Shown here: one piece after another, positions 1 to 64,000 of the stretch | Numbering within the stretch: position 1 is the stretch's first letter | Layout of the letters: every line of letters begins with the position of its first letter | DNA from: Candidatus Manganitrophus noduliformans | GTDB taxonomy: Bacteria; Nitrospirota; Nitrospiria; SBBL01; Manganitrophaceae | Length of the DNA: 64,000 bases | Direction of reading: 5' to 3' | NCBI RefSeq assembly: GCF_012184425.1 | Contig: NZ_VTOW01000005.1 | Location: forward strand, 62,001-126,000 | Program-made: the position numbers and the translations under genes | Notes under the pieces: generated by a model | Seen by the model: only the letters and a program-made list of their open reading frames with translations | The model's database searches: none | Told to the model about the DNA's origin: nothing

Positions 1-1
1 C

Positions 2-355
2 CAGTATGAGGCGTTTCTTTTTCAGGCGAAGGGAATCAGCCTGCTTCATCTTGAAGATTTCGGGCTGGAAGCGGGAGATGAGCGGCGTTTCATCGAGTCG
101 CTGGCCGATCTCAACGCGGAAAATCCGCTCCTCTCTCTTCTCTCGCAAGGGCTTCGAAGAAGATTGATTGAAGCGATCGATCGGCTTTCAGAGAAAGAGC
201 GGCAGATGATTTCGCTCTATTACTTCGAGGAGCTGACGATGAAAGAGATCGGACAGATCATGAAAGTGACCGAGTCACGCATCTGTCAGCTCCACGCTCA
301 GGCGATCGCCAAATTAAAAGGTCTGATGAAGGACCGTGAAAAAGAGTCGTTTTAA
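2..355 (+). CDS. fliA: RNA polymerase sigma-28 factor FliA, 3' end (partial)
   Basis: The window opens inside this gene; the reading frame is open from base 2 and gives the last 117 residues. The C-terminal part contains LYYFEELTMKEIGQIM followed by TESRICQLHAQAIAKLK, the region 4.2 helix-turn-helix typical of FliA/WhiG sigma factors, which recognises the -35 element of flagellar class III promoters. An internal TTG at 164 is not needed as a start because the upstream frame is coding. The gene sits directly before motA, a common place for fliA at the end of the flhF-fleN-fliA group. Its predicted targets are present in this window: sigma-28-type promoters precede flgM and flagellin. The missing 5' part lies outside the window. 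Confidence 0.88.
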   Translation, partial: QYEAFLFQAKGISLLHLEDFGLEAGDERRFIESLADLNAENPLLSLLSQGLRRRLIEAIDRLSEKERQMISLYYFEELTMKEIGQIMKVTESRICQLHAQAIAKLKGLMKDREKESF

Positions 356-450
356 ACGATAAAGAGATCAGAATTCAGGAGAGAGGAAGGGGCCGGTTTT
401 CTTTTTGATTTTCGGATTCTGTCCTGTCGCTGTCGGTCGGGGAAGGCTGC

Positions 451-1218
451 ATGGATATCGCAACCATTATCGGATTGATTTCCGCGTTTTCGCTTGTTCT
501 TCTCGGTATTTTTTCGGGAGGGTCCCTTCTCATTTTTTGGGACGCCGCATCGATGATGATTGTCGTCGGGGGAACCATCGGAACGACCTTGATCAATTAC
601 CCGCTCCGGGACGTCTTCGGCGTGGTGATGGTGGTCAAGAATGTTTTTTTATACAAGCTGGAACCGCCGAGAGAGCTGATCACCCAGATGATCGAATTGT
701 CGGGAAAAATGAGAAAAAACGGTGTCCTCTCGATTGAGCCGATGATTAAACAGGTTCGTAGCGCTTTCTTCGCCAAGGGATTGCAGATGCTGGTCGACGG
801 CACCGAGGCCAAAGACATCCGAAGCGTTTTGGAGAAGGAGATGGAATATCTCGCGGAGCGGCACCGACTCGGTTCCGAAATCTTCACGACCCTCGCCACC
901 TTCGCCCCCGCGCTCGGAATGATCGGCACCCTCATCGGACTGGTTCAAATGCTGCAGCGACTCGACGATCCGAGCAAGATCGGCCCGGCCATGGCCGTCG
1001 CCCTGATCACCACCTTTTACGGCGCATGCATCGCGAACCTCCTCTGTTTGCCGATTGCGGGGAAGCTCAAGACGAGGAGTAAACAGGAGATGCTGGTCAA
1101 GGAGATGATTTTGGAAGCGGTCCTCTCGATGTCGGCGGGCGAAAATCCGAGAACGCTGGAGCAAAAGCTGCAGGCGTTTTTATCCCCAAAAGAGCAGAAA
1201 GCAAGCCAAAAGAAATAG
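451..1218 (+). CDS. motA: Flagellar stator protein MotA (set 1)
   Basis: This 255-residue protein belongs to the MotA/TolQ/ExbB family and would form the five-subunit inner-membrane ring of the ion-driven stator. Hydrophobic helices near residues 4-25 and 30-50 are followed by a charged cytoplasmic loop and a second helix pair; the third helix carries FAPALGMIGTLIGLVQML, with the conserved Pro that gates the ion path. It begins at ATG 451 behind a GGGGAAGG-type ribosome site. Two motB-like genes follow, and a second motA lies at 28734, so the cell appears to have two stator systems. The coupling ion (H+ or Na+) cannot be decided from the sequence by eye. Confidence 0.93.
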   Translation: MDIATIIGLISAFSLVLLGIFSGGSLLIFWDAASMMIVVGGTIGTTLINYPLRDVFGVVMVVKNVFLYKLEPPRELITQMIELSGKMRKNGVLSIEPMIKQVRSAFFAKGLQMLVDGTEAKDIRSVLEKEMEYLAERHRLGSEIFTTLATFAPALGMIGTLIGLVQMLQRLDDPSKIGPAMAVALITTFYGACIANLLCLPIAGKLKTRSKQEMLVKEMILEAVLSMSAGENPRTLEQKLQAFLSPKEQKASQKK

Positions 1219-1219
1219 C

Positions 1220-1245
1220 CCCGCGGCGGATCGCTCCGCCGCGGG
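1220..1245 (+). other. Perfect 11-bp GC hairpin between motA and the first motB-like gene
   Basis: CCCGCGGCGGA and its exact complement TCCGCCGCGGG are separated by the tetraloop TCGC. The stem starts two bases after the motA stop codon. No T-run follows, so it is unlikely to be an intrinsic terminator. It could protect the motA mRNA from 3' decay, or reduce expression of the downstream gene relative to motA. Seen directly; function inferred. Confidence 0.6.
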
Positions 1246-1270
1246 CCAGATGCGAGGTGCAGGAAGGGAG

Positions 1271-1984
1271 ATGGCCAGAAAGACAGCGACCGAAGGGGGC
1301 TCCGCAAGCGGCGCATCCCTGGTGATGAGCGTTTCGTTAAACCTGATCCTGCTGGTCTTTTTCGTTTATATCAACACGATCGGGGTCAACGATGAGGAAA
1401 AGATCAAGAAAGCGCTCGGCTCTCTCGTCGGCAGATTCGGGATCCTCCCCGGGGGCGCTCATTTGTCGGAGGGGGACGAAACCCTTCCTCCGGGCCCACC
1501 GATCGTCTCCATTGATGAAGCCCCGGTGAACATGATGGAGCATTTCAGAAACCTGATGAAACAAGAACAACTCAGCGATACCGTTATCATCTCGGCGAAG
1601 GGCGCCGACGTGATCCTCAATCTTCCCGAGGAGCTCTTATTCCCGCCCGGGAGCGCGGATCTGCGCCCGGGCGTGACGCCGGTTCTGGTCGGTATTGCGG
1701 AGATCCTTCAAAGATCAAGCCTTCCGGTGCGGGTCGAAGGTCATACCGACGATGTCCCAATACGAACGGCCCGGTTTCCCTCCAACTGGGAGTTGTCGGC
1801 GACGCGCGCGGTCTCGGTGCTGAAAGTCCTTGAGGGACCGGGAGGAATTCCGAAGGAGCGGCTGAGCGCGATGGGTTTCGCGGAACATCGCCCGTTGGTG
1901 GAGAACGACTCGCCGGAGAAGAGGGCAAGAAACCGCCGCGTCCATCTTGTCCTGGTGGGGGAGAAGGATGGGCAAAAGAAATAA
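1271..1984 (+). CDS. MotB-like OmpA-domain protein lacking the stator aspartate
   Basis: This 237-residue protein has one N-terminal membrane helix (about residues 17-38) and a C-terminal OmpA/MotB peptidoglycan-binding domain with VEGHTDDVP, NWELSATRA and a NRRVHLVL end motif. ATG 1271 is chosen because AGGAAGGGAG lies just upstream; an earlier ATG at 1250 has no ribosome site. In MotB the membrane helix carries an essential Asp eight residues before the FFV motif. The next gene has it (Asp23), but here that position is Ser22 (nearest polar residue Asn24). The protein therefore cannot carry ions in the usual way. It may pair with the next gene product in a mixed stator, act as a peptidoglycan anchor, or be a regulatory subunit. 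The 3' end overlaps the next gene by 17 bases. Confidence 0.8.
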   Translation: MARKTATEGGSASGASLVMSVSLNLILLVFFVYINTIGVNDEEKIKKALGSLVGRFGILPGGAHLSEGDETLPPGPPIVSIDEAPVNMMEHFRNLMKQEQLSDTVIISAKGADVILNLPEELLFPPGSADLRPGVTPVLVGIAEILQRSSLPVRVEGHTDDVPIRTARFPSNWELSATRAVSVLKVLEGPGGIPKERLSAMGFAEHRPLVENDSPEKRARNRRVHLVLVGEKDGQKK

Positions 1985-2651
1985 AGAGGAAGCATCCGGC
2001 CCGGATCCCAACGCCTGGATGGTGACCTTCTCGGACTTGCTGAGTCTATTATTGACCTTTTTCGTTCTCTTGTTCGCCATGAAGTCGCTTGACAAGGGAA
2101 AGTTGCGAGAGGCGCTGAGCCATTTTTCCGTGGAAGGGATCGCGATCCTCGAGTCCGGCGTGAAGATGCCGTTGGTGAAACCCAACGAGATCGAGCTGGA
2201 TTTTCCCCTCGCCCATCGTCCTTTATCGCCCGCGGATTTTCGCAGGCTGTTGCAGATAGGAGAGATTGACGCGGACGTTCAGGTCTCCGCCGATAAAAGG
2301 GGGCTGGTTCTAACGCTCCCCGGCGCCGTTTTTAATTCCGGTTCGTCCGAATTGAAACCGAAGGCGAAGGCGGTTTTGGATGAAATGTCGGAGATCCTAT
2401 ACGAAATCGACGCCTGGATCTGGGTCGAAGGTCACACCGACGATCTTCCGATCTTCGGCGCGCGTTATCCTTCGAATTGGGATCTGTCGATCGGGAGGGC
2501 GGGGGAGGTCGTGAGATATCTGTTGGGCCGCGGGTTGCGTCCCGAGCAATTTTCGCTGACCGGCTATGCCGATACCAGGCCGATTCGGCCCAACGACACT
2601 CCGGAGAACAGGACCGCCAACAGAAGGGTTGAATTGATCCTGCACCATTGA
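1968..2651 (+). CDS. motB: Flagellar stator protein MotB (set 1)
   Basis: This 227-residue MotB has the expected single membrane helix MVTFSDLLSLLLTFFVLLFA with the proton-binding Asp23, a plug/linker segment and a C-terminal OmpA-like domain (VEGHTDDLPIFGARYPSNWD and NRRVELIL) that anchors the stator to peptidoglycan. ATG 1968 is used because GGGGGAGAAGG precedes it and the overlap with the upstream gene suggests translational coupling; an in-frame TTG at 1947 has no ribosome site. Together with MotA (451) it should form stator set 1. The upstream paralog shares the C-terminal domain but not the Asp. Confidence 0.9.
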   Translation: MGKRNKEEASGPDPNAWMVTFSDLLSLLLTFFVLLFAMKSLDKGKLREALSHFSVEGIAILESGVKMPLVKPNEIELDFPLAHRPLSPADFRRLLQIGEIDADVQVSADKRGLVLTLPGAVFNSGSSELKPKAKAVLDEMSEILYEIDAWIWVEGHTDDLPIFGARYPSNWDLSIGRAGEVVRYLLGRGLRPEQFSLTGYADTRPIRPNDTPENRTANRRVELILHH

Positions 2652-2721
2652 TGTCGCCGGTGCCTGCGAACGGAAAGGAAAGCGGGAGGACCCGGTTTTA
2701 GCTTTTCATGAGGAACGTTCC

Positions 2722-4329
2722 ATGGTGAGGCCGCTGAGGGTGTTGGTTGTTGAAGATTCGGTGGAAGACACCGAGCTGTTGATCGGTGCCTTGCGCCGAG
2801 GCAACTATGACCCGACCTATGAACGTGTGGAGACGCCGGAAGCGATGGCGGCGGCGTTGGATCGGCAGAGTTGGGACATTGCTTTCGGCGATTACTCCAT
2901 GCCGCACTTCAACGGGGTGGCCGCTTTGAACTTGCTGAGAAAAAAGGGGCTGGATATTCCTTTCATTTTCGTCTCCGGAACGATCGGCGAGGACGTCGCG
3001 GTGGAGGCGATGAAGAATGGGGCGAACGACTACGTCATGAAAGGAAATTTGAAACGATTGGTCCCCGCCGTCGATCGGGAGTTGCGTGAAGCGGCCGAGC
3101 GGCGGGAGCGGAGGTGGGCCGAGGCGGCGCTGCGGCAAAATGAGGACTACTTCCAGTCGCTGATCGAGCATTCGTCGGACATTATCACGGTGATCGATGT
3201 GATGGGGGGGATTCTTTACGACAGCCCCTCCGTGGAGCGGGTGCTGGGGTATCGGCAGGGAGCGTTGGTCGGACAGAACATTTTTCAGTGCGTTCATCCG
3301 GACGACATCCCCCCTCTGATGGAGGCCGTCAGAAAGGGTTCCCAGGAGCTTGAGAAGGCTTTTTTGGTTGAGTTCCGATTTCGGCACCGGGACGGCTCAT
3401 GGCGCTTGCTCGAATCGATGGGAAGGGGCCACCGAAACCATTCCGGCGCCGTGATCGGCATTATCAATTCCCGCGATATTACCAGGCGCCGACGGGCGGA
3501 AGAAGAGCTACATGCCGCCCAAGCCCATCTGCTTCAGTCGGAGAAGATGGCCTCGCTCGGTCAACTGGCGGCGGGGGTGGCCCACGAGATCAACAATCCG
3601 GTCGGCTTCGTCAGCAGCAATCTGAGGACACTCGAGGAGTATATGGCCGAATTGATCCAATTGATTTCAGGTTATGGGTCGCTCCTCGCCGTGATGGAGC
3701 GGGGAGAGGGTGACGCCGTTGAAGGCGAGCGGAAGCGGGTTCGATCGCTCGAGAAAGAGGTGAATGTCGGCTTTCTCCTCGAAGACCTCTCCCGGCTGGT
3801 CGGGCAGTCCCTCGACGGGATGGAACGGATTCGTCAAATCATCAAGGACCTGAAAGAGTTCTCGCACGTCGACCAGGGGGAGCGGATGCGGATAAACCTC
3901 AACCAGGGGATCGAGAGCACCCTGAACATCGTCTGGAACGAGCTGAAGTACAAAGCCGAGGTGATCAAAGAGCTGGGGGAGATTCCGGAGATTCTCTGCT
4001 ATCCGCAGCAGATCAATCAGGTTTTCATGAACCTGCTGGTGAACGCCGCGCATGCGATCAGCGAGCGGGGAAAGATCTGGATCCGCAGCCGAGTCGAAGG
4101 GGATTGGATCGTCATCGAGATCGAGGATACCGGCTGCGGGATTTCGGAAGAACATGTCAAGAAGATCTTCGATCCTTTCTTCACCACCAAGCCGGTGGGA
4201 AAGGGGACCGGGCTGGGACTGTCGGTGTCCTATCGGATCGTTCAGAAGCACAACGGAAAGATCGAGGTCGAGAGCACCGTCGGCAAGGGAACCAAATTCC
4301 GTCTTCTCCTGCCGATGACAGCGGCTTGA
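2722..4329 (+). CDS. Histidine kinase with receiver and PAS domains
   Basis: This 535-residue protein begins with a receiver domain (about 5-125; acidic pair Glu11/Asp12, phospho-acceptor Asp57, Lys107), followed by one PAS domain (about 140-260), a dimerisation/phosphotransfer helix with the H-box [16 protein letters not shown] (His288) and an HATPase domain with [15 protein letters not shown] and GKGTGLGLS motifs. It has no membrane segment and is probably cytosolic. The receiver at the N-terminus suggests it is itself controlled by another kinase or CheA. Its last 437 bases before the end are identical to those of the next kinase (4371-7646), so the catalytic domains were recently homogenised. 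The signal and the output partner are unknown; the response regulator at 7687 is the nearest candidate. Confidence 0.85.
3880..4316 (+). repeat. 437-bp identical tract in two kinase genes, copy 1
   Basis: This stretch, encoding the HATPase domain, matches 7194-7630 base for base by visual comparison (constant offset 3314), while flanking kinase sequence has diverged. The second copy lies in the same orientation about 2.9 kb downstream, so recombination between them could delete or fuse the two genes. Gene conversion is the simplest explanation. Confidence 0.8.
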
Positions 4330-4370
4330 AACGGATGAGGAAATAAAGAGAATCCTCGGAACGGAATGGA

Positions 4371-7300
4371 ATGGATCAACGGCGTATCGAAAAAGCGATT
4401 GCGGCGATTGTAAGAGAAATCGGAGTCGATGGCGCAGAGGCGGATCGACGAAGGGATTACTTAAAGCTGGGAGATCGCGATTTGGCGTTGCTGAAGGAGT
4501 TTCACGAACAGCAAGCGGGAAAGCAGGTCCTGGCGGATGCCTTTTACGACCACCTCCTCTCTTACGATGAGACACGCGCGCTCCTTCCTGATGCCGATAC
4601 ATTCATGCGCCTCAAGCAGGCATTGGCCTCGTACTTCGACCGACTCACCGCAGGCGATTACGGCGACGCTTACGTTCAAAATCGCCTTCGAATCGGGCTG
4701 ACCCACCAACGCATCGGCTTGGCCCCGAAGTGGTACTTCGGCACCTACGCGCAGTATCTTTCAGAGCTTCTGCCGAAGGCCCGGCAAGCTTCCGGAGAAG
4801 ATGTCCCGAAATTCATCGAGACGTATCGCGCCCTGTTGAAGGTCGTCTTCTTCGATATGGGATTGGCGATCGACGCCTACCGGCACGCCGATCAGCAAGC
4901 GATCCGCGCCGCCAAGGATCACCTCCAAAACGTCATCTCCAGCGTGCCGCTCGGAATGCTCCTGCTTTCCGGGGATCTACAAATCATTTCAGCGAATCTG
5001 GCGTTCCGAGAGATGATGGGAGATCCCGAGAAAGAGTTTCGAGGAAGGTCTCTTTTCGAGGTGTTGCCGACTTCCGATCTGGCGGAATGGGCGACGCAGG
5101 TGCTGGGAGGGGGCGTTCATCAATGCCAGACGATCGTCGATGTTAATGATCTCAAGGGCGACCGTCGGCTTCAGATGATCACGATGCGGGGTGTCCGATA
5201 CACCGAGGGAGACAGGGCGAGACTTCTTCTTGTCGTTGAAGACATTACCGAGCGGCAAAAGGCGGAGCAGGCCGTTCGTGAGAGCAGAGACCTCATGCTC
5301 GATTTTCTGGAAAACGCAAACGACCTGATTCAGAGCGTGACCCCGGACGGCCGTTTCCAATATGTCAACCGCGCTTGGCTTGAAGCGCTCGGCTATGAAC
5401 TGGAAGATCTTCCCCATCTCACCTTATCGGATCTCTTTCATCCCGACAACCAGACCCATTGCGAAGCGCTTTTCGAGCGGATCAAGAAAGGGGAATCGCT
5501 CCGAAGCGCGCAGATGGTTTTCGTGACGAAAAGCGGCCGGCCGATCGCCGTGGAGGGAAACATCAACTCTCGGATTGAAAATGGAAAGACGGTCATCACC
5601 CGGGCGATCTTCCGAGACGTGACGGAGCGGAAACAAGCGGAAGAGGAGTTGCGGAGCACCGAGGCGTTCCTCAACTCGATCATCGAGAACATTCCGAACA
5701 TGCTTTTCGTCAAGGAGGTCCGGGAGCTTCGGTTCGTGCGGTTCAACAAGGCGGGGGAAGCGCTGCTCGGCTATCCCCGAGAAGAGCTGATCGGAAAAAA
5801 CGATTATGACCTCTTCCCGGAAGCGCAGGCCGATTTCTTCACTTCCAAAGACCGGCAGGTGCTTGGCGAGGGGAAACTCCTCGATATTCCGGAGGAGCCG
5901 ATCCAGACCCGGGACCGGGGGACGCGGATTCTGCATACGCGGAAGATACCGCTCTACGACAAGGAGGGGAGACCGCTTTATCTGCTCGGCATCTCGGAGG
6001 ACATCACCGAGCGAAAACGGGCGGAGGATGCGCTTCGAGAAAGCAAAGAGCGGTTCCAACTTGCCACCCGCGCCACCAACGACGTCATCTGGGATTGGGA
6101 TCTGATCACGAATGCCCTTTGGTGGAGCGAGAATTTCGGCCCCCTCCTCGGTTTGCGCCTCGAAGAGATTCCGCCGGGGGCCGATTCTTGGACGGACCGA
6201 ATTCATCCCGACGACAAGCGGCGAATTCTCTCGGACGTTCATGAAGCGATCGACCGCGGCGGCCAGTTTTGGTCGGGCGAGTACCGCTTCCGGCGCGGCG
6301 ACGGAACCTATGCAACCGTCCTCGACCGGGGTTATATCATTCGCGATGAAGCCGGCGCGCCGGTCCGAATGATCGGGGCGATGATGGACATTACCGAGCG
6401 GAGGCGCGCCGAAGAGAAGCTGCGGCAGAGCGAAGAGCGTTTCAGGCAGGTGGCCGAGAGCATCCGCGAGGTTTTCTGGATGACCTCGACCGACAAGAAC
6501 GAAATGATCTACGTCAGCCCCGCCTATCAGGAGATCTGGGGAATTTCTCCCAAGAAACTTTATGAGGAGCCGCGCGCGTGGCTCGATACAATTCATCCCG
6601 AGGACCGGGCGCGGGTGATCGCGGCGTTTCCGAAGCAGGCGACCGGCGAATACGATTTGCAATATCGGATCATTCGTCCCGACGGATCGATCCGGTGGAT
6701 ACGGGACCGCGCCTTCCCGATTCGCAACGCGGCGGGAGCGGTGTATCGCGTCGCCGGAATTGCGGAAGACATCACCGAGCGCAAACAGGATGAAGAGGCC
6801 CTTCAGCGGGCCTATAAAGATCTGAAGGAGACCCAAGCCTACCTCCTCCAGTCGGAGAAGATGGCTTCGCTCGGGCAGATGGCGGCGGGTGTGGCGCACG
6901 AGATCAACAATCCGATCGGCTTCGTCAGTAGCAACCTCAGGACCCTGGAGGAGTACATGACCGACCTTCTAAAGTTGGTCGGCGGCTACGAGTCGCTCCT
7001 CACCGCGGTGGAGGGGGGAGAATCCGATGCGATTGAAGGGGAGAAGCGGCGGGTCCGATCCCTTTCGAAGCAGGTGAATGTCGGTTTTCTCCTCGAAGAC
7101 CTCTCCCGGCTGGTCGGGCAGTCCCTCGACGGGATGGAGCGGGTCCGGCGGATCGTACAGGATCTGAAGGAGTTCTCGCACGTCGGCCGGGCGGAGCGGA
7201 TGCGGATAAACCTCAACCAGGGGATCGAGAGCACCCTGAACATCGTCTGGAACGAGCTGAAGTACAAAGCCGAGGTGATCAAAGAGCTGGGGGAGATTCC

Positions 7301-7646
7301 GGAGATTCTCTGCTATCCGCAGCAGATCAATCAGGTTTTCATGAACCTGCTGGTGAACGCCGCGCATGCGATCAGCGAGCGGGGAAAGATCTGGATCCGC
7401 AGCCGAGTCGAAGGGGATTGGATCGTCATCGAGATCGAGGATACCGGCTGCGGGATTTCGGAAGAACATGTCAAGAAGATCTTCGATCCTTTCTTCACCA
7501 CCAAGCCGGTGGGAAAGGGGACCGGGCTGGGACTGTCGGTGTCCTATCGGATCGTTCAGAAGCACAACGGAAAGATCGAGGTCGAGAGCACCGTCGGCAA
7601 GGGAACCAAATTCCGTCTTCTCCTGCCGATCGATGAATCGGCCTGA
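4371..7646 (+). CDS. Globin-coupled multi-PAS histidine kinase
   Basis: This 1091-residue kinase starts with a protoglobin/globin-coupled-sensor domain (about 25-185). [18 protein letters not shown] places the proximal haem ligand at His112, so it is predicted to bind haem and sense O2 or another diatomic gas. Five PAS/PAC units follow, ending near residues 290, 416, 544, 673 and 800 with DITER-type linkers, then an H-box with His843 and an HATPase domain. No membrane segment is evident. It has no receiver domain of its own; the REC proteins encoded either side are candidate partners. Its catalytic domain is identical at DNA level to that of the preceding kinase. A role in oxygen-dependent control of motility is inferred from its position between motB and cheA. 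Confidence 0.85.
7194..7630 (+). repeat. 437-bp identical tract in two kinase genes, copy 2
   Basis: This is the second copy of the kinase HATPase tract described at 3880-4316. Identity stops exactly at the C-terminal tails (GCCGAT then divergent bases) and at the segment just upstream of the Arg-Met-Arg codons. Confidence 0.8.
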
Positions 7647-7686
7647 GCATCGGGATGAATTTGATGAACCAGCGGGAAAGGTCGGT

Positions 7687-9015
7687 ATGAACCAGCCAAG
7701 CGAAGAGGGGTCCGGAGGGGGGGGAAAGCACCTTCTTCTTTTTGTCGATGACGAGGAGAATATTCTCCATGCGCTTCGCCGGCTCTTTCGAAAAGAGCCG
7801 TACGAAATTCTCACCGCCGTCAGCGCAAAAGAGGGATTGAGCCTCATCGCGTCCAAACCGGTATCGTTGATCGTCTCCGACCATCGAATGCCGGAGATGG
7901 AGGGAACGGAATTTCTCGCAAAGGTCCGTGAGAGAAACCCCGATATCATGCGAATCATGCTGACCGGGTATACCGATATGAAGGCGGCGGTCGAAGCGAT
8001 CAACCAGAGTCAGGTCTACCGGTATATCTCCAAGCCGTGGAACGACGATGACTTGCGCCTGACGGTCCGAGAGGCGCTCCGTCACTATGATCTGGTCCAA
8101 TCAAACCGGAATCTGAACGAATTGGTCAAGGAGCAGAACAAAGAGCTCTACGACATCAACCGGAGCCTTGAATCGAAGGTCCGGGAGCGGACCAAAGCGT
8201 TAGAGATGAAGAATCTGGAATTGGAAGCCGGCTTTCAGGACATGCTCGAGCTGTTTATGGGTTTGATGGAGATGAAAAACCCGGCGCTGGTCGGACATGC
8301 GCGACGGGCGGCCGTTTTGTCCAAAGCGATTGCCGCGCATCTTTCCCTTCCGGAAGAGGAGCAACGGATCTGCGAGGCGGCCGCGTTGCTAATGGACAGC
8401 GGCATCCTCGGTTATCCCGACTCCCTCGCGAAAAAGAAAATAGAGGAAATGGATGCCGTCGAGCAAGCGCTCTGGCAAAAGCATCCCCTTCTGGGACAGG
8501 CGACGCTCAAGCGGATTAAGCGTTTGGAGCCGGTCGGACAGATCATCCGGTCTCATCATGAACATTACGACGGCAGTGGATTCCCGGACCGCTTGAAAGG
8601 GGAGAGGATTCCCCTGCCGTCGCAAATTGTGGCGGTGTCCGACACCTTCGATCTTTTATTGAATCCTCCGGAGGCGACCGGACGCGCCTCCGTTTCGGAA
8701 GCGCTGAAAGCCTTGGAGAAAGAGCGGGGCAGACGGTTTGATCCGGCCGTGGTTCATGTTGTCGGCGAAATTATCGAAAAGGTCCAAGAGACGATTTCGT
8801 CGGATGAAGTTAAAGTATCGCTTGAAGAGTTGAAAGAGGGGATGACCCTGGCGCGGGATCTGAAAACGGCAGGCGGGATTCTATTGCTCCCCGCGCAGAG
8901 CCGCCTTCAGACGGCGCATTTAGAGAAAATACAGAACTTTCATCGGATCGATCCGATCATCGGCCAAATCACCATTTACAGGAATGTTAAAGATTTTAAC
9001 TCTTCCGGCCGATGA
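7687..9015 (+). CDS. Response regulator with degenerate HD-GYP domain
   Basis: This 442-residue protein has a receiver domain (about 14-130; Asp21/Asp22, phospho-acceptor Asp65, SKPW lysine), a coiled-coil linker (about 140-185) and an HD-GYP-like domain (about 195-370). The HD-GYP c-di-GMP phosphodiesterase signature is only partly kept: His204, His266, His290-His291 and DGSGFPDRLKG are present, but the HD pair reads Met236-Asp237 in LLMDSGILGYPD. Loss of that metal-ligand His suggests weakened or lost catalysis and possibly a c-di-GMP-binding or protein-interaction role. A C-terminal segment of about 70 residues follows. The start at ATG 7687 is preferred over ATG 7633 because GGGAAAGG lies at the right distance. 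It is the likely output of the adjacent kinases. Confidence 0.82.
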   Translation: MNQPSEEGSGGGGKHLLLFVDDEENILHALRRLFRKEPYEILTAVSAKEGLSLIASKPVSLIVSDHRMPEMEGTEFLAKVRERNPDIMRIMLTGYTDMKAAVEAINQSQVYRYISKPWNDDDLRLTVREALRHYDLVQSNRNLNELVKEQNKELYDINRSLESKVRERTKALEMKNLELEAGFQDMLELFMGLMEMKNPALVGHARRAAVLSKAIAAHLSLPEEEQRICEAAALLMDSGILGYPDSLAKKKIEEMDAVEQALWQKHPLLGQATLKRIKRLEPVGQIIRSHHEHYDGSGFPDRLKGERIPLPSQIVAVSDTFDLLLNPPEATGRASVSEALKALEKERGRRFDPAVVHVVGEIIEKVQETISSDEVKVSLEELKEGMTLARDLKTAGGILLLPAQSRLQTAHLEKIQNFHRIDPIIGQITIYRNVKDFNSSGR

Positions 9016-9057
9016 GAAGAGGGGGAGAGAAACGAGCCACTGATTTGGGGGTTCCTC

Positions 9058-11205
9058 ATGGATGAGCAGGAGAGCATCTTAAGAGAGTTTTTAGTGGAGT
9101 GCGCGGAAGGGATCGAGCGGCTCGATCAGGAGTTCGTCGCCTTGGAAAAAGAGCCGACGAACGGAGCCCTTCTGGCAAGCATCTTCCGGACCATTCATAC
9201 CATCAAGGGAACCTGCGGGTTTCTGGGGTTGCCCAAGCTTGAGAATGTGGCGCACGGCGCCGAGAACATCCTGGTCCGGATGCGGGATAAGAAAATGATC
9301 GTCACCCCGGATGGGATCGACCTCCTGCTGGAGGCGGTCGATGCGATCAAAGAGATACTGGCCCACATCGGTTCGACCTTACAGGAGCCGGATCGGAGTT
9401 ATGATGCGATACGCCAGAAGCTGGATGCCTTTCTGGTCGGAAATCCGGGCGTCGCCGCGGAACTCGCTCCACCCCAGGAGGGGGGAAAAGAAGCCTCTTC
9501 CTCTTCCAAGTCTCTTTCCGCGGCCGACTCAACGATCCGGGTCGACGTCGGGCTTCTCGATAAATTGATGAACCTCGTGAGTGAATTGGTCTTGGTTCGA
9601 AATCAGCTTCTTCAGCGAGTGCGGGAGCGGGACAATGCGGTCGACGCCGGGATCGCCCAGCGGATGAATCTGATCACGACCCAGCTCCAGGAGAGCGTCA
9701 CCCGCACCCGGATGCAGCCGATTCGAAACGTCTGGAACCAGTTTCCGCGGGTCATCCGGGATTTGGCGCACGCCAATGGGAAAGAGGTGGAGCTGGTGAT
9801 GGAAGGGGCCGAGACGGAGCTCGATAAAACCCTTCTGGAGGCGATTAAAGATCCCCTGACCCATATCGTCCGGAATGCAATCGATCACGGCATCGAGACC
9901 TCGGAGATCCGGAGAGCGCGCGGGAAAAATCCGAAGGGAACCCTTTTCTTAAAGGCGTATCACGAGGGGGGGCAGATCAACATCGAGATACGCGACGACG
10001 GCGGCGGGATCGACGGAGAGAAGGTCAAACGGAAGGCGATCGACAAGGGGCTGATCACGGCCGAGGCGGCGGCCGGCCTCTCCGTATCGGAAACGCTGAA
10101 CCTGATTTTTCTTCCGGGGCTTTCCACCGCCGACAAGGTGACGAATGTTTCCGGGCGCGGCGTGGGAATGGACGTGGTCCGCAACAATATCGAAAAGATC
10201 AGCGGCGCCATCGAAATCGAGAGCCGGCTCGAGCAGGGAACGCTGCTGAAGCTGAGAATTCCGCTTACCCTCGCGATTATCCCCGCCCTGATGATCCGGT
10301 GCGGCCGGGAACTGTTTGCCATTCCCCAGGCGAATCTGATCGAGCTGGTCCGAGTCGATGTCGAGGCCGGCGAGCGGATTGAGATGATCCACGGCGCGGA
10401 GTTCTACCGGCTTCGCGGCGAACTTCTTCCGCTCATCCGTCTCGGTCGCGTCCTTCGATCGCAAAAGAGGCCGGCGGAGGAGAATGCCGGAGGAAGCGCC
10501 GGGACCGAGGAGACGAACGTGATCGTTTTGGGGGCGGGGGGACAATCGTTCGGGCTGGTGGTCGATGAAGTGAGCGATCGGGAAGAAATTGTCGTCAAGC
10601 CGCTCAGCCGCCACCTGAAAGGGCTGAACGTCTTTGCAGGCGCCACGATCCTCGGCGACGGAACCGTGGCGCTGATTCTGGATGCGTCGGGTATCGCCGA
10701 AGCGGGGGGGCTCCACCAACTGTCCCGCTCCGAACTCAAAGCAGAAGAAAAGGTCGAGACGGTCGAGCAGGCGACGCAGGAAACCCTTTTGCTTTTTTCT
10801 CTCTCCGGACAGGATCGATACGCCATTCCATTGGAGTTGGTGACCCGGTTGGAAGAATTTAAAACGTCGACGATCGAACAGGCCGCCGGACGGGAGGTGG
10901 TTCAATATCGGGGGGATCTGTTGCCGCTGATCCGCCTCGATCGGGTGATCGGGAACGGCTCGACCGGAGCGGGGGAGACCCTTCCGGCGATCCTCTTTTC
11001 CAGAAACAAAAAGAGCGTCGGCCTGGTGGTCGGTCAGATTTTGGATACGGTTCAGGAAGAGATCATTCTTCATCCGGCGCCGGCCGGAAAGATCGGCGTT
11101 CGCGGATCGCTGGTCATTCAAGGCCTCACCACCGATCTTCTCGACATGGAACAGATCATCGAGAGTGTGGCGCCGGGATGGTTGGAGAAGGAAGCGCATG
11201 TCTGA
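9058..11205 (+). CDS. cheA: Chemotaxis histidine kinase CheA with two CheW-like domains
   Basis: This 715-residue CheA transfers phosphate from ATP to CheY and CheB under chemoreceptor control. Domains in order are Hpt/P1 with HTIKGTCGFLG (phospho-acceptor His47), a short linker (about 115-155) with no obvious P2 CheY-binding domain, the P3 dimerisation helices (about 155-215), the P4 HATPase (about 220-395), a P5 CheW-like domain (about 400-545) and a second CheW-like domain (about 575-705; YAIPLELVTRLEEF and DLLPLIRLDRV). The extra C-terminal CheW domain and the short P1-P3 linker are unusual compared with the E. coli protein. A cheW gene follows 40 bases downstream, then receptor genes. 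Confidence 0.93.
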   Translation: MDEQESILREFLVECAEGIERLDQEFVALEKEPTNGALLASIFRTIHTIKGTCGFLGLPKLENVAHGAENILVRMRDKKMIVTPDGIDLLLEAVDAIKEILAHIGSTLQEPDRSYDAIRQKLDAFLVGNPGVAAELAPPQEGGKEASSSSKSLSAADSTIRVDVGLLDKLMNLVSELVLVRNQLLQRVRERDNAVDAGIAQRMNLITTQLQESVTRTRMQPIRNVWNQFPRVIRDLAHANGKEVELVMEGAETELDKTLLEAIKDPLTHIVRNAIDHGIETSEIRRARGKNPKGTLFLKAYHEGGQINIEIRDDGGGIDGEKVKRKAIDKGLITAEAAAGLSVSETLNLIFLPGLSTADKVTNVSGRGVGMDVVRNNIEKISGAIEIESRLEQGTLLKLRIPLTLAIIPALMIRCGRELFAIPQANLIELVRVDVEAGERIEMIHGAEFYRLRGELLPLIRLGRVLRSQKRPAEENAGGSAGTEETNVIVLGAGGQSFGLVVDEVSDREEIVVKPLSRHLKGLNVFAGATILGDGTVALILDASGIAEAGGLHQLSRSELKAEEKVETVEQATQETLLLFSLSGQDRYAIPLELVTRLEEFKTSTIEQAAGREVVQYRGDLLPLIRLDRVIGNGSTGAGETLPAILFSRNKKSVGLVVGQILDTVQEEIILHPAPAGKIGVRGSLVIQGLTTDLLDMEQIIESVAPGWLEKEAHV

Positions 11206-11245
11206 TGGGGATCGGCCGGCGCCGCCATAGAGAAGGGAGAGCGCA

Positions 11246-11839
11246 ATGTCCGAAGAACAATTTGATACCGGTTCGGAAGCATTCCGCCGCATCGGGCCGC
11301 GGCGAACGGTAAAAGCGGGACCGCCGGAGGGCGTCGAGCGCCGGGCCGCCAAGGCCGACCGGCGCCACGACCAAAACCGGATGTATGCCACCTTTTTTAT
11401 CGAAGACCATTTCTTTGGGGTCGAGGTGGAGCGGGTCCAAGAAATTTTTGCGAGCCAGGAGATCACCCCGGTCCCCCTGGCGCCGCCGGTCATTGCCGGA
11501 CTGATCAACCTTCGCGGTGAGATTGTGACGGCGCTGGAATTGCGAAACCGCCTCGGTTTTCCTCCGCGTCCGGCCGGAATGGAAGCGATGAGTGTCGTCA
11601 TTCGGACGGCGGAGGGGGCGGTCAATCTCCTGGTCGATCAGATCGGCGATGTGATCGAGGTAACGCCGGCCCTCTTCGAGCCCCCTCCGGAGACGGTCGA
11701 TCCGCAACTCGCTTCGGTGCTCGGCGGCGTCTATAAGCTCGACGACCGGATTTTTCTAGCCCTAAATACCGAGGAGGTCATCAAAGGGGTGGGCGCATCA
11801 ACCAAGGAAATTCTGTCTAAGCAATCAACAGGAGCATAA
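11246..11839 (+). CDS. cheW: Chemotaxis coupling protein CheW
   Basis: This 197-residue protein couples MCP signalling tips to CheA. After about 45 charged, probably disordered residues (GPRRTVKAGPPEGVERRAAK), the CheW fold is recognisable from FFIEDHFFGVEVERVQEIF, VIAGLINLRGEIVTALEL and LLVDQIGDVIEV. The N-terminal extension makes it somewhat longer than the usual 150-170 residues. It lies between cheA and a porin/receptor gene run and is probably co-transcribed with both. Confidence 0.92.
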   Translation: MSEEQFDTGSEAFRRIGPRRTVKAGPPEGVERRAAKADRRHDQNRMYATFFIEDHFFGVEVERVQEIFASQEITPVPLAPPVIAGLINLRGEIVTALELRNRLGFPPRPAGMEAMSVVIRTAEGAVNLLVDQIGDVIEVTPALFEPPPETVDPQLASVLGGVYKLDDRIFLALNTEEVIKGVGASTKEILSKQSTGA

Positions 11840-11874
11840 ACCGCAGCATCATGAACCGAATAGGAGGAAACATC

Positions 11875-13044
11875 ATGGAGTGGATTCAGCCTTTAACAAA
11901 GAACAAAGTATCGGAACGGAAACGGCAAGGGGCGAAAGTGACTTGGGGGCTGTTCCTCTTCATTTCGTTGTGGATCACCGGGATCTTCTTTGTGAAAACC
12001 GCCTCCGCCGCCCAAATCGGAGAGTCCAACCTCTCCGTTTTCGGTTATCTGTCGCAGGCGTATGCCAATTCCAGCGGCGGCCAGGTCTTGGGGATTCCGG
12101 GGGATGGGACCACCGATTACCGGACGGCGGCGCTCCTCTTCCGCTACAGAATGAGCCATCAGGGGACCTTTGTTCTCCAACTCTTCCATGAACGGTTGGG
12201 GGAGAGTCCGGTCCAAGAAGATCACTCGGTGGAGATGGATTGGATTTTTTACCAGCACCAACTGCTCGATTCGCTGAGCATCAAGGTCGGTAAGATCCCC
12301 CTTCCGAATGGGATTTATAACGAAATACGGGATGTCGGGACGATTCTCCCTTTCTATCGTCCCCCTTCTCAGTTTTACGGCGAAGGGTCCTTTTCAAGCG
12401 AGGCGATCGACGGTGTGGTGTTTTCCCATTCGATCGGGATCGGAAATGGATGGGAACTCCAGACCGATGTTTACGGCGGGGAGTGGGATTTTGTTTATGT
12501 GGTCGATGGGGTGGTCACCCCCGCCCGCTCGAAGTCGGCCTTCGGGGGAGAGATTTGGCTTCAAACCCCGGTCGAAGGCCTCCGGTTCGGCATCGGCGGA
12601 TACCGCTCGACCGACCATGACGTGCCGGTCGCCGCCCCCGGCGAGAAGCAGTACCAAAAAGATATACATGCCTCGTTGGACGCTGATTTCGAGCAGTTTC
12701 TTTTCCAAGCGGAGTATCGCCGAAGCGAGTCGAAGAACCACACGTTCACCGACTATTACGGGTTGGCCGGAATCAAGCTGTTCGGGAAACTCGGTCTCCA
12801 TGTTCTGGCCGAGGTCGCCACCCTGGATTTGCCCACCCTGGTCATCCCCGGGTTCGACCTCAACGATATCAAATTACATAGAGACTATGCCGTCGGCCTG
12901 AACTATAAGTTTGGGTCCGACGTGGTCCTGAAAGTAGAAGGGCATCAGTTGAAGACCTTAAACAGCGAGGATCCGGTGGTTCCCATTTTTATGGATCCGA
13001 TCAAGGTGAAATACTACATCGTCAGCCTTTCAACCAGCTTTTAG
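11875..13044 (+). CDS. Outer-membrane porin-like beta-barrel protein (porin 1)
   Basis: This 389-residue exported protein has a hydrophobic signal segment (about residues 22-45, ending in ASAAQ) and then alternating aromatic/hydrophobic stretches such as FVLQLFHERLG, WELQTDVYGGEWDF and a C-terminal VSLSTSF ending in Phe, typical of outer-membrane barrels. ATG 11875 is used because AGGAGG lies seven bases upstream; the ATG at 11851 has none. No specific porin family or substrate can be named. It lies between cheW and a one-lobe PstS-like gene followed by an MCP, suggesting that the three act together in ligand uptake and sensing. Confidence 0.7.
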   Translation: MEWIQPLTKNKVSERKRQGAKVTWGLFLFISLWITGIFFVKTASAAQIGESNLSVFGYLSQAYANSSGGQVLGIPGDGTTDYRTAALLFRYRMSHQGTFVLQLFHERLGESPVQEDHSVEMDWIFYQHQLLDSLSIKVGKIPLPNGIYNEIRDVGTILPFYRPPSQFYGEGSFSSEAIDGVVFSHSIGIGNGWELQTDVYGGEWDFVYVVDGVVTPARSKSAFGGEIWLQTPVEGLRFGIGGYRSTDHDVPVAAPGEKQYQKDIHASLDADFEQFLFQAEYRRSESKNHTFTDYYGLAGIKLFGKLGLHVLAEVATLDLPTLVIPGFDLNDIKLHRDYAVGLNYKFGSDVVLKVEGHQLKTLNSEDPVVPIFMDPIKVKYYIVSLSTSF

Positions 13045-13062
13045 AGAGAGGGAGGCCGCAAG

Positions 13063-13500
13063 ATGAAAAAAGTATTTTTTCTGATCCTGCTTTTCTGGGC
13101 TCCATTGATTGCCACATTTATTGAAGCGGGCAGCGCGTCGGTCAAAATCATTGTCCATCCGTCGAATCCCGTTTCAATGTTAAAAAAAACGCAAGTCTCC
13201 AATTTCTTTTTGAAGAAAAACACTTCCTGGGAGAGCGGCCGTAAAGTCCTGCCGGTCGATCAGAGCGAATCGTCCCCGGCGAGAATCAGGTTTACGGAAG
13301 AGATTCACGGCAAGGAGATCCATTCCGTGATCAGCTACTGGCAAAAGCAGATCTTTTCCGGACGCGGTGTGCCGCCGGTCGAGAAGAACTCCGACCGTGA
13401 GGTCATCTCCTATGTCCTGGAGAACCCGGATGCGATCGGTTATGTCTCCGAAGGGACGTCCGTCGGCGACGGGGTGAAGGTCTTGAAGGTGCTCGATTAA
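13063..13500 (+). CDS. Small PstS-like periplasmic protein (single-lobe PBP)
   Basis: This 145-residue protein has a signal peptide (about 1-25) followed by [52 protein letters not shown] and [12 protein letters not shown]. These are the hallmarks of the short phosphate-ABC-type substrate-binding family related to PstS. At this length it can contain only one lobe of a binding protein, and no ABC permease or ATPase is nearby. It is sandwiched between a porin and an MCP gene, so a role in presenting a ligand to the receptor, rather than in transport, is inferred. Confidence 0.72.
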
Positions 13501-13519
13501 TGTCGAGAAAGGAGGGGTT

Positions 13520-15094
13520 GTGTTTCGTCATCTGAAGTTTACCCACAAGATCGTTCTCATGCCGTCGTTGGCGACGGCGGCGTTTCTCCTCATTTTGTTC
13601 TTTACCCAGCTTGGCCGCAACGCCGATGAGGATCTGATGACGCAGATTGAGAACGAATACTTCCCGGCGTTGGAGTTGAGCCGCGACCTTGAGACGGTTC
13701 TTGCGAACATTCAGCGGAATCTGCAAGACGCGGTCGCCGCCGATGAGATGGAGATGGTAGAAAAAGCCGACGCCCTTCGCGATACTTTTTTGAACCGACT
13801 CCGGGGTGGAAAAGAGGGTATCCGCTCCGCCGCGGAAGCGTTTGCGGGGCTGGAGCAGGGATTCACCGGATATTACATTCTCGCCCGGGACGCGTCGATT
13901 AGGATGCTCCGTAAGGAGAAAGGAGAGAATCTCGTCCAAGTCCTGGAGCAGATGCAGGGATCGTATAAAGAGGTGAACGGGCAATTGGAGGCATTGACGG
14001 CGAAGTGGAAAAAGGAGATGAGGGAAGCGTTTGAGAAGGCGCGGGCAAATCAGAAACAGGCGGCCCGTTCCTTCGCCTTCATCTTTTTGGTCGTTTTCGT
14101 ATGTATTTTTCTGCTCGGCGTGTTGTCGTTCGTCGTCATCCGCTCCGTGAAAAATCAGGTCTCGCAGGCGCTGAAGGTAACCGATCGAATCGCCCAGGGG
14201 GATCTGACCGGGCGGGTCAAGGTGGAGGTTCACGACGAAATCGGCCAGATCGGAGAGGCCCTCAACCGGGCGATTGACCGGATGGGGGAGACGGTGAAAG
14301 CCATTTCGGTCAGCTCGGATGTTCTCTCGCAATCCTCCGACAATATCGTTTCGGTCAGCCAGCAGATGAGCGGGAACGCCGAGGAGACGGCGACCCAAGC
14401 CAATGTGGTTTCGGCCACGGCGGAAGAGGTCAGCCGGAGTCTGCAGTCGATTTCCTCCTCCGTCGAAGAGATGAACAGCAGCATCAAAGAGATCTCTCAA
14501 AATGCGCGTGAGGCGGCCGAGGTCGGAACCCAGGCGGTCAATCTCGCCGAGGAGACCTACGGCACGATCGGAAAGTTGGGGGAGAGCAGCACCCAGATCG
14601 GGGATGTGATCAAAGTGATCACCGCCATCGCCCAGCAGACGAACCTCCTCTCCCTCAACGCGGCGATCGAGGCGGCCCGCGCCGGAGAGGCGGGGAAAGG
14701 TTTCGTCGTGGTCGCGAACGAGGTCAAGGACCTTGCCAGGAAGACCGGCAAGGCGACCGAAGAGATCGGCCAGAAGATCGAATCGATTCAGACCGATACC
14801 AAAGAGGCCGTGACGGCCATCAATCAGATCAGAGCCATCATCAGTCAAATGAACGGCATTCAAACTTCCATCGCGGGCTCGGTGGAGCAGCAGACCGTCA
14901 CGACGACCGGGATCAGCCAGAGCGTGTCGGAAGCGGCGAAAGGAAGCGCCGAGATCGCGCAGAACACGGTCGGTATGGCGAACACGGCCAAAGGGACGTC
15001 GGAGGGAGCCGGCGGCACCCGAAAAGCGGCCGAAGATCTGGCGAGAATGGCGACCCAGCTCAAACAGATCATCGGACGGTTTCAATATGAGTAA
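13520..15094 (+). CDS. Methyl-accepting chemotaxis protein MCP1
   Basis: This 524-residue receptor has two membrane helices (about 10-30 and 186-210) framing a helical periplasmic domain of about 155 residues, then a HAMP domain (about 211-265) and a signalling domain whose hairpin tip reads [24 protein letters not shown]. It starts at GTG 13520 directly after GGAGGGG. Its signalling domain is clearly diverged from those of the other four receptors in the window and has not taken part in their sequence exchange. It follows the PstS-like gene by 19 bases, so that protein is its most likely ligand-presenting partner. No C-terminal CheR/CheB-tethering pentapeptide is seen. Confidence 0.9.
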
Positions 15095-15130
15095 GCACCG
15101 AGAGAGTAGATCCTTCTCGGGAAGAATGGA

Positions 15131-16882
15131 ATGGCTCGACAACAAGGTCGATCGATGAAAACATGGACGAATGGATCGATTTCAAAAAAATTATATGTGG
15201 TGATCCTGATTTACTGTTCCATCATCGTCACGGCTTCTCTTCTCAGTTATTTCGGGATGGGCATCCTTTCGGGGGTTCGTGCTTATGTCGGCGCGGAGGG
15301 GGTCTGGTCGAGACATCAAAAAGAGGGGGCTTATTATCTTGCCCGATACGCGACCACACGGGAGGAGGTCCATTATCAGGCCTATTTGAACGCCATCGAG
15401 GTGATGCTTTCAGATAAGAAGGTGAGATTGGAACTGGAGAAACCGAATCCCGACTGGGCGCTTGCTCGTCAAGGATTCATCGGGGGAAAAGTCCACCCGG
15501 ACGATATCGACATCATGATCTTCTTATTCAGACAATTTCGTCAGCTGGACTATATCGCTAAAGCAATCGAGATTTGGGCCGAGGGGGACCGTCTCATCTC
15601 CGATCTCCAAGTGTTGGGAGAGGCACTGCATCGAGAGGTTTCTTCCGGAGGAGTCGCCTCTGCCAGGGTCGACATGATAATGAAAGATCTGGATGCTCTC
15701 AATAGAGAGTTGACGAATTTGGAACAGGCATTTTCCGCGACCTTAGGCGAAGCTTCCCGATGGGTGAAAGGGTTGCTCCTAAAAGTGATATTGGGGGTGT
15801 CATTCACCTTTTTGGCGGGGGGGCTGGCGATTTCTCTCTCGCTTTCTCGCTCGATTATCGAAAAGTTAAAGCGCGTTTCAGAGATTGCCGCCCGGGTCGC
15901 CTCCGGGGATCTGACCCTTCGAAGCGAAGTCGGTCAATTGGATGAGATCGGACGTTTCGCCCAAACGTTCAACACGATGACGCAAAATCTCCGGGAAATG
16001 ATTCTCCAGATCCGCGAAAAGGCGGCACAGGTGTCAGCCGCATCTGAAGAGATGTCGGCTTCAGGCCAGCAGATGGGATCGAACTCCGACCAGACGGAGA
16101 AATTGGCGAGCACCGTCTCCTCGGCGAGCGAGCAGACCAGCCGCAACGTGCAGGCGGTTGCCACCGCGGCGGAAGAGATGACCGCCACATTAAAAGAGAT
16201 CTCCCAAAATGTAATGAAGGCGACCCAGATTACGTCCGAGGCGGTGCAGATGGCACAGGGGACCAATCGGACAATCAGCAAGCTCGGGGAGAGCAGCGCG
16301 GAGATCGGGAAAGTCATCAAAGTAATCACATCGATTGCCGAGCAGACGAACTTATTGGCGTTGAACGCGGCGATCGAAGCGGCGCGTGCGGGAGAAGCGG
16401 GGAAAGGCTTTGCGGTAGTGGCCAACGAAGTCAAAGATCTGGCGAAGAAGACGGCCAAAGCGACGGAGGAGATCGGGCAGAAGATCGGGGTGATCCAGAC
16501 CGACACGAAAGAGGCGGTCTCCGCGATCGGAGAGATCACCGGGATCATCACCCAGATCAACGAGATCGCCACCACGATCGCGGGAGCGATCGAAGAGCAG
16601 ACGGCGACGACCAACGAGATCAGCCGCTCGGTGACGGAGGCGGCGCAAGGGACGGGAGAGGTCACCGAGAGCATCGATGGGGTGGTCTTCGCGGCGAAGG
16701 GGACGGCGGAAAGGGCGACCGCTATCCTGGACGCCTCTCAAAGGCTTGCCAAAATGAGCAGCGACCTCATGTCGCTGGTCGGCAAATTCCAAGCGGATCC
16801 AACAGGGGAGAGAGGGCGAGGCGATCGGTCTCATTTTGGATCCATCCTGTGGAAGGACCCGGAACCGGTCGAGAACCGTTGA
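15131..16882 (+). CDS. Methyl-accepting chemotaxis protein MCP2
   Basis: This 583-residue receptor has membrane helices near 18-40 and 215-240, a helical periplasmic domain rich in charged residues, a HAMP domain (about 240-295) and a signalling domain (about 300-560) with the tip [21 protein letters not shown] 15131 follows GGGAAG by seven bases; ATG 15155 is an alternative that would shorten the protein by eight residues. The signalling domain is nearly identical in DNA to those of MCP3, MCP4 and MCP5. The ligand is unknown. Confidence 0.88.
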
Positions 16883-16919
16883 TAAAGGCAAGAGAGCACC
16901 TGGAGCCGGCAGACGAACA

Positions 16920-16997
16920 ATGAAGATCCTGTTTACGGAAGACGACAAGGACATCGGTTGTGTTGTCCATTTGGAGGGTGAGGGGAGAAGGGGATGA
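16920..16997 (+). other. Possible 25-residue leader ORF overlapping the MCP3 start
   Basis: An ATG at 16920 opens a 25-codon frame (MKILFTEDDKDIGCVV at its start) that ends in an ATGA overlap with the MCP3 start codon. The first residues look like the beginning of a receiver domain, so it may be a remnant of a response-regulator gene or a translational-coupling leader. It has no clear ribosome site. Confidence 0.2.
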
Positions 16998-18568
16998 CAC
17001 CAGAAGAGAAAGTTTCGGTTCAGGTCGAAAAAATTCAGCAAAGGGCCTTGCCCCATTTCTGTGAGCAATTGAATAAAAATTATCGGGAGATCGATCGCCT
17101 TTTCGGGATGCTGATGATCTTTCAGTGGTTTGTGGGGCTTGTGTTTGCCGTTTTTGTTTTTCCCAATCAGTGGCCGAAAGAAACCCTTCAGGGGCAGCAT
17201 CCGTTGCTGCTGGCTCTCTTTTTAGGGGGGATTCTCACTGGGTTTCCCGTCTTTTTGGCTTTTACCAAGCCGGGCGCTCTGTTGACACGCCATGTCATCG
17301 CGGTATCGCAGATGCTCATGGGGGCGTTGCTGATCCATCTCTCCGGGGGGAGAATCGAGACGCATTTTCATGTCTTCGGCTCTCTTGCTTTTATTGCTTT
17401 TTATCGGGACTGGTCGCTCCTTCTCTCCGGAACGGCGATCGTTGCGGCCGATCACCTGATCCGGGGGATGTTTTTCCCCCAGTCTGTGTTCGGGATGCAC
17501 GATGCAAGTCAATGGCGTTGGCTGGAACACGCGGCCTGGGTGGTCTTTGAAGATGTGATCCTCGTGATGTCCTGTTTTCGCGGTCAACAGGAGATGCGGC
17601 TGGTCGCGGAAAGGCAGGCCGAGTTGGAGGAGATCATGGAGAATGTTCGGGGAGAGGTGTTGGGCCGCATGGTGGACCTGAACAAACAGTCGGAGGAGTT
17701 GGCGGCTTCGAGTCAGCAGATGGGATCGAACTCCGAGCAGACGGAGAAATTAGCGAGCACGGTCTCCTCGGCGAGCGAGCAGACCAGCCGCAACGTGCAG
17801 GCCGTCGCCACCGCGACAGAAGAAATGACGGCGACATTAAAAGAGATCTCCCAAAACGTGGTGAAAGCGACCCAGATTACGTCCGAGGCGGTGCAGGTGG
17901 CGCGGGAGACCAACCAGACGATCAGCAAGCTCGGGGAGAGCAGCGCGGAGATCGGGAAAGTCATCAAAGTGATCACATCGATTGCCGAGCAGACGAACTT
18001 ATTGGCGTTGAACGCGGCGATCGAAGCGGCGCGGGCGGGAGAAGCGGGGAAAGGCTTTGCGGTAGTGGCTAACGAAGTCAAAGATCTGGCGAAGAAGACG
18101 GCGAGAGCGACGGAGGAGATCGGGCAGAAGATCGGGGTGATCCAGACCGACACGAAAGAGGCGGTCTCCGCGATTGGAGAGATCACCGGGATCATCACCC
18201 AGATCAACGAGATCGCCACCACGATCGCGGGAGCGATCGAAGAGCAGACGGCGACGACCCACGAGATCGGCCGCTCGGTGATGGAGGCGGCCCGTGGGAC
18301 CGGAGAGGTCACCGAGAGCATCGATGGGGTGGTGATTGCCGCGAAGGGAACCGCCGAAGGGGCAACCACCATTTTAGACGCCTCTCAAAGGCTTGCCAAA
18401 ATGAGCAGCGACCTCATGTCGCTGGTCGGCAAATTCCAAATGAAGCGAGAAGAGGCTCATCCGGAAATGGATCGGATGGGGAATCGCCCTCGTTCGCCGT
18501 CGGTGATACGGCGGACCGAAGCCGTTTTATCGCGGTCGGAAAGGAAGGCCGAGTCCCTTCAAGGGTAA
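16994..18568 (+). CDS. Methyl-accepting chemotaxis protein MCP3 with polytopic membrane sensor
   Basis: This 524-residue receptor differs from its neighbours: instead of a periplasmic domain it has about five membrane helices between residues 35 and 195, including a segment with [20 protein letters not shown] and [12 protein letters not shown] similar membrane module (conserved His-x-His, FYRDW) occurs, as far as I recall, in some kinases and GGDEF proteins, but I cannot name the family. There is no obvious HAMP domain. The signalling domain (about 235-480) carries the usual tip [18 protein letters not shown] and is nearly identical to those of MCP2, MCP4 and MCP5. Sensing through or within the membrane is inferred. 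ATG 16994 is preceded by GGGGAGAAGGGG. Confidence 0.85.
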
Positions 18569-18619
18569 AGGTCGAGATTCGGAGCGAATGATGAATAGAA
18601 CAGTGAATAGGATCTTGGA

Positions 18620-20281
18620 ATGAAGTTCAAGGTCACGATCCAAGAGCAGCTTTTGGGGCTCGGATTCCTCGGTTTGTTGCTGGCGCTTGTGATCGGAGGG
18701 TTCGGTTTCTGGGGAATCACGCGGGTGACCGAGGCGATGAACCGGATGGAGGTGAGCGCGATCGCGTTGCGCTACCACTTGACCGCCGACAGGGTGCGCG
18801 ACGCGTTAAGGGCCGATGTCGAATCGGCGGCGATTGCGGCCGAGGCCGCAAACTCCGAGAAGAAGAAGGAGATCTTGGAAGAACTCTCCGGTCATGCGTC
18901 CCTCTTCCGAGAGCGGCTTAAGAACATCGAGGCGCTTCCCCTCCAAGGAGAGATTAAAGGGGAAATTCTGGAAATTCATCCCGGCCTGGACGCCTACATC
19001 AATAACGCGGAAGAGCTGGCAAGAATGATCCTCGACGGCCAACTCGTCGCGGCGGCTCCAATGGAGGAATTTGTCGCCGACTCCAAGAAATGGGAGGAGG
19101 AGATGCGGCGTTTAAGCGATCTGATCGAGCAGGACATGAGGCAGTCCCAAACGGAAGCGGGCGGGGCGAATCGGATCTCCCGGGTCATGATTATCGGCAT
19201 CTCCCTCCTGGGATTCTTGATCTTATCGGTTATTTCTCTGAAGAACGCCTCCTCGATTTCCCGGGCCCTCAAGCAGGTCTCGACGGTGGCGACGGAGGTG
19301 TCGGCAGGGAATCTCACCGTCCGGAACGAAGTGAACCGCGGGGATGAGATCGGTCACCTTGCAGGAACATTCAACCGCATGGCCGAGCATCTCCGAGAAT
19401 TGGTCTTTAAAATCCAAAGCGGTTCTCGGCAGATCGCCTCGACGTCGGAGGATTTGTTTGCCTCGAGTCAGCGGTTGAGCTCCAACTCTGAGGAGACCAA
19501 GCGGTTGGCGAGCACCGTCTCCTCGGCGAGCGAGCAGACCAGCCGTAACGTGCAGGCCGTCGCCACCGCGACAGAAGAAATGACGGCGACATTAAAAGAG
19601 ATCTCCCAAAACGTGGTGAAAGCGACCCAGATTACGTCCGAGGCGGTGCAGGTGGCGCGGGAGACCAACCAGACGATCAGCAAGCTCGGGGAGAGCAGCG
19701 CGGAGATCGGGAAAGTCATCAAAGTGATCACATCGATTGCCGAGCAGACGAACTTATTGGCGTTGAACGCGGCGATCGAAGCGGCGCGTGCGGGAGAAGC
19801 GGGGAAAGGCTTTGCGGTGGTGGCCAACGAAGTCAAAGATCTGGCGAAGAAGACGGCCAAAGCGACCGAGGAGATCGGGCAGAAGATCGGAGTCATTCAG
19901 ACCGACACGAAAGAGGCGGTCTCCGCGATTGGAGAGATCACCGGGATCATCACCCAGATCAACGAGATCGCCACCACGATCGCGGGAGCGATCGAAGAGC
20001 AGACGGCGACGACCAATGAGATCAGCCGCTCGGTGATGGAGGCGGCCCGGGGGACCGGAGAGGTCACCGAGAGCACCGAAGGGGTGGTCTCCGCAGCAAG
20101 GGGGACAACGGAAGGGGCGGAGAGTGTTTTGGTCGCCTCTCAAAAGTTGGCGGAGATGGGGGCCGATTTGATGGTCCTCGTCAGCAAGTTTCAAATTCAT
20201 CCGGAGCAGAGGCGAAAACAAGAAAAGGCGCCGGCGTCCGGATCTCGGGTCAAGGGCACTGAACAGCCGACGGGGATCTGA
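18620..20281 (+). CDS. Methyl-accepting chemotaxis protein MCP4
   Basis: This 553-residue receptor has membrane helices near 10-33 and 188-208, a helical four-helix-bundle-like periplasmic domain ([20 protein letters not shown] onward), a HAMP domain (about 210-262) and a signalling domain (about 285-530) with the standard tip. The first half of its signalling-domain DNA closely follows MCP3. A short ORF (ATG 18588, [11 protein letters not shown]) ends in an ATGA overlap with this start codon. The ligand is unknown. Confidence 0.88.
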
Positions 20282-20291
20282 AGGAGATTCG

Positions 20292-20981
20292 GTGAAAGGG
20301 TCATTTTCAGGAGCAATGGGGGGTGAAGGGGGAGTGGGAGAGGGAAAACCCGGGCGCCGTCTTTTTGGCCGCTTCGTCCTCATGCTCTTCGTTCTATCGG
20401 TCGGGTGGGAGGTTTTTGCCCAGACCAGCGGCGATCTGATGCACCGACGGAACAGCGCCGGTCCGCAGGGGCCGTTGATCCAGCTTTTTCAGAAGGCGGT
20501 TGTCGCGACGAAAGAAGGGGACTGGAAAACGATCGAAGAGCAGGTTCAGCAGATCAGCGGACGGCTGGGTGAGTACAAAAAAAATCTCGGGATCGACCTG
20601 ACGTCGACAATTCAAAAAGCAGTGGCGGCGAAAAACGGCGGGGAAGTCCTCAAATATTTGGCGGAGGTGGTCTATCTGGATATGCGGATGCAATTCAAGA
20701 TGATCATTGCGTCCAAGCTGGATGATTTTTTGAATGCCAAGGAGCGACTGGATCTGGCAAGGGAGTATTACGATGTCATCCTTTCCGGAAATGTGAAACG
20801 GAAAGCCCCGAACCGGCACGAGAAGATCGAATCGAGCTTTCTTGTCGCGCAGGGGGCGCTCGGGAATCCCGGCTTCTACGTCGATCTTCCATTCTCTCCT
20901 CCGAATGTGAGGGGTTTTGAAGCGGCCTCCAAAACGATTGAGACGGAGATCGCCGCCATTTACACCTACTTTAAGGGATAG
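20292..20981 (+). CDS. Secreted protein of unknown function (paralog A)
   Basis: I do not recognise this 229-residue protein. It starts at GTG 20292 after AAGGAGA and has a charged N-terminus, a hydrophobic signal segment (about 27-43) ending near VFAQ, and a mostly helical mature part. Shared blocks with the next gene include GPLIQLFQKAVVATKEGDW, SGNVKRKAPNRHEKIE, ALGNPGF and a C-terminal IYTYFKG, so the two are diverged tandem duplicates. Both lie between MCP4 and a porin gene, suggesting a periplasmic role tied to that porin or to MCP5. No Cys residues or haem motifs are present. Confidence 0.6.
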   Translation: MKGSFSGAMGGEGGVGEGKPGRRLFGRFVLMLFVLSVGWEVFAQTSGDLMHRRNSAGPQGPLIQLFQKAVVATKEGDWKTIEEQVQQISGRLGEYKKNLGIDLTSTIQKAVAAKNGGEVLKYLAEVVYLDMRMQFKMIIASKLDDFLNAKERLDLAREYYDVILSGNVKRKAPNRHEKIESSFLVAQGALGNPGFYVDLPFSPPNVRGFEAASKTIETEIAAIYTYFKG

Positions 20982-21015
20982 TTCGGTGCAAAAGAGAAAG
21001 GAGCGTGAGTGTGAA

Positions 21016-21645
21016 ATGATTCGGTCGATGGTTTTTCTCATTATGATGCTCGCGTTTTGTTTCACCGAGGCAACGGCGGCGCAGACCGCAAGCGAGTATC
21101 TCCGGAACAGAGGGGGGGAGTCTCAAGATTCGGAAGATCCCCTCATCGCGGCATTCATCCGAACTCTCTCCGCCTCGAAGGAGGGGAGGTGGACCGAGGT
21201 CGAAGCGAACGTTTCCGATTTGACGCCGGTGTTGAAGAAATATGCGACGCAATTTCGCGTGGATCTCGCCCCTCGGCTGAAGAAGGGGGCGGCGGCGAAC
21301 GATTCCAACGAGATTGCTAAGAGTTTTGCACATGTTCTTTTTCTTGGCATGAGTGAAAATTTTCACCAAGCGATCGAAGAGCGATTCAAGAATTACGAAC
21401 GCTCATCTTATCTCCTGGCAACGGCCCTCTATTATTACGAGCGAGTTTTGGCGGGCAACATCAAGCGCAAGGAGCCGTCGGTGCACGATGAGATCATGCG
21501 GCAGTTCGAGCAGGCCCAATTGGCGATCGGCAATCCAGGCTTGCTCGGCGCCGGAAAACTGGATCCCGACCCGCAGCGCTTCGCATCGGCGGCAAAGGCG
21601 ATTGAAATGAACATCAAGCGGGTCTACACCTATTTCGCCAAATGA
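21016..21645 (+). CDS. Secreted protein of unknown function (paralog B)
   Basis: This 209-residue protein is a paralog of the preceding gene product. It has a signal peptide (about 1-20, ending TAAQ) and shared blocks DPLIAAFIRTLSASKEGRW, AGNIKRKEPSVHDEIM, AIGNPGLLG and VYTYFAK. ATG 21016 is chosen over upstream in-frame codons because it begins a clean signal peptide, with AAAGGAG about 12 bases upstream. The protein is predicted to be soluble, helical and periplasmic. No family is recognised. Confidence 0.62.
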   Translation: MIRSMVFLIMMLAFCFTEATAAQTASEYLRNRGGESQDSEDPLIAAFIRTLSASKEGRWTEVEANVSDLTPVLKKYATQFRVDLAPRLKKGAAANDSNEIAKSFAHVLFLGMSENFHQAIEERFKNYERSSYLLATALYYYERVLAGNIKRKEPSVHDEIMRQFEQAQLAIGNPGLLGAGKLDPDPQRFASAAKAIEMNIKRVYTYFAK

Positions 21646-21658
21646 AAAGGAGACACCC

Positions 21659-22786
21659 ATGAAACAGAACAAGACGATTATCGGCGCGTTTTTCTTCTTC
21701 CTCGCGGCGGTCTTATTATTTCCCGTGGCGGGATCTGCCGCCGAGGAAGACGAATTCACCTTCGGCGATCTTTTTGTCACCCGTAGTTCGACGGAGAAGG
21801 TGAGGTTTCACGGTTATGCCGCCTTCCAGTATTTCGACGCCGAGGGGGCGAGCCCGGGGGGAAATCGCACCTTCGATCAGCATGTCTTCGAGCCGTTCTT
21901 CGGCTATCAAGTCGCCGACCATGTTTTCGCGAAGATCATTCTGGAATTCGAACATGTCCCGGAGGAGGTCGATGACGACCAGTTCGCCGAGTTCTTCATC
22001 GAGCAGGCGGAAATCGATATCACGCCGTGGCCGGGGACGACGTTCGCCTTCGGGGCGATCCTGGTTCCCTTCGGCTTGGAGAACTATCTTCACTCCCCCT
22101 CGGACAATCGCCTGGTCAGCCGCCCTCCGATGACGAAGAGCGGCCCCAACGGAAATCCGATTCTCAACAACACCTGGACGGATGTCGGCATCCAGTTTAC
22201 CCATGAAATTCCTATGGTCGGAATGGTCGATCTCTATACGATCAACGGCAGCGCCGTGCAGGACAAAGGAAGCCGGGGACGGGATACGAAAGGGGCGAGC
22301 GCAAACAGCGGGAAGTCGTACGGCACGGAGGTCCAGGTGACGAAGCTCTTGCCGGGGGTGAACGTCGGCGCTTCCTACGTCACCGGCCCGCACGATCCGG
22401 GCAGCGATCTGGACTCCTCCCGGTGGGGGGTTCATGCATTGGCCGACCTGGGGATCATTTATCTTCAAGCGGAATACATCCTGGGGACCGATGAGGGACT
22501 GGGCGCCTCGGGGGGGGATCGGGATGTCTCCGGCTATTATGCCTTGGTTTCATTCGTTCCCCCGGTGGCGTCGCTTGAGAACCGTCTCGATCTGAATGTC
22601 CGATATACCGATTGGACGGCCGACAAAGACGCCGAGAAAGACTTTACCGAAACGGCCGTCGGGATCCGTTATCGCCCCTATCAGAACACATGGGCGAAGG
22701 TGGAGTATCAGATGAATAAAGAGGAGGGGAGCAACACCGAGGTCGATAACAACGTTGCCGCGTTTCAGCTGAGCGTCTTGTTTTAA
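21659..22786 (+). CDS. Outer-membrane porin-like beta-barrel protein (porin 2)
   Basis: This 375-residue protein has a signal peptide (about 1-28, ending GSAAEE), an acidic mature N-terminus DEFTFGDLF and then alternating strands consistent with an outer-membrane barrel ([39 protein letters not shown]), ending with FQLSVLF, where the terminal Phe fits barrel-assembly recognition. AAAGGAGA lies at a normal distance from ATG 21659. It resembles the phosphate/short-chain porin type in size, but the substrate is unknown. The following MCP5 carries FTFD motifs in its periplasmic domain that echo the FTFGD motif here. Confidence 0.72.
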
Positions 22787-22800
22787 ATGGGCGGAGCGGA

Positions 22801-22824
22801 CCGGGCCTTCGTCGGAGGGCCCGG
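22801..22824 (+). other. Intercistronic hairpin between porin 2 and MCP5
   Basis: CCGGGCC and its complement GGCCCGG frame a 10-base loop. There is no T-run after the stem, so termination is unlikely. It may stabilise or process the porin mRNA, allowing porin and receptor levels to differ. Confidence 0.4.
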
Positions 22825-22859
22825 CCGTCCGAACGGATCGATTCAATGAGGAGATAAAG

Positions 22860-25016
22860 ATGCAGGGTTTCTTTGGGACATGGGATCTTCGAAGAAGGCT
22901 CCTCACATGGTTTTTGCTGGTCGCGATGGTCCCGATGGTTCTGATCACGGCAGCGAATCTTTTCCTCTCCGCCAGGAATCTCCGGCGCGAGATGGGGGAT
23001 CGGCTCGCGGCGAATCGGAAGGGAGCCGAGATCGAGCTTCAGAAAGAAGAGAAACGACTCCTCAATCAGGCAGAGCGTTATGCCGCGCAGTCGCTCCTGG
23101 TTCAGACGATCGCTTCCAGCAACCGGGAGATGATCAAACGACTCCTTGTGCAGCTTCTCGAATTTTCAGATTCGGGTTTGTTGGGGATTTATGACGCGCA
23201 AGGGACGCCGATCTCGATCGTTCAAAAGACCAAGGCGAAGCACGCCGCTTCATTGGAGCCGGTTCGGCCGAATCAAACGGAAAAAATCGGCTTGCGGCCC
23301 CCCTCTTTCGGTGTCTCCTCCGCATACGCTGAAGAGGACTTTACATTCGATATTCCTCCATCGGGAGAATCAAAAGATACTTTTACTTTTGATGGTCAGA
23401 ATGGATCGGCTTCACCCTCCGTTCCGGCCGGCGTGGTAAAGGATTTGAGAGAAGGTCCCCTTCCTCCGGAAGTGATGGAGCAGCTTCAAGCGAACGACCA
23501 TGCCGTTGTTCGGACCGCTCAAGAGAGCGGGGTGGAGGTCTCTGTTTATCAGGCGCTTCAATTTTCAGGGCGCCGGATCGGCATTCTGAGGGAGGGAGCG
23601 GTCCTTAATCAGGACTTCATCGATGGGATGAAACATCGGGTGGGGCTGGAAGTGGCCCTCGTCGATCGCGAAGGGCGGAAAGTCATCTCAACCCTTTCCG
23701 GACTGGACGCCGTGGTCATCAAGGAGGCGGTCGCAGCGCCGATCAGAGAGAAGATCGGAGGAGGGGAGTACCTTTATATGGCTCTTCCCTTGATCGAGAA
23801 AAATGGGGTGATGCAAGGGGGGATTGTTCTTCTGCAGCCGCTCGATTCGCTCCTGTCGAGCCAAAGGGAGATCACCGTTTTTTCGTTGATCCTCTTCGGG
23901 GGAGTCGGCATTGTCGTTGCCATGGTGAGCCTTCGGACGGCCCGATCGATCAGCCGGCCGCTTCATCAAATCATGGAGGTTTTAAAGCGGGCGGAACAAC
24001 AAGGGGACCTGACACAGCGGATCGACATTAAAAGCCGCGATGAGATCGGCGAGCTGGGACGGTGGTTCAACACCTTTTCGGAAAAATTCTCAGGGATCAT
24101 CTCCCGGGTGAAAGATTCGACCCGTTCCCTGGCGGTCTCATCCGAGGAGCTGTCGGCCTCGAGTCAGCAGATGGGATCGAACTCCGAGCAGACGGAGAAA
24201 TTGGCGAGCACCGTCTCCTCGGCGAGCGAGCAGACCAGCCGCAACGTGCAGGCGGTTGCCACCGCGGCGGAAGAGATGACGGCGACATTAAAAGAGATCT
24301 CCCAAAATGTAATGAAGGCGACCCAGATTACGTCCGAGGCGGTGCAGATGGCACAGGGGACCAATCGGACAATCAGCAAGCTCGGGGAGAGCAGCGCGGA
24401 GATCGGGAAAGTCATCAAAGTAATCACATCGATTGCCGAGCAGACGAACTTATTGGCGTTGAACGCGGCGATCGAAGCGGCGCGTGCGGGAGAAGCGGGG
24501 AAAGGCTTTGCGGTAGTGGCCAACGAAGTCAAAGATCTGGCGAAGAAGACGGCGAGAGCGACGGAGGAGATCGGGCAGAAGATCGGGGTGATCCAGACCG
24601 ACACGAAAGAGGCGGTCTCCGCGATTGGAGAGATCACCGGGATCATCACCCAGATCAACGAGATCGCCACCACGATCGCGGGAGCGATCGAAGAGCAGAC
24701 GGCGACGACCAACGAGATCGGCCGCTCGGTGATGGAGGCGGCCCGTGGGACCGGAGAGGTCACCGAGAGCATCGATGGGGTGGTGATTGCCGCGAAGGGA
24801 ACCGCCGAAGGGGCAACCACCATCCTCGCCGCCTCGAAGCGGCTGGCCCAGATGGGCGCCGAATTAATGGCGATGGTCAGCCAATTCCACGTTGAGGCCG
24901 ACAGAATCGGCTCAGGCGATCCGAAAGATACATTCTCCGTTCAAAAAGAGAGGAAATTACCATTGATGACTCAAAAAGCCGAGCCGCTTAGTCCGAAACA
25001 GAGTGAGGTTGTTTAA
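22860..25016 (+). CDS. Methyl-accepting chemotaxis protein MCP5 with large periplasmic domain
   Basis: This 718-residue receptor has membrane helices near 15-37 and 339-361, a periplasmic domain of about 300 residues that looks like a dCache/sCache-type sensor, a HAMP domain (about 362-415) and a signalling domain (about 430-660). A low-complexity insert (about 152-190) contains [13 protein letters not shown] and [10 protein letters not shown], resembling the mature N-terminus of porin 2. The signalling domain is a mosaic: its 5' part matches MCP2 DNA, its 3' part matches MCP3. GAGGAGAT precedes ATG 22860. It closes the receptor block and is followed by cheY and cheB. Confidence 0.88.
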
Positions 25017-25027
25017 GGAGGTGAATC

Positions 25028-25096
25028 TTGGGGTTGACGGGCGTTCGTTGTTTGCTACACTTCAGGGATGGTCTAAAAGATTTTATCCCGATCTGA
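25028..25096 (+). other. Possible 22-residue ORF behind an unusually complete Shine-Dalgarno
   Basis: AAGGAGGTGA (25015-25024), a full anti-SD complement, overlaps the end of MCP5 but precedes no known gene. A TTG at 25028 would open a 22-codon frame. The frame overlaps the promoter-like elements at 25034-25061, so the site may be fortuitous or a leader peptide. Confidence 0.2.
25034..25061 (+). promoter_or_regulatory. Sigma-70-like promoter upstream of cheY
   Basis: TTGACG and TACACT are separated by 16 bases in the 167-base gap between MCP5 and cheY, the largest gap in the chemotaxis region. It could give the cheY-cheB-cheR-cheY-cheZ block transcription independent of the receptor genes. 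The -10 element matches four of six consensus bases, so confidence is limited. Confidence 0.4.
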
Positions 25097-25183
25097 AAAG
25101 ATGAGACGCAACCGAATAAGGCGAGTTACTCGCTGTTCTCTCAATATGAAGGGGGCGCACCGGGTGTCGCCCTAGGAGGATCC

Positions 25184-25555
25184 ATGAAGATACTCGTTGT
25201 CGACGACTCCGCTCCAATGCGAAGTCTCTTACGGCAGATGCTTAAAAAAATGGGGCATTCCGTGACCGAGGCGGTTAACGGCAAGGAGGGGCTGGAGCAG
25301 TTAAACGTCCATCCGGACATCGGGCTGATTCTTCTCGACTGGAATATGCCGGAGATGGATGGGATGCAATTGCTCGACGCGCTCGGGGCGAAAAGGTCGA
25401 ACAAACGTCCCCGCATCATTATTGTCTCCACGGAATGCGAAGCGGGGAAGATTGTCCAGGCGATGGAGCGGGGCGCGGACGAATATATCATGAAGCCGTT
25501 TACATCAGAGATTCTCGAAGAGAAATTGTCCATTTTAGGAATTGCGCGTGGTTGA
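25184..25555 (+). CDS. CheY-like single-domain response regulator
   Basis: This 123-residue protein is a stand-alone receiver domain with acidic pair Asp7/Asp8, phospho-acceptor Asp52 in LLDWNMPEMDG and the conserved lysine in YIMKPF. A strong AGGAGG lies before ATG 25184. It resembles receivers that precede cheB in delta-proteobacterial and Nitrospirota-type clusters. The second CheY at 27567 looks closer to the motor-binding E. coli CheY, so this one may be a phosphate sink or serve another output. It overlaps cheB by eight bases. Confidence 0.85.
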   Translation: MKILVVDDSAPMRSLLRQMLKKMGHSVTEAVNGKEGLEQLNVHPDIGLILLDWNMPEMDGMQLLDALGAKRSNKRPRIIIVSTECEAGKIVQAMERGADEYIMKPFTSEILEEKLSILGIARG

Positions 25556-26642
25556 GATGTTTGAGCCGATTCGTGTCATGATCATCGACGATTCCTCCGT
25601 GGTTCGGCGCGCCGTAACCGAGGCGCTCTCTCATGATCCGGATATCTCGATTGTCGGGACCGCCTCCAACGGGAAAATCGCCCTGCAGCGGATCGTTCAA
25701 TGGAGTCCGGAGGTGTTGATTCTCGATCTGGAGATGCCCGAAGCGGACGGATTTGAACTCTTGCGGGCGCTGCGGGTCGATTTTCCGAAGATCAGAACGA
25801 TCATGTTCAGCAGCGCGACGCAACGCGGGGCGGTCCAAACGATCGAGGCCCTTTCTTTGGGCGCGAGCGACTATGTCGCAAAACCGACCACGACCCATCC
25901 GGGGGGGTATAGCGAGGCGGTCAGACAAGTGGCGGCGGAGCTGATCCCCAAGATCAAGCAGTTCCGACCGCATCCCGCCTGGACGAAGCCGCTCCAAAGA
26001 GGGGCGAAGCCGGTCGAGGAACTCACCGTAGAGCGGGCCCTGAAGTCGGCGCCTCAAACCATCCGGATCGTCGCCATCGGCGTTTCCACGGGAGGGCCTG
26101 CGGCGCTCTCCAAATTGATCCCCGAATTGTCGAAAGACTTTCCGGTTCCGATCGTCATCGTCCAGCATATGCCGCCGGTTTTTACCCGCATGCTGGCGGA
26201 GCGGCTCCAGCAGGGGGGGGCGATGAAGGTCGTGGAGGGGAGGGAGGGTATGATCCTGGAGCCGGGGACGGCTTATATCGCCCCGGGCAACTACCACATG
26301 GCGGTCCGTCAGAAAGAGGAAAGGGTTTTCCTGGCGTTGAATCAGGAGCCGCCGGTCAATTATTGTCGTCCTTCGGTCGATGTCCTTTTTCGGTCGGTGG
26401 CGGATGTTTACGGGGAGGAGACGCTCGGGATCATCATGACCGGGATGGGGCAGGACGGTTTAAACGGCATCCGGGCGATGAAGAGCAAGGGCGCGATCAT
26501 TTTTGCGCAGGACCAGGCGAGCAGCGTGGTCTGGGGAATGCCGTCGTTCGTGGTGCGGGAAGGGCTGGCCGATTGTGTCCTCCCCCTTGATGAGATGAGG
26601 GGGGCGATCGAGGATTGCGTGATGAAGGGGATAAGACGCTGA
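25548..26642 (+). CDS. cheB: Protein-glutamate methylesterase/deamidase CheB
   Basis: CheB removes methyl groups from MCP glutamates and deamidates glutamines after phosphorylation by CheA. The 364-residue protein has a receiver domain with phospho-acceptor near residue 60 (LILDLEMPEADG) and a catalytic domain with GVSTGGPAAL (catalytic Ser), VQHMPPVFT (His) and GMGQDGLNG (Asp). GTG 25548 is preferred because TAGGA lies seven bases upstream; TTG 25542 and ATG 25557 are alternatives. It overlaps cheY upstream and meets cheR at a TGATG junction. Confidence 0.93.
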   Translation: MVEMFEPIRVMIIDDSSVVRRAVTEALSHDPDISIVGTASNGKIALQRIVQWSPEVLILDLEMPEADGFELLRALRVDFPKIRTIMFSSATQRGAVQTIEALSLGASDYVAKPTTTHPGGYSEAVRQVAAELIPKIKQFRPHPAWTKPLQRGAKPVEELTVERALKSAPQTIRIVAIGVSTGGPAALSKLIPELSKDFPVPIVIVQHMPPVFTRMLAERLQQGGAMKVVEGREGMILEPGTAYIAPGNYHMAVRQKEERVFLALNQEPPVNYCRPSVDVLFRSVADVYGEETLGIIMTGMGQDGLNGIRAMKSKGAIIFAQDQASSVVWGMPSFVVREGLADCVLPLDEMRGAIEDCVMKGIRR

Positions 26643-27574
26643 TGGTTTCGAAAGAGTCGGTCAATTTCATGATTGCCCTCTTGCACAAGGAGAGCGGTTT
26701 GGTTTTGGACAGCTCAAAGACCTATCTCATCGAGGCCCGGCTGGAGCCGATCGTCTGCGAAGCCGGGTTGTCTTCGATCGATGCGCTGTGCCTTTACCTG
26801 AAACGGCAGCCGACGAGCCCCCTCCTCCAAAAGGTCGTCGACGCCATGGCGACCAACGAGACCTCTTTTTTTAGAGATAAGGTCCCGTTCGACATTGTCC
26901 GGAATGTGCTCCTGCCGGACTTGCTCAAAGCGAACCAGAAGCGGCGGCGGATCCGGATCTGGAGCGCGGCGTGCGCGACCGGTCAGGAGCCCTATTCCCT
27001 GGCGATGCTCCTCTGCAACATCGAACCGATGCTGGCGGGATGGGAGGTCGGAATCTTGGCCACCGATCTCGTCGAGCGGGTGCTGGAGCGGGCGCGGAAC
27101 GGAGTCTACACCCAGTATGAAATTCAACGGGGACTCCCGGCCCAATACATGACCCGTTTTTTCGATCAGATCGGGTCGGAGTGGAAGGTACGCCCGGATC
27201 TGAAACGCTGGATCCAATTCAAACGGCTCAATCTTCTGACCGATTTTTCTTCGTTCGGGCCGTTCGATATTATTTTCTGCCGGAATCTTCTCATCTATTT
27301 CGACAGCGCTTCGAAAAAGAAAGTCCTTGAGGGAATGGCCGCGTCTTTGACCCCGAACGGCGCCCTTTTTTTGGGGGGAGGAGAAACGCCCCTCGGCATC
27401 ACCGATCGACTCGTTCGGATCGAGGTTGATCGCGGAGTCTATTACAGAAGAAACGACGCAATCCCCTCTCCCCCGCCTCCCGTACGGCGCCAAGGGACAG
27501 AGAGGGAAGGCAACGTCCGGAAAGACAAATCGGGAGAGGAACGAATATCAAGCGGAGGAGCGAGAGATGCCTGA
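26642..27574 (+). CDS. cheR: Chemotaxis protein methyltransferase CheR
   Basis: CheR methylates MCP glutamates using S-adenosylmethionine. This 310-residue protein has the N-terminal helical domain (about 1-75), the ATNETSFFRD loop, the SAM-binding motif RIWSAACATGQEPYSLAM and FDIIFCRNLLIYF, all typical of the family. ATG 26642 overlaps the cheB stop codon. The last 35 residues (PSPPPPVRRQGTEREG onward) form a charged, probably disordered tail that extends over the start of the next gene. Confidence 0.93.
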   Translation: MVSKESVNFMIALLHKESGLVLDSSKTYLIEARLEPIVCEAGLSSIDALCLYLKRQPTSPLLQKVVDAMATNETSFFRDKVPFDIVRNVLLPDLLKANQKRRRIRIWSAACATGQEPYSLAMLLCNIEPMLAGWEVGILATDLVERVLERARNGVYTQYEIQRGLPAQYMTRFFDQIGSEWKVRPDLKRWIQFKRLNLLTDFSSFGPFDIIFCRNLLIYFDSASKKKVLEGMAASLTPNGALFLGGGETPLGITDRLVRIEVDRGVYYRRNDAIPSPPPPVRRQGTEREGNVRKDKSGEERISSGGARDA

Positions 27575-27950
27575 TCCAAATATGAAGATCTTGGTCGTGG
27601 ACGACATGTCGTCCATGAGAAGAATCATTAAAAATACCCTCAAGCAGTTGGGGTACCCGAACACCGATGAGGCGGAAGACGGCGACAAGGCCTTGGAGAT
27701 GGTCCGCAATGCGCCGTTTGATCTGGTGGTCAGCGATTGGAACATGCCGAACATGAACGGTCTGGATCTTCTCAAGGCCATTCGGCAGGATCCAAAATTG
27801 TCGGCGCTGCCGGTCTTGATGGTGACGACCGAAGCCGAAATGGACCACATCCTCGAGGCGATCCGCTCAGGCGTGAACAGCTATATCCTCAAGCCGTTCA
27901 CGCCCGAGACGATGAAGGAGAAGATCGACAAGGTGTTCAAGAACGCCTGA
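27567..27950 (+). CDS. cheY: Chemotaxis response regulator CheY
   Basis: This 127-residue receiver has VVDDMSSMRRIIKNTLKQLGY, very like the start of motor-binding CheY of enteric bacteria, with Asp12/Asp13, phospho-acceptor Asp57 (VVSDWNMPNMNG), the conserved Thr in VTTEAE and Lys in YILKPF. ATG 27567 follows GGAGG by eight bases and overlaps the cheR end by eight bases; longer upstream frames are out of character. With cheZ directly downstream, this is the likely FliM-binding signal to the motor. Confidence 0.92.
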   Translation: MPDPNMKILVVDDMSSMRRIIKNTLKQLGYPNTDEAEDGDKALEMVRNAPFDLVVSDWNMPNMNGLDLLKAIRQDPKLSALPVLMVTTEAEMDHILEAIRSGVNSYILKPFTPETMKEKIDKVFKNA

Positions 27951-28008
27951 AAATGGAATCCATCGCTGACATGGCGGGCGGCGGCTTCGCTCGCTCAAGG
28001 GATACGTA

Positions 28009-28716
28009 ATGATCATGAAAGGAATGACCGAGATGGAATTCCACGAATCTCCGATAGAAGACAACAACATTCGAGGCCTGATCCGGGCCGCGCGCGGGAT
28101 CATCGAGGGAGACCTCAAAAAGGGGGCCGACGCCAAGCTCTCCGACGAACTCGGCAAGCTTGCGAAATACCTCCAGGCGATTTCAAAGAAATTGCAAGCG
28201 GCCGAATCGGACATCGAGACGGCCTCCAGCCAGATCCCTTACGGGACCGACCAGATCTACGGCGTGACGCGGTTTACCGAAGAGGAAGTGCACCGGGTTT
28301 TGGGAATCGTGGAAAAGGTGATCGAGAGTCATGACGCGCTCGCGAACAAGTGGGAGTCGCTCAAGACCCATTCGCAGGCGGAGATGCTGCAACGCCCCAC
28401 GCTGAAGCGCCAAGCCGACGAGATCGGTTCGACCCTCCGGGACGAAAAGAAAATGTTGATGGATTTGATGACGGCGCTCTCCTTTCAGGATGTCGCCGCC
28501 CAGTGGCTGAAGAAGATCTCCTCCGACATGACGAACGTGCAGTCGCGGATTAAGCGGTTGAACAGCTCGCTCAACGTAAAGGGGAACATCCCGCCGACAT
28601 CGACGAAAGAGACCGATCGAGATGAGGATTTTGAAAAAACGGGGAATCGGTTCGCGGGCGCCGATAAAATGGCCCAAACCGACGTCGATCACCTTTTGAA
28701 GGAATACGGGCTGTAA
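28009..28716 (+). CDS. cheZ: CheY-phosphate phosphatase CheZ
   Basis: CheZ speeds CheY-P dephosphorylation. The 235-residue protein is almost all helical and has LSFQDVAAQWLKKI, with Asp161 and Gln165 at the spacing of the catalytic Asp/Gln of E. coli CheZ, and a C-terminal QTDVDHLLKEYGL that matches the CheY-binding amphipathic tail. ATG 28009 has AAGGGA six bases upstream; later in-frame ATGs at 28015, 28024 and 28033 are possible. It follows cheY by 58 bases. Confidence 0.9.
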   Translation: MIMKGMTEMEFHESPIEDNNIRGLIRAARGIIEGDLKKGADAKLSDELGKLAKYLQAISKKLQAAESDIETASSQIPYGTDQIYGVTRFTEEEVHRVLGIVEKVIESHDALANKWESLKTHSQAEMLQRPTLKRQADEIGSTLRDEKKMLMDLMTALSFQDVAAQWLKKISSDMTNVQSRIKRLNSSLNVKGNIPPTSTKETDRDEDFEKTGNRFAGADKMAQTDVDHLLKEYGL

Positions 28717-28733
28717 GCCCTTAACGGACCGCG

Positions 28734-29504
28734 ATGGATATTTTGACCATAATGGGGGTGGTTGTCGGACTCGCCGCGTTGATCGGCGGACAACACCTCG
28801 AAGGAGGGCATCTCTCGTCGGTCATGCAGTTTACGGCCGCGATCATCGTGTTGGGGGGAACCCTCGGGGCGGTGATGGTTCAATATTCGCTCCCCAAATT
28901 CTTGGAGGGGATCAAGCTGGGGCTCAGCACGATCAAATCGCAGCCGGATCATTCCGCCGGGTACATCAAACAATTGGTCGATTACGCGAACATCGTGCGC
29001 AAACAGGGGATTCTTGCGCTGGAGCCGAAGGTGAAGGAGGTGAAGGACCCCTTTTTTAAAAAGGGACTTCAGCTTTTAATGGACGGGACCGAGCCGAGAC
29101 TTCTCCGCGAAATCCTGGAGGTCGACCTTTCGTTCAGCGAAGAACATCACGTCATGGCGGCCAAGGTCTTTGACGCCGCCGGCGGATATTGTCCCACCTT
29201 CGGGATCATCGGGGCGGTTCTGGGGCTGATCCACGTCATGGAAAATCTGGCCGATCCGAGCAAGCTGGGGAGCGGGATCGCCACCGCCTTCGTCGCCACG
29301 GTCTACGGCGTTCTTGCCGCCAACCTGATCTTCTTGCCGATCGCGTCGAAGCTGAAGATGCGCGGCCAGATGGAAGGGATTACGCGTCAGCTGATGATCG
29401 AGGGGTTGATGTCGATCGCGGCCGGAGAGAACCCCCGGCTGATCCAGGAGAAGCTGGAAGGATTTCTGACCGAAGGGGAAAAGAAAAAAATAAAGAAGGG
29501 ATAG
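28734..29504 (+). CDS. motA: Flagellar stator protein MotA (set 2)
   Basis: This 256-residue MotA/PomA-type protein has MDILTIMGVVVGLAALIGG at the N-terminus, a charged cytoplasmic loop, and GYCPTFGIIGAVLGLIHVM with the conserved proline of the ion path. It is a paralog of the protein at 451, and the two N-termini are alike (MDIATIIG and MDILTIMG). It forms an operon with the motB six bases downstream. Two stator sets may use different ions or suit different loads, as known for PomAB/MotAB in other bacteria. Confidence 0.93.
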   Translation: MDILTIMGVVVGLAALIGGQHLEGGHLSSVMQFTAAIIVLGGTLGAVMVQYSLPKFLEGIKLGLSTIKSQPDHSAGYIKQLVDYANIVRKQGILALEPKVKEVKDPFFKKGLQLLMDGTEPRLLREILEVDLSFSEEHHVMAAKVFDAAGGYCPTFGIIGAVLGLIHVMENLADPSKLGSGIATAFVATVYGVLAANLIFLPIASKLKMRGQMEGITRQLMIEGLMSIAAGENPRLIQEKLEGFLTEGEKKKIKKG

Positions 29505-29509
29505 CCGAA

Positions 29510-30286
29510 ATGAAAAAGAAAAAACATGAAGAGCATGAAAACATGGAACGATGGTTGGTTTCCTATGCCGATTTCATTACGTTGCTCTTCGCTTTTTTCG
29601 TGGTCATGTATTCGACCTCTTCCGTGCGAGAAGGAAAATTCCGGGCGGTCGCCGACTCGCTTAATTCGGCCTTTCACCCCATCATCGCTCACTCCGCCTC
29701 GAATATTCGACTCAGCTCGAAGGCCTCCGGCTCCGAAATGTTCGACATCGGCTTGCCGCTTTACAAGAAGCTGACGGCGAATATCAATACGGAGGATAAT
29801 CCGGGGGGGATGAAAGTGATTCGGGACAACCGGGGCGTGGTCATCCGAATCAGTGAGAGTCTCGCGTTTGAAACCGGTCAATCGGAGCTTCTGCCCGAGT
29901 TCAGGGAAACGCTCGATCATATCGCCGGATTGATTATCGACGCTCCGAACGCGATCCTGGTGGAAGGTCACACCGACAATATCCCGATCAAAACGCCGTT
30001 TTATCCCTCGAATTGGGAGCTCTCCGCGACCCGGGCGACACAGATTGTCCGCTACTTTACAACACAACACGGGATGACTCCCGATCGATTCTCGGTCGCC
30101 GGGTATGCCGAGTTCCGGCCGATCGCCGTCAACGATACGCTAGAAGGACGCGCAAAGAATCGCCGCGTCGAGATTGTCCTTTTAAATCCGCCGGAGGAAA
30201 AAGCCGATCCGGAATTTAACCCTTTTCCCCCGCCCAGGGGTCCCGATGGATCGGGCGCCGACATGAAGAATCCGCGATCAGATTGA
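29510..30286 (+). CDS. motB: Flagellar stator protein MotB (set 2)
   Basis: This 258-residue MotB starts with a Lys-rich segment (MKKKKHEEHENM), followed by the membrane helix YADFITLLFAFFVVMYSTSS containing the ion-binding Asp, a plug region and an OmpA-like peptidoglycan-binding domain (VEGHTDNIPIKTPFYPSNWE; NRRVEIVLL). ATG 29510 follows AAGGG at about nine bases; the frame is open further upstream but only in the shadow of motA. The C-terminal tail is Pro/Asp-rich. It pairs with MotA at 28734. Confidence 0.92.
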   Translation: MKKKKHEEHENMERWLVSYADFITLLFAFFVVMYSTSSVREGKFRAVADSLNSAFHPIIAHSASNIRLSSKASGSEMFDIGLPLYKKLTANINTEDNPGGMKVIRDNRGVVIRISESLAFETGQSELLPEFRETLDHIAGLIIDAPNAILVEGHTDNIPIKTPFYPSNWELSATRATQIVRYFTTQHGMTPDRFSVAGYAEFRPIAVNDTLEGRAKNRRVEIVLLNPPEEKADPEFNPFPPPRGPDGSGADMKNPRSD

Positions 30287-30340
30287 ACCGATAACCCACA
30301 CCGGTATTCGCTTTCCGGATTTCAACGATCGAAGTGTTTT

Positions 30341-31573
30341 ATGCGTGAAGAAGAGATTTTCTTAGGACGGAATCCGATTCTGAATAAGGATGAGGAGATC
30401 GTCGCTTACGAACTCCTTTTTCACTCGGAGAGTCACCTGTCTCAGGCAGACAACGTCTTGCAGACATCGGCGAGTGTGATCGCCGGCGCGCTGACCCAAT
30501 TCGGGACTGAGACGCTCTTGGGTGGAGGAAAGGGGTTTGTCGGCGTCAATGAAGAGATCCTCCTCAGCGATGCAATTGAGCTTCTCCCGAAAGAAAAAAT
30601 GGTTCTTGAGGTTTTTGGGACGGCAAAGATCGAACCGCGGGTGGTCCAGAGGATGCAGGCGCTTAAAAAGAAAGGATTCAGTTTTGCTCTTCAACATTTC
30701 CGCGACGATGGGTCGCATCTCCCGCTGCTTGAGGTCATCGACGTGGTCAAAATCAATATCGCCGAGATGACGGGAGAAAAGTTATGGGCGGGGATCCAAC
30801 CGTTCAAAAAGCGGTCGATCCGGCTGTTGGCTGAAAAGGTCGAACGACAAGAGGATTTTCAACGGTGCCGTCCGATGGGATTTGAACTTTTCCAGGGATA
30901 TTATTTCGCCCGCCCTTCCATTTTATCTCAGAAGCGGGCCGACCCCGCCATGGTGTCGCTGATGAAGCTGAATGAAAAGGTGATGAAGGATGCGGATACA
31001 AACGAGATCGAACAGATTTTCAAGGGAAACCCCGCCCTCAGCTACAATCTGCTCCGTCTGGTCAATTCGGTGGCGATCGGGACGCGGCAAAAAATCACCG
31101 CCATCTCTCACGCCATTATCATGCTGGGGAGGCAACAGCTCAAACGTTGGGTCCAGCTCCTTCTCTTTACGCAAGGAGGCAAAGGGGGGATCCATAATCC
31201 GCTCATGCAAACGGCAACGCTGCGCGGCCGGATCATGGAGCTTCTGGTCCAATCGCGGCCCGATCTTTACCGGGGGATAGGGTATTCCGATCTGGCCTTT
31301 ATGACGGGACTCCTCTCGTTGATCGACGTATTGCTTGGAACGCCGATGAAGGAAGTGGTCGAGCAACTCAATCTGACGGACGATGTGCGGCAGGCGCTGC
31401 TGGCGCATGAAGGATCCCTCGGCCTCCTTCTTTCCCTGAGTGAGCGCCAGGAAGAGGCCGATTTCAAAGGGGTGGATCGCTTGCTCAAACAGTCCGGGCT
31501 GAGACTCAGCGACCTGATGAGCGCTCAACGGGGAGCGATCTCCTGGATGAATCAGCTCAGCGCCGGTTTTTAA
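30341..31573 (+). CDS. EAL-HDOD regulatory protein with degenerate EAL domain
   Basis: This 410-residue protein has an N-terminal EAL-like domain (about 1-200) followed by an HDOD domain (about 205-400; NPALSYNLLRLVNSVAIG and ISHAIIMLGRQQLKRW). The EAL signature reads YELLF and the usual metal-binding acidic residues are not evident, so it is probably not an active c-di-GMP phosphodiesterase. This architecture is that of the CdgJ/YuxH group, members of which affect motility in other bacteria. It lies between motB and the flgF operon and may link c-di-GMP or stress signalling to flagellar function. Confidence 0.82.
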   Translation: MREEEIFLGRNPILNKDEEIVAYELLFHSESHLSQADNVLQTSASVIAGALTQFGTETLLGGGKGFVGVNEEILLSDAIELLPKEKMVLEVFGTAKIEPRVVQRMQALKKKGFSFALQHFRDDGSHLPLLEVIDVVKINIAEMTGEKLWAGIQPFKKRSIRLLAEKVERQEDFQRCRPMGFELFQGYYFARPSILSQKRADPAMVSLMKLNEKVMKDADTNEIEQIFKGNPALSYNLLRLVNSVAIGTRQKITAISHAIIMLGRQQLKRWVQLLLFTQGGKGGIHNPLMQTATLRGRIMELLVQSRPDLYRGIGYSDLAFMTGLLSLIDVLLGTPMKEVVEQLNLTDDVRQALLAHEGSLGLLLSLSERQEEADFKGVDRLLKQSGLRLSDLMSAQRGAISWMNQLSAGF

Positions 31574-31768
31574 AACGCGGCTTGTTTCGGCGATGTCATC
31601 TTTTTGACACAGACCTGTCAAGCTCCTTGCAAACCCGCCCGTCCGATTCTGAATTTCAATTTCGTCATCCCTCCAGAAAGGAAACTTCTGCCTACCCCGA
31701 TCGGCAAAAAGCGCCGATTCGACTTTTTTTCCAGGCAAATGAATCCCTCTCAGCGCGATTTCCCGTCC

Positions 31769-31784
31769 TGGCACATCCCTTGCT
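31769..31784 (+). promoter_or_regulatory. Sigma-54 (RpoN) promoter for the flgF operon
   Basis: TGGCAC-ATCCC-TTGCT has the exact GG-N10-GC spacing of sigma-54 promoters and matches both consensus elements. It lies 58 bases before flgF in a 268-base gap with no gene. It predicts that flgFGAHIJ need RpoN and a FleQ/FlrC-like activator, which is not in this window. The rest of the gap (31574-31768) shows no ORF of interest. Confidence 0.85.
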
Positions 31785-31841
31785 TATGATTCCACTCAGG
31801 AGTGGCGGCGCGGTCTTCTTTTCATTCGGAGTCGAAAAGCA

Positions 31842-32594
31842 ATGGATGGAATTTATCCGGTCCTCTCGGGAGCCTTGGCGCAAGAAAAGCGTCTGGAGGT
31901 CATCACGAATAATCTGGCGAACGTCAACACCGCCGGATTCAAGAAAGATCATCCTCTCTTCGAGGGAATCGGGCTGCCGCCCGGATTGAATGCAGGGCCG
32001 AGCGGATCGATCACCCCCAGCCCGACCTTCGAGATTCTTCACCACGTTTTTACCGATTTCTCCTCCGGTCCGATCCGAATGACGGGAGAGCCGCTCGATA
32101 TTGCGATTGAAGGAGAAGGTTTCTTTGCGGTCCAGACCCCGGGGGGAGTTCGTTATACCCGCGGGGGGAGCTTCACCCTTGATGCACAGGGACAGATCAC
32201 CACGCACGACGGATTCCCGCTTTTGGGAACCGGCGGGCCGATCACCCTCCCGCCGGGGTCGATCCAGATCGACGCAGAGGGACGGCTCTCGGTGAAGGGG
32301 ACCGAAGTCGGCGCGCAGCCGACCGAGGTCGATGCCTTGGCGCTCTACCGGTTTTCCGATCCGTCTCGATTGAAGAAGGTCGGCAACACCCTTTTTGAAT
32401 CGGTCGGCGGAGGGGCGGTTCCTTTTCCGGAAGGGAGGGTGAGCCAGGGGGCCCTGGAAGGAGCGAATGTCAATCCGGTGGAAGAGATGGTCGCGATGAT
32501 TACAGTGATGCGCCTGTATGAGTCGGCCCAGAAAGCGATTCAGACCGCCGATGAGGTCGCCTCCAAGGCGGCCAATGAAGTCGGGCGTCTATAA
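31842..32594 (+). CDS. flgF: Flagellar proximal rod protein FlgF
   Basis: This 250-residue rod protein has the N-terminal rod motif ITNNLANVNTAGFKKDH and the C-terminal GANVNPVEEMVAMITVMRLYE, shared by axial rod and hook proteins exported through the flagellar type III system. Its length fits FlgF. It is followed by flgG after 42 bases. The ribosome site is CGGAG, ten bases before the ATG. It is the first gene behind the sigma-54 promoter at 31769. Confidence 0.9.
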   Translation: MDGIYPVLSGALAQEKRLEVITNNLANVNTAGFKKDHPLFEGIGLPPGLNAGPSGSITPSPTFEILHHVFTDFSSGPIRMTGEPLDIAIEGEGFFAVQTPGGVRYTRGGSFTLDAQGQITTHDGFPLLGTGGPITLPPGSIQIDAEGRLSVKGTEVGAQPTEVDALALYRFSDPSRLKKVGNTLFESVGGGAVPFPEGRVSQGALEGANVNPVEEMVAMITVMRLYESAQKAIQTADEVASKAANEVGRL

Positions 32595-32636
32595 TCGGGC
32601 GTCTATAAGATGAGCAAATCGGGAGGAGAGTGAGCT

Positions 32637-33422
32637 ATGATGCGCGCGTTATCCATCGCCAGTACCGGCTTGGGATCCCAGCAGCTTTCGATCGAGGTCA
32701 TCGCCAATAATTTGGCCAACGTTTCGACCGTCGGCTTCAAGAAAAGCCGGGGAGAATTCCAAGACCTGATGTATCAGACCCTGAAATCGGCGGGCACCGC
32801 CACCGCGACGGGAACGCTGCCGGTCGGGATTCAGCTTGGATCGGGGGTCATCCCGGTCTCGGTCCACCGGACATTCGCACAGGGGGACTTTCAGCAGACG
32901 CAGAATCCGCTCGATCTCGCCATCGAGGGGGACGGCTTTTTCCAGGTGACCCTTCCGGACGGCTCCACCGGCTACTCGCGCGCCGGATCGTTGAGCCTCG
33001 ACAGCGAAGGAAGCATCGTGACCGCCGAAGGTTATCCGCTTCTTCCGAATATCACGATCCCCTCCGGCGCACAAACGGTGACCATCCTTCCCACCGGGGT
33101 GGTTTCCGCCGTTGTGACGACGGGGGCGGCGCCGCAGCTGGTCGGAACGCTTGAGCTGGCGCGCTTCACCAATCCGGCCGGTCTTCACAGCATTGGAAAA
33201 AACCTCTATCAGGCGACCGACGCCTCCGGAGAAGCGGTGACCGGCGCGCCGGGAGAGGAAGGATTCGGAACTGTCCAACAGGGCTCCCTTGAAGGCTCCA
33301 ACGTCAACATCGCCGAGGAAATGGTGAACATGATCGTCGCGCAGCGCGCCTATGAATTGAACTCCAAAGCGATCCAGACGACCGATGAAATGCTGTCGAT
33401 GGTCAATAACCTCAAACGGTAA
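32637..33422 (+). CDS. flgG: Flagellar distal rod protein FlgG
   Basis: This 261-residue protein is a canonical FlgG: the N-terminus MMRALSIASTGLGSQQLSIE and VIANNLANVSTVGFKKSRGE, the FQDLMYQTLK segment and the C-terminal GSNVNIAEEMVNMIVAQRAYE followed by NSKAIQTTDEML are all present. It forms the distal rod that crosses the P- and L-rings. ATGATG at 32637 offers two adjacent start codons. It is co-transcribed with flgF and flgA. Confidence 0.95.
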   Translation: MMRALSIASTGLGSQQLSIEVIANNLANVSTVGFKKSRGEFQDLMYQTLKSAGTATATGTLPVGIQLGSGVIPVSVHRTFAQGDFQQTQNPLDLAIEGDGFFQVTLPDGSTGYSRAGSLSLDSEGSIVTAEGYPLLPNITIPSGAQTVTILPTGVVSAVVTTGAAPQLVGTLELARFTNPAGLHSIGKNLYQATDASGEAVTGAPGEEGFGTVQQGSLEGSNVNIAEEMVNMIVAQRAYELNSKAIQTTDEMLSMVNNLKR

Positions 33423-33449
33423 GCAAAGGGTAAGCAAAGGATAAGGAAG

Positions 33450-34196
33450 ATGAGCGGTTTTTTTAGAATCCTGTTTTTGATCATGCTGATCTTCGCGGGC
33501 GTCGGCGCGGTTGAGGCGGCGGATGGTTTGGAAAATGGAGCAGCCGTTCAACCGGAAACCGTTCCCGGTCCGGCGGAGAAGATCAGCACCGCCATACGCG
33601 CCTATGTGGCGGAACGTCTTCCCTCAAAAGAAAGCGACATCCGGGTTCGCCTTCTCCGTCCACCGGACGGTTCATTTGTCATGGAGGACGGATTGGAGGT
33701 CAAGGAAGGATCGCGCGGATTGCTCGGCCGGGTGGTCTTCCTCATTTCTTCGAGACCGAACGGGAAACCGGCCGCGCATCAGTGGGTCACCGCGAATGTC
33801 GAAATGATCCGATCGATCGTCGTTTCCGCTCGGCCGCTCCGCCGCGCTGAAGTGATCGGACCGGACGATGTCGAGATCCGGTCGGTCGCAGTGACCCGCG
33901 CGGGGGAATCTTATCTCTTCGATCCCGACGCGCTGATCGGAAAAAGGGTGATCCGCTCCATCGGCGCCGGCCTGCCGATCTCCGTCGAGATGGTCGAGAC
34001 GGCGCCGGTGATTCGCTCGGGAGATCGGGTGACGATGATCGTTGAATTGGGCGGATTGCGGATCGCTACGATGGGCCGGGCCAAGGAAGAGGGTTTTCTC
34101 GGAAGACAGATGGCGGTGGTCAACCCCGACTCCCAGAAGACGGTCTACGGAGAGGTGATCGACGCCGCGACGGTGAAAATAACCCTTCCGAGATAA
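33450..34196 (+). CDS. flgA: P-ring assembly chaperone FlgA
   Basis: This 248-residue periplasmic protein has a signal peptide (about 1-24, ending VEAAD), a middle region, and a C-terminal SAF-type domain with RPLRRAEVIGPDDVEIR, LIGKRVIRSIGAGLPIS and a final VNPDSQKTVYGEVIDAATVK. FlgA assists polymerisation of FlgI into the P-ring. It is encoded between flgG and flgH-flgI, as in many flagellar operons. Confidence 0.9.
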   Translation: MSGFFRILFLIMLIFAGVGAVEAADGLENGAAVQPETVPGPAEKISTAIRAYVAERLPSKESDIRVRLLRPPDGSFVMEDGLEVKEGSRGLLGRVVFLISSRPNGKPAAHQWVTANVEMIRSIVVSARPLRRAEVIGPDDVEIRSVAVTRAGESYLFDPDALIGKRVIRSIGAGLPISVEMVETAPVIRSGDRVTMIVELGGLRIATMGRAKEEGFLGRQMAVVNPDSQKTVYGEVIDAATVKITLPR

Positions 34197-34200
34197 AGGA

Positions 34201-34288
34201 TCATTTGCCATTGATCATTTTTCATTTGAGAAATGGAAAATAGAAAAAGGCAAATGACAAATGGAAAATGGAAAATGGAAAATAGAAA
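34201..34288 (+). repeat. Heptanucleotide repeat array and inverted repeat at the flgH start
   Basis: From 34233 to 34288 there are eight 7-base units of the type ATGGAAA (ATGGAAA, ATAGAAA, AAGGCAA, ATGACAA, three ATGGAAA, ATAGAAA). Upstream, TCATTTGCC (34201-34209) is inverted relative to GGCAAATGA (34249-34257), so the region can also fold. Because seven is not a multiple of three, successive ATG codons fall in all three frames. The array encodes the N-terminal residues of FlgH. Confidence 0.85.
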
Positions 34289-34970
34289 ATTTTTGAGTCA
34301 AAAAACGGTCGCCCAGTTGCTTCTCGTGGGTTTCGCTTTCTTCGCCGGCTGTGCGGCGGTTCCGAGGGAAATGAAGCCGGAAGAGAGCCTTCCCCCGGCC
34401 TACCTTCAGCCCGCAGAACTTCATCAGTCGGAGGGCTCCCTCTGGACCTCGGATCAATCGCGGACCTTTTTCTTTCAAGATACAAAGGCGAGCCATGTGG
34501 GCGATATCGTCACCGTGCGGATTGTCGAGAATGCCAGAGGATCGAAGGATGCCCAGACCACGTCGGGCCGCTCTTCGACGATCGGCGCCAGCACGAGCGC
34601 TTTTTTGGGGATTCCGACGAATACCACTCAAAAACTCCAGGCGGATGCCACCTTTTCGGATGATTTTGACGGCTCGGGATCGACCAGCCGCAGCGGGGCG
34701 TTGACCGCCGATATCACCGCCGTGGTGACGGCCGTCTTCCCGAACGGGAATATGGTGATCGAGGGGAAGCGGGAGGTTCTTATTAATAGTGAAAAAGAGC
34801 TGATCTCCCTGGCGGGGGTGATCCGCCCCGAGGATATCGGTCCGAGGAACACGATCCTCTCGACCTTCATCTCCGACGCAAAGATTGAATACACCGGCCG
34901 CGGCGTCATCAACGATAAACAACGGCCGGGGTGGCTGATCCGGATTCTCGATTGGATATGGCCCTTCTAA
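34275..34970 (+). CDS. flgH: Flagellar L-ring lipoprotein FlgH
   Basis: FlgH forms the outer-membrane L-ring. From ATG 34275 the protein has 231 residues with a lipoprotein signal MENRKFLSQKTVAQ, a hydrophobic core and the lipobox FAGC (Cys26). The mature part has FFFQDTKASHVGDIVTVRIVE, SGALTADITAVVTAVFPNGN and VIRPEDIGPRNTI, all typical of FlgH. Earlier in-frame ATGs at 34254 and 34233 would add 7 or 14 residues from the heptamer repeat; 34275 gives the most natural signal peptide, but the start cannot be fixed from sequence. Confidence 0.93.
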   Translation: MENRKFLSQKTVAQLLLVGFAFFAGCAAVPREMKPEESLPPAYLQPAELHQSEGSLWTSDQSRTFFFQDTKASHVGDIVTVRIVENARGSKDAQTTSGRSSTIGASTSAFLGIPTNTTQKLQADATFSDDFDGSGSTSRSGALTADITAVVTAVFPNGNMVIEGKREVLINSEKELISLAGVIRPEDIGPRNTILSTFISDAKIEYTGRGVINDKQRPGWLIRILDWIWPF

Positions 34971-35005
34971 ATGCGAAATGCGGGGTGCGGAATGCGGAGT
35001 GAAGA
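34971..35005 (+). repeat. Heptanucleotide repeat at the flgI start
   Basis: Five 7-base units follow the flgH stop codon: ATGCGAA, ATGCGGG, GTGCGGA, ATGCGGA and GTGAAGA. Each contains ATG or GTG, again placing possible starts in all three frames. The unit differs from that at flgH, but the period and position are the same. Confidence 0.75.
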
Positions 35006-36119
35006 TCGCAAGCGAATCCAAAAGGGATTGGTTCTCCTCGTCGGGATCTTTTTTTTCGTCCTCCCGATCGACGCGGAGGCGGTTCGGATCAAGGATATCG
35101 CCGCGGTGGAAGGGGTTCGGGAGAATTCGCTCATCGGGTATGGGCTGGTGATCGGATTGAACGGAACCGGCGATAAAACCGGGACGACCTTTACGGTTCA
35201 AACCCTCTCCAGTATGTTGAAGAAGATGGGGATCGCGGTCGAGCCGAGCGCGGTGAAGGTGAAGAATGTGGCGGCGGTGATGGTGACCGCCAAGCTCCCT
35301 CCGTTCGTTAAGACGGGGAGCCGGATCGATGTCGTCGTCTCCTCTTTGGGAGACGCCACGAGCTTGCAGGGAGGAACGCTTCTATTGACCCCTTTGAAGG
35401 GGGCGGACCAGCAGGTCTATGCCGTGGCCCAGGGACCGATTTCGATCGGCGGGTTCATCGGCGGGAAAGAGGGCGATTCGGTTCAAAAGAATCATCCGAC
35501 CGCCGGGAGGGTGGCCGAAGGGGCTCAGGTTGAAAAGGAGGTCGGGTTCGCCTTTTTGAATAAAGAACGATTCAATCTTCTCCTGCGCCAGCAAGATTTC
35601 ACCACGGCCCTCCGGATTTCCCAGGCGATTAATGCGCAATTGGGGGGGGAAGCGGTTGCAACGGCGGTCGATTCCGGGACGATCACCCTTCAGGTTCCCG
35701 ACTTCTACAAAGGCCGGCTGGTCGAGTTGTTGGCTGCGATCGAAAGTCTGGAAGTGGCCGTTGACCTGCCGGCGCGAGTCGTGGTCAACGAGCGGACCGG
35801 GACCATTGTCATGGGGGATCAGGTGCGGATCTCCGAGGTCGCCGTTTCCCACGGCAATCTGACGATCCGGGTGAAGACCGACTTTCAGGTCTCTCAGCCC
35901 CCTCCCTTCGCTCCGGAAGGATCGGAAACAGTCGTTGTCCCGCAACGGCAAACCGAGGTTCGGGAAGAAGACGCGCAGATCCTGATGCTGCGGGGGGCGA
36001 CGATCGGCGAGGTGGTTCGCGGTTTAAACGCGATCGGCGTGACGCCGCGCGATTTGATCGCCATTCTCCAGGCGATCAAGGCGGCCGGGGCCCTTCAAGC
36101 CGAATTGGAGATCCTCTAA
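34971..36119 (+). CDS. flgI: Flagellar P-ring protein FlgI
   Basis: FlgI forms the periplasmic P-ring around the rod. The 382-residue protein (from ATG 34971; ATG 34992 would remove seven repeat-encoded residues) has a signal peptide ending DAEAVRIKD, then VRENSLIGYGLVIGLNGTGD, GTLLLTPLKGADQQVYAVAQG and VVVNERTGTIVMGDQVRI, which are FlgI hallmarks. A second signal is not needed because the assembly chaperone FlgA is encoded upstream. It overlaps flgJ by one base (TAATG). Confidence 0.94.
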   Translation: MRNAGCGMRSEDRKRIQKGLVLLVGIFFFVLPIDAEAVRIKDIAAVEGVRENSLIGYGLVIGLNGTGDKTGTTFTVQTLSSMLKKMGIAVEPSAVKVKNVAAVMVTAKLPPFVKTGSRIDVVVSSLGDATSLQGGTLLLTPLKGADQQVYAVAQGPISIGGFIGGKEGDSVQKNHPTAGRVAEGAQVEKEVGFAFLNKERFNLLLRQQDFTTALRISQAINAQLGGEAVATAVDSGTITLQVPDFYKGRLVELLAAIESLEVAVDLPARVVVNERTGTIVMGDQVRISEVAVSHGNLTIRVKTDFQVSQPPPFAPEGSETVVVPQRQTEVREEDAQILMLRGATIGEVVRGLNAIGVTPRDLIAILQAIKAAGALQAELEIL

Positions 36120-36445
36120 TGGAAGGGGGCTGGCTTTCTGGAATCGGCGGGACGGAAGCCAATCCGTTGAAGGCGCCGGAGCAGGCCACAAGCAACCCGG
36201 AAGAGATCAAGAAGGCGGCCGAGGCGTTTGAGGCCTATTTCATTTTCTCGCTACTTAAAGAGATGCGAAAGACCGTGCCGGGGGGGGGATTCTTAGGGTC
36301 GGGACCGGGGAAGGAGATCTACGAATCGTTGCTCGACGAAACCATGGCGACGAAAATGGCGCAGAGTGAGGGTATTGGGCTGGCGAAGCTCCTCGTCAAA
36401 AAATTGGCGGATCAATCCTCAAGTTTTAAGGGATTAGACCGATAA
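36119..36445 (+). CDS. flgJ: Rod-binding protein FlgJ, single-domain form
   Basis: This 108-residue protein matches only the N-terminal rod-capping part of FlgJ (AAEAFEAYFIFSLLKEMRKT, YESLLDETMATKMAQSEGIGLAKLL). The muramidase domain found in enteric FlgJ is absent, as in many non-gamma-proteobacteria, so a separate lytic enzyme would be needed to open the peptidoglycan. Its stop codon TAA is part of the -10 element of the sigma-28 promoter for flgM. Confidence 0.9.
   Translation: MEGGWLSGIGGTEANPLKAPEQATSNPEEIKKAAEAFEAYFIFSLLKEMRKTVPGGGFLGSGPGKEIYESLLDETMATKMAQSEGIGLAKLLVKKLADQSSSFKGLDR
36419..36445 (+). promoter_or_regulatory. Sigma-28 (FliA) promoter for flgM-flgN-flgK-flgL
   Basis: TCAAGTTT and ACCGATAA are separated by exactly 11 bases, one base off consensus in the -35 element (TAAAGTTT) and one in the -10 (GCCGATAA). 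The element lies inside the last codons of flgJ, ends with its stop codon and is 45 bases before flgM. It predicts FliA-dependent expression of flgM and the late genes in addition to read-through from the rod/ring operon. Confidence 0.85.
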
Positions 36446-36489
36446 GTCAGGTAATAAGCACCCTTACGACGAGTTAAGAGGAGAAAAAA

Positions 36490-36801
36490 ATGCAGATACC
36501 TGGAGATGACCGAACCCGCCTTCTGGAAACCGTTTTTTTCGGCGTCAAGAAGACCGATCAGAAAGGTCCTGTCCGTTCCTCCGATCAGAAGGGGGAGGCC
36601 GCTCCGACAGACCGCGTCGAGATCTCCGGAGAGGCGAAGGAGTACCAGCAGCTCAATCAGGTGATCGGATCGCTTCCGGAAGTCCGGTCCGAGCGGGTGG
36701 CGGCCCTTCAGCAGGAAATTGAGGCGGGGACCTACCATCCACAAAGCGAAGAGATCGCGGAAAAGCTGGTCCGATCGACACTGCTGGATGCGGTTCTATA
36801 A
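36490..36801 (+). CDS. flgM: Anti-sigma-28 factor FlgM
   Basis: FlgM binds FliA until hook completion and is then exported. The 103-residue protein has a variable, disordered N-terminal half and the conserved C-terminal helices with DRVEISGEAKEYQQL and VAALQQEIEAGTYHPQSEEI followed by KLVRSTLLD. AAGAGGAG lies just before the ATG. It is the first gene behind the sigma-28 promoter at 36419, giving the negative feedback known for this pair. Confidence 0.92.
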   Translation: MQIPGDDRTRLLETVFFGVKKTDQKGPVRSSDQKGEAAPTDRVEISGEAKEYQQLNQVIGSLPEVRSERVAALQQEIEAGTYHPQSEEIAEKLVRSTLLDAVL

Positions 36802-36820
36802 GTTCGAAGGGGGTTCATCA

Positions 36821-37423
36821 ATGCGGGACGTTGAATTCGGAATGAAGCGTGAAGAGCAACAGATTGATTATTCCGCGTCCCGTCCCCTGCAATCGGCGCT
36901 TCCCCTCCCCGGAACCCTGACCGTCCCGGATGCGCTGTTAATACCGCTCGTTTCGACCCTGGAGGAGATGATCCTCGTTCAACAGGAAATGCTCTCTCTC
37001 CTTCAGCGCGAGAAGAAGCTGATGATCGGTGGAGAGCTCGATGATCTTCTCCGTTGTCTTCAGGAAAAAGAAAACTTTCTGGGCCGTCTCCGCGGATTGG
37101 AGCAACGGCGCCAAGCGGAGATCGCCCCGATGGCCCGACAATGGGGGGGAGAAGATCGGCCATTGACGCTCAAACAGCTGGCTCAGCGGGTCCCCGAGCC
37201 TTTCCGGGGACGACTGACTGATTGCCATACCCGGCTTGAGGCGTTGACCGCCAGCATTCAGGAACTCAATCAGATCAACGGACTTTTAATCGACCGAATC
37301 CAAGAACGGATCACGGCGCTGGTCGGCCTTTTGCGGCACCTTTCGTCCACCGATCCGATCTACCAACCGAATGGAGCGCTTCAGCCTTTTCCATCGGGGG
37401 GAAGGGCGATCAGTCAAGGATAG
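36821..37423 (+). CDS. flgN: Flagellar export chaperone FlgN
   Basis: FlgN chaperones FlgK and FlgL to the export gate. The 200-residue protein has a long helical core (VSTLEEMILVQQEMLSLLQ, LDDLLRCLQEKENFLGRLR) typical of the FlgN family, and lies between flgM and flgK as usual. ATG 36821 follows GAAGGGGG at about seven bases; the longer upstream frame overlaps flgM and is not coding. The C-terminal tail is Pro/Gly-rich. Confidence 0.88.
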   Translation: MRDVEFGMKREEQQIDYSASRPLQSALPLPGTLTVPDALLIPLVSTLEEMILVQQEMLSLLQREKKLMIGGELDDLLRCLQEKENFLGRLRGLEQRRQAEIAPMARQWGGEDRPLTLKQLAQRVPEPFRGRLTDCHTRLEALTASIQELNQINGLLIDRIQERITALVGLLRHLSSTDPIYQPNGALQPFPSGGRAISQG

Positions 37424-37426
37424 GAC

Positions 37427-39073
37427 ATGTCGAGCATCTTCGGGATTTTCAATATTGGAAAGCTGGCCCTCTTCGCCAATCAGCGGGCCCTCTCCGTCAC
37501 GTCCCAGAATATCGCCAACGTGAACACCCCCGGGTATACCCGACAGCAGGCGATCTTTTCGTCAACCCCGCCGATGAACAGCGCTCCCGGTCAGTTGGGA
37601 ACCGGTGTCCAGATTACGGAGGTTCGACGCGTTTTTGATCAATTCATCCAGGACCAGTTGACGGCGCAGCAATCGAACCTGGGTCGTTTTGGAGTCGAAC
37701 GGGGAGCGCTCGGGCGGGTGGAGGCGGTGTTCAATGATTCCGACGGGGTCGGCCTCCATCAGTCCTTGTCGGAGTTCTTTGCGGCGTTTCATGATCTTGC
37801 CAACAATCCGCAGGGACTTCCCGAACGGGTCTCCCTGATGGAGCAAGCGAGGACGCTCTCAGCGAACTTTACGCAGATGAACGATCAGCTACGGCAGATA
37901 CGAAAGGATCTCAACACCGAAGTCGAGGGGGTGCTCGGAGAGGTCAATACGCTCGCGACGCAAATTGCCGATTTAAACGGCCAGATTGCTCAAGTGACGA
38001 TTTCAGGACAAAATGCGAACGATCTGCGCGATCAGCGGGAGCGTCTTTTACAGGATCTCGCCGAAAAGATCAATTTCTCCTCGTTTGAAAACGACCTGGG
38101 AGAGGTCTCGATTCTCATCGGAGGAAAGCTCTTGGCCGAATCGACGGCGTCGTTTACGCTTCGGGGGGTGGTGAGCCAAGACAACGCCGGATTCGCAGAC
38201 GTGGGGTATGACCCGGGAACCGGCACGATCACCGACATCACCTCCTTTATCGAAAACGGCCGCCTCAAAGGGTTGATCGATCTGCGGGATACGATTCTTC
38301 CCGGATATATCAATCAGCTTGACCAAATGGCGGCCGCGATCGTCAATGAGGTGAACCAGCAGCACCGGGCCGGCTACGGTCTCGACGGTTCCACCGGAAA
38401 TGATTTCTTCTCTCCTCTGGCGCCGACCGTGACGGAATTGAGCGGCAATGCCGGATCGGGGACAATTGCCGCGACGGTGAATGATCCTTCCCTTCTGACA
38501 TTGGATTCCTATCAGCTGACCTTCGCCGGGGCGAATTATACGATTCAGAATCTCAGGACAGGGAGCTCCGCCACCGCCGCTTATGTCGACCCGACGACGG
38601 TCACGTTCGAGGGGATTCAAATTGCCATGAGCGGGGCGCCGGCGAATGGAGATACCTTTGAGATCAGCGCCCATCAGGGGATGTCGGGTTCCATCGCTCT
38701 TTCCGCGATCGATCCGAATGAAATTGCCGCATCCTCTACGGCAGCCGGCGTGCCGGGGGACAACAGCAATGCTCTTCTCCTTGCGCAATTACAGGAGAAG
38801 GAAGTGACGGGGCTTGCAAATGCGACGTTTCAGGATTTCTATAGCCAATATGTCGGGGAAGTCGGGTCGAGATCGCGGTTGGCCCAACGCTCTCTCCTCG
38901 CCGAACAAGTGATCGATGAGAACCTCCTCCATCAACGGGAAGAGATTTCCGGCGTTTCTCTTGATGAGGAGACGGCCAATTTAATCAAGTTCCAGCGGGC
39001 CTTTGAAGCATCGGCGCGGTTGATCTCCGTCGCGGACGAATTGTTGCAAACGATTTTGGCGATAAAACGATAA
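37427..39073 (+). CDS. flgK: Hook-associated protein 1 FlgK
   Basis: This 548-residue hook-filament junction protein has the N-terminal NQRALSVTSQNIANVNTPGY, a long helical D0/D1 region (FFAAFHDLANNPQGLPERVS), a middle domain of beta-rich repeats (about 320-440) and a C-terminal helix with SGVSLDEETANLIKFQRAFE. It starts four bases after flgN. Length is normal for FlgK. Export by the flagellar type III system with FlgN is expected. Confidence 0.94.
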   Translation: MSSIFGIFNIGKLALFANQRALSVTSQNIANVNTPGYTRQQAIFSSTPPMNSAPGQLGTGVQITEVRRVFDQFIQDQLTAQQSNLGRFGVERGALGRVEAVFNDSDGVGLHQSLSEFFAAFHDLANNPQGLPERVSLMEQARTLSANFTQMNDQLRQIRKDLNTEVEGVLGEVNTLATQIADLNGQIAQVTISGQNANDLRDQRERLLQDLAEKINFSSFENDLGEVSILIGGKLLAESTASFTLRGVVSQDNAGFADVGYDPGTGTITDITSFIENGRLKGLIDLRDTILPGYINQLDQMAAAIVNEVNQQHRAGYGLDGSTGNDFFSPLAPTVTELSGNAGSGTIAATVNDPSLLTLDSYQLTFAGANYTIQNLRTGSSATAAYVDPTTVTFEGIQIAMSGAPANGDTFEISAHQGMSGSIALSAIDPNEIAASSTAAGVPGDNSNALLLAQLQEKEVTGLANATFQDFYSQYVGEVGSRSRLAQRSLLAEQVIDENLLHQREEISGVSLDEETANLIKFQRAFEASARLISVADELLQTILAIKR

Positions 39074-39089
39074 AAGAGAAAGAAAGTAG

Positions 39090-40310
39090 ATGCGTGTATC
39101 GGATCAAATGCTCTTTCAATCGATGATGGTGCACATGCAGCGGCAGACCGAATCGCTTCTTCATATTCAGGAGCAGGTCGCCTCCGGGAAGAGAATCAAT
39201 CGACCCTCGGATGATCCGATCGGTCAACCGTTGGTTCTGAACTATGGGAAAACGCTCGCGACAACCGAGCAATATTTGCGGAACATCGATCGGAGCGAGG
39301 CGTATCTCACCAGCAACGAATCGACGTTACAGGATGTGGGGGATCAACTGCAGCGGGCCCACGAGCTGGCGCTGCAGTTGGCGAACGATTCCTATTCTTC
39401 GACCGACCGGGCCAACGCGGCGAATGAGGTGCAGGAGATTTTCAATCAACTGATTGCGATGGGAAACCGTTCCGTCGAGGGCCGATATATTTTCGCGGGA
39501 AATCAGACCCGGACCCTCCCCTTCCTCGAGCAGGGGCGCTATCTTGGAACGGCGGTGACCTTGCCGGTGACCGTCACGGCGGCGGTAAATGATCAGTTGA
39601 CCCTTTCATTGGACGGGGTCTCCTCCACCCTCACCCTGCCGGCCGGAAGTTATGCGACAGGGACGGCGTTGGCCGGGATGGTCCAAACCGCAATCAACGC
39701 GGATCCGACCTTTCAGGCAGCCGGGGCTTCGGCCACCGTCACCTTCGATACCGACCATTTGGTGATCACCTCGAATTCGGAAGGAGGCACTTCCGCCGCC
39801 GTCCCCACGGCCGGGACGGCGCTGGCCGATTTGGGATTGGCCACTGGAACGAACCAGCCGTCGGGAACCTATATGGGCGACTCGGGAGAAATCTCTTTTC
39901 TGATCGGCCCCAATACACCGGTGATCATGAACCTCCCCGGAGACCGGCTCTTTAAAGGGGTCGGCGTGACAGGAGGGGTCGATCTCTTTTCGGCGGTGGG
40001 GGGGCTGCAGGCGGCTTTGGAGACGAATGACACCGCCGGAATCCAAGCAGCACTCACCAGTATCAGCGCGGCGCAGGAGCAGGTGATCGGTGAACGCGCT
40101 TTGTTGGGGGCTCGCCTGAACCGGATGGATGCGACCAAAACGGTGCTCGAGGATTTCAAGCTCTCGATCACCCGGTTCAAGTCCGATCTTGAAAATATCG
40201 ATCTTACGCAGGCGATCTCCGATTTTTCGCTTCAGCAGGTCGCCTTGGAAGCCACCCGGGCCACGGCGGCCCGGTTGATTCAAAATTCGCTCCTTGACTT
40301 CCTCCGATAG
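39090..40310 (+). CDS. flgL: Hook-associated protein 3 FlgL
   Basis: This 406-residue protein resembles flagellin at its ends (SGKRINRPSDDPIGQP; the C-terminal SLQQVALEATRATAARLIQ) and has the FlgL marker RYIFAGNQTRTLPF. A beta-rich middle domain (about 150-290) is larger than in short FlgL proteins of about 300 residues. It forms the second junction layer between hook and filament. It is followed by a repeat hairpin and csrA. Confidence 0.93.
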   Translation: MRVSDQMLFQSMMVHMQRQTESLLHIQEQVASGKRINRPSDDPIGQPLVLNYGKTLATTEQYLRNIDRSEAYLTSNESTLQDVGDQLQRAHELALQLANDSYSSTDRANAANEVQEIFNQLIAMGNRSVEGRYIFAGNQTRTLPFLEQGRYLGTAVTLPVTVTAAVNDQLTLSLDGVSSTLTLPAGSYATGTALAGMVQTAINADPTFQAAGASATVTFDTDHLVITSNSEGGTSAAVPTAGTALADLGLATGTNQPSGTYMGDSGEISFLIGPNTPVIMNLPGDRLFKGVGVTGGVDLFSAVGGLQAALETNDTAGIQAALTSISAAQEQVIGERALLGARLNRMDATKTVLEDFKLSITRFKSDLENIDLTQAISDFSLQQVALEATRATAARLIQNSLLDFLR

Positions 40311-40367
40311 CGAAGAGGGTCGGGGCGACGTCGGAATCAACACGCATCGCGCGTCTCATTTCCGCTG

Positions 40368-40395
40368 GTAGGGGCGTATTGCAAGACGCCCCTAC
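40368..40395 (+). repeat. Palindromic REP-like element between flgL and csrA
   Basis: GTAGGGGCGT and ACGCCCCTAC form a perfect 10-bp stem around an 8-base loop. Elements of this GTAGGGGCG type recur in intergenic regions of many bacteria. There is no T-run, so it may act as a weak terminator, an mRNA stabiliser or a mobile REP relic. The remaining bases of the 109-base gap hold the csrA ribosome site. Confidence 0.65.
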
Positions 40396-40419
40396 ACCAT
40401 TTAAAGAAAGGCAGGTCGG

Positions 40420-40677
40420 ATGCTGGTCCTGACACGGAAGTCGGGAGAGGGAATCATCATCGGGGATCAGATCCGAGTGGTGGTGATCGAAGTCCATGGA
40501 AATCAGGTCCGGCTCGGCATTGAAGCGCCGGCCGGCATCAAGATCTATCGGGAAGAGGTCTTGGCCAAAATCATGCTTGAGAACAAAAAAGCGGCCGGCG
40601 TCGATCCGAAGCAGCTGAAAGATATTTTAACCAAGGGGGTCCCTCCGCCGGAGAAAGGGAAAGGATCCAAGCCGTGA
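40420..40677 (+). CDS. csrA: Carbon storage regulator / translational repressor CsrA
   Basis: This 85-residue RNA-binding protein begins MLVLTRKSGEGIIIGDQIRV and contains VRLGIEAPAGIKIYREEV, the conserved strands that form the GGA-binding dimer surface. A C-terminal extension of about 25 residues (DPKQLKDILTKGVPPPEKGK) is longer than in E. coli CsrA and similar to forms that bind FliW. Its stop overlaps the fliW start. In bacteria with this pair CsrA represses flagellin translation until FliW sequesters it. Confidence 0.95.
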   Translation: MLVLTRKSGEGIIIGDQIRVVVIEVHGNQVRLGIEAPAGIKIYREEVLAKIMLENKKAAGVDPKQLKDILTKGVPPPEKGKGSKP

Positions 40678-41150
40678 ACACCGTGATTCAGAGCGCAAAA
40701 TTGGGACCGGTGTCGATCGATCCCGAGCGGCTGCTCACCTTCCCGGAAGGGATTCCCGGTTTCCGAACGGTCAAGCAGTATACGTTGGTCAATAACGACA
40801 AGGGCCACCCTTTTTTTTGGCTCCAGGCGGTGGAAGATCCTGAGTTGGCCTTTGTGGTGATCGATCCGCTGGTCTTCCGGCCGGACTATCGACCGGCCCT
40901 CCCTCCGGAGGAGATGAAAGAGCTTGAAATCGAAAGCTCGGACTCCCTGGTGGTATTGACGATTTTAACCATTCCGCATGAAGACCCGCTCAAACTGACC
41001 GCAAACCTGATGGCGCCGTTGGTCATCAATTCCAAAACCCGGAAGGGCAAACAGATCGTCCTTTCCGACCTGAACTACAGCCATCGGGAACCCCTTTTCC
41101 CCGCACAGGTCTTGAGCGCTTCGGAGCAGGGCATTGCCGGCACAAAATAG
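40674..41150 (+). CDS. fliW: Flagellar assembly factor FliW (copy 1)
   Basis: FliW binds both CsrA and flagellin and couples filament assembly to flagellin translation. This 158-residue protein has LLTFPEGIPGFRTVKQYTLV, FWLQAVEDPELAFVVIDP and NLMAPLVINSKTRKGKQIVL. It starts at GTG 40674, overlapping the csrA stop by four bases. A second fliW lies directly before flagellin at 60838; the two proteins share most motifs. Confidence 0.94.
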   Translation: MNTVIQSAKLGPVSIDPERLLTFPEGIPGFRTVKQYTLVNNDKGHPFFWLQAVEDPELAFVVIDPLVFRPDYRPALPPEEMKELEIESSDSLVVLTILTIPHEDPLKLTANLMAPLVINSKTRKGKQIVLSDLNYSHREPLFPAQVLSASEQGIAGTK

Positions 41151-41426
41151 TGTGAACACGCACGCGCGTCGCATGGTTCGCTTTCACTCACGATGTGAGC
41201 AGAGGCGCTTCGCGCTTCATTCCTGTGGGCACATTCCTCGCAGCTTGCTGCGGGGAGCTTCAATCAAAGGGAAGAACGATTTGTTCTCTCGTTTCCGCGT
41301 CTTCCTTCCTCGGCGGAACGCGTTTTTCCCGTCATTGAAAATGTCCCCCCTGTCAAATGATTGACACCTCCCTTTTTTAAGGTCGGGAAGCGATCCGCTT
41401 TTTGAACTATTCCTGGAAAGAGATGG
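41151..41426. other. Gene-free segment with short palindromes
   Basis: No convincing gene occurs here. CTCAC/GTGAG, GCGC/GCGC and CCTCGCAGC-TT-GCTGCGGGG (41236-41255) form small stems, the last resembling a widespread REP-type element. AACACGCACGCGCGTCGCAT near 41155 resembles AACACGCATCGCGCGTCTCAT near 40339. A TTGACA at 41361 has no matching -10. No run of T after a stem was found, so no intrinsic terminator separates fliW from the next operon. Confidence 0.5.
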
Positions 41427-41442
41427 CGGCAAGATTATTGCA
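41427..41442 (+). promoter_or_regulatory. Sigma-54-like promoter for the glycan locus
   Basis: CGGCAAG-ATTA-TTGCA keeps the GG-N10-GC spacing and a perfect -12 element, with two mismatches in the -24 element (TGGCAC expected). It lies 38 bases before the pseB-like gene. It would place the glycan genes in the same RpoN regulon as the rod/ring genes. Confidence 0.55.
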
Positions 41443-41443
41443 C

Positions 41444-41460
41444 ATACCTTGAAAAGGTAT
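41444..41460 (+). promoter_or_regulatory. Palindrome at the predicted transcription start of the glycan locus
   Basis: ATACCTT-GAA-AAGGTAT is a perfect 7-bp inverted repeat. It overlaps the expected start site of the sigma-54-like promoter and ends 19 bases before the first gene, so it could be an operator or a 5' hairpin. Confidence 0.45.
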
Positions 41461-41479
41461 TTCAGGCGAGGCGCAAACG

Positions 41480-42466
41480 ATGATCGATCTCAACGGGAAA
41501 ACAATCCTGGTCACCGGAGGAACCGGCTCCTTTGGAAAGCGTTTCGTGCGGCGGGTCCTTTCAAAGTTCCGGCCTGAAAAGCTGATCGTCTTCAGCAGAG
41601 ATGAATTCAAGCAATACGAAATGCAGCGGATGATGGACGATCCCTGCCTCCGTTTCTTTATCGGAGACGTCCGGGATAAGGACCGCCTCTACCGCGCCTT
41701 CGAGGGGGTCGAATACCTGATCCACGCCGCCGCGTTGAAACAGGTTCCCTCCGCGGAATACAATCCTTTTGAAGCGATCAAAACCAATATCATCGGCGCG
41801 CAAAATATTATCGACGTGGCGATCGACATCGGGATCAAGCGGATCGTCGCTTTGAGCACGGACAAAGCGTGCAACCCGGTCAATCTCTACGGGGCGACCA
41901 AGCTCTGCTCGGACAAGCTCTTCATCGCCGGGAATTCCTATGCCGGTCGAAAGATCACCCGTTTCGGCGTGGTCCGCTACGGTAACGTCGTCGGAAGCCG
42001 GGGGAGCGTTGTTCCGCATTTCCTGCAACTGAAAAAAGGGGATTCCGTTCCGGTGACCGATGAGCGGATGACCCGCTTCTGGATTACCCTCGATCAGGGG
42101 GTCGACTTCGTCTTAAAGGCGCTCGATCAAATGCAGGGGGGGGAGATTTTTATCCCGAAGATTCCCACGGCGACGATCGTCGATATCGCCAAAGCGATTG
42201 CTCCCAAATGCAAGATTAAAATCATCGGCGTCCGTCCGGGCGAGAAACTCCATGAACTGTTGATCTCGATCGAAGATGGAAGGCGGACCCTGGAGTATCC
42301 GGAGCATTTTGTGATCCAGCCCGACTTTCCCTGGTGGTCGGACGAAAAACGAAAGAACGGCGGGGAACATGTGAGGGATGGATTCGTCTACTCCAGCGAT
42401 CAGAACCCCTGGCGGCTGACGACGGGAGAGATCGAAAAGATGGTGAGGGAACTTCAGAACGGATGA
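41480..42466 (+). CDS. pseB: UDP-GlcNAc 4,6-dehydratase (inverting) PseB
   Basis: PseB starts the pseudaminic acid pathway by dehydrating and epimerising UDP-GlcNAc with NADP. The 328-residue SDR protein has the nucleotide-binding TGGTGSFGKRF, FIGDVRDKDR, HAAALKQVPSAEYNPFEAIK and the catalytic STDKACNPVNLYGATK (Asp128, Lys129, Tyr137, Lys141), closely matching the Campylobacter/Helicobacter enzymes. It is the first gene of the 18-gene glycan locus and overlaps pseC by ATGA. Confidence 0.93.
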   Translation: MIDLNGKTILVTGGTGSFGKRFVRRVLSKFRPEKLIVFSRDEFKQYEMQRMMDDPCLRFFIGDVRDKDRLYRAFEGVEYLIHAAALKQVPSAEYNPFEAIKTNIIGAQNIIDVAIDIGIKRIVALSTDKACNPVNLYGATKLCSDKLFIAGNSYAGRKITRFGVVRYGNVVGSRGSVVPHFLQLKKGDSVPVTDERMTRFWITLDQGVDFVLKALDQMQGGEIFIPKIPTATIVDIAKAIAPKCKIKIIGVRPGEKLHELLISIEDGRRTLEYPEHFVIQPDFPWWSDEKRKNGGEHVRDGFVYSSDQNPWRLTTGEIEKMVRELQNG

Positions 42467-43623
42467 AGACGATCCCCTATGGGAGACAGACCATAGACGA
42501 GGAAGACATCCAGGCGGTGGTCGATGTCCTTCGTTCCGACCGGCTGACCCAGGGGCCGGCCGTCGAGGCGTTTGAAGAGGCGCTCGCCGCCTACTGCGGC
42601 GCCCGGTATGCCGTCGCTTGTGCTTCGGGAACGGCCGCGCTTCATCTGGCTTATCAGGCCGCCGGCCTTGGACCGGGTGATCTCGTCATGACCTCTCCGA
42701 ATACGTTTGCAGCCACCGGCAATGCGGCCCTCTTCCTGGGAGCAAAGCCGCTCTTCGCCGATATCGATCCGGCGACCTCCAATCTGAGTCCCTCTGAAAT
42801 TGAGAAAACGATATCGGCCCTTCAAGCAGAACGGGGCCATCTGAAGGCGATCGTTCCGGTTCACTATGCAGGAACCCCCTGTGACATGGAGTCGATCGCC
42901 AAGATCGCGGAGCGACACCGGCTCCTCGTGATCGAAGACGGCTGCCACGCGCTGGGCGCCTCTTATGCCGATAAGAAGATCGGCGGTTTGTCGGATATGA
43001 CCGTTTTCAGTTTTCATCCGGTGAAGACGATCACCACCGGAGAGGGGGGGGCCATTGTCACCAACCGTGAGGATTATTATCAACGGCTGAAACGGCTCCG
43101 GTCGCATGGAATTGAGCGAACCGATTTTTTGGAGCCCTCCCACGGCGCCTGGTACCACGAAATACAAGAGCTCGGATACAACTACCGGATGACCGATCTT
43201 CAAGCGGCGTTAGGACGTTCTCAACTAAAAAAAGTGGACCGGTTCGTTGCAAGGAGAAGAGAGATCGCGGCCCTTTACCACACGGCGTTCAACGGGAATC
43301 CCTATTTCGATCTCCCCGTGGAAGCCGCAGGCTCGGTCTCCTCTTACCATCTTTATCCAATCCGATTGAAAGATTCTTTCAAGACACAGAAGAAAGAAAT
43401 TTTCCGCCGTCTTCGGGAACAAGGGTTGGGAATCCAAGTTCACTATCTTCCGGTTTACTGGCATCCGGTTTATCGGAAGATGGGCTACCGAAAGGGCCTC
43501 TGCCCGGCGGCGGAAAACTTTTATCAAAGAGAGATCAGCCTTCCGATCTTTCCGGCGATGACTCAACAAGAGGTGACCTATGTCATCGAAACAGTCGATC
43601 GGGTCTTCCGTGACCGCGCATAA
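42463..43623 (+). CDS. pseC: UDP-4-keto-6-deoxy-AltNAc aminotransferase PseC
   Basis: PseC adds the C4 amino group to the PseB product using PLP and glutamate. This 386-residue DegT/DnrJ/EryC1-family protein has SDRLTQGPAVEAFEEALAAY, VPVHYAGTPCDMESI, EDGCHALGASY and SFHPVKTITTGEGGA with the PLP lysine at Lys188, and the family ending with HYLPVYWHPVYRKMGY. The ATG overlaps the pseB stop codon, which excludes the longer upstream frame. Confidence 0.92.
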   Translation: MKTIPYGRQTIDEEDIQAVVDVLRSDRLTQGPAVEAFEEALAAYCGARYAVACASGTAALHLAYQAAGLGPGDLVMTSPNTFAATGNAALFLGAKPLFADIDPATSNLSPSEIEKTISALQAERGHLKAIVPVHYAGTPCDMESIAKIAERHRLLVIEDGCHALGASYADKKIGGLSDMTVFSFHPVKTITTGEGGAIVTNREDYYQRLKRLRSHGIERTDFLEPSHGAWYHEIQELGYNYRMTDLQAALGRSQLKKVDRFVARRREIAALYHTAFNGNPYFDLPVEAAGSVSSYHLYPIRLKDSFKTQKKEIFRRLREQGLGIQVHYLPVYWHPVYRKMGYRKGLCPAAENFYQREISLPIFPAMTQQEVTYVIETVDRVFRDRA

Positions 43624-43663
43624 CATTCCTTCCTCTTCTTCCTTCGTCGGGGAGGAGATCCAT

Positions 43664-44545
43664 GTGAAGTGGATCCTCGGATCTGCGAACTTCGGCTTGT
43701 CCTATGGAATCGCGAATGAACGAAAGTTGAGCCGGGAGGAGGTCTTCGGCATCCTCGCGTCGGCGCAGTCCCACGGGGTCTGGGGGATCGACACCGCCAA
43801 AGCATACGGCGACGCGGAAAAAATCATCGGGGAATATTTTAAAGCGCGGGGGAAGACCCTCCGGGTCATTACCAAACTCCCTCCGAAGGAGTATGCCGAT
43901 CCGATGGAGGTGGAGAGAGAAATCACCGATTCTCTTCGCGCGATGAACGTTCCTTCGATCGATGTTCTCCTTCTCCACTCGTATGAAACGGTTCGGCGGT
44001 TCGGGAAGGTGATCCTTCCTGTTCTTCAAAAACTTTCCAAGGAAAAGGTCATCGGACGCTACGGTCTCTCCGTTTATCACCCGGAGGAAGCATTGGAAGC
44101 GGCCCGCGATTTAACGGGAACGCTTGCGATCGAGTTCCCGATCAATCTCTTTGATCGACGTTTTCAGAAGGGAAATCTCCTCGAACGGCTGAAGTCTCAG
44201 GGGGTGTTTTTGCTGGCGCGGTCTGTTTTTCTACAGGGGCTCTTTTTCATGCAGGAGGAGGCGCTGGGGGTCGACTTGAGCAAGGTGAAGAAGAAGGTGA
44301 GGAAGATTCGGGAACTTGCTGAAAGTGCTCGACTACGGCCGGAATGGCTCCCGCTGGCATTTGTCGCGACCGATCCTTGGATCGATGGGGTGGTGATGGG
44401 GGTTGATTCCGCGGATCATCTGAAGACAAACCTTCAGGCCCTCACCCATGAGAACCTCCTCCGATATCGCGCGCTCGAGGATCAACTGGCCGACCTGGAA
44501 GTCGACGACGAGGATATCCTTCTTCCTTACCGGTGGAAAAGATGA
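43664..44545 (+). CDS. Aldo/keto reductase family protein
   Basis: This 293-residue protein has the aldo/keto reductase pattern WILGSANFGLSYG, WGIDTAKAYGDAEKIIGEY (catalytic Asp/Tyr), VITKLPPKE (Lys) and VLLLHSYETV (His), all four tetrad residues being present. GTG 43664 is preferred because GGGGAGGAG lies six bases upstream; ATG 43580 would overlap pseC by 44 bases. Related reductases occur in nonulosonic acid loci (PtmA/PtmB-type neighbours) but the substrate is unknown. An NAD(P)H-dependent sugar-modifying step is inferred. Confidence 0.8.
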   Translation: MKWILGSANFGLSYGIANERKLSREEVFGILASAQSHGVWGIDTAKAYGDAEKIIGEYFKARGKTLRVITKLPPKEYADPMEVEREITDSLRAMNVPSIDVLLLHSYETVRRFGKVILPVLQKLSKEKVIGRYGLSVYHPEEALEAARDLTGTLAIEFPINLFDRRFQKGNLLERLKSQGVFLLARSVFLQGLFFMQEEALGVDLSKVKKKVRKIRELAESARLRPEWLPLAFVATDPWIDGVVMGVDSADHLKTNLQALTHENLLRYRALEDQLADLEVDDEDILLPYRWKR

Positions 44546-45942
44546 AAATCCAATTTCCCGATACGACTTCACTGACCTCCATGCAAGGGATTGAATTGAA
44601 GCAGGGGGCGCTCACGAAAGAGGGGCCGGTCCTCTTTCCACAATATCCTTGGGAGGGAATTCACGCCTATCTTTACGGTTCGGTTTTGGAGAGAAACGGA
44701 CAGCTCCATATGTGGTATCAATCCTATCTCGACGGAGATGATTTCTTCGTGAACTATGCGCGATCCCGCGACGGGAAAAAATGGGAGAAGCCCCTCATCA
44801 ACAAATGGCGGGTCGATGAGAGGCGGTTTTATCCCACCATCGAATCGGAGAAAGAAAGAGAAACAAAGGCGATTGCGTTCAGAAATGGAAGTCCCGGTTA
44901 CTGGAAGACGAACATCGTCTCGACTTACCACATCCCGAGCGTGATCTACGATCCGGAAGATTCGAAGCGCCCCTATAAATTATTCGGCTTTACCAATGAA
45001 GGCTACCGCGTCGCATTTTCAAAGGACGGGATTCACTTCAAGGAGTATGAGGGAAACCCCGTCCTCCCGCTGATGCGATTTCCGAATCCGAAAACAAAGA
45101 AAAATTGGGTCAGCGACGTCTCCCCCGTTTTTAAGGACGATCTAAAAAAGAAGTTTATCGCCTTTGCCAAAACCTACGTCATCGATGAAGAGGGGAGGAC
45201 GCGGCGATCGGTCGGTTATTCTGAAAGCGACGACTTTATCCGGTGGTCGCCGCCCGAAACGATCTGGACCCCCTCCGCGGCGGACGATCGGCTGGCCGTC
45301 GCGCGCGGATTCAAGTGGGCCGACTTCTACGGGCTTTGCGGTTTCAATTACGGCGCCGGTTACCTCGGACTTCTCTGGCTCTTTTACATGGATTATGAGT
45401 TTGCAAAAGGAACCCACGAGGGGAAGATGGAAGTCTTCCTCGCCACCAGTCCCGACGGGAAACAGTGGAGCCGCTTCTCGGATGAGCCGTTGATTCCGCT
45501 GAGCGAATCGGGATGGGACTCGGGGATGATCACCACGGCGAATCTCCCCCTCTTCAGGAAAGAGGGAATCGATCTCTACTACGGCGGGTCGAATTTCAGC
45601 CACGGCGTCGGCAACGCCCAACTTCTGTTCGACGAACAGAGCCATCGGTTCAGCGTCGGCCTGGCCACGTTGAGGAAAGATGGGTTTGTGTATGCCGCCG
45701 GCGCGAAGGGGACGATGACGACAAAACCGTTGACCTGTCTAAAAGGAACCCTCCGGATCAATGCAGACGCCACCGGGGGAAGGGTGAGGATCAATCTGTG
45801 CAAAGGGGGACAACCGGTTGAATCTTTCCGGATGGAGGGGATCGATTCTTCGGATCACCTCCTTCGAACCGGCGTAAGGGGAGAGGTGACGTTGAAAATT
45901 TCCGTCGAAGGGGCGAAGCTCTATTCTCTGGAGGTGTGTTGA
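44542..45942 (+). CDS. Glycosidase-like beta-propeller protein
   Basis: This 466-residue protein has repeated blades with the pattern of GH32/43/62-type five-bladed propellers: HMWYQSYLDGDDFFVNYARS, DGKKWEKP, SVIYDPEDSKRPYKLFGF, VAFSKDGIHFKEYEGNPV and FLATSPDGKQWSRFSDEPL. The last 90 residues look like a small beta-sandwich. No signal peptide is seen, so it is probably cytosolic, which is odd for a hydrolase; a sugar-binding or transglycosylating role is possible. It overlaps the reductase gene by ATGA. No confident family can be assigned. Confidence 0.6.
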   Translation: MKIQFPDTTSLTSMQGIELKQGALTKEGPVLFPQYPWEGIHAYLYGSVLERNGQLHMWYQSYLDGDDFFVNYARSRDGKKWEKPLINKWRVDERRFYPTIESEKERETKAIAFRNGSPGYWKTNIVSTYHIPSVIYDPEDSKRPYKLFGFTNEGYRVAFSKDGIHFKEYEGNPVLPLMRFPNPKTKKNWVSDVSPVFKDDLKKKFIAFAKTYVIDEEGRTRRSVGYSESDDFIRWSPPETIWTPSAADDRLAVARGFKWADFYGLCGFNYGAGYLGLLWLFYMDYEFAKGTHEGKMEVFLATSPDGKQWSRFSDEPLIPLSESGWDSGMITTANLPLFRKEGIDLYYGGSNFSHGVGNAQLLFDEQSHRFSVGLATLRKDGFVYAAGAKGTMTTKPLTCLKGTLRINADATGGRVRINLCKGGQPVESFRMEGIDSSDHLLRTGVRGEVTLKISVEGAKLYSLEVC

Positions 45943-45943
45943 C

Positions 45944-47983
45944 ATGCCGCGTGCGGTGGTGGTTCAGGCCAGAAACGGTTCCAGTCGTTATCCGCGGAAG
46001 ATGCTCCATCCTTTACTTGGACGGCCGGCGATCGAATGGGTCCTGGAGCGATGCGAGAAGATCGCGATTGATCAACGGATCTTGGCCACCTCCGAGGCAA
46101 AGGAGGACGATCCTTTGGCGGAGATTGCCCAGAGGCGCGGTTGGCAGGTGGTCCGGGGGAGCGTGGAGGATGTCCTCAGCCGGTTTGCCAAGGCGGTCCG
46201 GGCCTATCGGCTCGACGCGGTGGTCCGGATCACCGGCGATTGTCTTCTCACCGACCCTCGGCTTGTCCAGCATGCGCTGGCCCAATTCGATGCGCTTAAG
46301 CCCGACTACCTGATCCTAACGAAGATCATCGACGGCTTCGACGTGGAGGTGATGTCGGGGAAGGCGATCCTGAAGGCCGACTCGGAGGCGAAGCTGCCGT
46401 CCGAGCGGGAACATGTAGGGCCGTATCTTCGACGATCAAAGCGGTTCAACACCGTCTTCCTTCCTTATGAGGAGGACCTCTCCCACATTCATCTCAGTCT
46501 CGATTACAAGGAAGATGCCGACGTTCTCGAAGCGATCCTCAAACAATTGGAAGGACGCGACTTCACCTACGCCGACGTGGCGGGTCTCGTCAAAGCGAAT
46601 CCCTCATTGGTCGAAAAGACGAAACACATCGTGCCGAACGAGGGATATCGGCGCTCCTTGGAAGGGGACAAGACCGGCATTCAAGCGATGAAAGGGAAGC
46701 CGCTCCGATTCGAGAAGAGTCTCTCCCAATTCGACAAGGTGATGCGGATCATCCCGGGGGGATCGCAGACCTTCAGCAAGTCGTCCCTCCAGTTCAGCGT
46801 CGGCGCCGCGCCGCTTTTCGTGCGGGAGGGAAAGGGGGCGCTTCTGACCGATCTCGATGGAAACCGATTCATCGACTTCACGATGGGGCTGGGGGCCTGT
46901 CTTCTCGGGTATGCGTTTGAGCCGGTCAACCGAGAGATCGAGGCGACGCTGAAAAAAGGAACCGCGTATACGCTCTCTCACCACTTGGAATACGACCTGG
47001 CCGAGCTGCTCACCCGGATCATCCCCTCCGCCGAGATGGTCCGGTTCGGGAAGAACGGCTCCGATGTCACCTCCGCCGCCGTCCGTCTGGCGCGGGCCGC
47101 CACCGGGAGGGAAATCGTCGCCTGCTGCGGTTATCACGGCTGGCAGGATTGGTATATCGCCACCACGACGCGAAGCCTCGGCATTCCGGAAGAGGTCAAG
47201 AAAAAAACGGTCACGTTCCAGTACAACCGGATCGAGAGTCTTCAGGCCGTTTTCGACCGCTATCCGAATCAGATCGCCTGTGTGATCCTGGAGCCGGTCA
47301 GCCTGGAGGCGCCTCAAAAGAATTTCCTCGCCAAAGTGAAGAAGATGGCGCACGAGCAGGGAGCGATTCTGGTGTTCGACGAGGTGGTCACCGGCTTTCG
47401 GTTTGATATCGGCGGCGCGCAGGCCTATTTCGATGTGACCCCCGACCTCGCCTGTTTCGGCAAGGCGATGGCCAACGGAATGCCGGTCTCCGCGATTGTC
47501 GGAAAACGGGACATCATGAAGCTCTTCGATGAGATCTTCTTCTCATTTACTTTCGGGGGAGAGACCCTTTCGATTGCGGCGGCGATCGCGACGATCCAAT
47601 ACATCCTAGAAAATAAGGTGACCCCTTTCCTTTGGAAGCAAGGAGAGCGGTTGAAAAGCGGAATCGAGCAGCAGATTCGTGAGAAGGGTCTCGAAGCGAC
47701 CCTTTCGATCGAAGGCTATCCGATCCGGACGGTCCTCAATTTCAAAGGGGAAGAGAAAGCGGTCCTGAAGATGAAAACCCTTTTCCAGCAAGAGTGCGTC
47801 AAGCGAGGGGTTCTCTTCACCGGAGGGCATAATGTTTCTCTCCCTCACGATCATGAAAAAATCGACCGGGTTTTGTCGGTCTACGACGAGGTGATGGAGA
47901 TCCTGAAATACACCCTGGAATACAACCTGCTTGATGAAATGATCGAAGGACGGCTCCTGGAGCCGGTCTTTCGGAAGGTTTAG
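45944..47983 (+). CDS. SpsF-type cytidylyltransferase fused to class III aminotransferase
   Basis: This 679-residue protein joins two enzymes. Residues 1-235 match SpsF/NeuA-like CMP-sugar synthetases (VVVQARNGSSRYPRKMLHPL, VVRITGDCLLTDP, SEREHVGPYL). Residues 250-650 match HemL-like PLP aminotransferases (ADP-like IPGGSQTFSKSS, VRFGKNGSDVTSAAVRLARA, YHGWQDWY, LVFDEVVTGFRF and the PLP Lys507 in FGKAMANGMP). No separate pseF is present, so the first domain is the likely CMP-pseudaminate-type synthetase. The aminotransferase may act on a sugar or glycan precursor rather than glutamate semialdehyde. The two halves normally occur as separate genes. Confidence 0.8.
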   Translation: MPRAVVVQARNGSSRYPRKMLHPLLGRPAIEWVLERCEKIAIDQRILATSEAKEDDPLAEIAQRRGWQVVRGSVEDVLSRFAKAVRAYRLDAVVRITGDCLLTDPRLVQHALAQFDALKPDYLILTKIIDGFDVEVMSGKAILKADSEAKLPSEREHVGPYLRRSKRFNTVFLPYEEDLSHIHLSLDYKEDADVLEAILKQLEGRDFTYADVAGLVKANPSLVEKTKHIVPNEGYRRSLEGDKTGIQAMKGKPLRFEKSLSQFDKVMRIIPGGSQTFSKSSLQFSVGAAPLFVREGKGALLTDLDGNRFIDFTMGLGACLLGYAFEPVNREIEATLKKGTAYTLSHHLEYDLAELLTRIIPSAEMVRFGKNGSDVTSAAVRLARAATGREIVACCGYHGWQDWYIATTTRSLGIPEEVKKKTVTFQYNRIESLQAVFDRYPNQIACVILEPVSLEAPQKNFLAKVKKMAHEQGAILVFDEVVTGFRFDIGGAQAYFDVTPDLACFGKAMANGMPVSAIVGKRDIMKLFDEIFFSFTFGGETLSIAAAIATIQYILENKVTPFLWKQGERLKSGIEQQIREKGLEATLSIEGYPIRTVLNFKGEEKAVLKMKTLFQQECVKRGVLFTGGHNVSLPHDHEKIDRVLSVYDEVMEILKYTLEYNLLDEMIEGRLLEPVFRKV

Positions 47984-47993
47984 GGAGACGAAG

Positions 47994-49238
47994 ATGGCGG
48001 AACTTCGACGCTGCACCCGGTGTGTTCTTCCGGAGACCCACGAAACAATCACCTTCGACACGGAAGGGGTCTGCAACATCTGCCGCCAGCAGGAGTACAA
48101 GCAGACCCAGATCGATTGGGCGGCGAAGAAAAAGGAACTCGATCTTTTGATCGCGGCGCATCGGGACAAATCCGATTACGATTGCATCATCCCTTTCAGC
48201 GGCGGCAAAGACAGCACCTGGACCCTCTACTATCTCGTCAAGGAATACGGCCTCAGGCCGTTGGTGGTCCGTTTCGATCACGGATTTCTCCGTCCGAACG
48301 TGATCGAAAACACCCGTCGGACCCTCCGGAAACTGGGGGTCGATTTCCATCACTTTACCCCGAACTGGAAAGTGGTGCAGAAGTTGATGCTTCAGACGTT
48401 TCTGGAGAAGGGGGACTTTTGCTGGCATTGCCACGCCGGGATCTTCGCCTATCCGATGTGGGTCGCTCTCCGCTACAATGTTCCGCTGGTGATGTGGGGA
48501 GAGCCTTCCTCGGAATATACGGCTTATTATAGTTACGACCAGCCGGAAGAGGTCGACGAGAAGCGCTTTAACCGTTACGTGAATTTGGGAATCACCGCAC
48601 AAGATATGCTCGTTCGGCTGGAGGGGGCGGGGGAAAGTGTGGTTGACGAGCGGGATCTGAAACCGTTTACTTACCCCCCGCTCAAAGAGTTGCGGAAGAT
48701 CCATTATCGATCGGTCTGCCTCGGCTCTTACATCCCTTGGGACGTCAAGCGGCAGGTGCGGATCATTCAGGAAGAGTTGGGGTGGAGCGAAGATCAGGTG
48801 GAGAATGTCCCCCCGGGTTATGGATACGAAAAGATCGAATGTTACATGCAGGGGGTCCGGGATTACATCAAATTCATCAAACGAGGATACACCCGTCCCT
48901 CCCATCTCGCCTCTCTCGATATTCGAAACCACCGGATGACCCGTGAAGAGGCGGTCGCGTTGATCCAAAAATACGAAGGGAAGCGCCCGCCCAGTCTCGA
49001 TCTGTTTCTGGAGTATGTCGGCTTGAGTGAAGAAGAATTTGTTCAGATCGCCCTTAGCCACGTCGTTTCACCTTACGAGCATGATCCGTTGAAGGTTCTT
49101 CCGGGAGAGAAGCTCCACGATTTTGATCTCTGGTCGAGACAAGGCGCCATGCCTCGGAAAGAGGCGGAGGTTCAGCTCAATCGGTGGCGGCAGAGAAATG
49201 CACAAGCAGGTGTGACGAACGACAAAGGGGCTCCATGA
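47994..49238 (+). CDS. N-acetyl sugar amidotransferase (PseA/WbpG/LegH type)
   Basis: This 414-residue PP-loop ATPase converts an acetamido group to an acetamidino group with ammonia. It has two Cys pairs (CTRCVLP, CNIC) near the N-terminus, the PP-loop IIPFSGGKDSTWTLYYL, a further CWHCHAG motif and LVMWGEPSSEY. Pseudaminic acid loci use PseA, P. aeruginosa O-antigen WbpG and legionaminic acid PtmG in this role. The next two genes encode the HisH/HisF-like ammonia supply known to accompany WbpG. It overlaps hisH by ATGA. Confidence 0.9.
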   Translation: MAELRRCTRCVLPETHETITFDTEGVCNICRQQEYKQTQIDWAAKKKELDLLIAAHRDKSDYDCIIPFSGGKDSTWTLYYLVKEYGLRPLVVRFDHGFLRPNVIENTRRTLRKLGVDFHHFTPNWKVVQKLMLQTFLEKGDFCWHCHAGIFAYPMWVALRYNVPLVMWGEPSSEYTAYYSYDQPEEVDEKRFNRYVNLGITAQDMLVRLEGAGESVVDERDLKPFTYPPLKELRKIHYRSVCLGSYIPWDVKRQVRIIQEELGWSEDQVENVPPGYGYEKIECYMQGVRDYIKFIKRGYTRPSHLASLDIRNHRMTREEAVALIQKYEGKRPPSLDLFLEYVGLSEEEFVQIALSHVVSPYEHDPLKVLPGEKLHDFDLWSRQGAMPRKEAEVQLNRWRQRNAQAGVTNDKGAP

Positions 49239-49852
49239 TCGGCCTCGTCGATTACGGAATGGGAAATCTCCTCTCGGTCCGTCATGCATTGGAGATGGTC
49301 GGGGCCGAAGTGACCCTTTGCCGGAATGGAGAAGATCTGAGACAGGTTGAACGGATTGTTCTCCCCGGCGTCGGCGCGTTCCGGGATTGCATGATGAATC
49401 TCAAGAAGCGGGGCCTGATCGAAGCTTTGGAAGAAGCGGTGCTTCGTTTGGGCAAGCCGATCCTGGGGATCTGTCTCGGAATGCAGGCGATGGCCCGGCG
49501 AAGCTTCGAGGGAGGGGAGCATCCCGGGCTCGGTTGGCTGGAGGCCGATGTGGTTCGACTTCATCCCGATCCGCCGGCCCTTCGCGTCCCGCAGATCGGC
49601 TGGAATGAGATCCGTTACCGGACGGGGAGTCCGTTTTTCAAAACGCTTCCTCCGTCGCCCGATTTCTACTTCGTCCACTCTTATTTCGTAAAATGCGACG
49701 ATCAGGCGATCATCGAGGCCACCTGTGATTATGGCGGGCCGGTGACCGCCGCGGTCCGGAAGGGGAACATCTTCGCGACACAGTTTCATCCGGAGAAGAG
49801 CCAGGATTACGGCCTGAAGGTCCTGGAGCATTTTCTCAGTTGGAAGCCGTGA
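49235..49852 (+). CDS. HisH-like glutamine amidotransferase subunit
   Basis: This 205-residue class I glutamine amidotransferase has VDYGMGNLLSVRHALEMVGA, LPGVGAF, the nucleophile elbow GICLGMQAMARRS (Cys80) and TQFHPEKSQDYG. It releases ammonia from glutamine for its HisF-like partner. Because it lies between a PP-loop amidotransferase and a HisF that lacks a catalytic Asp, it serves sugar amidination rather than histidine synthesis. ATG 49235 is set by the ATGA overlap. Confidence 0.9.
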   Translation: MIGLVDYGMGNLLSVRHALEMVGAEVTLCRNGEDLRQVERIVLPGVGAFRDCMMNLKKRGLIEALEEAVLRLGKPILGICLGMQAMARRSFEGGEHPGLGWLEADVVRLHPDPPALRVPQIGWNEIRYRTGSPFFKTLPPSPDFYFVHSYFVKCDDQAIIEATCDYGGPVTAAVRKGNIFATQFHPEKSQDYGLKVLEHFLSWKP

Positions 49853-49859
49853 GGGGACG

Positions 49860-50648
49860 ATGCTGAAGCGCCGATTGATCCCGAAGCTTCAGATGAAGAC
49901 GAGCGCTCATGGCGGATCGGATCGAAAAGTCCTGGTCACCACCATTCAATTTAAGGAAGTCCTGGAGATCGGCGATCCGGTTTCTCAGGCGAAGATCTAC
50001 GAAGCGCAGGCGGCGGATGAGCTGATTTTTCTCGATCTGGATGCTTCGTCGGATCATCGCAAGCCGATCTTGGAGGTGATCCGCAGAGCGGCCGAGGAGA
50101 TCTTCATGCCGTTTACAGTCGGAGGTGGGGTGAGGTCGATTGATGATTTTCGAGATCTCCTCTCGAGCGGGGCCGATAAGGTCAGCATCAACACCGCGGC
50201 TGTTGAAACCCCGGACCTTATCAACGATGCGGCGGAGGTCTTCGGCGCGCAGTGTGTGGTGTTGAGCATCGACTGTCGAAGCGAAAAAGAGGGGGGCTTC
50301 CGGGTGTGGATCAACGGAGGAAGAATCAAAACAGAGCTCGACCCGGTCGCGTGGGCGATCGAGGGGGAAAAACGAGGCGCGGGCGAGATTCTGCTGACGT
50401 CGATCGACCGCGACGGGATGCGCTGCGGACTCGATCTGGAGCTGACCCGGCGGGTGGCGGAAGCGGTCTCGATTCCGGTGATCGCGTCGGGCGGGTGCGG
50501 CGCGGCCTCTCATTTCGTGGAGGGGCTCCAAACCGGACGGGCCGATGCCGTCGCCGCCGGCACGTACTTTTGTTTTAAAGATGAAAACCCGATGCAGACC
50601 CGGTCCCAAATCCGGAATGCCGGAATTCCGATTCGAATGCATCGATAG
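49860..50648 (+). CDS. HisF-like synthase subunit (sugar-amidination paralog)
   Basis: This 262-residue TIM-barrel protein has ADELIFLDLDAS, FTVGGGVRSIDDF, SINTAAVE and VIASGGCGAASHF, typical of HisF. The N-terminus reads RRLIPKLQMKTS: position 11, the catalytic Asp of imidazole glycerol phosphate synthase (LDVKDG), is Gln here, while the later Asp in LSIDCR is kept. That change occurs in the WbpG-associated HisF2 paralogs and supports an ammonia channel for the amidotransferase at 47994. Confidence 0.88.
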   Translation: MLKRRLIPKLQMKTSAHGGSDRKVLVTTIQFKEVLEIGDPVSQAKIYEAQAADELIFLDLDASSDHRKPILEVIRRAAEEIFMPFTVGGGVRSIDDFRDLLSSGADKVSINTAAVETPDLINDAAEVFGAQCVVLSIDCRSEKEGGFRVWINGGRIKTELDPVAWAIEGEKRGAGEILLTSIDRDGMRCGLDLELTRRVAEAVSIPVIASGGCGAASHFVEGLQTGRADAVAAGTYFCFKDENPMQTRSQIRNAGIPIRMHR

Positions 50649-50663
50649 AAGGGAGGGGGACGG

Positions 50664-51257
50664 GTGCCAGAGGCCGGGGGCCGGAAAAAAGGTGAAGCAT
50701 TGACCTACTTTTTGGAAGGAAAACGGATTTACCTCCGCGAGGTGCGGCCTTCGGACGTCAATGAACGTTATTATCGTTGGATGAACGATCCGGAGATCAC
50801 CCGATTCCTGGAGAGCCGGTTTGCGCCGAACGCGATCGAAAATCTCCGTGACTATGTCGCCGGAAAACTGGGGGATCGCGACAATCTCTTTTTGGCGATT
50901 GTCCTAAAAGAAGAGGATCGCCACATCGGCAATATCAAGTTGGGCCCGATCCAGTGGATTCACCGTCTGGCCGACATCGGCCTCTTGATCGGCGAGAAAG
51001 ATTGCTGGGGGAAGGGGTATGCTACTGAAGCGATTCAGCTGGTTTCCGATTATGCTTTCAACGTTTTGAATCTCCATAAGGTGGCCGCCGGATGTTACGG
51101 CCCGAATGAAGGCTCCGCCCGGGCCTTTCAAAAGGCCGGTTTCGTGGTGGAAGGGGTTCGAAAGGAGCAGTTTTATTCAAACGGATCTTATGTCGATGAT
51201 ATTCTCTTGGGCCTCATTCGGCCCGACTGGAATCAAGGAAAGCGAGCGACGGGATGA
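50664..51257 (+). CDS. GNAT N-acetyltransferase, RimJ/RimL-like
   Basis: This 197-residue acetyltransferase has IYLREVRPSDVNERYYRWMN, IGNIKLGPIQWIHRLADIG, the acetyl-CoA loop KDCWGKGYATEAI and NEGSARAFQKAGF. It starts at GTG 50664 with GGGAGGGG five bases upstream. A second GNAT at 55405 looks closer to PseH, so this one may acylate another amine of the nonulosonic acid. It overlaps pseG by ATGA. Confidence 0.82.
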   Translation: MPEAGGRKKGEALTYFLEGKRIYLREVRPSDVNERYYRWMNDPEITRFLESRFAPNAIENLRDYVAGKLGDRDNLFLAIVLKEEDRHIGNIKLGPIQWIHRLADIGLLIGEKDCWGKGYATEAIQLVSDYAFNVLNLHKVAAGCYGPNEGSARAFQKAGFVVEGVRKEQFYSNGSYVDDILLGLIRPDWNQGKRATG

Positions 51258-52243
51258 TCAAAGTTTTGATTTTAACGGAAGGGCGCCGGGAGATCGGCTT
51301 CGGACATGTCACCCGATGCACCGCGTTGTATCAGGCGTTCGAGGAGAGGGGGATTCCGGCCGAGCTGATCGTGGAAGGGGATGAGAGTGTCGTGGGGCTG
51401 CTTCACGGGAAACAATACCGAATCCTTTCTTGGCGGAGCGATCGGTCGAAGCTCTCTTCATTGATGACGGGCGCCGAAATTATGGTGGTCGATTCTTATC
51501 TCGCCGAGAAGGGGGTCTACGAGGCTGTCTCGAAGCAGGCGAAATGCCCCGTTTTCATCGACGATACTCAGCGGCTCGACTATCCTGAGGGGGTGGTGGT
51601 GAACGGAACCCTTTACGCGGAGGAGATGGATTATCCGCAAGGGGGCGGAAGGAGCTATCTGTTGGGGAGCAAATATATTCTCCTTCGCAGGGAATTCTGG
51701 GAGGCGCCCCAGAGAGATACCCCAGAGACGATCGGTCGTATTCTGATCACGTTCGGCGGAGATGATGCGCGCGGGATGACGCCGAAGGTATTGAGTTTGC
51801 TCGTCGACGCTTTCCCGGAGTGCAGCAAGAGGGTCATCATCGGAAAAGGTTTCCGGGACGTTGAAAAAATTGAGCGGTTGAAGGACAGCCGTACCGAGCT
51901 GATTTATTTTCCCGGCGCCGATGGGATGAAGAGAGCCATGCTCGATTCCGACGTGGCCGTCTCCGCCGGCGGGCAAACACTCTATGAGTTGGCGAGGATC
52001 GGTTTGCCGGCGGTCGCGATGGCCGTCGCGGAGAATCAGGTGAACAACGTGATGGGATGGGAGCGCGCCGGCTTTATCGATTACGCCGGCTGGTGGGAAA
52101 ATCACACCGCCCTTGAAAGAGTCCTCACCTCTCTCATTCAGTTGAGAGATCAAGGGGAAAGAGCGCGAAGAGGTCATATCGGGAAAAGACTCGTCGATGG
52201 GGGAGGAAGCGGGCGCGTCCGAGATTTCGTATTGGGACTTTAG
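51254..52243 (+). CDS. pseG: UDP-2,4-diacetamido-trideoxy-altropyranose hydrolase PseG
   Basis: PseG removes UDP to release the free hexose for PseI. The 329-residue GT-B-fold protein begins VLILTEGRREIGFGHVTRC, with the glycine-rich loop and catalytic His, and has VFIDDTQRL, ILITFGGDDARGMTPKVL and VSAGGQTLYELARIGLP. The start overlaps the GNAT stop by ATGA. The last 47 bases overlap the next gene if that starts at 52197. Confidence 0.9.
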   Translation: MIKVLILTEGRREIGFGHVTRCTALYQAFEERGIPAELIVEGDESVVGLLHGKQYRILSWRSDRSKLSSLMTGAEIMVVDSYLAEKGVYEAVSKQAKCPVFIDDTQRLDYPEGVVVNGTLYAEEMDYPQGGGRSYLLGSKYILLRREFWEAPQRDTPETIGRILITFGGDDARGMTPKVLSLLVDAFPECSKRVIIGKGFRDVEKIERLKDSRTELIYFPGADGMKRAMLDSDVAVSAGGQTLYELARIGLPAVAMAVAENQVNNVMGWERAGFIDYAGWWENHTALERVLTSLIQLRDQGERARRGHIGKRLVDGGGSGRVRDFVLGL

Positions 52244-53351
52244 ATCCGCCGGCGAGAAAGAGACGGCTTTCATGATGAAATCGACAATTAAAATCGGCCC
52301 GATCGACCGGCTGGTCCTCTTCGGAGGGGGGCCGTTGATGGTCGCGTTCGCAAAAGAGGCGATCAAGCGAAAAATCAAAACGACCCTCTTCGCCGTGAAA
52401 CGCCACCTTGAAGAGGCGCTGGAAGGAGGGGCCGGTCCCACGTTGCGCGAGGTGTTGGAGAAAGAAAAGATCCCTTTCTTCCATGCCGACGATATCAACC
52501 GCGCCCCGGAGCTTCGGTCTGCGGTTTCAATCGGGACGATCGGGATCGGGCTCGGCGAGACATACACTTTTTCGAAGGAGACGATCGCCCTCTTTCACGG
52601 GAAGCTCTTCGATTTTATGACGATCCGGCTTCCGCAATATCGGGGGGGGGCGCACTTTACCTGGCAGATCCTTCGAAAGAACCGGATCGGCTGTTGGAAT
52701 ATTCAGGTGATCAATGAAGCGATGATCCCCGGCGTCTACGACTCCGGCGAGATCTTAAAATCGAGGGAGTATCTCCTCCCGCCGTCGGCCAAGATCCCGA
52801 ACGATTATTACGACGCCGCGCACGAGGAAGGGTTCAAGCTCTTCTGCGAGTTTCTCGATGAAGTCCAGGCCGGGAAAGAATTCGGGCTGGCAAAACTCCA
52901 GGAAAACTTCAGCTCCTATTTCCCGAGGCTTCATACCCTGCGGCATGGATGGATCAACTGGTCGTGGAATTGCGACGAGATCGAGACGATGATTTCCGCC
53001 TTTGACGATCCTTATCCGGGGGCGTCGACTTTTTTAAACGGCCGTCGGGTTTTTCTGAAACAATGCCAAGCCGATGCCGGCGAGGGGACGTTCCATCCTT
53101 TTATGTCGGGGCTGATCTACCGGATGGCCGATCGCTCCGTTTTCATCGCGACCCGCGAGGGGGCGCTGGTGGTCCGCAAGGTGTCGGATGAAAAGGGGCG
53201 CGATTTGATTCCTACTCTCAACGTCGGACACCGGTTTTTCACGCCGATGAAGGTCCTGGAGGAGGCGATGCTCTACAGCGCCGAGTACAATGCGGCCGGC
53301 CTGGTAGAAGAACAGGGTGGGACACTGCATGCAACGGAGGAAGAAAAATGA
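52197..53351 (+). CDS. Formyltransferase-fold protein of the glycan locus
   Basis: This 384-residue protein has a Rossmann start VLFGGGPLMVAFAKEAIKRK and a formyltransferase-like core: IRLPQYRGGAHFTWQILRK, QVINEAMIPGVYDSGEIL and DYYDAAHEEG. In active 10-formyl-THF transferases the segment before LPxYRG carries a catalytic Asn-His pair; here it reads FDFMTIRLP, without that His, while the later Asp is kept. It may be a divergent sugar N-formyltransferase or have a new function. ATG 52197 is poorly supported by a ribosome site; ATG 52272 or 52275 are alternatives that avoid overlap with pseG. Confidence 0.68.
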   Translation: MGEEAGASEISYWDFRSAGEKETAFMMKSTIKIGPIDRLVLFGGGPLMVAFAKEAIKRKIKTTLFAVKRHLEEALEGGAGPTLREVLEKEKIPFFHADDINRAPELRSAVSIGTIGIGLGETYTFSKETIALFHGKLFDFMTIRLPQYRGGAHFTWQILRKNRIGCWNIQVINEAMIPGVYDSGEILKSREYLLPPSAKIPNDYYDAAHEEGFKLFCEFLDEVQAGKEFGLAKLQENFSSYFPRLHTLRHGWINWSWNCDEIETMISAFDDPYPGASTFLNGRRVFLKQCQADAGEGTFHPFMSGLIYRMADRSVFIATREGALVVRKVSDEKGRDLIPTLNVGHRFFTPMKVLEEAMLYSAEYNAAGLVEEQGGTLHATEEEK

Positions 53352-54661
53352 GCGCGATGTTTGATCTTCTGAAAAAGATCTACCCTCTTCGGTTGGCCCC
53401 GGTGTCGGAAGACACCGACAAGGCGGCGGAAATCCTCTGCGGCGTCCTGCCGTTTCAAATCCACGAATACGCTTCGGGCCTGGAGCACAACGGCTGGACC
53501 GTTCCGCAAAAATGGAAAGCGGTCCGGGCGGAGATCAAGAAAAACGGAAAGACGATCTACGACGGAATGAAGCATCCATTGGGGGTGATCGGCTACTCCA
53601 CCTCTTTCACCGGGAAAGTCTCTCTGGATGAGCTGAAAAAGCATCTCTTCTATCACCCGGTCTTTCCGGAGGCGCTGGTTTATCACTGCGATTACTACTA
53701 CAAGCCGTGGCGGCGGGACTGGGGGATGTCGATTCCGCATCAGCTTTACAAAGAGCTCGATCGGGGGGAGTACGAGGTGATTTTGGAGACCGTCGCCGAA
53801 CCGGGGACGATGAAGGTGTTGGACTATTTTTTGGAAGGGGAGACGAAAGAGACCATCCTCTTCAACGCCCATGATTGCCACGCGGGGCAGGCGAACGACG
53901 ACGTCTCCGGGATCGTCGTGACGGTGGAGATCATGAAGCGTCTGGCCCAGAGGAAGAAGAGAAAATATAGCTACCGGGCGATCATCGCGCCGGAGCATTT
54001 GGGGACCGTTTTTTATCTGGCGAACCTGCCGGAGAAGGTGGTGAAGACGTTTCGAGGAGGGATGTTCCTCGAAATGCTCGGACATCAAAACCGATTCGCC
54101 TTGCAGAAATCGTTCACCGGAGAGAGCCTCATCGACAAAGCGGCGAAGGTCTATCTCACGCGCAATTTCTCCGATATCCATGAGGCCGATTTTAGGAAGG
54201 TGGTCGGAAACGACGAGACCGTTTGGGAGGCGCCCGGCTTCGAGATTCCCTTCATCTCGCTCTCCCGCGCCCATCCGATGTATCCGGAGTATCACTCCAG
54301 CCTCGATGATGAGCGGATCATCTTCGAGGACAAGCTGGAGGAAGCGGCCCAGACCGTCTTGGGGATGCTCGATATCCTCGAGACCGACACGACGTTGAAG
54401 CGCCACTTCAAGGGGCTGGTCGCCCTCAGCAACCCGAAATATGATCTCTACATCTCGACGGCCGACCCGAGCATCCGTCCGACGGTGGCCGAAGATCAGA
54501 AAAAATGGAATTATCTGATGGACTGTCTCTGCCGGTATTTCGATGAAAAGACGACGCTGCTCGATATCGCGATCAAACACGAAATCGATTACGCCAAGCT
54601 CTATCAATACGTAAAGAAGTATGAAGAAAAGGGATTGGTCTCTTTTGTCGAGAAAGGTTAA
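53348..54661 (+). CDS. DUF4910-like M28-type metallopeptidase-fold protein
   Basis: This 437-residue protein has ILFNAHDCHAGQANDDVSG, IIAPEHLGTVFYL and SRAHPMYPEYHSSLDDERI, the His/Asp/Glu/His pattern of M28 zinc aminopeptidases, within a DUF4910-type architecture with a C-terminal winged-helix-like end (TTLLDIAIKHEIDYAKLYQY). There is no signal peptide. In polysaccharide loci such proteins have no firmly known role; hydrolysis of an amide on an activated sugar is an inference. It overlaps the formyltransferase-like gene by ATGA. Confidence 0.7.
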   Translation: MSAMFDLLKKIYPLRLAPVSEDTDKAAEILCGVLPFQIHEYASGLEHNGWTVPQKWKAVRAEIKKNGKTIYDGMKHPLGVIGYSTSFTGKVSLDELKKHLFYHPVFPEALVYHCDYYYKPWRRDWGMSIPHQLYKELDRGEYEVILETVAEPGTMKVLDYFLEGETKETILFNAHDCHAGQANDDVSGIVVTVEIMKRLAQRKKRKYSYRAIIAPEHLGTVFYLANLPEKVVKTFRGGMFLEMLGHQNRFALQKSFTGESLIDKAAKVYLTRNFSDIHEADFRKVVGNDETVWEAPGFEIPFISLSRAHPMYPEYHSSLDDERIIFEDKLEEAAQTVLGMLDILETDTTLKRHFKGLVALSNPKYDLYISTADPSIRPTVAEDQKKWNYLMDCLCRYFDEKTTLLDIAIKHEIDYAKLYQYVKKYEEKGLVSFVEKG

Positions 54662-54665
54662 GCGC

Positions 54666-55421
54666 GTGACCGATCAGGAGATCGTTCTGAGGCTGTTGGA
54701 GGGCGCTTCGTTGAGAACCGTGATGGTCCCGGATGACGCCATGGCGTCCAATCGTCCTGAACATATCGAGACATATGACTTGCCGCATCTCCTCATCAAT
54801 GGAGATTCTTTTTGGGGGAAGTCGGAAACGACCCATCTCGGTCACGCTCCGGGATCGGGGAAGACGGGAGAGGTCGCCTTCGCCTATACCAATATCGGCC
54901 CTCTCTTTTGCAGCTATAACCCCTTCACGCGGGGGGCGAGACTGATGAGCAAGAAGCGGTATAAAAAACACGAATGGGTCCTCAGAGATCATTTCAGATT
55001 GGTTTGGGACTCGGAGAAAGGGAGTGCAACGGAAGAAATAAAAAGGGAGATCGAAGCGGCCTCCAAATTCAAAATCGCCATGCTCGATTCCGAGGAGATC
55101 TGGAATATCCATCCGGTCGACCTGCCGATGTACTACTCGAAGGAGGGGGTGTTTGAGTTCAAAACGGTTGATGATCAGTATCCGACCTTCTTTCGATATC
55201 CGAGCCAGACGGAAGAGCTCCTTCAAAGATATCATGATTTCTTCAATCATCGGCCCGAAGACGATGAGCCGGGGTTTATTCGGTTGGGCGACTCCCCGCA
55301 GTTCTATTCTTTTTATTCCATCCGGTCCGACGGCAGCTATTATAATTTCTTCGATATTCCGAGAAACACGGTCCAAAGATACAAGCGGTTAAAGGTCTTT
55401 GCCGATGTCTCAAATGGATAA
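54666..55421 (+). CDS. Hypothetical protein of the glycan locus
   Basis: I do not recognise this 251-residue protein. It is soluble, rich in Asp, Tyr and Phe, and has conserved-looking motifs YDLPHLLINGDSFWGKSE, FCSYNPFTRGARLMSKKRY and a C-terminal SDGSYYNFFDIPRNTVQRY. GTG 54666 is preferred because GAAAGG lies about ten bases upstream; ATG 54621 would overlap the previous gene. Its place between an M28-like gene and pseH suggests a role in modified-sugar formation. Confidence 0.55.
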   Translation: MTDQEIVLRLLEGASLRTVMVPDDAMASNRPEHIETYDLPHLLINGDSFWGKSETTHLGHAPGSGKTGEVAFAYTNIGPLFCSYNPFTRGARLMSKKRYKKHEWVLRDHFRLVWDSEKGSATEEIKREIEAASKFKIAMLDSEEIWNIHPVDLPMYYSKEGVFEFKTVDDQYPTFFRYPSQTEELLQRYHDFFNHRPEDDEPGFIRLGDSPQFYSFYSIRSDGSYYNFFDIPRNTVQRYKRLKVFADVSNG

Positions 55422-55974
55422 GCGCTCCAAAGTGGTTCACTTGGGACGAAACTTCGATTTAGGCGGTTTTAGATTAATCAATTTTGTCCGACTGGGCGCC
55501 GCGAGTGAGCGGGTTCGGCAATGGCGAAATCATGAAGGGGTCCGGAAGTGGATGTACTCCGACCATGTGATCTCCAAGAAAGAGCATCTTCGATTTATCG
55601 AAGGACTGGCAAAGGATCGCAAAAACTATTTTTGGATGGTCGCGGATCTGGAGGGGGAAGTCGGCGTGATCTCCCTGAATAAGGTCGACTTTAAAAATAA
55701 GAATGCTTACCTGGGAATCTACACGAATCCCGACGGCCGAAGAGGGGATGCCGGGAAAATCCTGATTCATTTGTTGAAGCAGCTCTGTTTCGAGATCGCG
55801 AATCTTCATTCCCTCCGATTGGAAGTGATCGATGGGAACGAACGGGCCGTCCGGTTTTATCGGAAGGTCGGATTTCGGAAAGAAGGACGATTGAAAGAAT
55901 TTGTCCTGAAAGAGGGCCGATGGAGAGATGTGATCGTGATGGCGATGATCCATTCGAAAGGGTCGAAGCGATGA
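55405..55974 (+). CDS. pseH: PseH-type N-acetyltransferase
   Basis: PseH acetylates the C4 amine made by PseC. This 189-residue GNAT has FVRLGAASERVRQWRNHEGV, KWMYSDHVISKKEHLRFIEG and LEVIDGNERAVRFYRKVGF, which fit PseH better than other GNAT groups. ATG 55405 is chosen; TTG 55399 and ATG 55414 are possible. It overlaps the previous gene and meets pseI by ATGA. Confidence 0.85.
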   Translation: MSQMDKRSKVVHLGRNFDLGGFRLINFVRLGAASERVRQWRNHEGVRKWMYSDHVISKKEHLRFIEGLAKDRKNYFWMVADLEGEVGVISLNKVDFKNKNAYLGIYTNPDGRRGDAGKILIHLLKQLCFEIANLHSLRLEVIDGNERAVRFYRKVGFRKEGRLKEFVLKEGRWRDVIVMAMIHSKGSKR

Positions 55975-57038
55975 CCTCCTGGACGATCGGGCCGAAGCAG
56001 GTTGGAGAAGGGGCGCCCGTTTTCATCATCGCGGAGCTTTCGGCGAATCATCTGCAGAAGTTCGATCTGGCGGTGGAGACGATCAGGGCGATCCGGGAAG
56101 CCGGCGCCGACGCCGTCAAACTCCAGACCTATACCCCGGACACCCTCACCCTCGATTCGGACAACGACTGTTTTCGAATCAAGCAAGGAACGCAATGGGA
56201 CGGCAAGACCCTTTATCAGCTTTATCGGGAGGCGTATACCCCCTGGGAGTGGCAGCCGGAGCTGATGCGCCTCGCCGGGGAACTGGGGCTGATCTGCTTT
56301 TCCTCCCCCTTTGATAAAACCGCGGTCGACTTTCTGGAGGAGATGAAGGTTCCGGCCTATAAAATCGCATCGTTTGAAATTACTGACATCCCATTGATTG
56401 CATATGTTGCCGCAAAGGGAAAGCCGGTGATTCTCTCCACCGGCATCGCGACCCTCTCCGAAATAGAGGAGGCGGTGAATGCCTGCCGAAGCGTGGGGAA
56501 CGATCGGATCGCATTGTTAAAATGCGTCTCCGCTTATCCCGCGCCGATCGGAGAATCGAATCTCAAAACCATTCCCGATTTGCAGGAGCGATTTAAAGTG
56601 GTGGCCGGGTTATCCGATCATACGAAGGGAATCTCCGTCCCGACCGCCGCCGTCGCGCTGGGGGCGAAGATCATCGAGAAGCATTTTATTTTGGATCGAA
56701 AGCTCGGAGGGCCGGATGCGGCGTTTTCTCTCGAACCGGCCGAATTCAAGGCGATGGCGCAGGGGGTGCGGGAGGCCGATGCGGCGCTCGGTTCGGTACG
56801 GTATGAATTGTCGGAGAAGCTTCAAAAGAGCAGGGAATTTGCGCGCTCCCTCTTTGTCGTGAAGGAGATCAAGGCCGGGGAGTTGTTTACCGAAGAAAAC
56901 GTCCGATCGATTCGTCCGGGATTCGGCCTTGCTCCGAAATATCTTGGAAAGGTTCTCGGGAAAAAATCGAAGGTCCACATTCACAGAGGAACGCCGCTGA
57001 CCTGGGCGCTCGTCGAAGGGAAATCAGATGACGACTGA
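55971..57038 (+). CDS. pseI: Pseudaminic acid synthase PseI
   Basis: PseI condenses the PseG product with phosphoenolpyruvate to the nine-carbon acid. The 355-residue NeuB-family protein has VFIIAELSANHLQKFDLAVE, ADAVKLQTYTPDTLTLD, FSSPFDKTAVDFLEEMKVPA, YKIASFEITD, GLSDHTKG and KHFILDR, and a C-terminal SAF antifreeze-like domain (about 290-350; SLFVVKEIKAGELFTEENV). The ATG overlaps the pseH stop codon. Confidence 0.93.
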   Translation: MTSWTIGPKQVGEGAPVFIIAELSANHLQKFDLAVETIRAIREAGADAVKLQTYTPDTLTLDSDNDCFRIKQGTQWDGKTLYQLYREAYTPWEWQPELMRLAGELGLICFSSPFDKTAVDFLEEMKVPAYKIASFEITDIPLIAYVAAKGKPVILSTGIATLSEIEEAVNACRSVGNDRIALLKCVSAYPAPIGESNLKTIPDLQERFKVVAGLSDHTKGISVPTAAVALGAKIIEKHFILDRKLGGPDAAFSLEPAEFKAMAQGVREADAALGSVRYELSEKLQKSREFARSLFVVKEIKAGELFTEENVRSIRPGFGLAPKYLGKVLGKKSKVHIHRGTPLTWALVEGKSDDD

Positions 57039-57591
57039 ATCGTATACGGCCAATTATCAATCGGGTCTCTCCTATCTCAAGTTGAATTTAAAAGATCCGG
57101 CCAGGGAGACGCTAAAGAGGGCGCTCGCGCAGGTCTCCCTAGACGAAATGCGGGAAGACAACCCGGTCTATTTGGGGATCGTATCGGCCCTCGCCGTTCT
57201 CTCGCTGGAGCAGGCCGATTTCGAGGGGGCCTGCCGATATGTCGATCAGGGGCTTTCAGTCAAAAAAGATTATCTCGACTTTCTTTTTATCAAAGCGCTT
57301 CTCCTGATGGACCAAAAAAGATATGACGAGATGCTGGAGACGCTGATCCATTATCTGTTGGCGAAGGGAAACGGCGATGTAACGGTTTATGATTATCGAT
57401 ACAGCCACGAGGGGGTCTTAAAAGAGGTCTACGAAAATCTCCTCCCGACGTCGTATCGGCTCGCCTTCCAGCAGGTCGAGATTAAAGCGCTCGTCCGGAA
57501 GTTATCCCACGCCGCCCGGAATGAATGGCTCAAAAAAGCGTATGAGATCATCGACAAAATCGACTGCCGGCGGAATCAACAGGAGCATTGA
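57028..57591 (+). CDS. Small helical (TPR-like) protein
   Basis: This 187-residue protein is entirely helical with TPR-like repeats (YQSGLSYLKLNLKDPARETL, DFEGACRYVDQGLSVKKDYL, LLLMDQKRYDEMLETL). It has no membrane segment. It overlaps pseI by 11 bases and the next gene by ATGA-type contact, so it is part of the operon. A scaffold or partner role for the following glycosyltransferases is inferred. Confidence 0.6.
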   Translation: MTTESYTANYQSGLSYLKLNLKDPARETLKRALAQVSLDEMREDNPVYLGIVSALAVLSLEQADFEGACRYVDQGLSVKKDYLDFLFIKALLLMDQKRYDEMLETLIHYLLAKGNGDVTVYDYRYSHEGVLKEVYENLLPTSYRLAFQQVEIKALVRKLSHAARNEWLKKAYEIIDKIDCRRNQQEH

Positions 57592-58775
57592 TGAAAAAGT
57601 TATTGTTGCCGATCGGCCAAAGAGATTATGAAACGACCCAAGGAAGGATCGGGAACCTGGTGAAATTATTGTCGAAGACGTTCCGGGTGGAGCTGATCAC
57701 CAATTCCAAAGAGGTTTGCGACGACCTGAATCAAAAACTCGGCCCGGACCATCCTATGATCGTCACGTTTGTCGAGCCGAAGTTTCTGCCGCTCACGTTT
57801 GACTATCGGGATAACCTTGCGAAGATATTCGTTCAATATACGCACGATCTTTGCCTGCCGAAGACCGATCTGGAAATATGGAAGACCGCCGCGTTCGACG
57901 ACTTCTGGGGGCATATCTCCACCTGCGCTTTTCCCGAGATACAGACGGTCGACGCCGATGTGGTGATGTTCCCGTTGATGTCTCATGACGACGCGCCGTG
58001 GGAGGAGACCGATATTTTTTACACCACCCTCCTCTTTATGGCGAAGGAAGCCGGGATCAAAGTGGTCGGTTATCAGCTTTATCCTGTTTTCAACGGGGTG
58101 AAGCTGATGCCGCAGTTGATGGACGCGATTATCGTCCGGAAGGAGTTTGAAAGGGATTTCCACATCACGATGGGGATCGCTCCTGAAAAGATCCACCTGC
58201 TGACGGAGGAGAAAGACATCTATTCCCTTTCCACGATCGAGGACACGTACAAAAACCATATCTACAATTCTCAAATCGAAATAAGCCGGGATGAGTTGGG
58301 GGTCGTCGTTTGCAATCATGGGAAACTCAGGCCGCAGATTATCGAAATCTTCAAGGCGCTCGAGGAATCGAAGATCCCGGTGGTGTTGTTTTTATTAAAA
58401 CGGGATTTCGTGATTCGAGAATTGCAGGAAAACGAGATCATCAAGGATCTCTTCTTCGATCCGATCCGGAAGATCGGCTGCCGCTTCTATTTGGTGGAGC
58501 AGCCGAGCCTGGTCCCGATCGCGATGACCTCCGATGTGGTGATTGCGCCGACCTATGTCGTGCCGTTGGAATTTGCGGCGCGGTACGGCATTAACGCCTG
58601 GGTGTATAACCGCTGTTATGATCCGCTCCCGGATGTGAACGGGGTGAGCTTCAAAAACCGGCTGGAAGATCTCACGGCGTCGCTGAAAAAAGTTTATGAG
58701 GAGAAGAGAAAAAAGGTGGGGGTCGTCGATATCTTAAACCGCTGCGTGAGGACATTCCATGAAGTTGAAAAATAA
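57591..58775 (+). CDS. Putative GT-B-like glycosyltransferase of the glycan locus
   Basis: This 394-residue protein begins KKLLLPIGQRDYETTQGRIG, and its second half (LGVVVCNHGKLRPQIIEIFK, VVIAPTYVVPLEFAARYGI) resembles the sugar-nucleotide-binding half of GT-B transferases. No family can be named with confidence. ATG 57591 follows AGGAG at five bases. With the next gene it may transfer the nonulosonic acid to flagellin, since no Maf/FlmG gene is in view. Confidence 0.5.
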   Translation: MKKLLLPIGQRDYETTQGRIGNLVKLLSKTFRVELITNSKEVCDDLNQKLGPDHPMIVTFVEPKFLPLTFDYRDNLAKIFVQYTHDLCLPKTDLEIWKTAAFDDFWGHISTCAFPEIQTVDADVVMFPLMSHDDAPWEETDIFYTTLLFMAKEAGIKVVGYQLYPVFNGVKLMPQLMDAIIVRKEFERDFHITMGIAPEKIHLLTEEKDIYSLSTIEDTYKNHIYNSQIEISRDELGVVVCNHGKLRPQIIEIFKALEESKIPVVLFLLKRDFVIRELQENEIIKDLFFDPIRKIGCRFYLVEQPSLVPIAMTSDVVIAPTYVVPLEFAARYGINAWVYNRCYDPLPDVNGVSFKNRLEDLTASLKKVYEEKRKKVGVVDILNRCVRTFHEVEK

Positions 58776-60780
58776 AAAGATCGCCTGTTTTCTGGCGCTC
58801 CCCCATCATACCCGATTTTTCATTCCCCTTCGGGAGGAGATTAAAAAGCAGGGGGGGGAGATCGCTTTCATCGTTCCCTTGTCCGACTATCCTTTCGAAA
58901 GGGACTTGATCAAACGGAATCTCTCTTTTAAGTATTTTACCGACTATATGACGGCGGACGTGCGGAAGAAGATCCGAGAGGCCCACATCGAGTTGTCCGG
59001 TTGTTGGACGGAGACCAGTTACAAATGGGATGGATTCAGCCGATGGTCTTTGTTCAAGCAGGGCTGGTTTTTCGATTCCCTCGTTGAAGAGTACTTCTGC
59101 ATGGAGAAGTACATCGAGGTGGAAAAGCCCGACATGTTCATCGCCCACCATGAGTGTAATCGATGGGGCCAAATCATCGGGCATCTCGCGCGGAAAAAGA
59201 AGGTTCCGTTCGTAACGTTTCAGGAGGGGGATTACTACAACGACTATATCGGGTTCGTCGTTCATACCGAATACTCGAATGTCGATCTATTGTGGGGGAA
59301 CAAGACGAAGGAGGTGTTAAAAGAATATCTCTGCTCGGACGATAAAATGTTTTTGATCGGGAACACCCATATCGACAGTGCCGTCAAGACGTACGGCTCT
59401 CCGGAAACGGTCGATCAGATCAAGAAGGAGCTTTCCATCCCGGGCGATAAGAAGGTGATTCTTTTTCTGGTCGATATCAAATATGGGGGAATCGTCGATC
59501 GAGAGAATTGGCAGACTTTTCTGAAGGGTCTCGACCAACTCGACTCGGAGGCGGTTCTTCTCTTTAAGTGGCATCCGAGCGTGATGCAGGGGGCGTATGA
59601 AAAAATCGAAGCGATGTTCAAGGAGATTTATCCGTCGGCCATTCTTTATTACATGTATGATCCTTATAAATTAATCGCCATCTCGGATTACTGCGTGTCG
59701 TTGGGAAAAACCACCCTGGCGATCGAGGCCCTCGCCTTCGGGAAACCCCTTTTCACCCTTCCGACGGCGGATACCCTGGATGACTATTACGTGAAGATGG
59801 GGATCGCTCAAACCGCCTTTCCCCCGGGGAATTGGTCGAATCTGCTGAATACGGTTCAAAACGGCGTCCCTCCGGAGGTGACGGCAAAGGTGGATCAATA
59901 TCTGAAGGAATATTTTTATAAACTTGACGGCAAGTCGGTCGAGCGGGCGGTCGAGGTGATGGGGACCATTTTTGAGACGCGGAGCGGGCACGCAAAATCG
60001 AAACGCCCTAAACTGCAAGAAGCGGTTGCGGGCCGCGTCAGCGTGATCGTCCCCTCCGGTTCCGACGCCGAAGCGCTCCTCGCGACGATGACATCCCTCG
60101 CCCAAAAAGTTCAATGGCCCGATTGGGAAGTGGTGATCGTTGTGAACGACGAGAAGATGAAACCATTCCTCCCGGCGCTTTCCGGCGATCTGAGGATCGT
60201 AGAGGCCAACGATGACCGTCTTCCGTTTCTTTACAACCGGGGGGCGGAGTGCGCCACGGGCGACCGCTTCATTTTTATGAAGCCGGGGGTTCTTTACATC
60301 AAAGGCGCCGGGTTGCCCGATGCCATCCTTGATGGCGTTGCGGGGCTGCCGATCCGGAATGTCGACATGACCCCTTCTTGTCTCGGAATGGCGTTTGATT
60401 TCAACTCGGCCCCTTATCGGGTCACGACGGAGATTTCGGCGAATGAGGAATCTCAGAATCCGGAGTTCGTCGGAGGGGGGATGATCGGCGTGGCGCGGGC
60501 GCTCTTTGAATCGATCGGGGGATTCGATGAAGGGATCGCGAATCATCTCGCCGAGGTCGATTTTTGTCTTTCCGCAAAAGAGAAAAATTTCCCGCCGCGA
60601 TATCTACCGGAATGTCTCGGTATTTTATTTAAAGAGACATTCAATTCGATTTCCGGCGACGAGGTTTCAGATGTTGACGAAGCATGGAAGCGGAGGGTCC
60701 GTTTTTTCGCCAAATGGGTCGGACAGCTTCCGAAAGATGAGAACTTCATGCACTTCGCAAAAGATTTATTAAAGGTGTGA
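58759..60780 (+). CDS. Two-domain glycosyltransferase (GT-B plus GT2-like)
   Basis: This 673-residue protein has an N-terminal GT-B-like half (about 1-400; KIACFLALPHHTRFFIPLRE, FKWHPSVMQGAYEKIEAMF, DYCVSLGKTTLAIEALAFG), resembling CDP-glycerol/polysialyl-type transferases, and a C-terminal GT-A/GT2-like half (about 425-640; RVSVIVPSGSDAEALLATM, GGGMIGVARALFESIGGFDE). Where GT2 enzymes have the metal-binding DxD, this one reads FIFMKPGVLYI, so the second half may be inactive or a binding module. It is the last gene of the locus and the best candidate flagellin glycosyltransferase. Confidence 0.68.
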   Translation: MKLKNKKIACFLALPHHTRFFIPLREEIKKQGGEIAFIVPLSDYPFERDLIKRNLSFKYFTDYMTADVRKKIREAHIELSGCWTETSYKWDGFSRWSLFKQGWFFDSLVEEYFCMEKYIEVEKPDMFIAHHECNRWGQIIGHLARKKKVPFVTFQEGDYYNDYIGFVVHTEYSNVDLLWGNKTKEVLKEYLCSDDKMFLIGNTHIDSAVKTYGSPETVDQIKKELSIPGDKKVILFLVDIKYGGIVDRENWQTFLKGLDQLDSEAVLLFKWHPSVMQGAYEKIEAMFKEIYPSAILYYMYDPYKLIAISDYCVSLGKTTLAIEALAFGKPLFTLPTADTLDDYYVKMGIAQTAFPPGNWSNLLNTVQNGVPPEVTAKVDQYLKEYFYKLDGKSVERAVEVMGTIFETRSGHAKSKRPKLQEAVAGRVSVIVPSGSDAEALLATMTSLAQKVQWPDWEVVIVVNDEKMKPFLPALSGDLRIVEANDDRLPFLYNRGAECATGDRFIFMKPGVLYIKGAGLPDAILDGVAGLPIRNVDMTPSCLGMAFDFNSAPYRVTTEISANEESQNPEFVGGGMIGVARALFESIGGFDEGIANHLAEVDFCLSAKEKNFPPRYLPECLGILFKETFNSISGDEVSDVDEAWKRRVRFFAKWVGQLPKDENFMHFAKDLLKV

Positions 60781-60837
60781 TGCACAAAAGAGATAAGCCT
60801 TTGACAGATAACCAAACCGAATAGGAGATCGGCGTCG

Positions 60838-61290
60838 ATGATCATCGAAGTCAACAGCGCGAAACTGGGACCTCTGAAGGTGGAATCGGATCGGTTTATC
60901 ACCTTTCCGGACGGCATTCCGGGATTTTCGAATGTGAAACGATATTTCCTCGTAGAAAACGACAAGGGGCACCCCTTTTGTTGGCTTCAAGCGGTGGAGG
61001 ATCCGGAGCTTGCTTTTATCGTGACCGATCCGATGCTCTTCAATCCGCGCTACCAACCGCCGATTTCCTTGGAAGATTTCAAGCATCTTGAAATTGACGG
61101 GGGAGAGTCGCTCGCCTTGCTGGTCATTGTGAATGTTCCTCAAGAAGACCCCCTTAAAATGACCGCCAATTTTATGGCGCCGCTGGTCATCAACGCCAAA
61201 ATTCGTTTGGGAAAACAAGTCATTCTGAATGACACGCAATATAGCCACAGGGAGCCTTTATTGATACCGGCCGCCTCCGGCCGACCCTAA
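60838..61290 (+). CDS. fliW: Flagellar assembly factor FliW (copy 2)
   Basis: This 150-residue FliW has FITFPDGIPGFSNVKRYFLV, CWLQAVEDPELAFIVTDP and NFMAPLVINAKIRLGKQVIL. It is close to copy 1 at 40674 but differs at the C-terminus. It lies directly upstream of flagellin; two FliW proteins in one genome could bind CsrA and flagellin with different strength. AGGAG precedes the ATG at 11 bases. Confidence 0.94.
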   Translation: MIIEVNSAKLGPLKVESDRFITFPDGIPGFSNVKRYFLVENDKGHPFCWLQAVEDPELAFIVTDPMLFNPRYQPPISLEDFKHLEIDGGESLALLVIVNVPQEDPLKMTANFMAPLVINAKIRLGKQVILNDTQYSHREPLLIPAASGRP

Positions 61291-61314
61291 AGTTTTCCTT
61301 TTCCGAACCGATAA
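61288..61314 (+). promoter_or_regulatory. Consensus sigma-28 promoter of flagellin
   Basis: TAAAGTTT-N11-ACCGATAA matches the FliA consensus at all -35 positions and seven of eight -10 positions. It starts at the fliW2 stop codon (61288) and predicts a transcript start near 61321, giving a leader of about 140 bases before flagellin. Confidence 0.93.
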
Positions 61315-61319
61315 GTAAA

Positions 61320-61351
61320 GGGAGCGGGAACACTATTCCTAAGAAGCTCCC
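61320..61351 (+). promoter_or_regulatory. 5'-end hairpin of the flagellin leader
   Basis: GGGAGC pairs with GCTCCC, and inside it GGAA pairs with TTCC. The stem starts at the predicted transcript 5' end. GGGA motifs lie in or near it, as in CsrA-binding sites. It may stabilise the mRNA or bind CsrA. Confidence 0.5.
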
Positions 61352-61390
61352 GTTCGGAAGAAGAGAAACAGGGTCTTAATCATTCGGGCA

Positions 61391-61454
61391 AGGAGGCCCG
61401 GCGGTGTCTGGGGCGTTTTATCGCGCGTTCCGGCCCGACACAATTCAAGGAGGA
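61391..61454 (+). promoter_or_regulatory. Two AGGAGG sites in the flagellin leader
   Basis: AGGAGG occurs at 61391-61396 and 61448-61453. The second is the ribosome site for ATG 61461; the first is seven bases before an in-frame GTG at 61404. Both contain GGA and so are candidate CsrA sites, as in the two-site hag leader of Bacillus subtilis. Confidence 0.5.
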
Positions 61455-61460
61455 CTTTTC

Positions 61461-62990
61461 ATGGCTTTAACAGTTAATACCAACATGTTTTCAGTCATCG
61501 CGCAGGGGAATCTGGCAAAAACGGAAAGCCCGTTGATGTCGTCGATGCAGCGCCTTTCTTCGGGTCTTCGAATCAACTCTTCGAGGGATGACGCAGCCGG
61601 TTTGGCCATCGCCACCCGGATGACACGGTCGATCAACGGTCTCACCGTTGCCGCGAGAAACGCCAATGACGGTGTTTCTTTCGCTCAGACGGCGGAAGGC
61701 TCCATGGGGGAGATGCTCAACAACCTTCAGAGGATTTATGAACTGGCCAACCAGGCGGCGAGCTACAATACGTCGGTCGACCGGAGTTCAATGAACCAGG
61801 AGGTCACTCAGCTGGTTTCCGAATTGAACAGGGTGGTCAGCCAGACCCGGTTCAATGGAGAAACCTTCCTGAACCAGGCGTTCAGCGGCGCCTTCCAGGT
61901 GGGGATCGAGGTCAATGAAACGATCTCGATTTCGACCACCAACGTGTCGCCGGATACCTTGGGGGTCCAGTCTTCGAGGACCGATTTTACCGACATCGCC
62001 GCCAACCGAACGGCGATCGCGAGTGCGGTCGCAGGATCTACGCTCCGGGCGAACGGTATCTCAGGGTCCGCCACATTGGCCGGGGTCGATTTAGGAAACG
62101 CCATCACCCAAAGCGATGCGAAGAACAACAGTCTCGCCATCATCAACCGGGTTAACCAATATACCGGGTCGACCAATGTGACCGCATTCTCCTTCGGGAA
62201 CGCCTTTGTCGGAACCGCAGCGACCGGTAACGCGAGCGCAGGCGATGTCAACAGCGGTTATATCACGATCAATGGTATCTCGATCGGCTCCACCTCATTG
62301 GGGGCGCTTTCGAGCGGCTCCGTGGTGGCGGCCGCCCTCGCTTCGGCAATCAACGCCAAAACCTCTTCCACGGGGGTTTATGCCATTGTGCTCGGGAGCT
62401 TCGATGTCGGTTCGGCGAATACCGCCAGCATCGCGCTGGTCAATACGACCGGCGCGGCGATTACCGTGGCCATTGCGACGGTGAACGCCGGAGCGGGAAG
62501 CGCGGCGGTTGCTTACTTCGGGGCGACCGGAGGGAGTGTCTCCGCGGGGCAAAATGGACAGATCATCGTCAGCACCCCCTTGGGGACGACCAGCGCGTCG
62601 ACCAACGCCGCTTCGGATACCCTCGGGCTTGGTTTCGGCTCTGCGGCCGCGTCGATTTCGATCAGCGGCAGCGCGTCGGTCAACTCGGTGACGGTCAACA
62701 CCGTCGGGAGCGCCAACCTGGCGATCTTGGCGGCGAAGCAGGGGTTGGACAGCCTCAACGCCGAAAGAGCCAAACTCGGCGCGGTCATGAACCGGCTTCA
62801 ATCGACCATCGCCAATATCCGAAACACGAACGAAAATACCACCGCGGCGAGATCGCGAATCATGGACACCGATTTTGCGATGGAAACCGCGAATTTAACA
62901 AAAGCGTTGATCACCCAGCAAGCGGGTATCTCGATCCTCGCGCAAGCGAACACCCTGCCTCAGCAGGTGTTGGCGTTATTGCAAGGATGA
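61461..62990 (+). CDS. fliC: Flagellin
   Basis: This 509-residue flagellin has the conserved N-terminal D0/D1 helices (RLSSGLRINSSRDDAAGLAI, LNNLQRIYELANQAASYNT) and C-terminal helices (ANLTKALITQQAGISILAQ, ending LPQQVLALLQG). The central region (about 175-430) is Ser/Thr/Ala/Gly-rich with almost no charged residues and is the likely glycan-bearing surface. ATG 61461 follows AAGGAGGA. An in-frame GTG at 61404 with its own AGGAGG could add 19 residues. A strong terminator lies downstream. Confidence 0.95.
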   Translation: MALTVNTNMFSVIAQGNLAKTESPLMSSMQRLSSGLRINSSRDDAAGLAIATRMTRSINGLTVAARNANDGVSFAQTAEGSMGEMLNNLQRIYELANQAASYNTSVDRSSMNQEVTQLVSELNRVVSQTRFNGETFLNQAFSGAFQVGIEVNETISISTTNVSPDTLGVQSSRTDFTDIAANRTAIASAVAGSTLRANGISGSATLAGVDLGNAITQSDAKNNSLAIINRVNQYTGSTNVTAFSFGNAFVGTAATGNASAGDVNSGYITINGISIGSTSLGALSSGSVVAAALASAINAKTSSTGVYAIVLGSFDVGSANTASIALVNTTGAAITVAIATVNAGAGSAAVAYFGATGGSVSAGQNGQIIVSTPLGTTSASTNAASDTLGLGFGSAAASISISGSASVNSVTVNTVGSANLAILAAKQGLDSLNAERAKLGAVMNRLQSTIANIRNTNENTTAARSRIMDTDFAMETANLTKALITQQAGISILAQANTLPQQVLALLQG

Positions 62991-63007
62991 TCACCCAATC
63001 AAGGAGG

Positions 63008-63036
63008 AAGGGGGTGGGGTTTCCCCACCCCCTTTT
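63008..63036 (+). terminator. Intrinsic terminator after flagellin
   Basis: AAGGGGGTGGGG and CCCCACCCCCTT form a perfect 12-bp stem around TTT, and the T-run TTTT follows. It is the only clear intrinsic terminator seen in the window and should insulate abundant flagellin mRNA from flaG-fliD. Confidence 0.92.
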
Positions 63037-63044
63037 GAGAGAAC

Positions 63045-63368
63045 ATGGAGATAAAAAACATAGACGCGAGTCTTCCCTCCATTGTTTCCGAGAACGGCCG
63101 AACCGAAAAGAGGGAGAAGGCCGCCCAGACAGAACAAGCAGCGCAGGTCGGCGCAGAGCGTCAAGAAACGCAGAGCGCTCCTGCGGCCGCAAATTTTGAA
63201 ACCGTCTCTTTTAAGGCATTTTTTGCGGTGGATGAGAACAAAAACGTGGTGATCAGAATAATGGACGATGAAGGAAATGTGGTCAAACAAATCCCGCCGG
63301 TGGAATATCTGAAAATGGCGGAGACACTTTCGGAAAGCAGAAAAACCCTATTCCATCTCGAGGCATAA
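63045..63368 (+). CDS. flaG: Flagellar protein FlaG
   Basis: This 107-residue protein has a charged, disordered N-terminal half and the FlaG core FFAVDENKNVVIRIMDDEGN followed by VKQIPPVEYLKMAETL. FlaG affects filament length in Vibrio and Campylobacter. It lies 54 bases after flagellin, just behind the terminator, and is adjacent to fliD (stop codon followed directly by ATG). Confidence 0.9.
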   Translation: MEIKNIDASLPSIVSENGRTEKREKAAQTEQAAQVGAERQETQSAPAAANFETVSFKAFFAVDENKNVVIRIMDDEGNVVKQIPPVEYLKMAETLSESRKTLFHLEA

Positions 63369-64000
63369 ATGGCGACAAACCCGATTTCCGGACTGTTGAC
63401 CAACATTACCGGCATCGATACTACGACCATTATCAGTCAGTTGATGATTGTCGAAAGACAGCCGCTTCAGTCGCTGACCAACAGAAAGGCCGATTTTGAA
63501 TCGAAGATCACCGCCTATGGAAATCTTTCGAGCACCCTTTCCAAATTGAAGACCTCCCTTTCTTCCCTCAAATCGGCATCGATCGAGGGGATGACCGCCT
63601 CTTCCTCGGATTCCGCCGTTTTCACCGCCACTGCCGACACCTCCGCTTCGGAGGGGACGTATAATATCAGGGTAAGCAATCTCGCCACGAAACAAAGCGT
63701 TTATTCAGAGACGTTTCTTTCGGACGGATCTGAAGTCGCCGATCTTTCCTCGGTTGCGACGCAGAAGCTAAGAATACAGGTCGGTTCTACTACCGCCGTC
63801 GAGGTGACGGTCGATGCGACGAATAATACGCTGAACGGCGTACGGGACGCGATTAACGACGCAGAGGCGGGGGTGACGGCCTCCGTCGTGAACGATGGAA
63901 CAGGATACAGACTTATCCTCTCCTCGAACACAACCGGGGCGTCCAACCGGATTGTCATTCAAGCGGATGAAGACAATGACGGGGTTTATTCGGAGGCAGG
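63369..64000 (+). CDS. fliD: Filament cap protein FliD, 5' part (partial)
   Basis: The frame starts at ATG 63369, immediately after the flaG stop codon, and runs off the window end, giving 210 residues. ISGLLTNITGIDTTTIISQL and VERQPLQSLTNRKADFESKI are typical of the FliD/HAP2 N-terminus, and GTYNIRVSNLATKQSVYSE belongs to the FliD_N domain. FliD caps the growing filament. The usual fliS would be expected downstream. Confidence 0.93.
   Translation, partial: MATNPISGLLTNITGIDTTTIISQLMIVERQPLQSLTNRKADFESKITAYGNLSSTLSKLKTSLSSLKSASIEGMTASSSDSAVFTATADTSASEGTYNIRVSNLATKQSVYSETFLSDGSEVADLSSVATQKLRIQVGSTTAVEVTVDATNNTLNGVRDAINDAEAGVTASVVNDGTGYRLILSSNTTGASNRIVIQADEDNDGVYSEA

What the first reader, a model, noticed from the sequence alone, without database searches (positions are those of the whole stretch)
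34201..35005. Heptanucleotide repeats at the start codons of flgH and flgI
Two consecutive ring genes begin inside different 7-base tandem arrays (ATGGAAA type with eight units; ATGCGGA type with five). Each unit has a start codon, so gain or loss of units shifts frames while always leaving another start in frame. This could tune signal-peptide length or ring expression, like a contingency locus, or be invasion by intergenic STRR-like repeats known from cyanobacteria.
Basis: seen in the sequence. Interest (0 to 1): 0.62.

Follow-up and report, generated by a model that had tools for sequence, protein, structure and literature searches.

The report
Seven-base repeat palindromes at operon junctions
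The odd seven-base repeats at the starts of two flagellar genes are two members of a genome-wide population of seven-base repeat palindromes lodged between neighbouring genes; they sit where those genes begin, but they do not behave like a fast on/off switch.

Summary
flgH starts inside an eight-unit heptamer array and flgI inside a five-unit one.

The contingency-locus reading is not supported. The flgI array keeps five units in five Ca. Manganitrophus genomes, down to 80% nucleotide identity. The flgH array has the same unit number in own and G003. The shared starts lie at 34275 (flgH) and 34992 (flgI).

The "invasion by STRR-like repeats" reading is closer. In 1.53 Mb of this genome, period-7 arrays number 43 (1 in shuffled sequence); 27 of 34 clusters lie between co-directional genes (8 expected), and 31 of 43 have an inverted partner. 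A hydrogenase operon carries 81-bp [ATTTNYC]5–centre–[GRNAAAT]5 elements at junctions that are short and empty in two relatives. Orthologous copies hold ATTT..C at 2% divergence while N/Y change at 20%/10%. The same class is dense in a Pyrinomonadaceae contig.

Heptanucleotide intergenic repeats are a known kind. The regular palindromic operon-junction form is a variant I found undescribed in the held papers. Function and maker remain unproven.

The parts
33450..34196 (+). flgA (upstream gene; its stop codon lies 6 nt before the palindrome)
   Evidence: ORF list; Pfam ChapFlgA 8e-30, SAF 6.1e-9
34203..34223 (+). left (inverted) arm of the flgA-flgH palindrome: ATTTGCC ATTGATC ATTTTTC, 3 units
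   Evidence: sequence; element scan
34224..34234 (+). 11-nt centre ATTTGAGAAAT
   Evidence: the same 10-12 nt centre form occurs in the other elements
34275..34970 (+). flgH from the start shared by own, G003 and G005 (ATG at the boundary of units 6 and 7 of the right arm; MENRKFLSQ... with FFAGC lipobox); alternative in-frame starts at 34254 (own, G003) and 34233 (own only)
34971..35005 (+). flgI heptamer array, 5 units ATGCGAA ATGCGGG GTGCGGA ATGCGGA GTGAAGA; begins directly after the flgH stop TAA
34992..36119 (+). flgI from the start in unit 4 (ATGCGGAGT), in frame and present in own, G005 and G002; 34971 is a second in-frame ATG in own and G005

Best explanation
The two arrays belong to a genome-wide population of dispersed heptamer-repeat elements, mostly palindromic, that lodge in the gaps between co-directional genes of an operon. 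The flgH one is a variant (3 + centre + 8 units) of an element whose regular form here is [ATTTNYC]5 - 10-12 nt centre - [GRNAAAT]5, about 81 bp. The flgI one is a single arm of a second family (GCGGAAT/GCGGATT); G004 has both arms. Shown: the dispersal, the period of 7, the operon-junction position, the inverted arms, presence or absence at orthologous junctions, near-constant unit number between species, and conservation of the word ATTT..C with free N/Y positions. Inferred: an element enters a short or overlapping stop-start junction and separates the two genes. It is tolerated because its units carry a ribosome-binding-like GGA and an ATG about 9 nt apart, so a gene-proximal unit becomes the new start of the downstream gene (MENR... 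in FlgH and in a hydrogenase protease). In the mRNA it then forms an imperfect intercistronic hairpin that can alter coupling or stability between the two cistrons. Units turn over slowly by slippage or conversion, and arms can be deleted as in G005. It does not act as a fast phase switch.
For: Period 7 is specific: 43 arrays in 1.53 Mb of own sequence, 1 in shuffled sequence, 1-5 at most other periods that are not multiples of 7 (10 at period 12), 28 and 17 at 14 and 21 (earlier subset). Context: 27 of 34 clusters lie between co-directional genes (8.0 expected), 5 inside genes (23.3 expected). 31 of 43 have an inverted partner arm within 90 nt, against 0-2 in controls. The hydrogenase operon at C5:312-320 kb has such elements at most of its gene junctions. 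At orthologous junctions own and G003 carry 68-83 nt elements where G002 and G001 have short empty junctions; one element (hypC-hypD) is in own only. Architecture: 5+5 units with a 10-12 nt centre. Constraint: own against G003 orthologous elements differ at 5.4% of sites, flanks at 6.4%; by position N 19.5%, Y 10.4%, constant letters 8/385 = 2.1%. flg junctions in five genomes; relatedness (own,(G003,G005)) with G002 and G004 at 80%. Hairpin: hydrogenase element -40.3 kcal/mol, z -6.6; flgH element -21.5, z -2.6.
Against: The flgI array alone does not fold unusually well (z +0.9) and has only one arm in four of five species. The two arms do not show compensatory pairing in this genus: at the variable dinucleotides natural arms match less often than arms swapped between elements (38% v 47%, p 0.03 in own; 33% v 42%, p 0.03 in G003), so selection for a perfect RNA hairpin is not supported. 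No mobilising enzyme was found, no target-site duplication was seen, and flanks are altered at filled junctions, so 'insertion' could be other rearrangement. The hydrogenase operon has a mosaic history (own is closer to G002 than to G003 in part of it), which blurs polarity there. Gene calls were simple ORF calls. No expression data exist here.
Confidence: 0.66

Rival explanations
1. Ordinary neutral by-product: heptamer slippage together with fold-back (template-switch) copying at short intergenic gaps makes degenerate tandem and inverted heptamers. They persist wherever they do not break a gene, and have no function.
For: Heptanucleotide over-representation is reported for many bacteria and attributed to polymerase slippage (as cited in PMC4679880 and PMC4692102). 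Many unrelated unit sequences share the architecture in one genome. Arms are not co-adapted. Unit number does change sometimes: c2_472 from 5+5 to 4+4, a 13-nt loss in h5, about one unit in c2a.
Against: The constant letters of orthologous elements change about three times less often than flanking, mostly coding, DNA, and the elements are regular 5+5. Junctions between co-directional genes are preferred far beyond random expectation, convergent and divergent ones are not. The same unit words recur in different phyla.
Confidence: 0.2
2. Contingency locus: unit gain and loss at the flgH/flgI starts shifts frames or leader length and so varies ring assembly between cells.
For: Heptamers at start codons with starts in all three frames. 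Heptanucleotide phase variation exists elsewhere, e.g. H. influenzae HMW1A and E. coli K1 NeuO (papers listed).
Against: Five flgI units in five species; identical array in three species about 95-99% alike; flgH unit number equal in own and G003. Units are too degenerate for efficient slippage. Similar arrays stand before hydrogenase and other housekeeping genes rather than surface genes.
Confidence: 0.06
3. Binding-site arrays: the heptamers are recognised as DNA or RNA by a repeat-binding regulator, forming a regulon.
For: Conserved core letters with variable N/Y positions look like a recognition word; regular unit number. A translational regulator has been suggested for TAACTGA heptamers at start codons (PMC4679880), and paired heptanucleotide sites were called global regulator sites in Geobacter (PMC2700814).
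Against: At least seven different unit families coexist in this genome, which one protein could hardly read. Downstream genes share no obvious pathway. No protein candidate was tested.
Confidence: 0.12
4. REP/REPIN-like miniature element moved by a Y1 (IS200/IS605-type) transposase.
For: Dispersed extragenic palindromes, present or absent at orthologous junctions. Y1 transposases exist in own (2 matches) and in the array-rich Pyrinomonadaceae (9-10).
Against: G003, whose main chromosome is a single contig and which carries many family-A elements, has no Y1 match and no reverse transcriptase match. No conserved non-periodic sequence of the REP kind was seen.
Confidence: 0.04

Closest known systems
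Heptanucleotide long simple-sequence repeats of bacteria (Mrazek et al. 2007, as cited in PMC4679880 and PMC4692102) and cyanobacterial STRR heptamers (Calothrix, as cited in PMC4692102)
   Same: 7-nt units, tandem, degenerate, dispersed, mainly intergenic, several unit sequences per genome
   Different: Here most arrays are paired into palindromes with a short centre, one family has a regular 5+5 form, and they occupy operon junctions and supply start codons
GGGNATC repeats of Xanthomonas / GGGGA(C/T)T of Nostoc (PMC4692102)
   Same: Heptamers in intergenic DNA, majority between genes of the same direction; paired inverted arrangements mentioned for Xanthomonas; positions conserved between species
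   Different: Family A here is A+T-rich and has no G-tracts for quadruplexes; unit sequences differ
TAACTGA direct repeats of Beggiatoaceae (PMC4679880)
   Same: Heptamers within a few nt of start codons, dispersed, proposed translational role; a TAACTGA array also appears in the Pyrinomonadaceae contig (PYR 54105-54128)
   Different: Mostly direct repeats of one fixed word; one inverted case reported
Paired octa- and heptanucleotide 'regulator sites' of Geobacter metallireducens (PMC2700814)
   Same: Tandem heptanucleotides (MTYCTGA x5) and octanucleotides, mostly occurring in pairs on opposite strands at variable distance
   Different: Other unit sequences; the distance between arms varies there, whereas family A here has a fixed 10-12 nt centre; operon-junction placement was not described in the passages read
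Heptanucleotide phase-variable loci (H. influenzae HMW1A, E. coli K1 NeuO; titles)
   Same: 7-nt tandem units at or near a gene start
   Different: Those vary in unit number within a species (established knowledge, papers not read here); here unit number is nearly constant between species

Membership tests
Phase-variable (contingency) repeat locus | Tract of near-identical units able to slip often | tested here: not met
   At most three identical consecutive units at flgH, none at flgI
Phase-variable (contingency) repeat locus | Unit number differs among close relatives | tested here: not met
   flgI 5 units in 5 species; flgH equal in own and G003; G005 lost one 64-nt block. Strain- and read-level variation could not be tested
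Phase-variable (contingency) repeat locus | Unit change switches expression | not testable with these tools
   Needs reporters
Dispersed intergenic heptanucleotide repeats (LSSR/STRR class) | Period 7 over-represented above other periods | tested here: met
   43 v 1 shuffled v 1-10 at other non-multiple periods
Dispersed intergenic heptanucleotide repeats (LSSR/STRR class) | Mainly outside genes, many loci | tested here: met
   29 of 34 clusters outside gene bodies, 10.7 expected
Dispersed intergenic heptanucleotide repeats (LSSR/STRR class) | The specific cyanobacterial STRR unit sequences | not tested
   No dedicated search for those words was run; unit lists show other words
REP/BIME/REPIN | Extragenic dispersed palindrome | tested here: met
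REP/BIME/REPIN | Associated Y1 (RAYT) transposase in the genome | tested here: not met
   No PF01797 match in element-bearing G003; 2 matches in own
G-quadruplex heptamers (Xanthomonas/Nostoc) | Runs of three or more G in each unit | tested here: not met
   flgH units have at most GG; among flgI units only one has GGG
Known structured RNA (Rfam) | Match above gathering score | tested here: not met
   0 matches in window and L046; only chance-level matches with relaxed threshold

The most novel reading that the evidence does not exclude
The [ATTTNYC]n-centre-[GRNAAAT]n palindromes and their sister families are one cross-phylum class of self-spreading operon-junction element. An unknown 7-nt-stepping mechanism makes them, their arms are kept imperfect by selection, and they hand the downstream gene a new ribosome-binding site and start codon, rewriting gene N-termini and intercistronic coupling across whole operons.
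Probability: 0.25. Interest if true: 0.78.

Novelty: new variant of a known kind. Interest (0 to 1): 0.5.

Why it matters
Why seven-base repeats are over-represented in bacteria is an open question about twenty years old. The papers read treat single unit words or a single genus. Here the same architecture with many unit words appears in Nitrospirota and Acidobacteriota, sits at operon junctions, comes and goes between close species, and supplies start codons. That makes its origin and effect directly testable: empty and filled orthologous junctions, a defined 81-bp element, and position-specific constraint. It also warns annotators that N-termini such as NGKWKMEN or IRNPQSEI can be repeat-derived, so start sites at such genes should be chosen with relatives in view, usually at a gene-proximal unit.

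Tried and rejected
Contingency locus: rejected on conserved unit number and fixed starts.

REP/RAYT mobilisation: Y1 transposase absent from element-bearing G003. Reverse-transcriptase origin: RT absent from G003 and from the Pyrinomonadaceae.

Known RNA family: none in Rfam.

Hairpin maintained by compensatory change: not found in this genus; pairing is somewhat worse than in swapped arms. The duplex-energy version is confounded by unequal arm lengths, so I rely on the unit-level test. The opposite result for acidobacterial arms mixes several genomes and is not used as evidence.

The unit words themselves were not found as text in the held papers (a reading limit, since sequences are often in figures or supplements).

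Early orientation mistake: some fetched loci are in contig orientation, so the first alignment was wrong for G005 and was redone.

Full report
OBSERVATION. The window has flgA (33450-34196), flgH and flgI in a row. Between the flgA stop and flgH lies a palindrome of heptamers: three units ATTTGCC ATTGATC ATTTTTC, the centre ATTTGAGAAAT, then eight units of type GRNAAAT up to 34290. The flgH stop TAA is followed at once by five heptamers of type ATGCGGA (34971-35005), in which flgI starts. These are the only two period-7 segments scoring 9 or more in the 64 kb; shuffles never reached either score. The inverted left arm was missed, and not every unit makes a start codon.

THE ORGANISM. The window is therefore from that genus of manganese oxidisers in Nitrospirota. 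This identification is by inference.

NOT A FAST SWITCH. In five genomes of the genus the flgH-flgI junction carries five heptamers in gap-free register. They are identical in own, G003 and G005, vary slightly in G002, and have the unit GCGGATT in G004. G004 also has the opposite arm, four AATCCGC-type units about 75 nt further on. At the flgA-flgH junction own and G003 have the same number of units, with point changes and one 1-nt deletion that puts the first ATG out of frame in G003. G005 lacks a 64-nt block containing the left arm and part of the right arm. G002 and G004 have nothing comparable. By flgI sequence own is 95% like G003 and G005, those two are 98.9% alike, and G002 and G004 are about 80% like own, so the G005 state is most simply a loss. 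The shared in-frame starts are the ATG at 34275 for flgH (own, G003, G005) and the ATG at 34992 for flgI (own, G005, G002). The GAC4 flgI frame is broken downstream of the array by a missing base in a T-run, possibly a sequencing error.

A GENOME-WIDE POPULATION. A pattern of three AATGGAA units had 37 matches in the genome and none for the reversed control. In 1.13 and then 1.53 Mb of the genome, period 7 stood out alone with its multiples: 43 arrays, 1 in shuffled sequence, 1-10 at other periods. Unit families include GGAAAAT/GGCAAAT, GCGGATT, TTATTCG/AACGATT, GCGTGAG, CCCCTGA/CCCCCGG, CCGCCTT and CATTCCT. Thirty-one of 43 have an inverted partner within 90 nt (controls 0-2). Twenty-seven of 34 clusters lie between co-directional genes (8 expected) and five inside genes (23 expected). 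Gene calls here are simple coding-score ORF calls, so the numbers are approximate.

EMPTY AND FILLED JUNCTIONS. A hydrogenase maturation and structural operon at C5:312-320 kb carries such elements at most of its gene junctions (gene names there are my reading of the translations). Most of the same junctions in G003 carry orthologous elements. In G002 and G001, where covered, they are a few to a few tens of nt long, with overlapping or nearly touching stop and start. The hypC-hypD element is in own but not in G003 or G001. The filled junctions also have altered gene ends: a gene-proximal unit supplies the downstream start (MENR...), and the first base of the element can help form the upstream stop. 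Because this operon has a mosaic history in the genus, gain is likely but loss is not excluded at every site.

ANATOMY AND CONSTRAINT. The A+T-rich family has the regular form [ATTTNYC]5, a 10-12 nt centre, [GRNAAAT]5. The flgH element is a 3+8 variant. Eleven ortholog pairs between own and G003 differ at 5.4% of aligned sites, their flanks at 6.4%. Position by position, in the eight cleanly phased pairs, N differs at 19.5%, Y at 10.4%, and the constant letters at 8 of 385. Unit number is unchanged in most pairs; one pair went from 5+5 to 4+4. The two arms of an element do not match each other at N/Y better than arms of different elements, but somewhat worse (p about 0.03 in each of two related sets). 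A perfect hairpin is therefore not what is conserved. As RNA the elements still fold well (hydrogenase example -40.3 kcal/mol, z -6.6; flgH -21.5, z -2.6).

BEYOND THE GENUS. Many of these are true heptamer palindromes of the same words, others look like chance. A 361-kb contig of a Pyrinomonadaceae genome holds 46 period-7 arrays in many unit families, 24 of 38 clusters at co-directional junctions (7.6 expected). Among them are the flgH word (AAATGGA x4), the GCGGATT word and TAACTGA. A member of another family of the same class (L065) has its own heptamer array (GGGTGTA type) at the flgH-flgI junction.

KNOWN KIND. Over-representation of heptanucleotide repeats, their intergenic placement, placement near start codons, and pairs on opposite strands have each been reported, in separate genera (PMC4692102, PMC4679880, PMC2700814). 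The reading 'STRR-like' is thus right in kind. I found no description in the held papers of the regular 5+5 palindrome, its operon-junction habit, its cross-phylum words, or its constraint pattern. That search is limited to open papers and cannot see figures.

MECHANISM. Shown: dispersal, period, position, palindromy, filled and empty junctions, slow unit turnover, word constraint. Inferred: entry into short junctions; tolerance because GGA and ATG recur with spacing suited to initiation; a modest effect on coupling or stability through the imperfect hairpin. Unknown: what makes the arrays and why the step is seven. A Y1 transposase is not required (none found in G003), nor a reverse transcriptase.

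Noticed in passing
window 33413-33445: An 11-nt tandem repeat (CAAAGGGTAAG x3) spans the flgG stop and the flgG-flgA gap; flgF ends near a 14-nt direct repeat (32581-32608).
   Followed up: no
window 50641-50690: G-rich, weakly period-7 stretch (GGGAGGG GGACGGG ... GGCCGGG GGCCGGA), apparently near a gene start; may be a decayed array.
   Followed up: partly
window 36821-36850: The likely flgN start (ATGCGGGACGTTGAATTCGGAATGAAG) resembles a decayed heptamer array of the flgI type.
   Followed up: no
window about 15131-25016: Several long ORFs share near-identical short repeats in the same relative place (16533, 18180, 19935, 24631); they look like tandem chemoreceptor (MCP) paralogs.
   Followed up: partly
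G000 C5:137643-137680 (outside the window): Inside a ProRS-like gene own has four GGGGGCC units where G005 has GGGGGTA/GGGGACA-type units at the same length: unit sequence replaced without length change.
   Followed up: yes
L046:15384-15416: A GCGGATT array lies in frame inside the hypF-like gene; repeat-derived residues IRNPQSEI appear in the protein.
   Followed up: partly
G000 C5:312-320 kb against G002/G003: The hydrogenase operon is mosaic: part of it is closer to G002 (93.6%) than to G003 (83.6%), against the flgI order, suggesting exchange within the genus.
   Followed up: partly
L065 (G020), upstream of flgI: A heptamer array of another unit (GGGTGTA/GGGGGTA) sits at the same flgH-flgI junction in a different family of the class.
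   Followed up: partly
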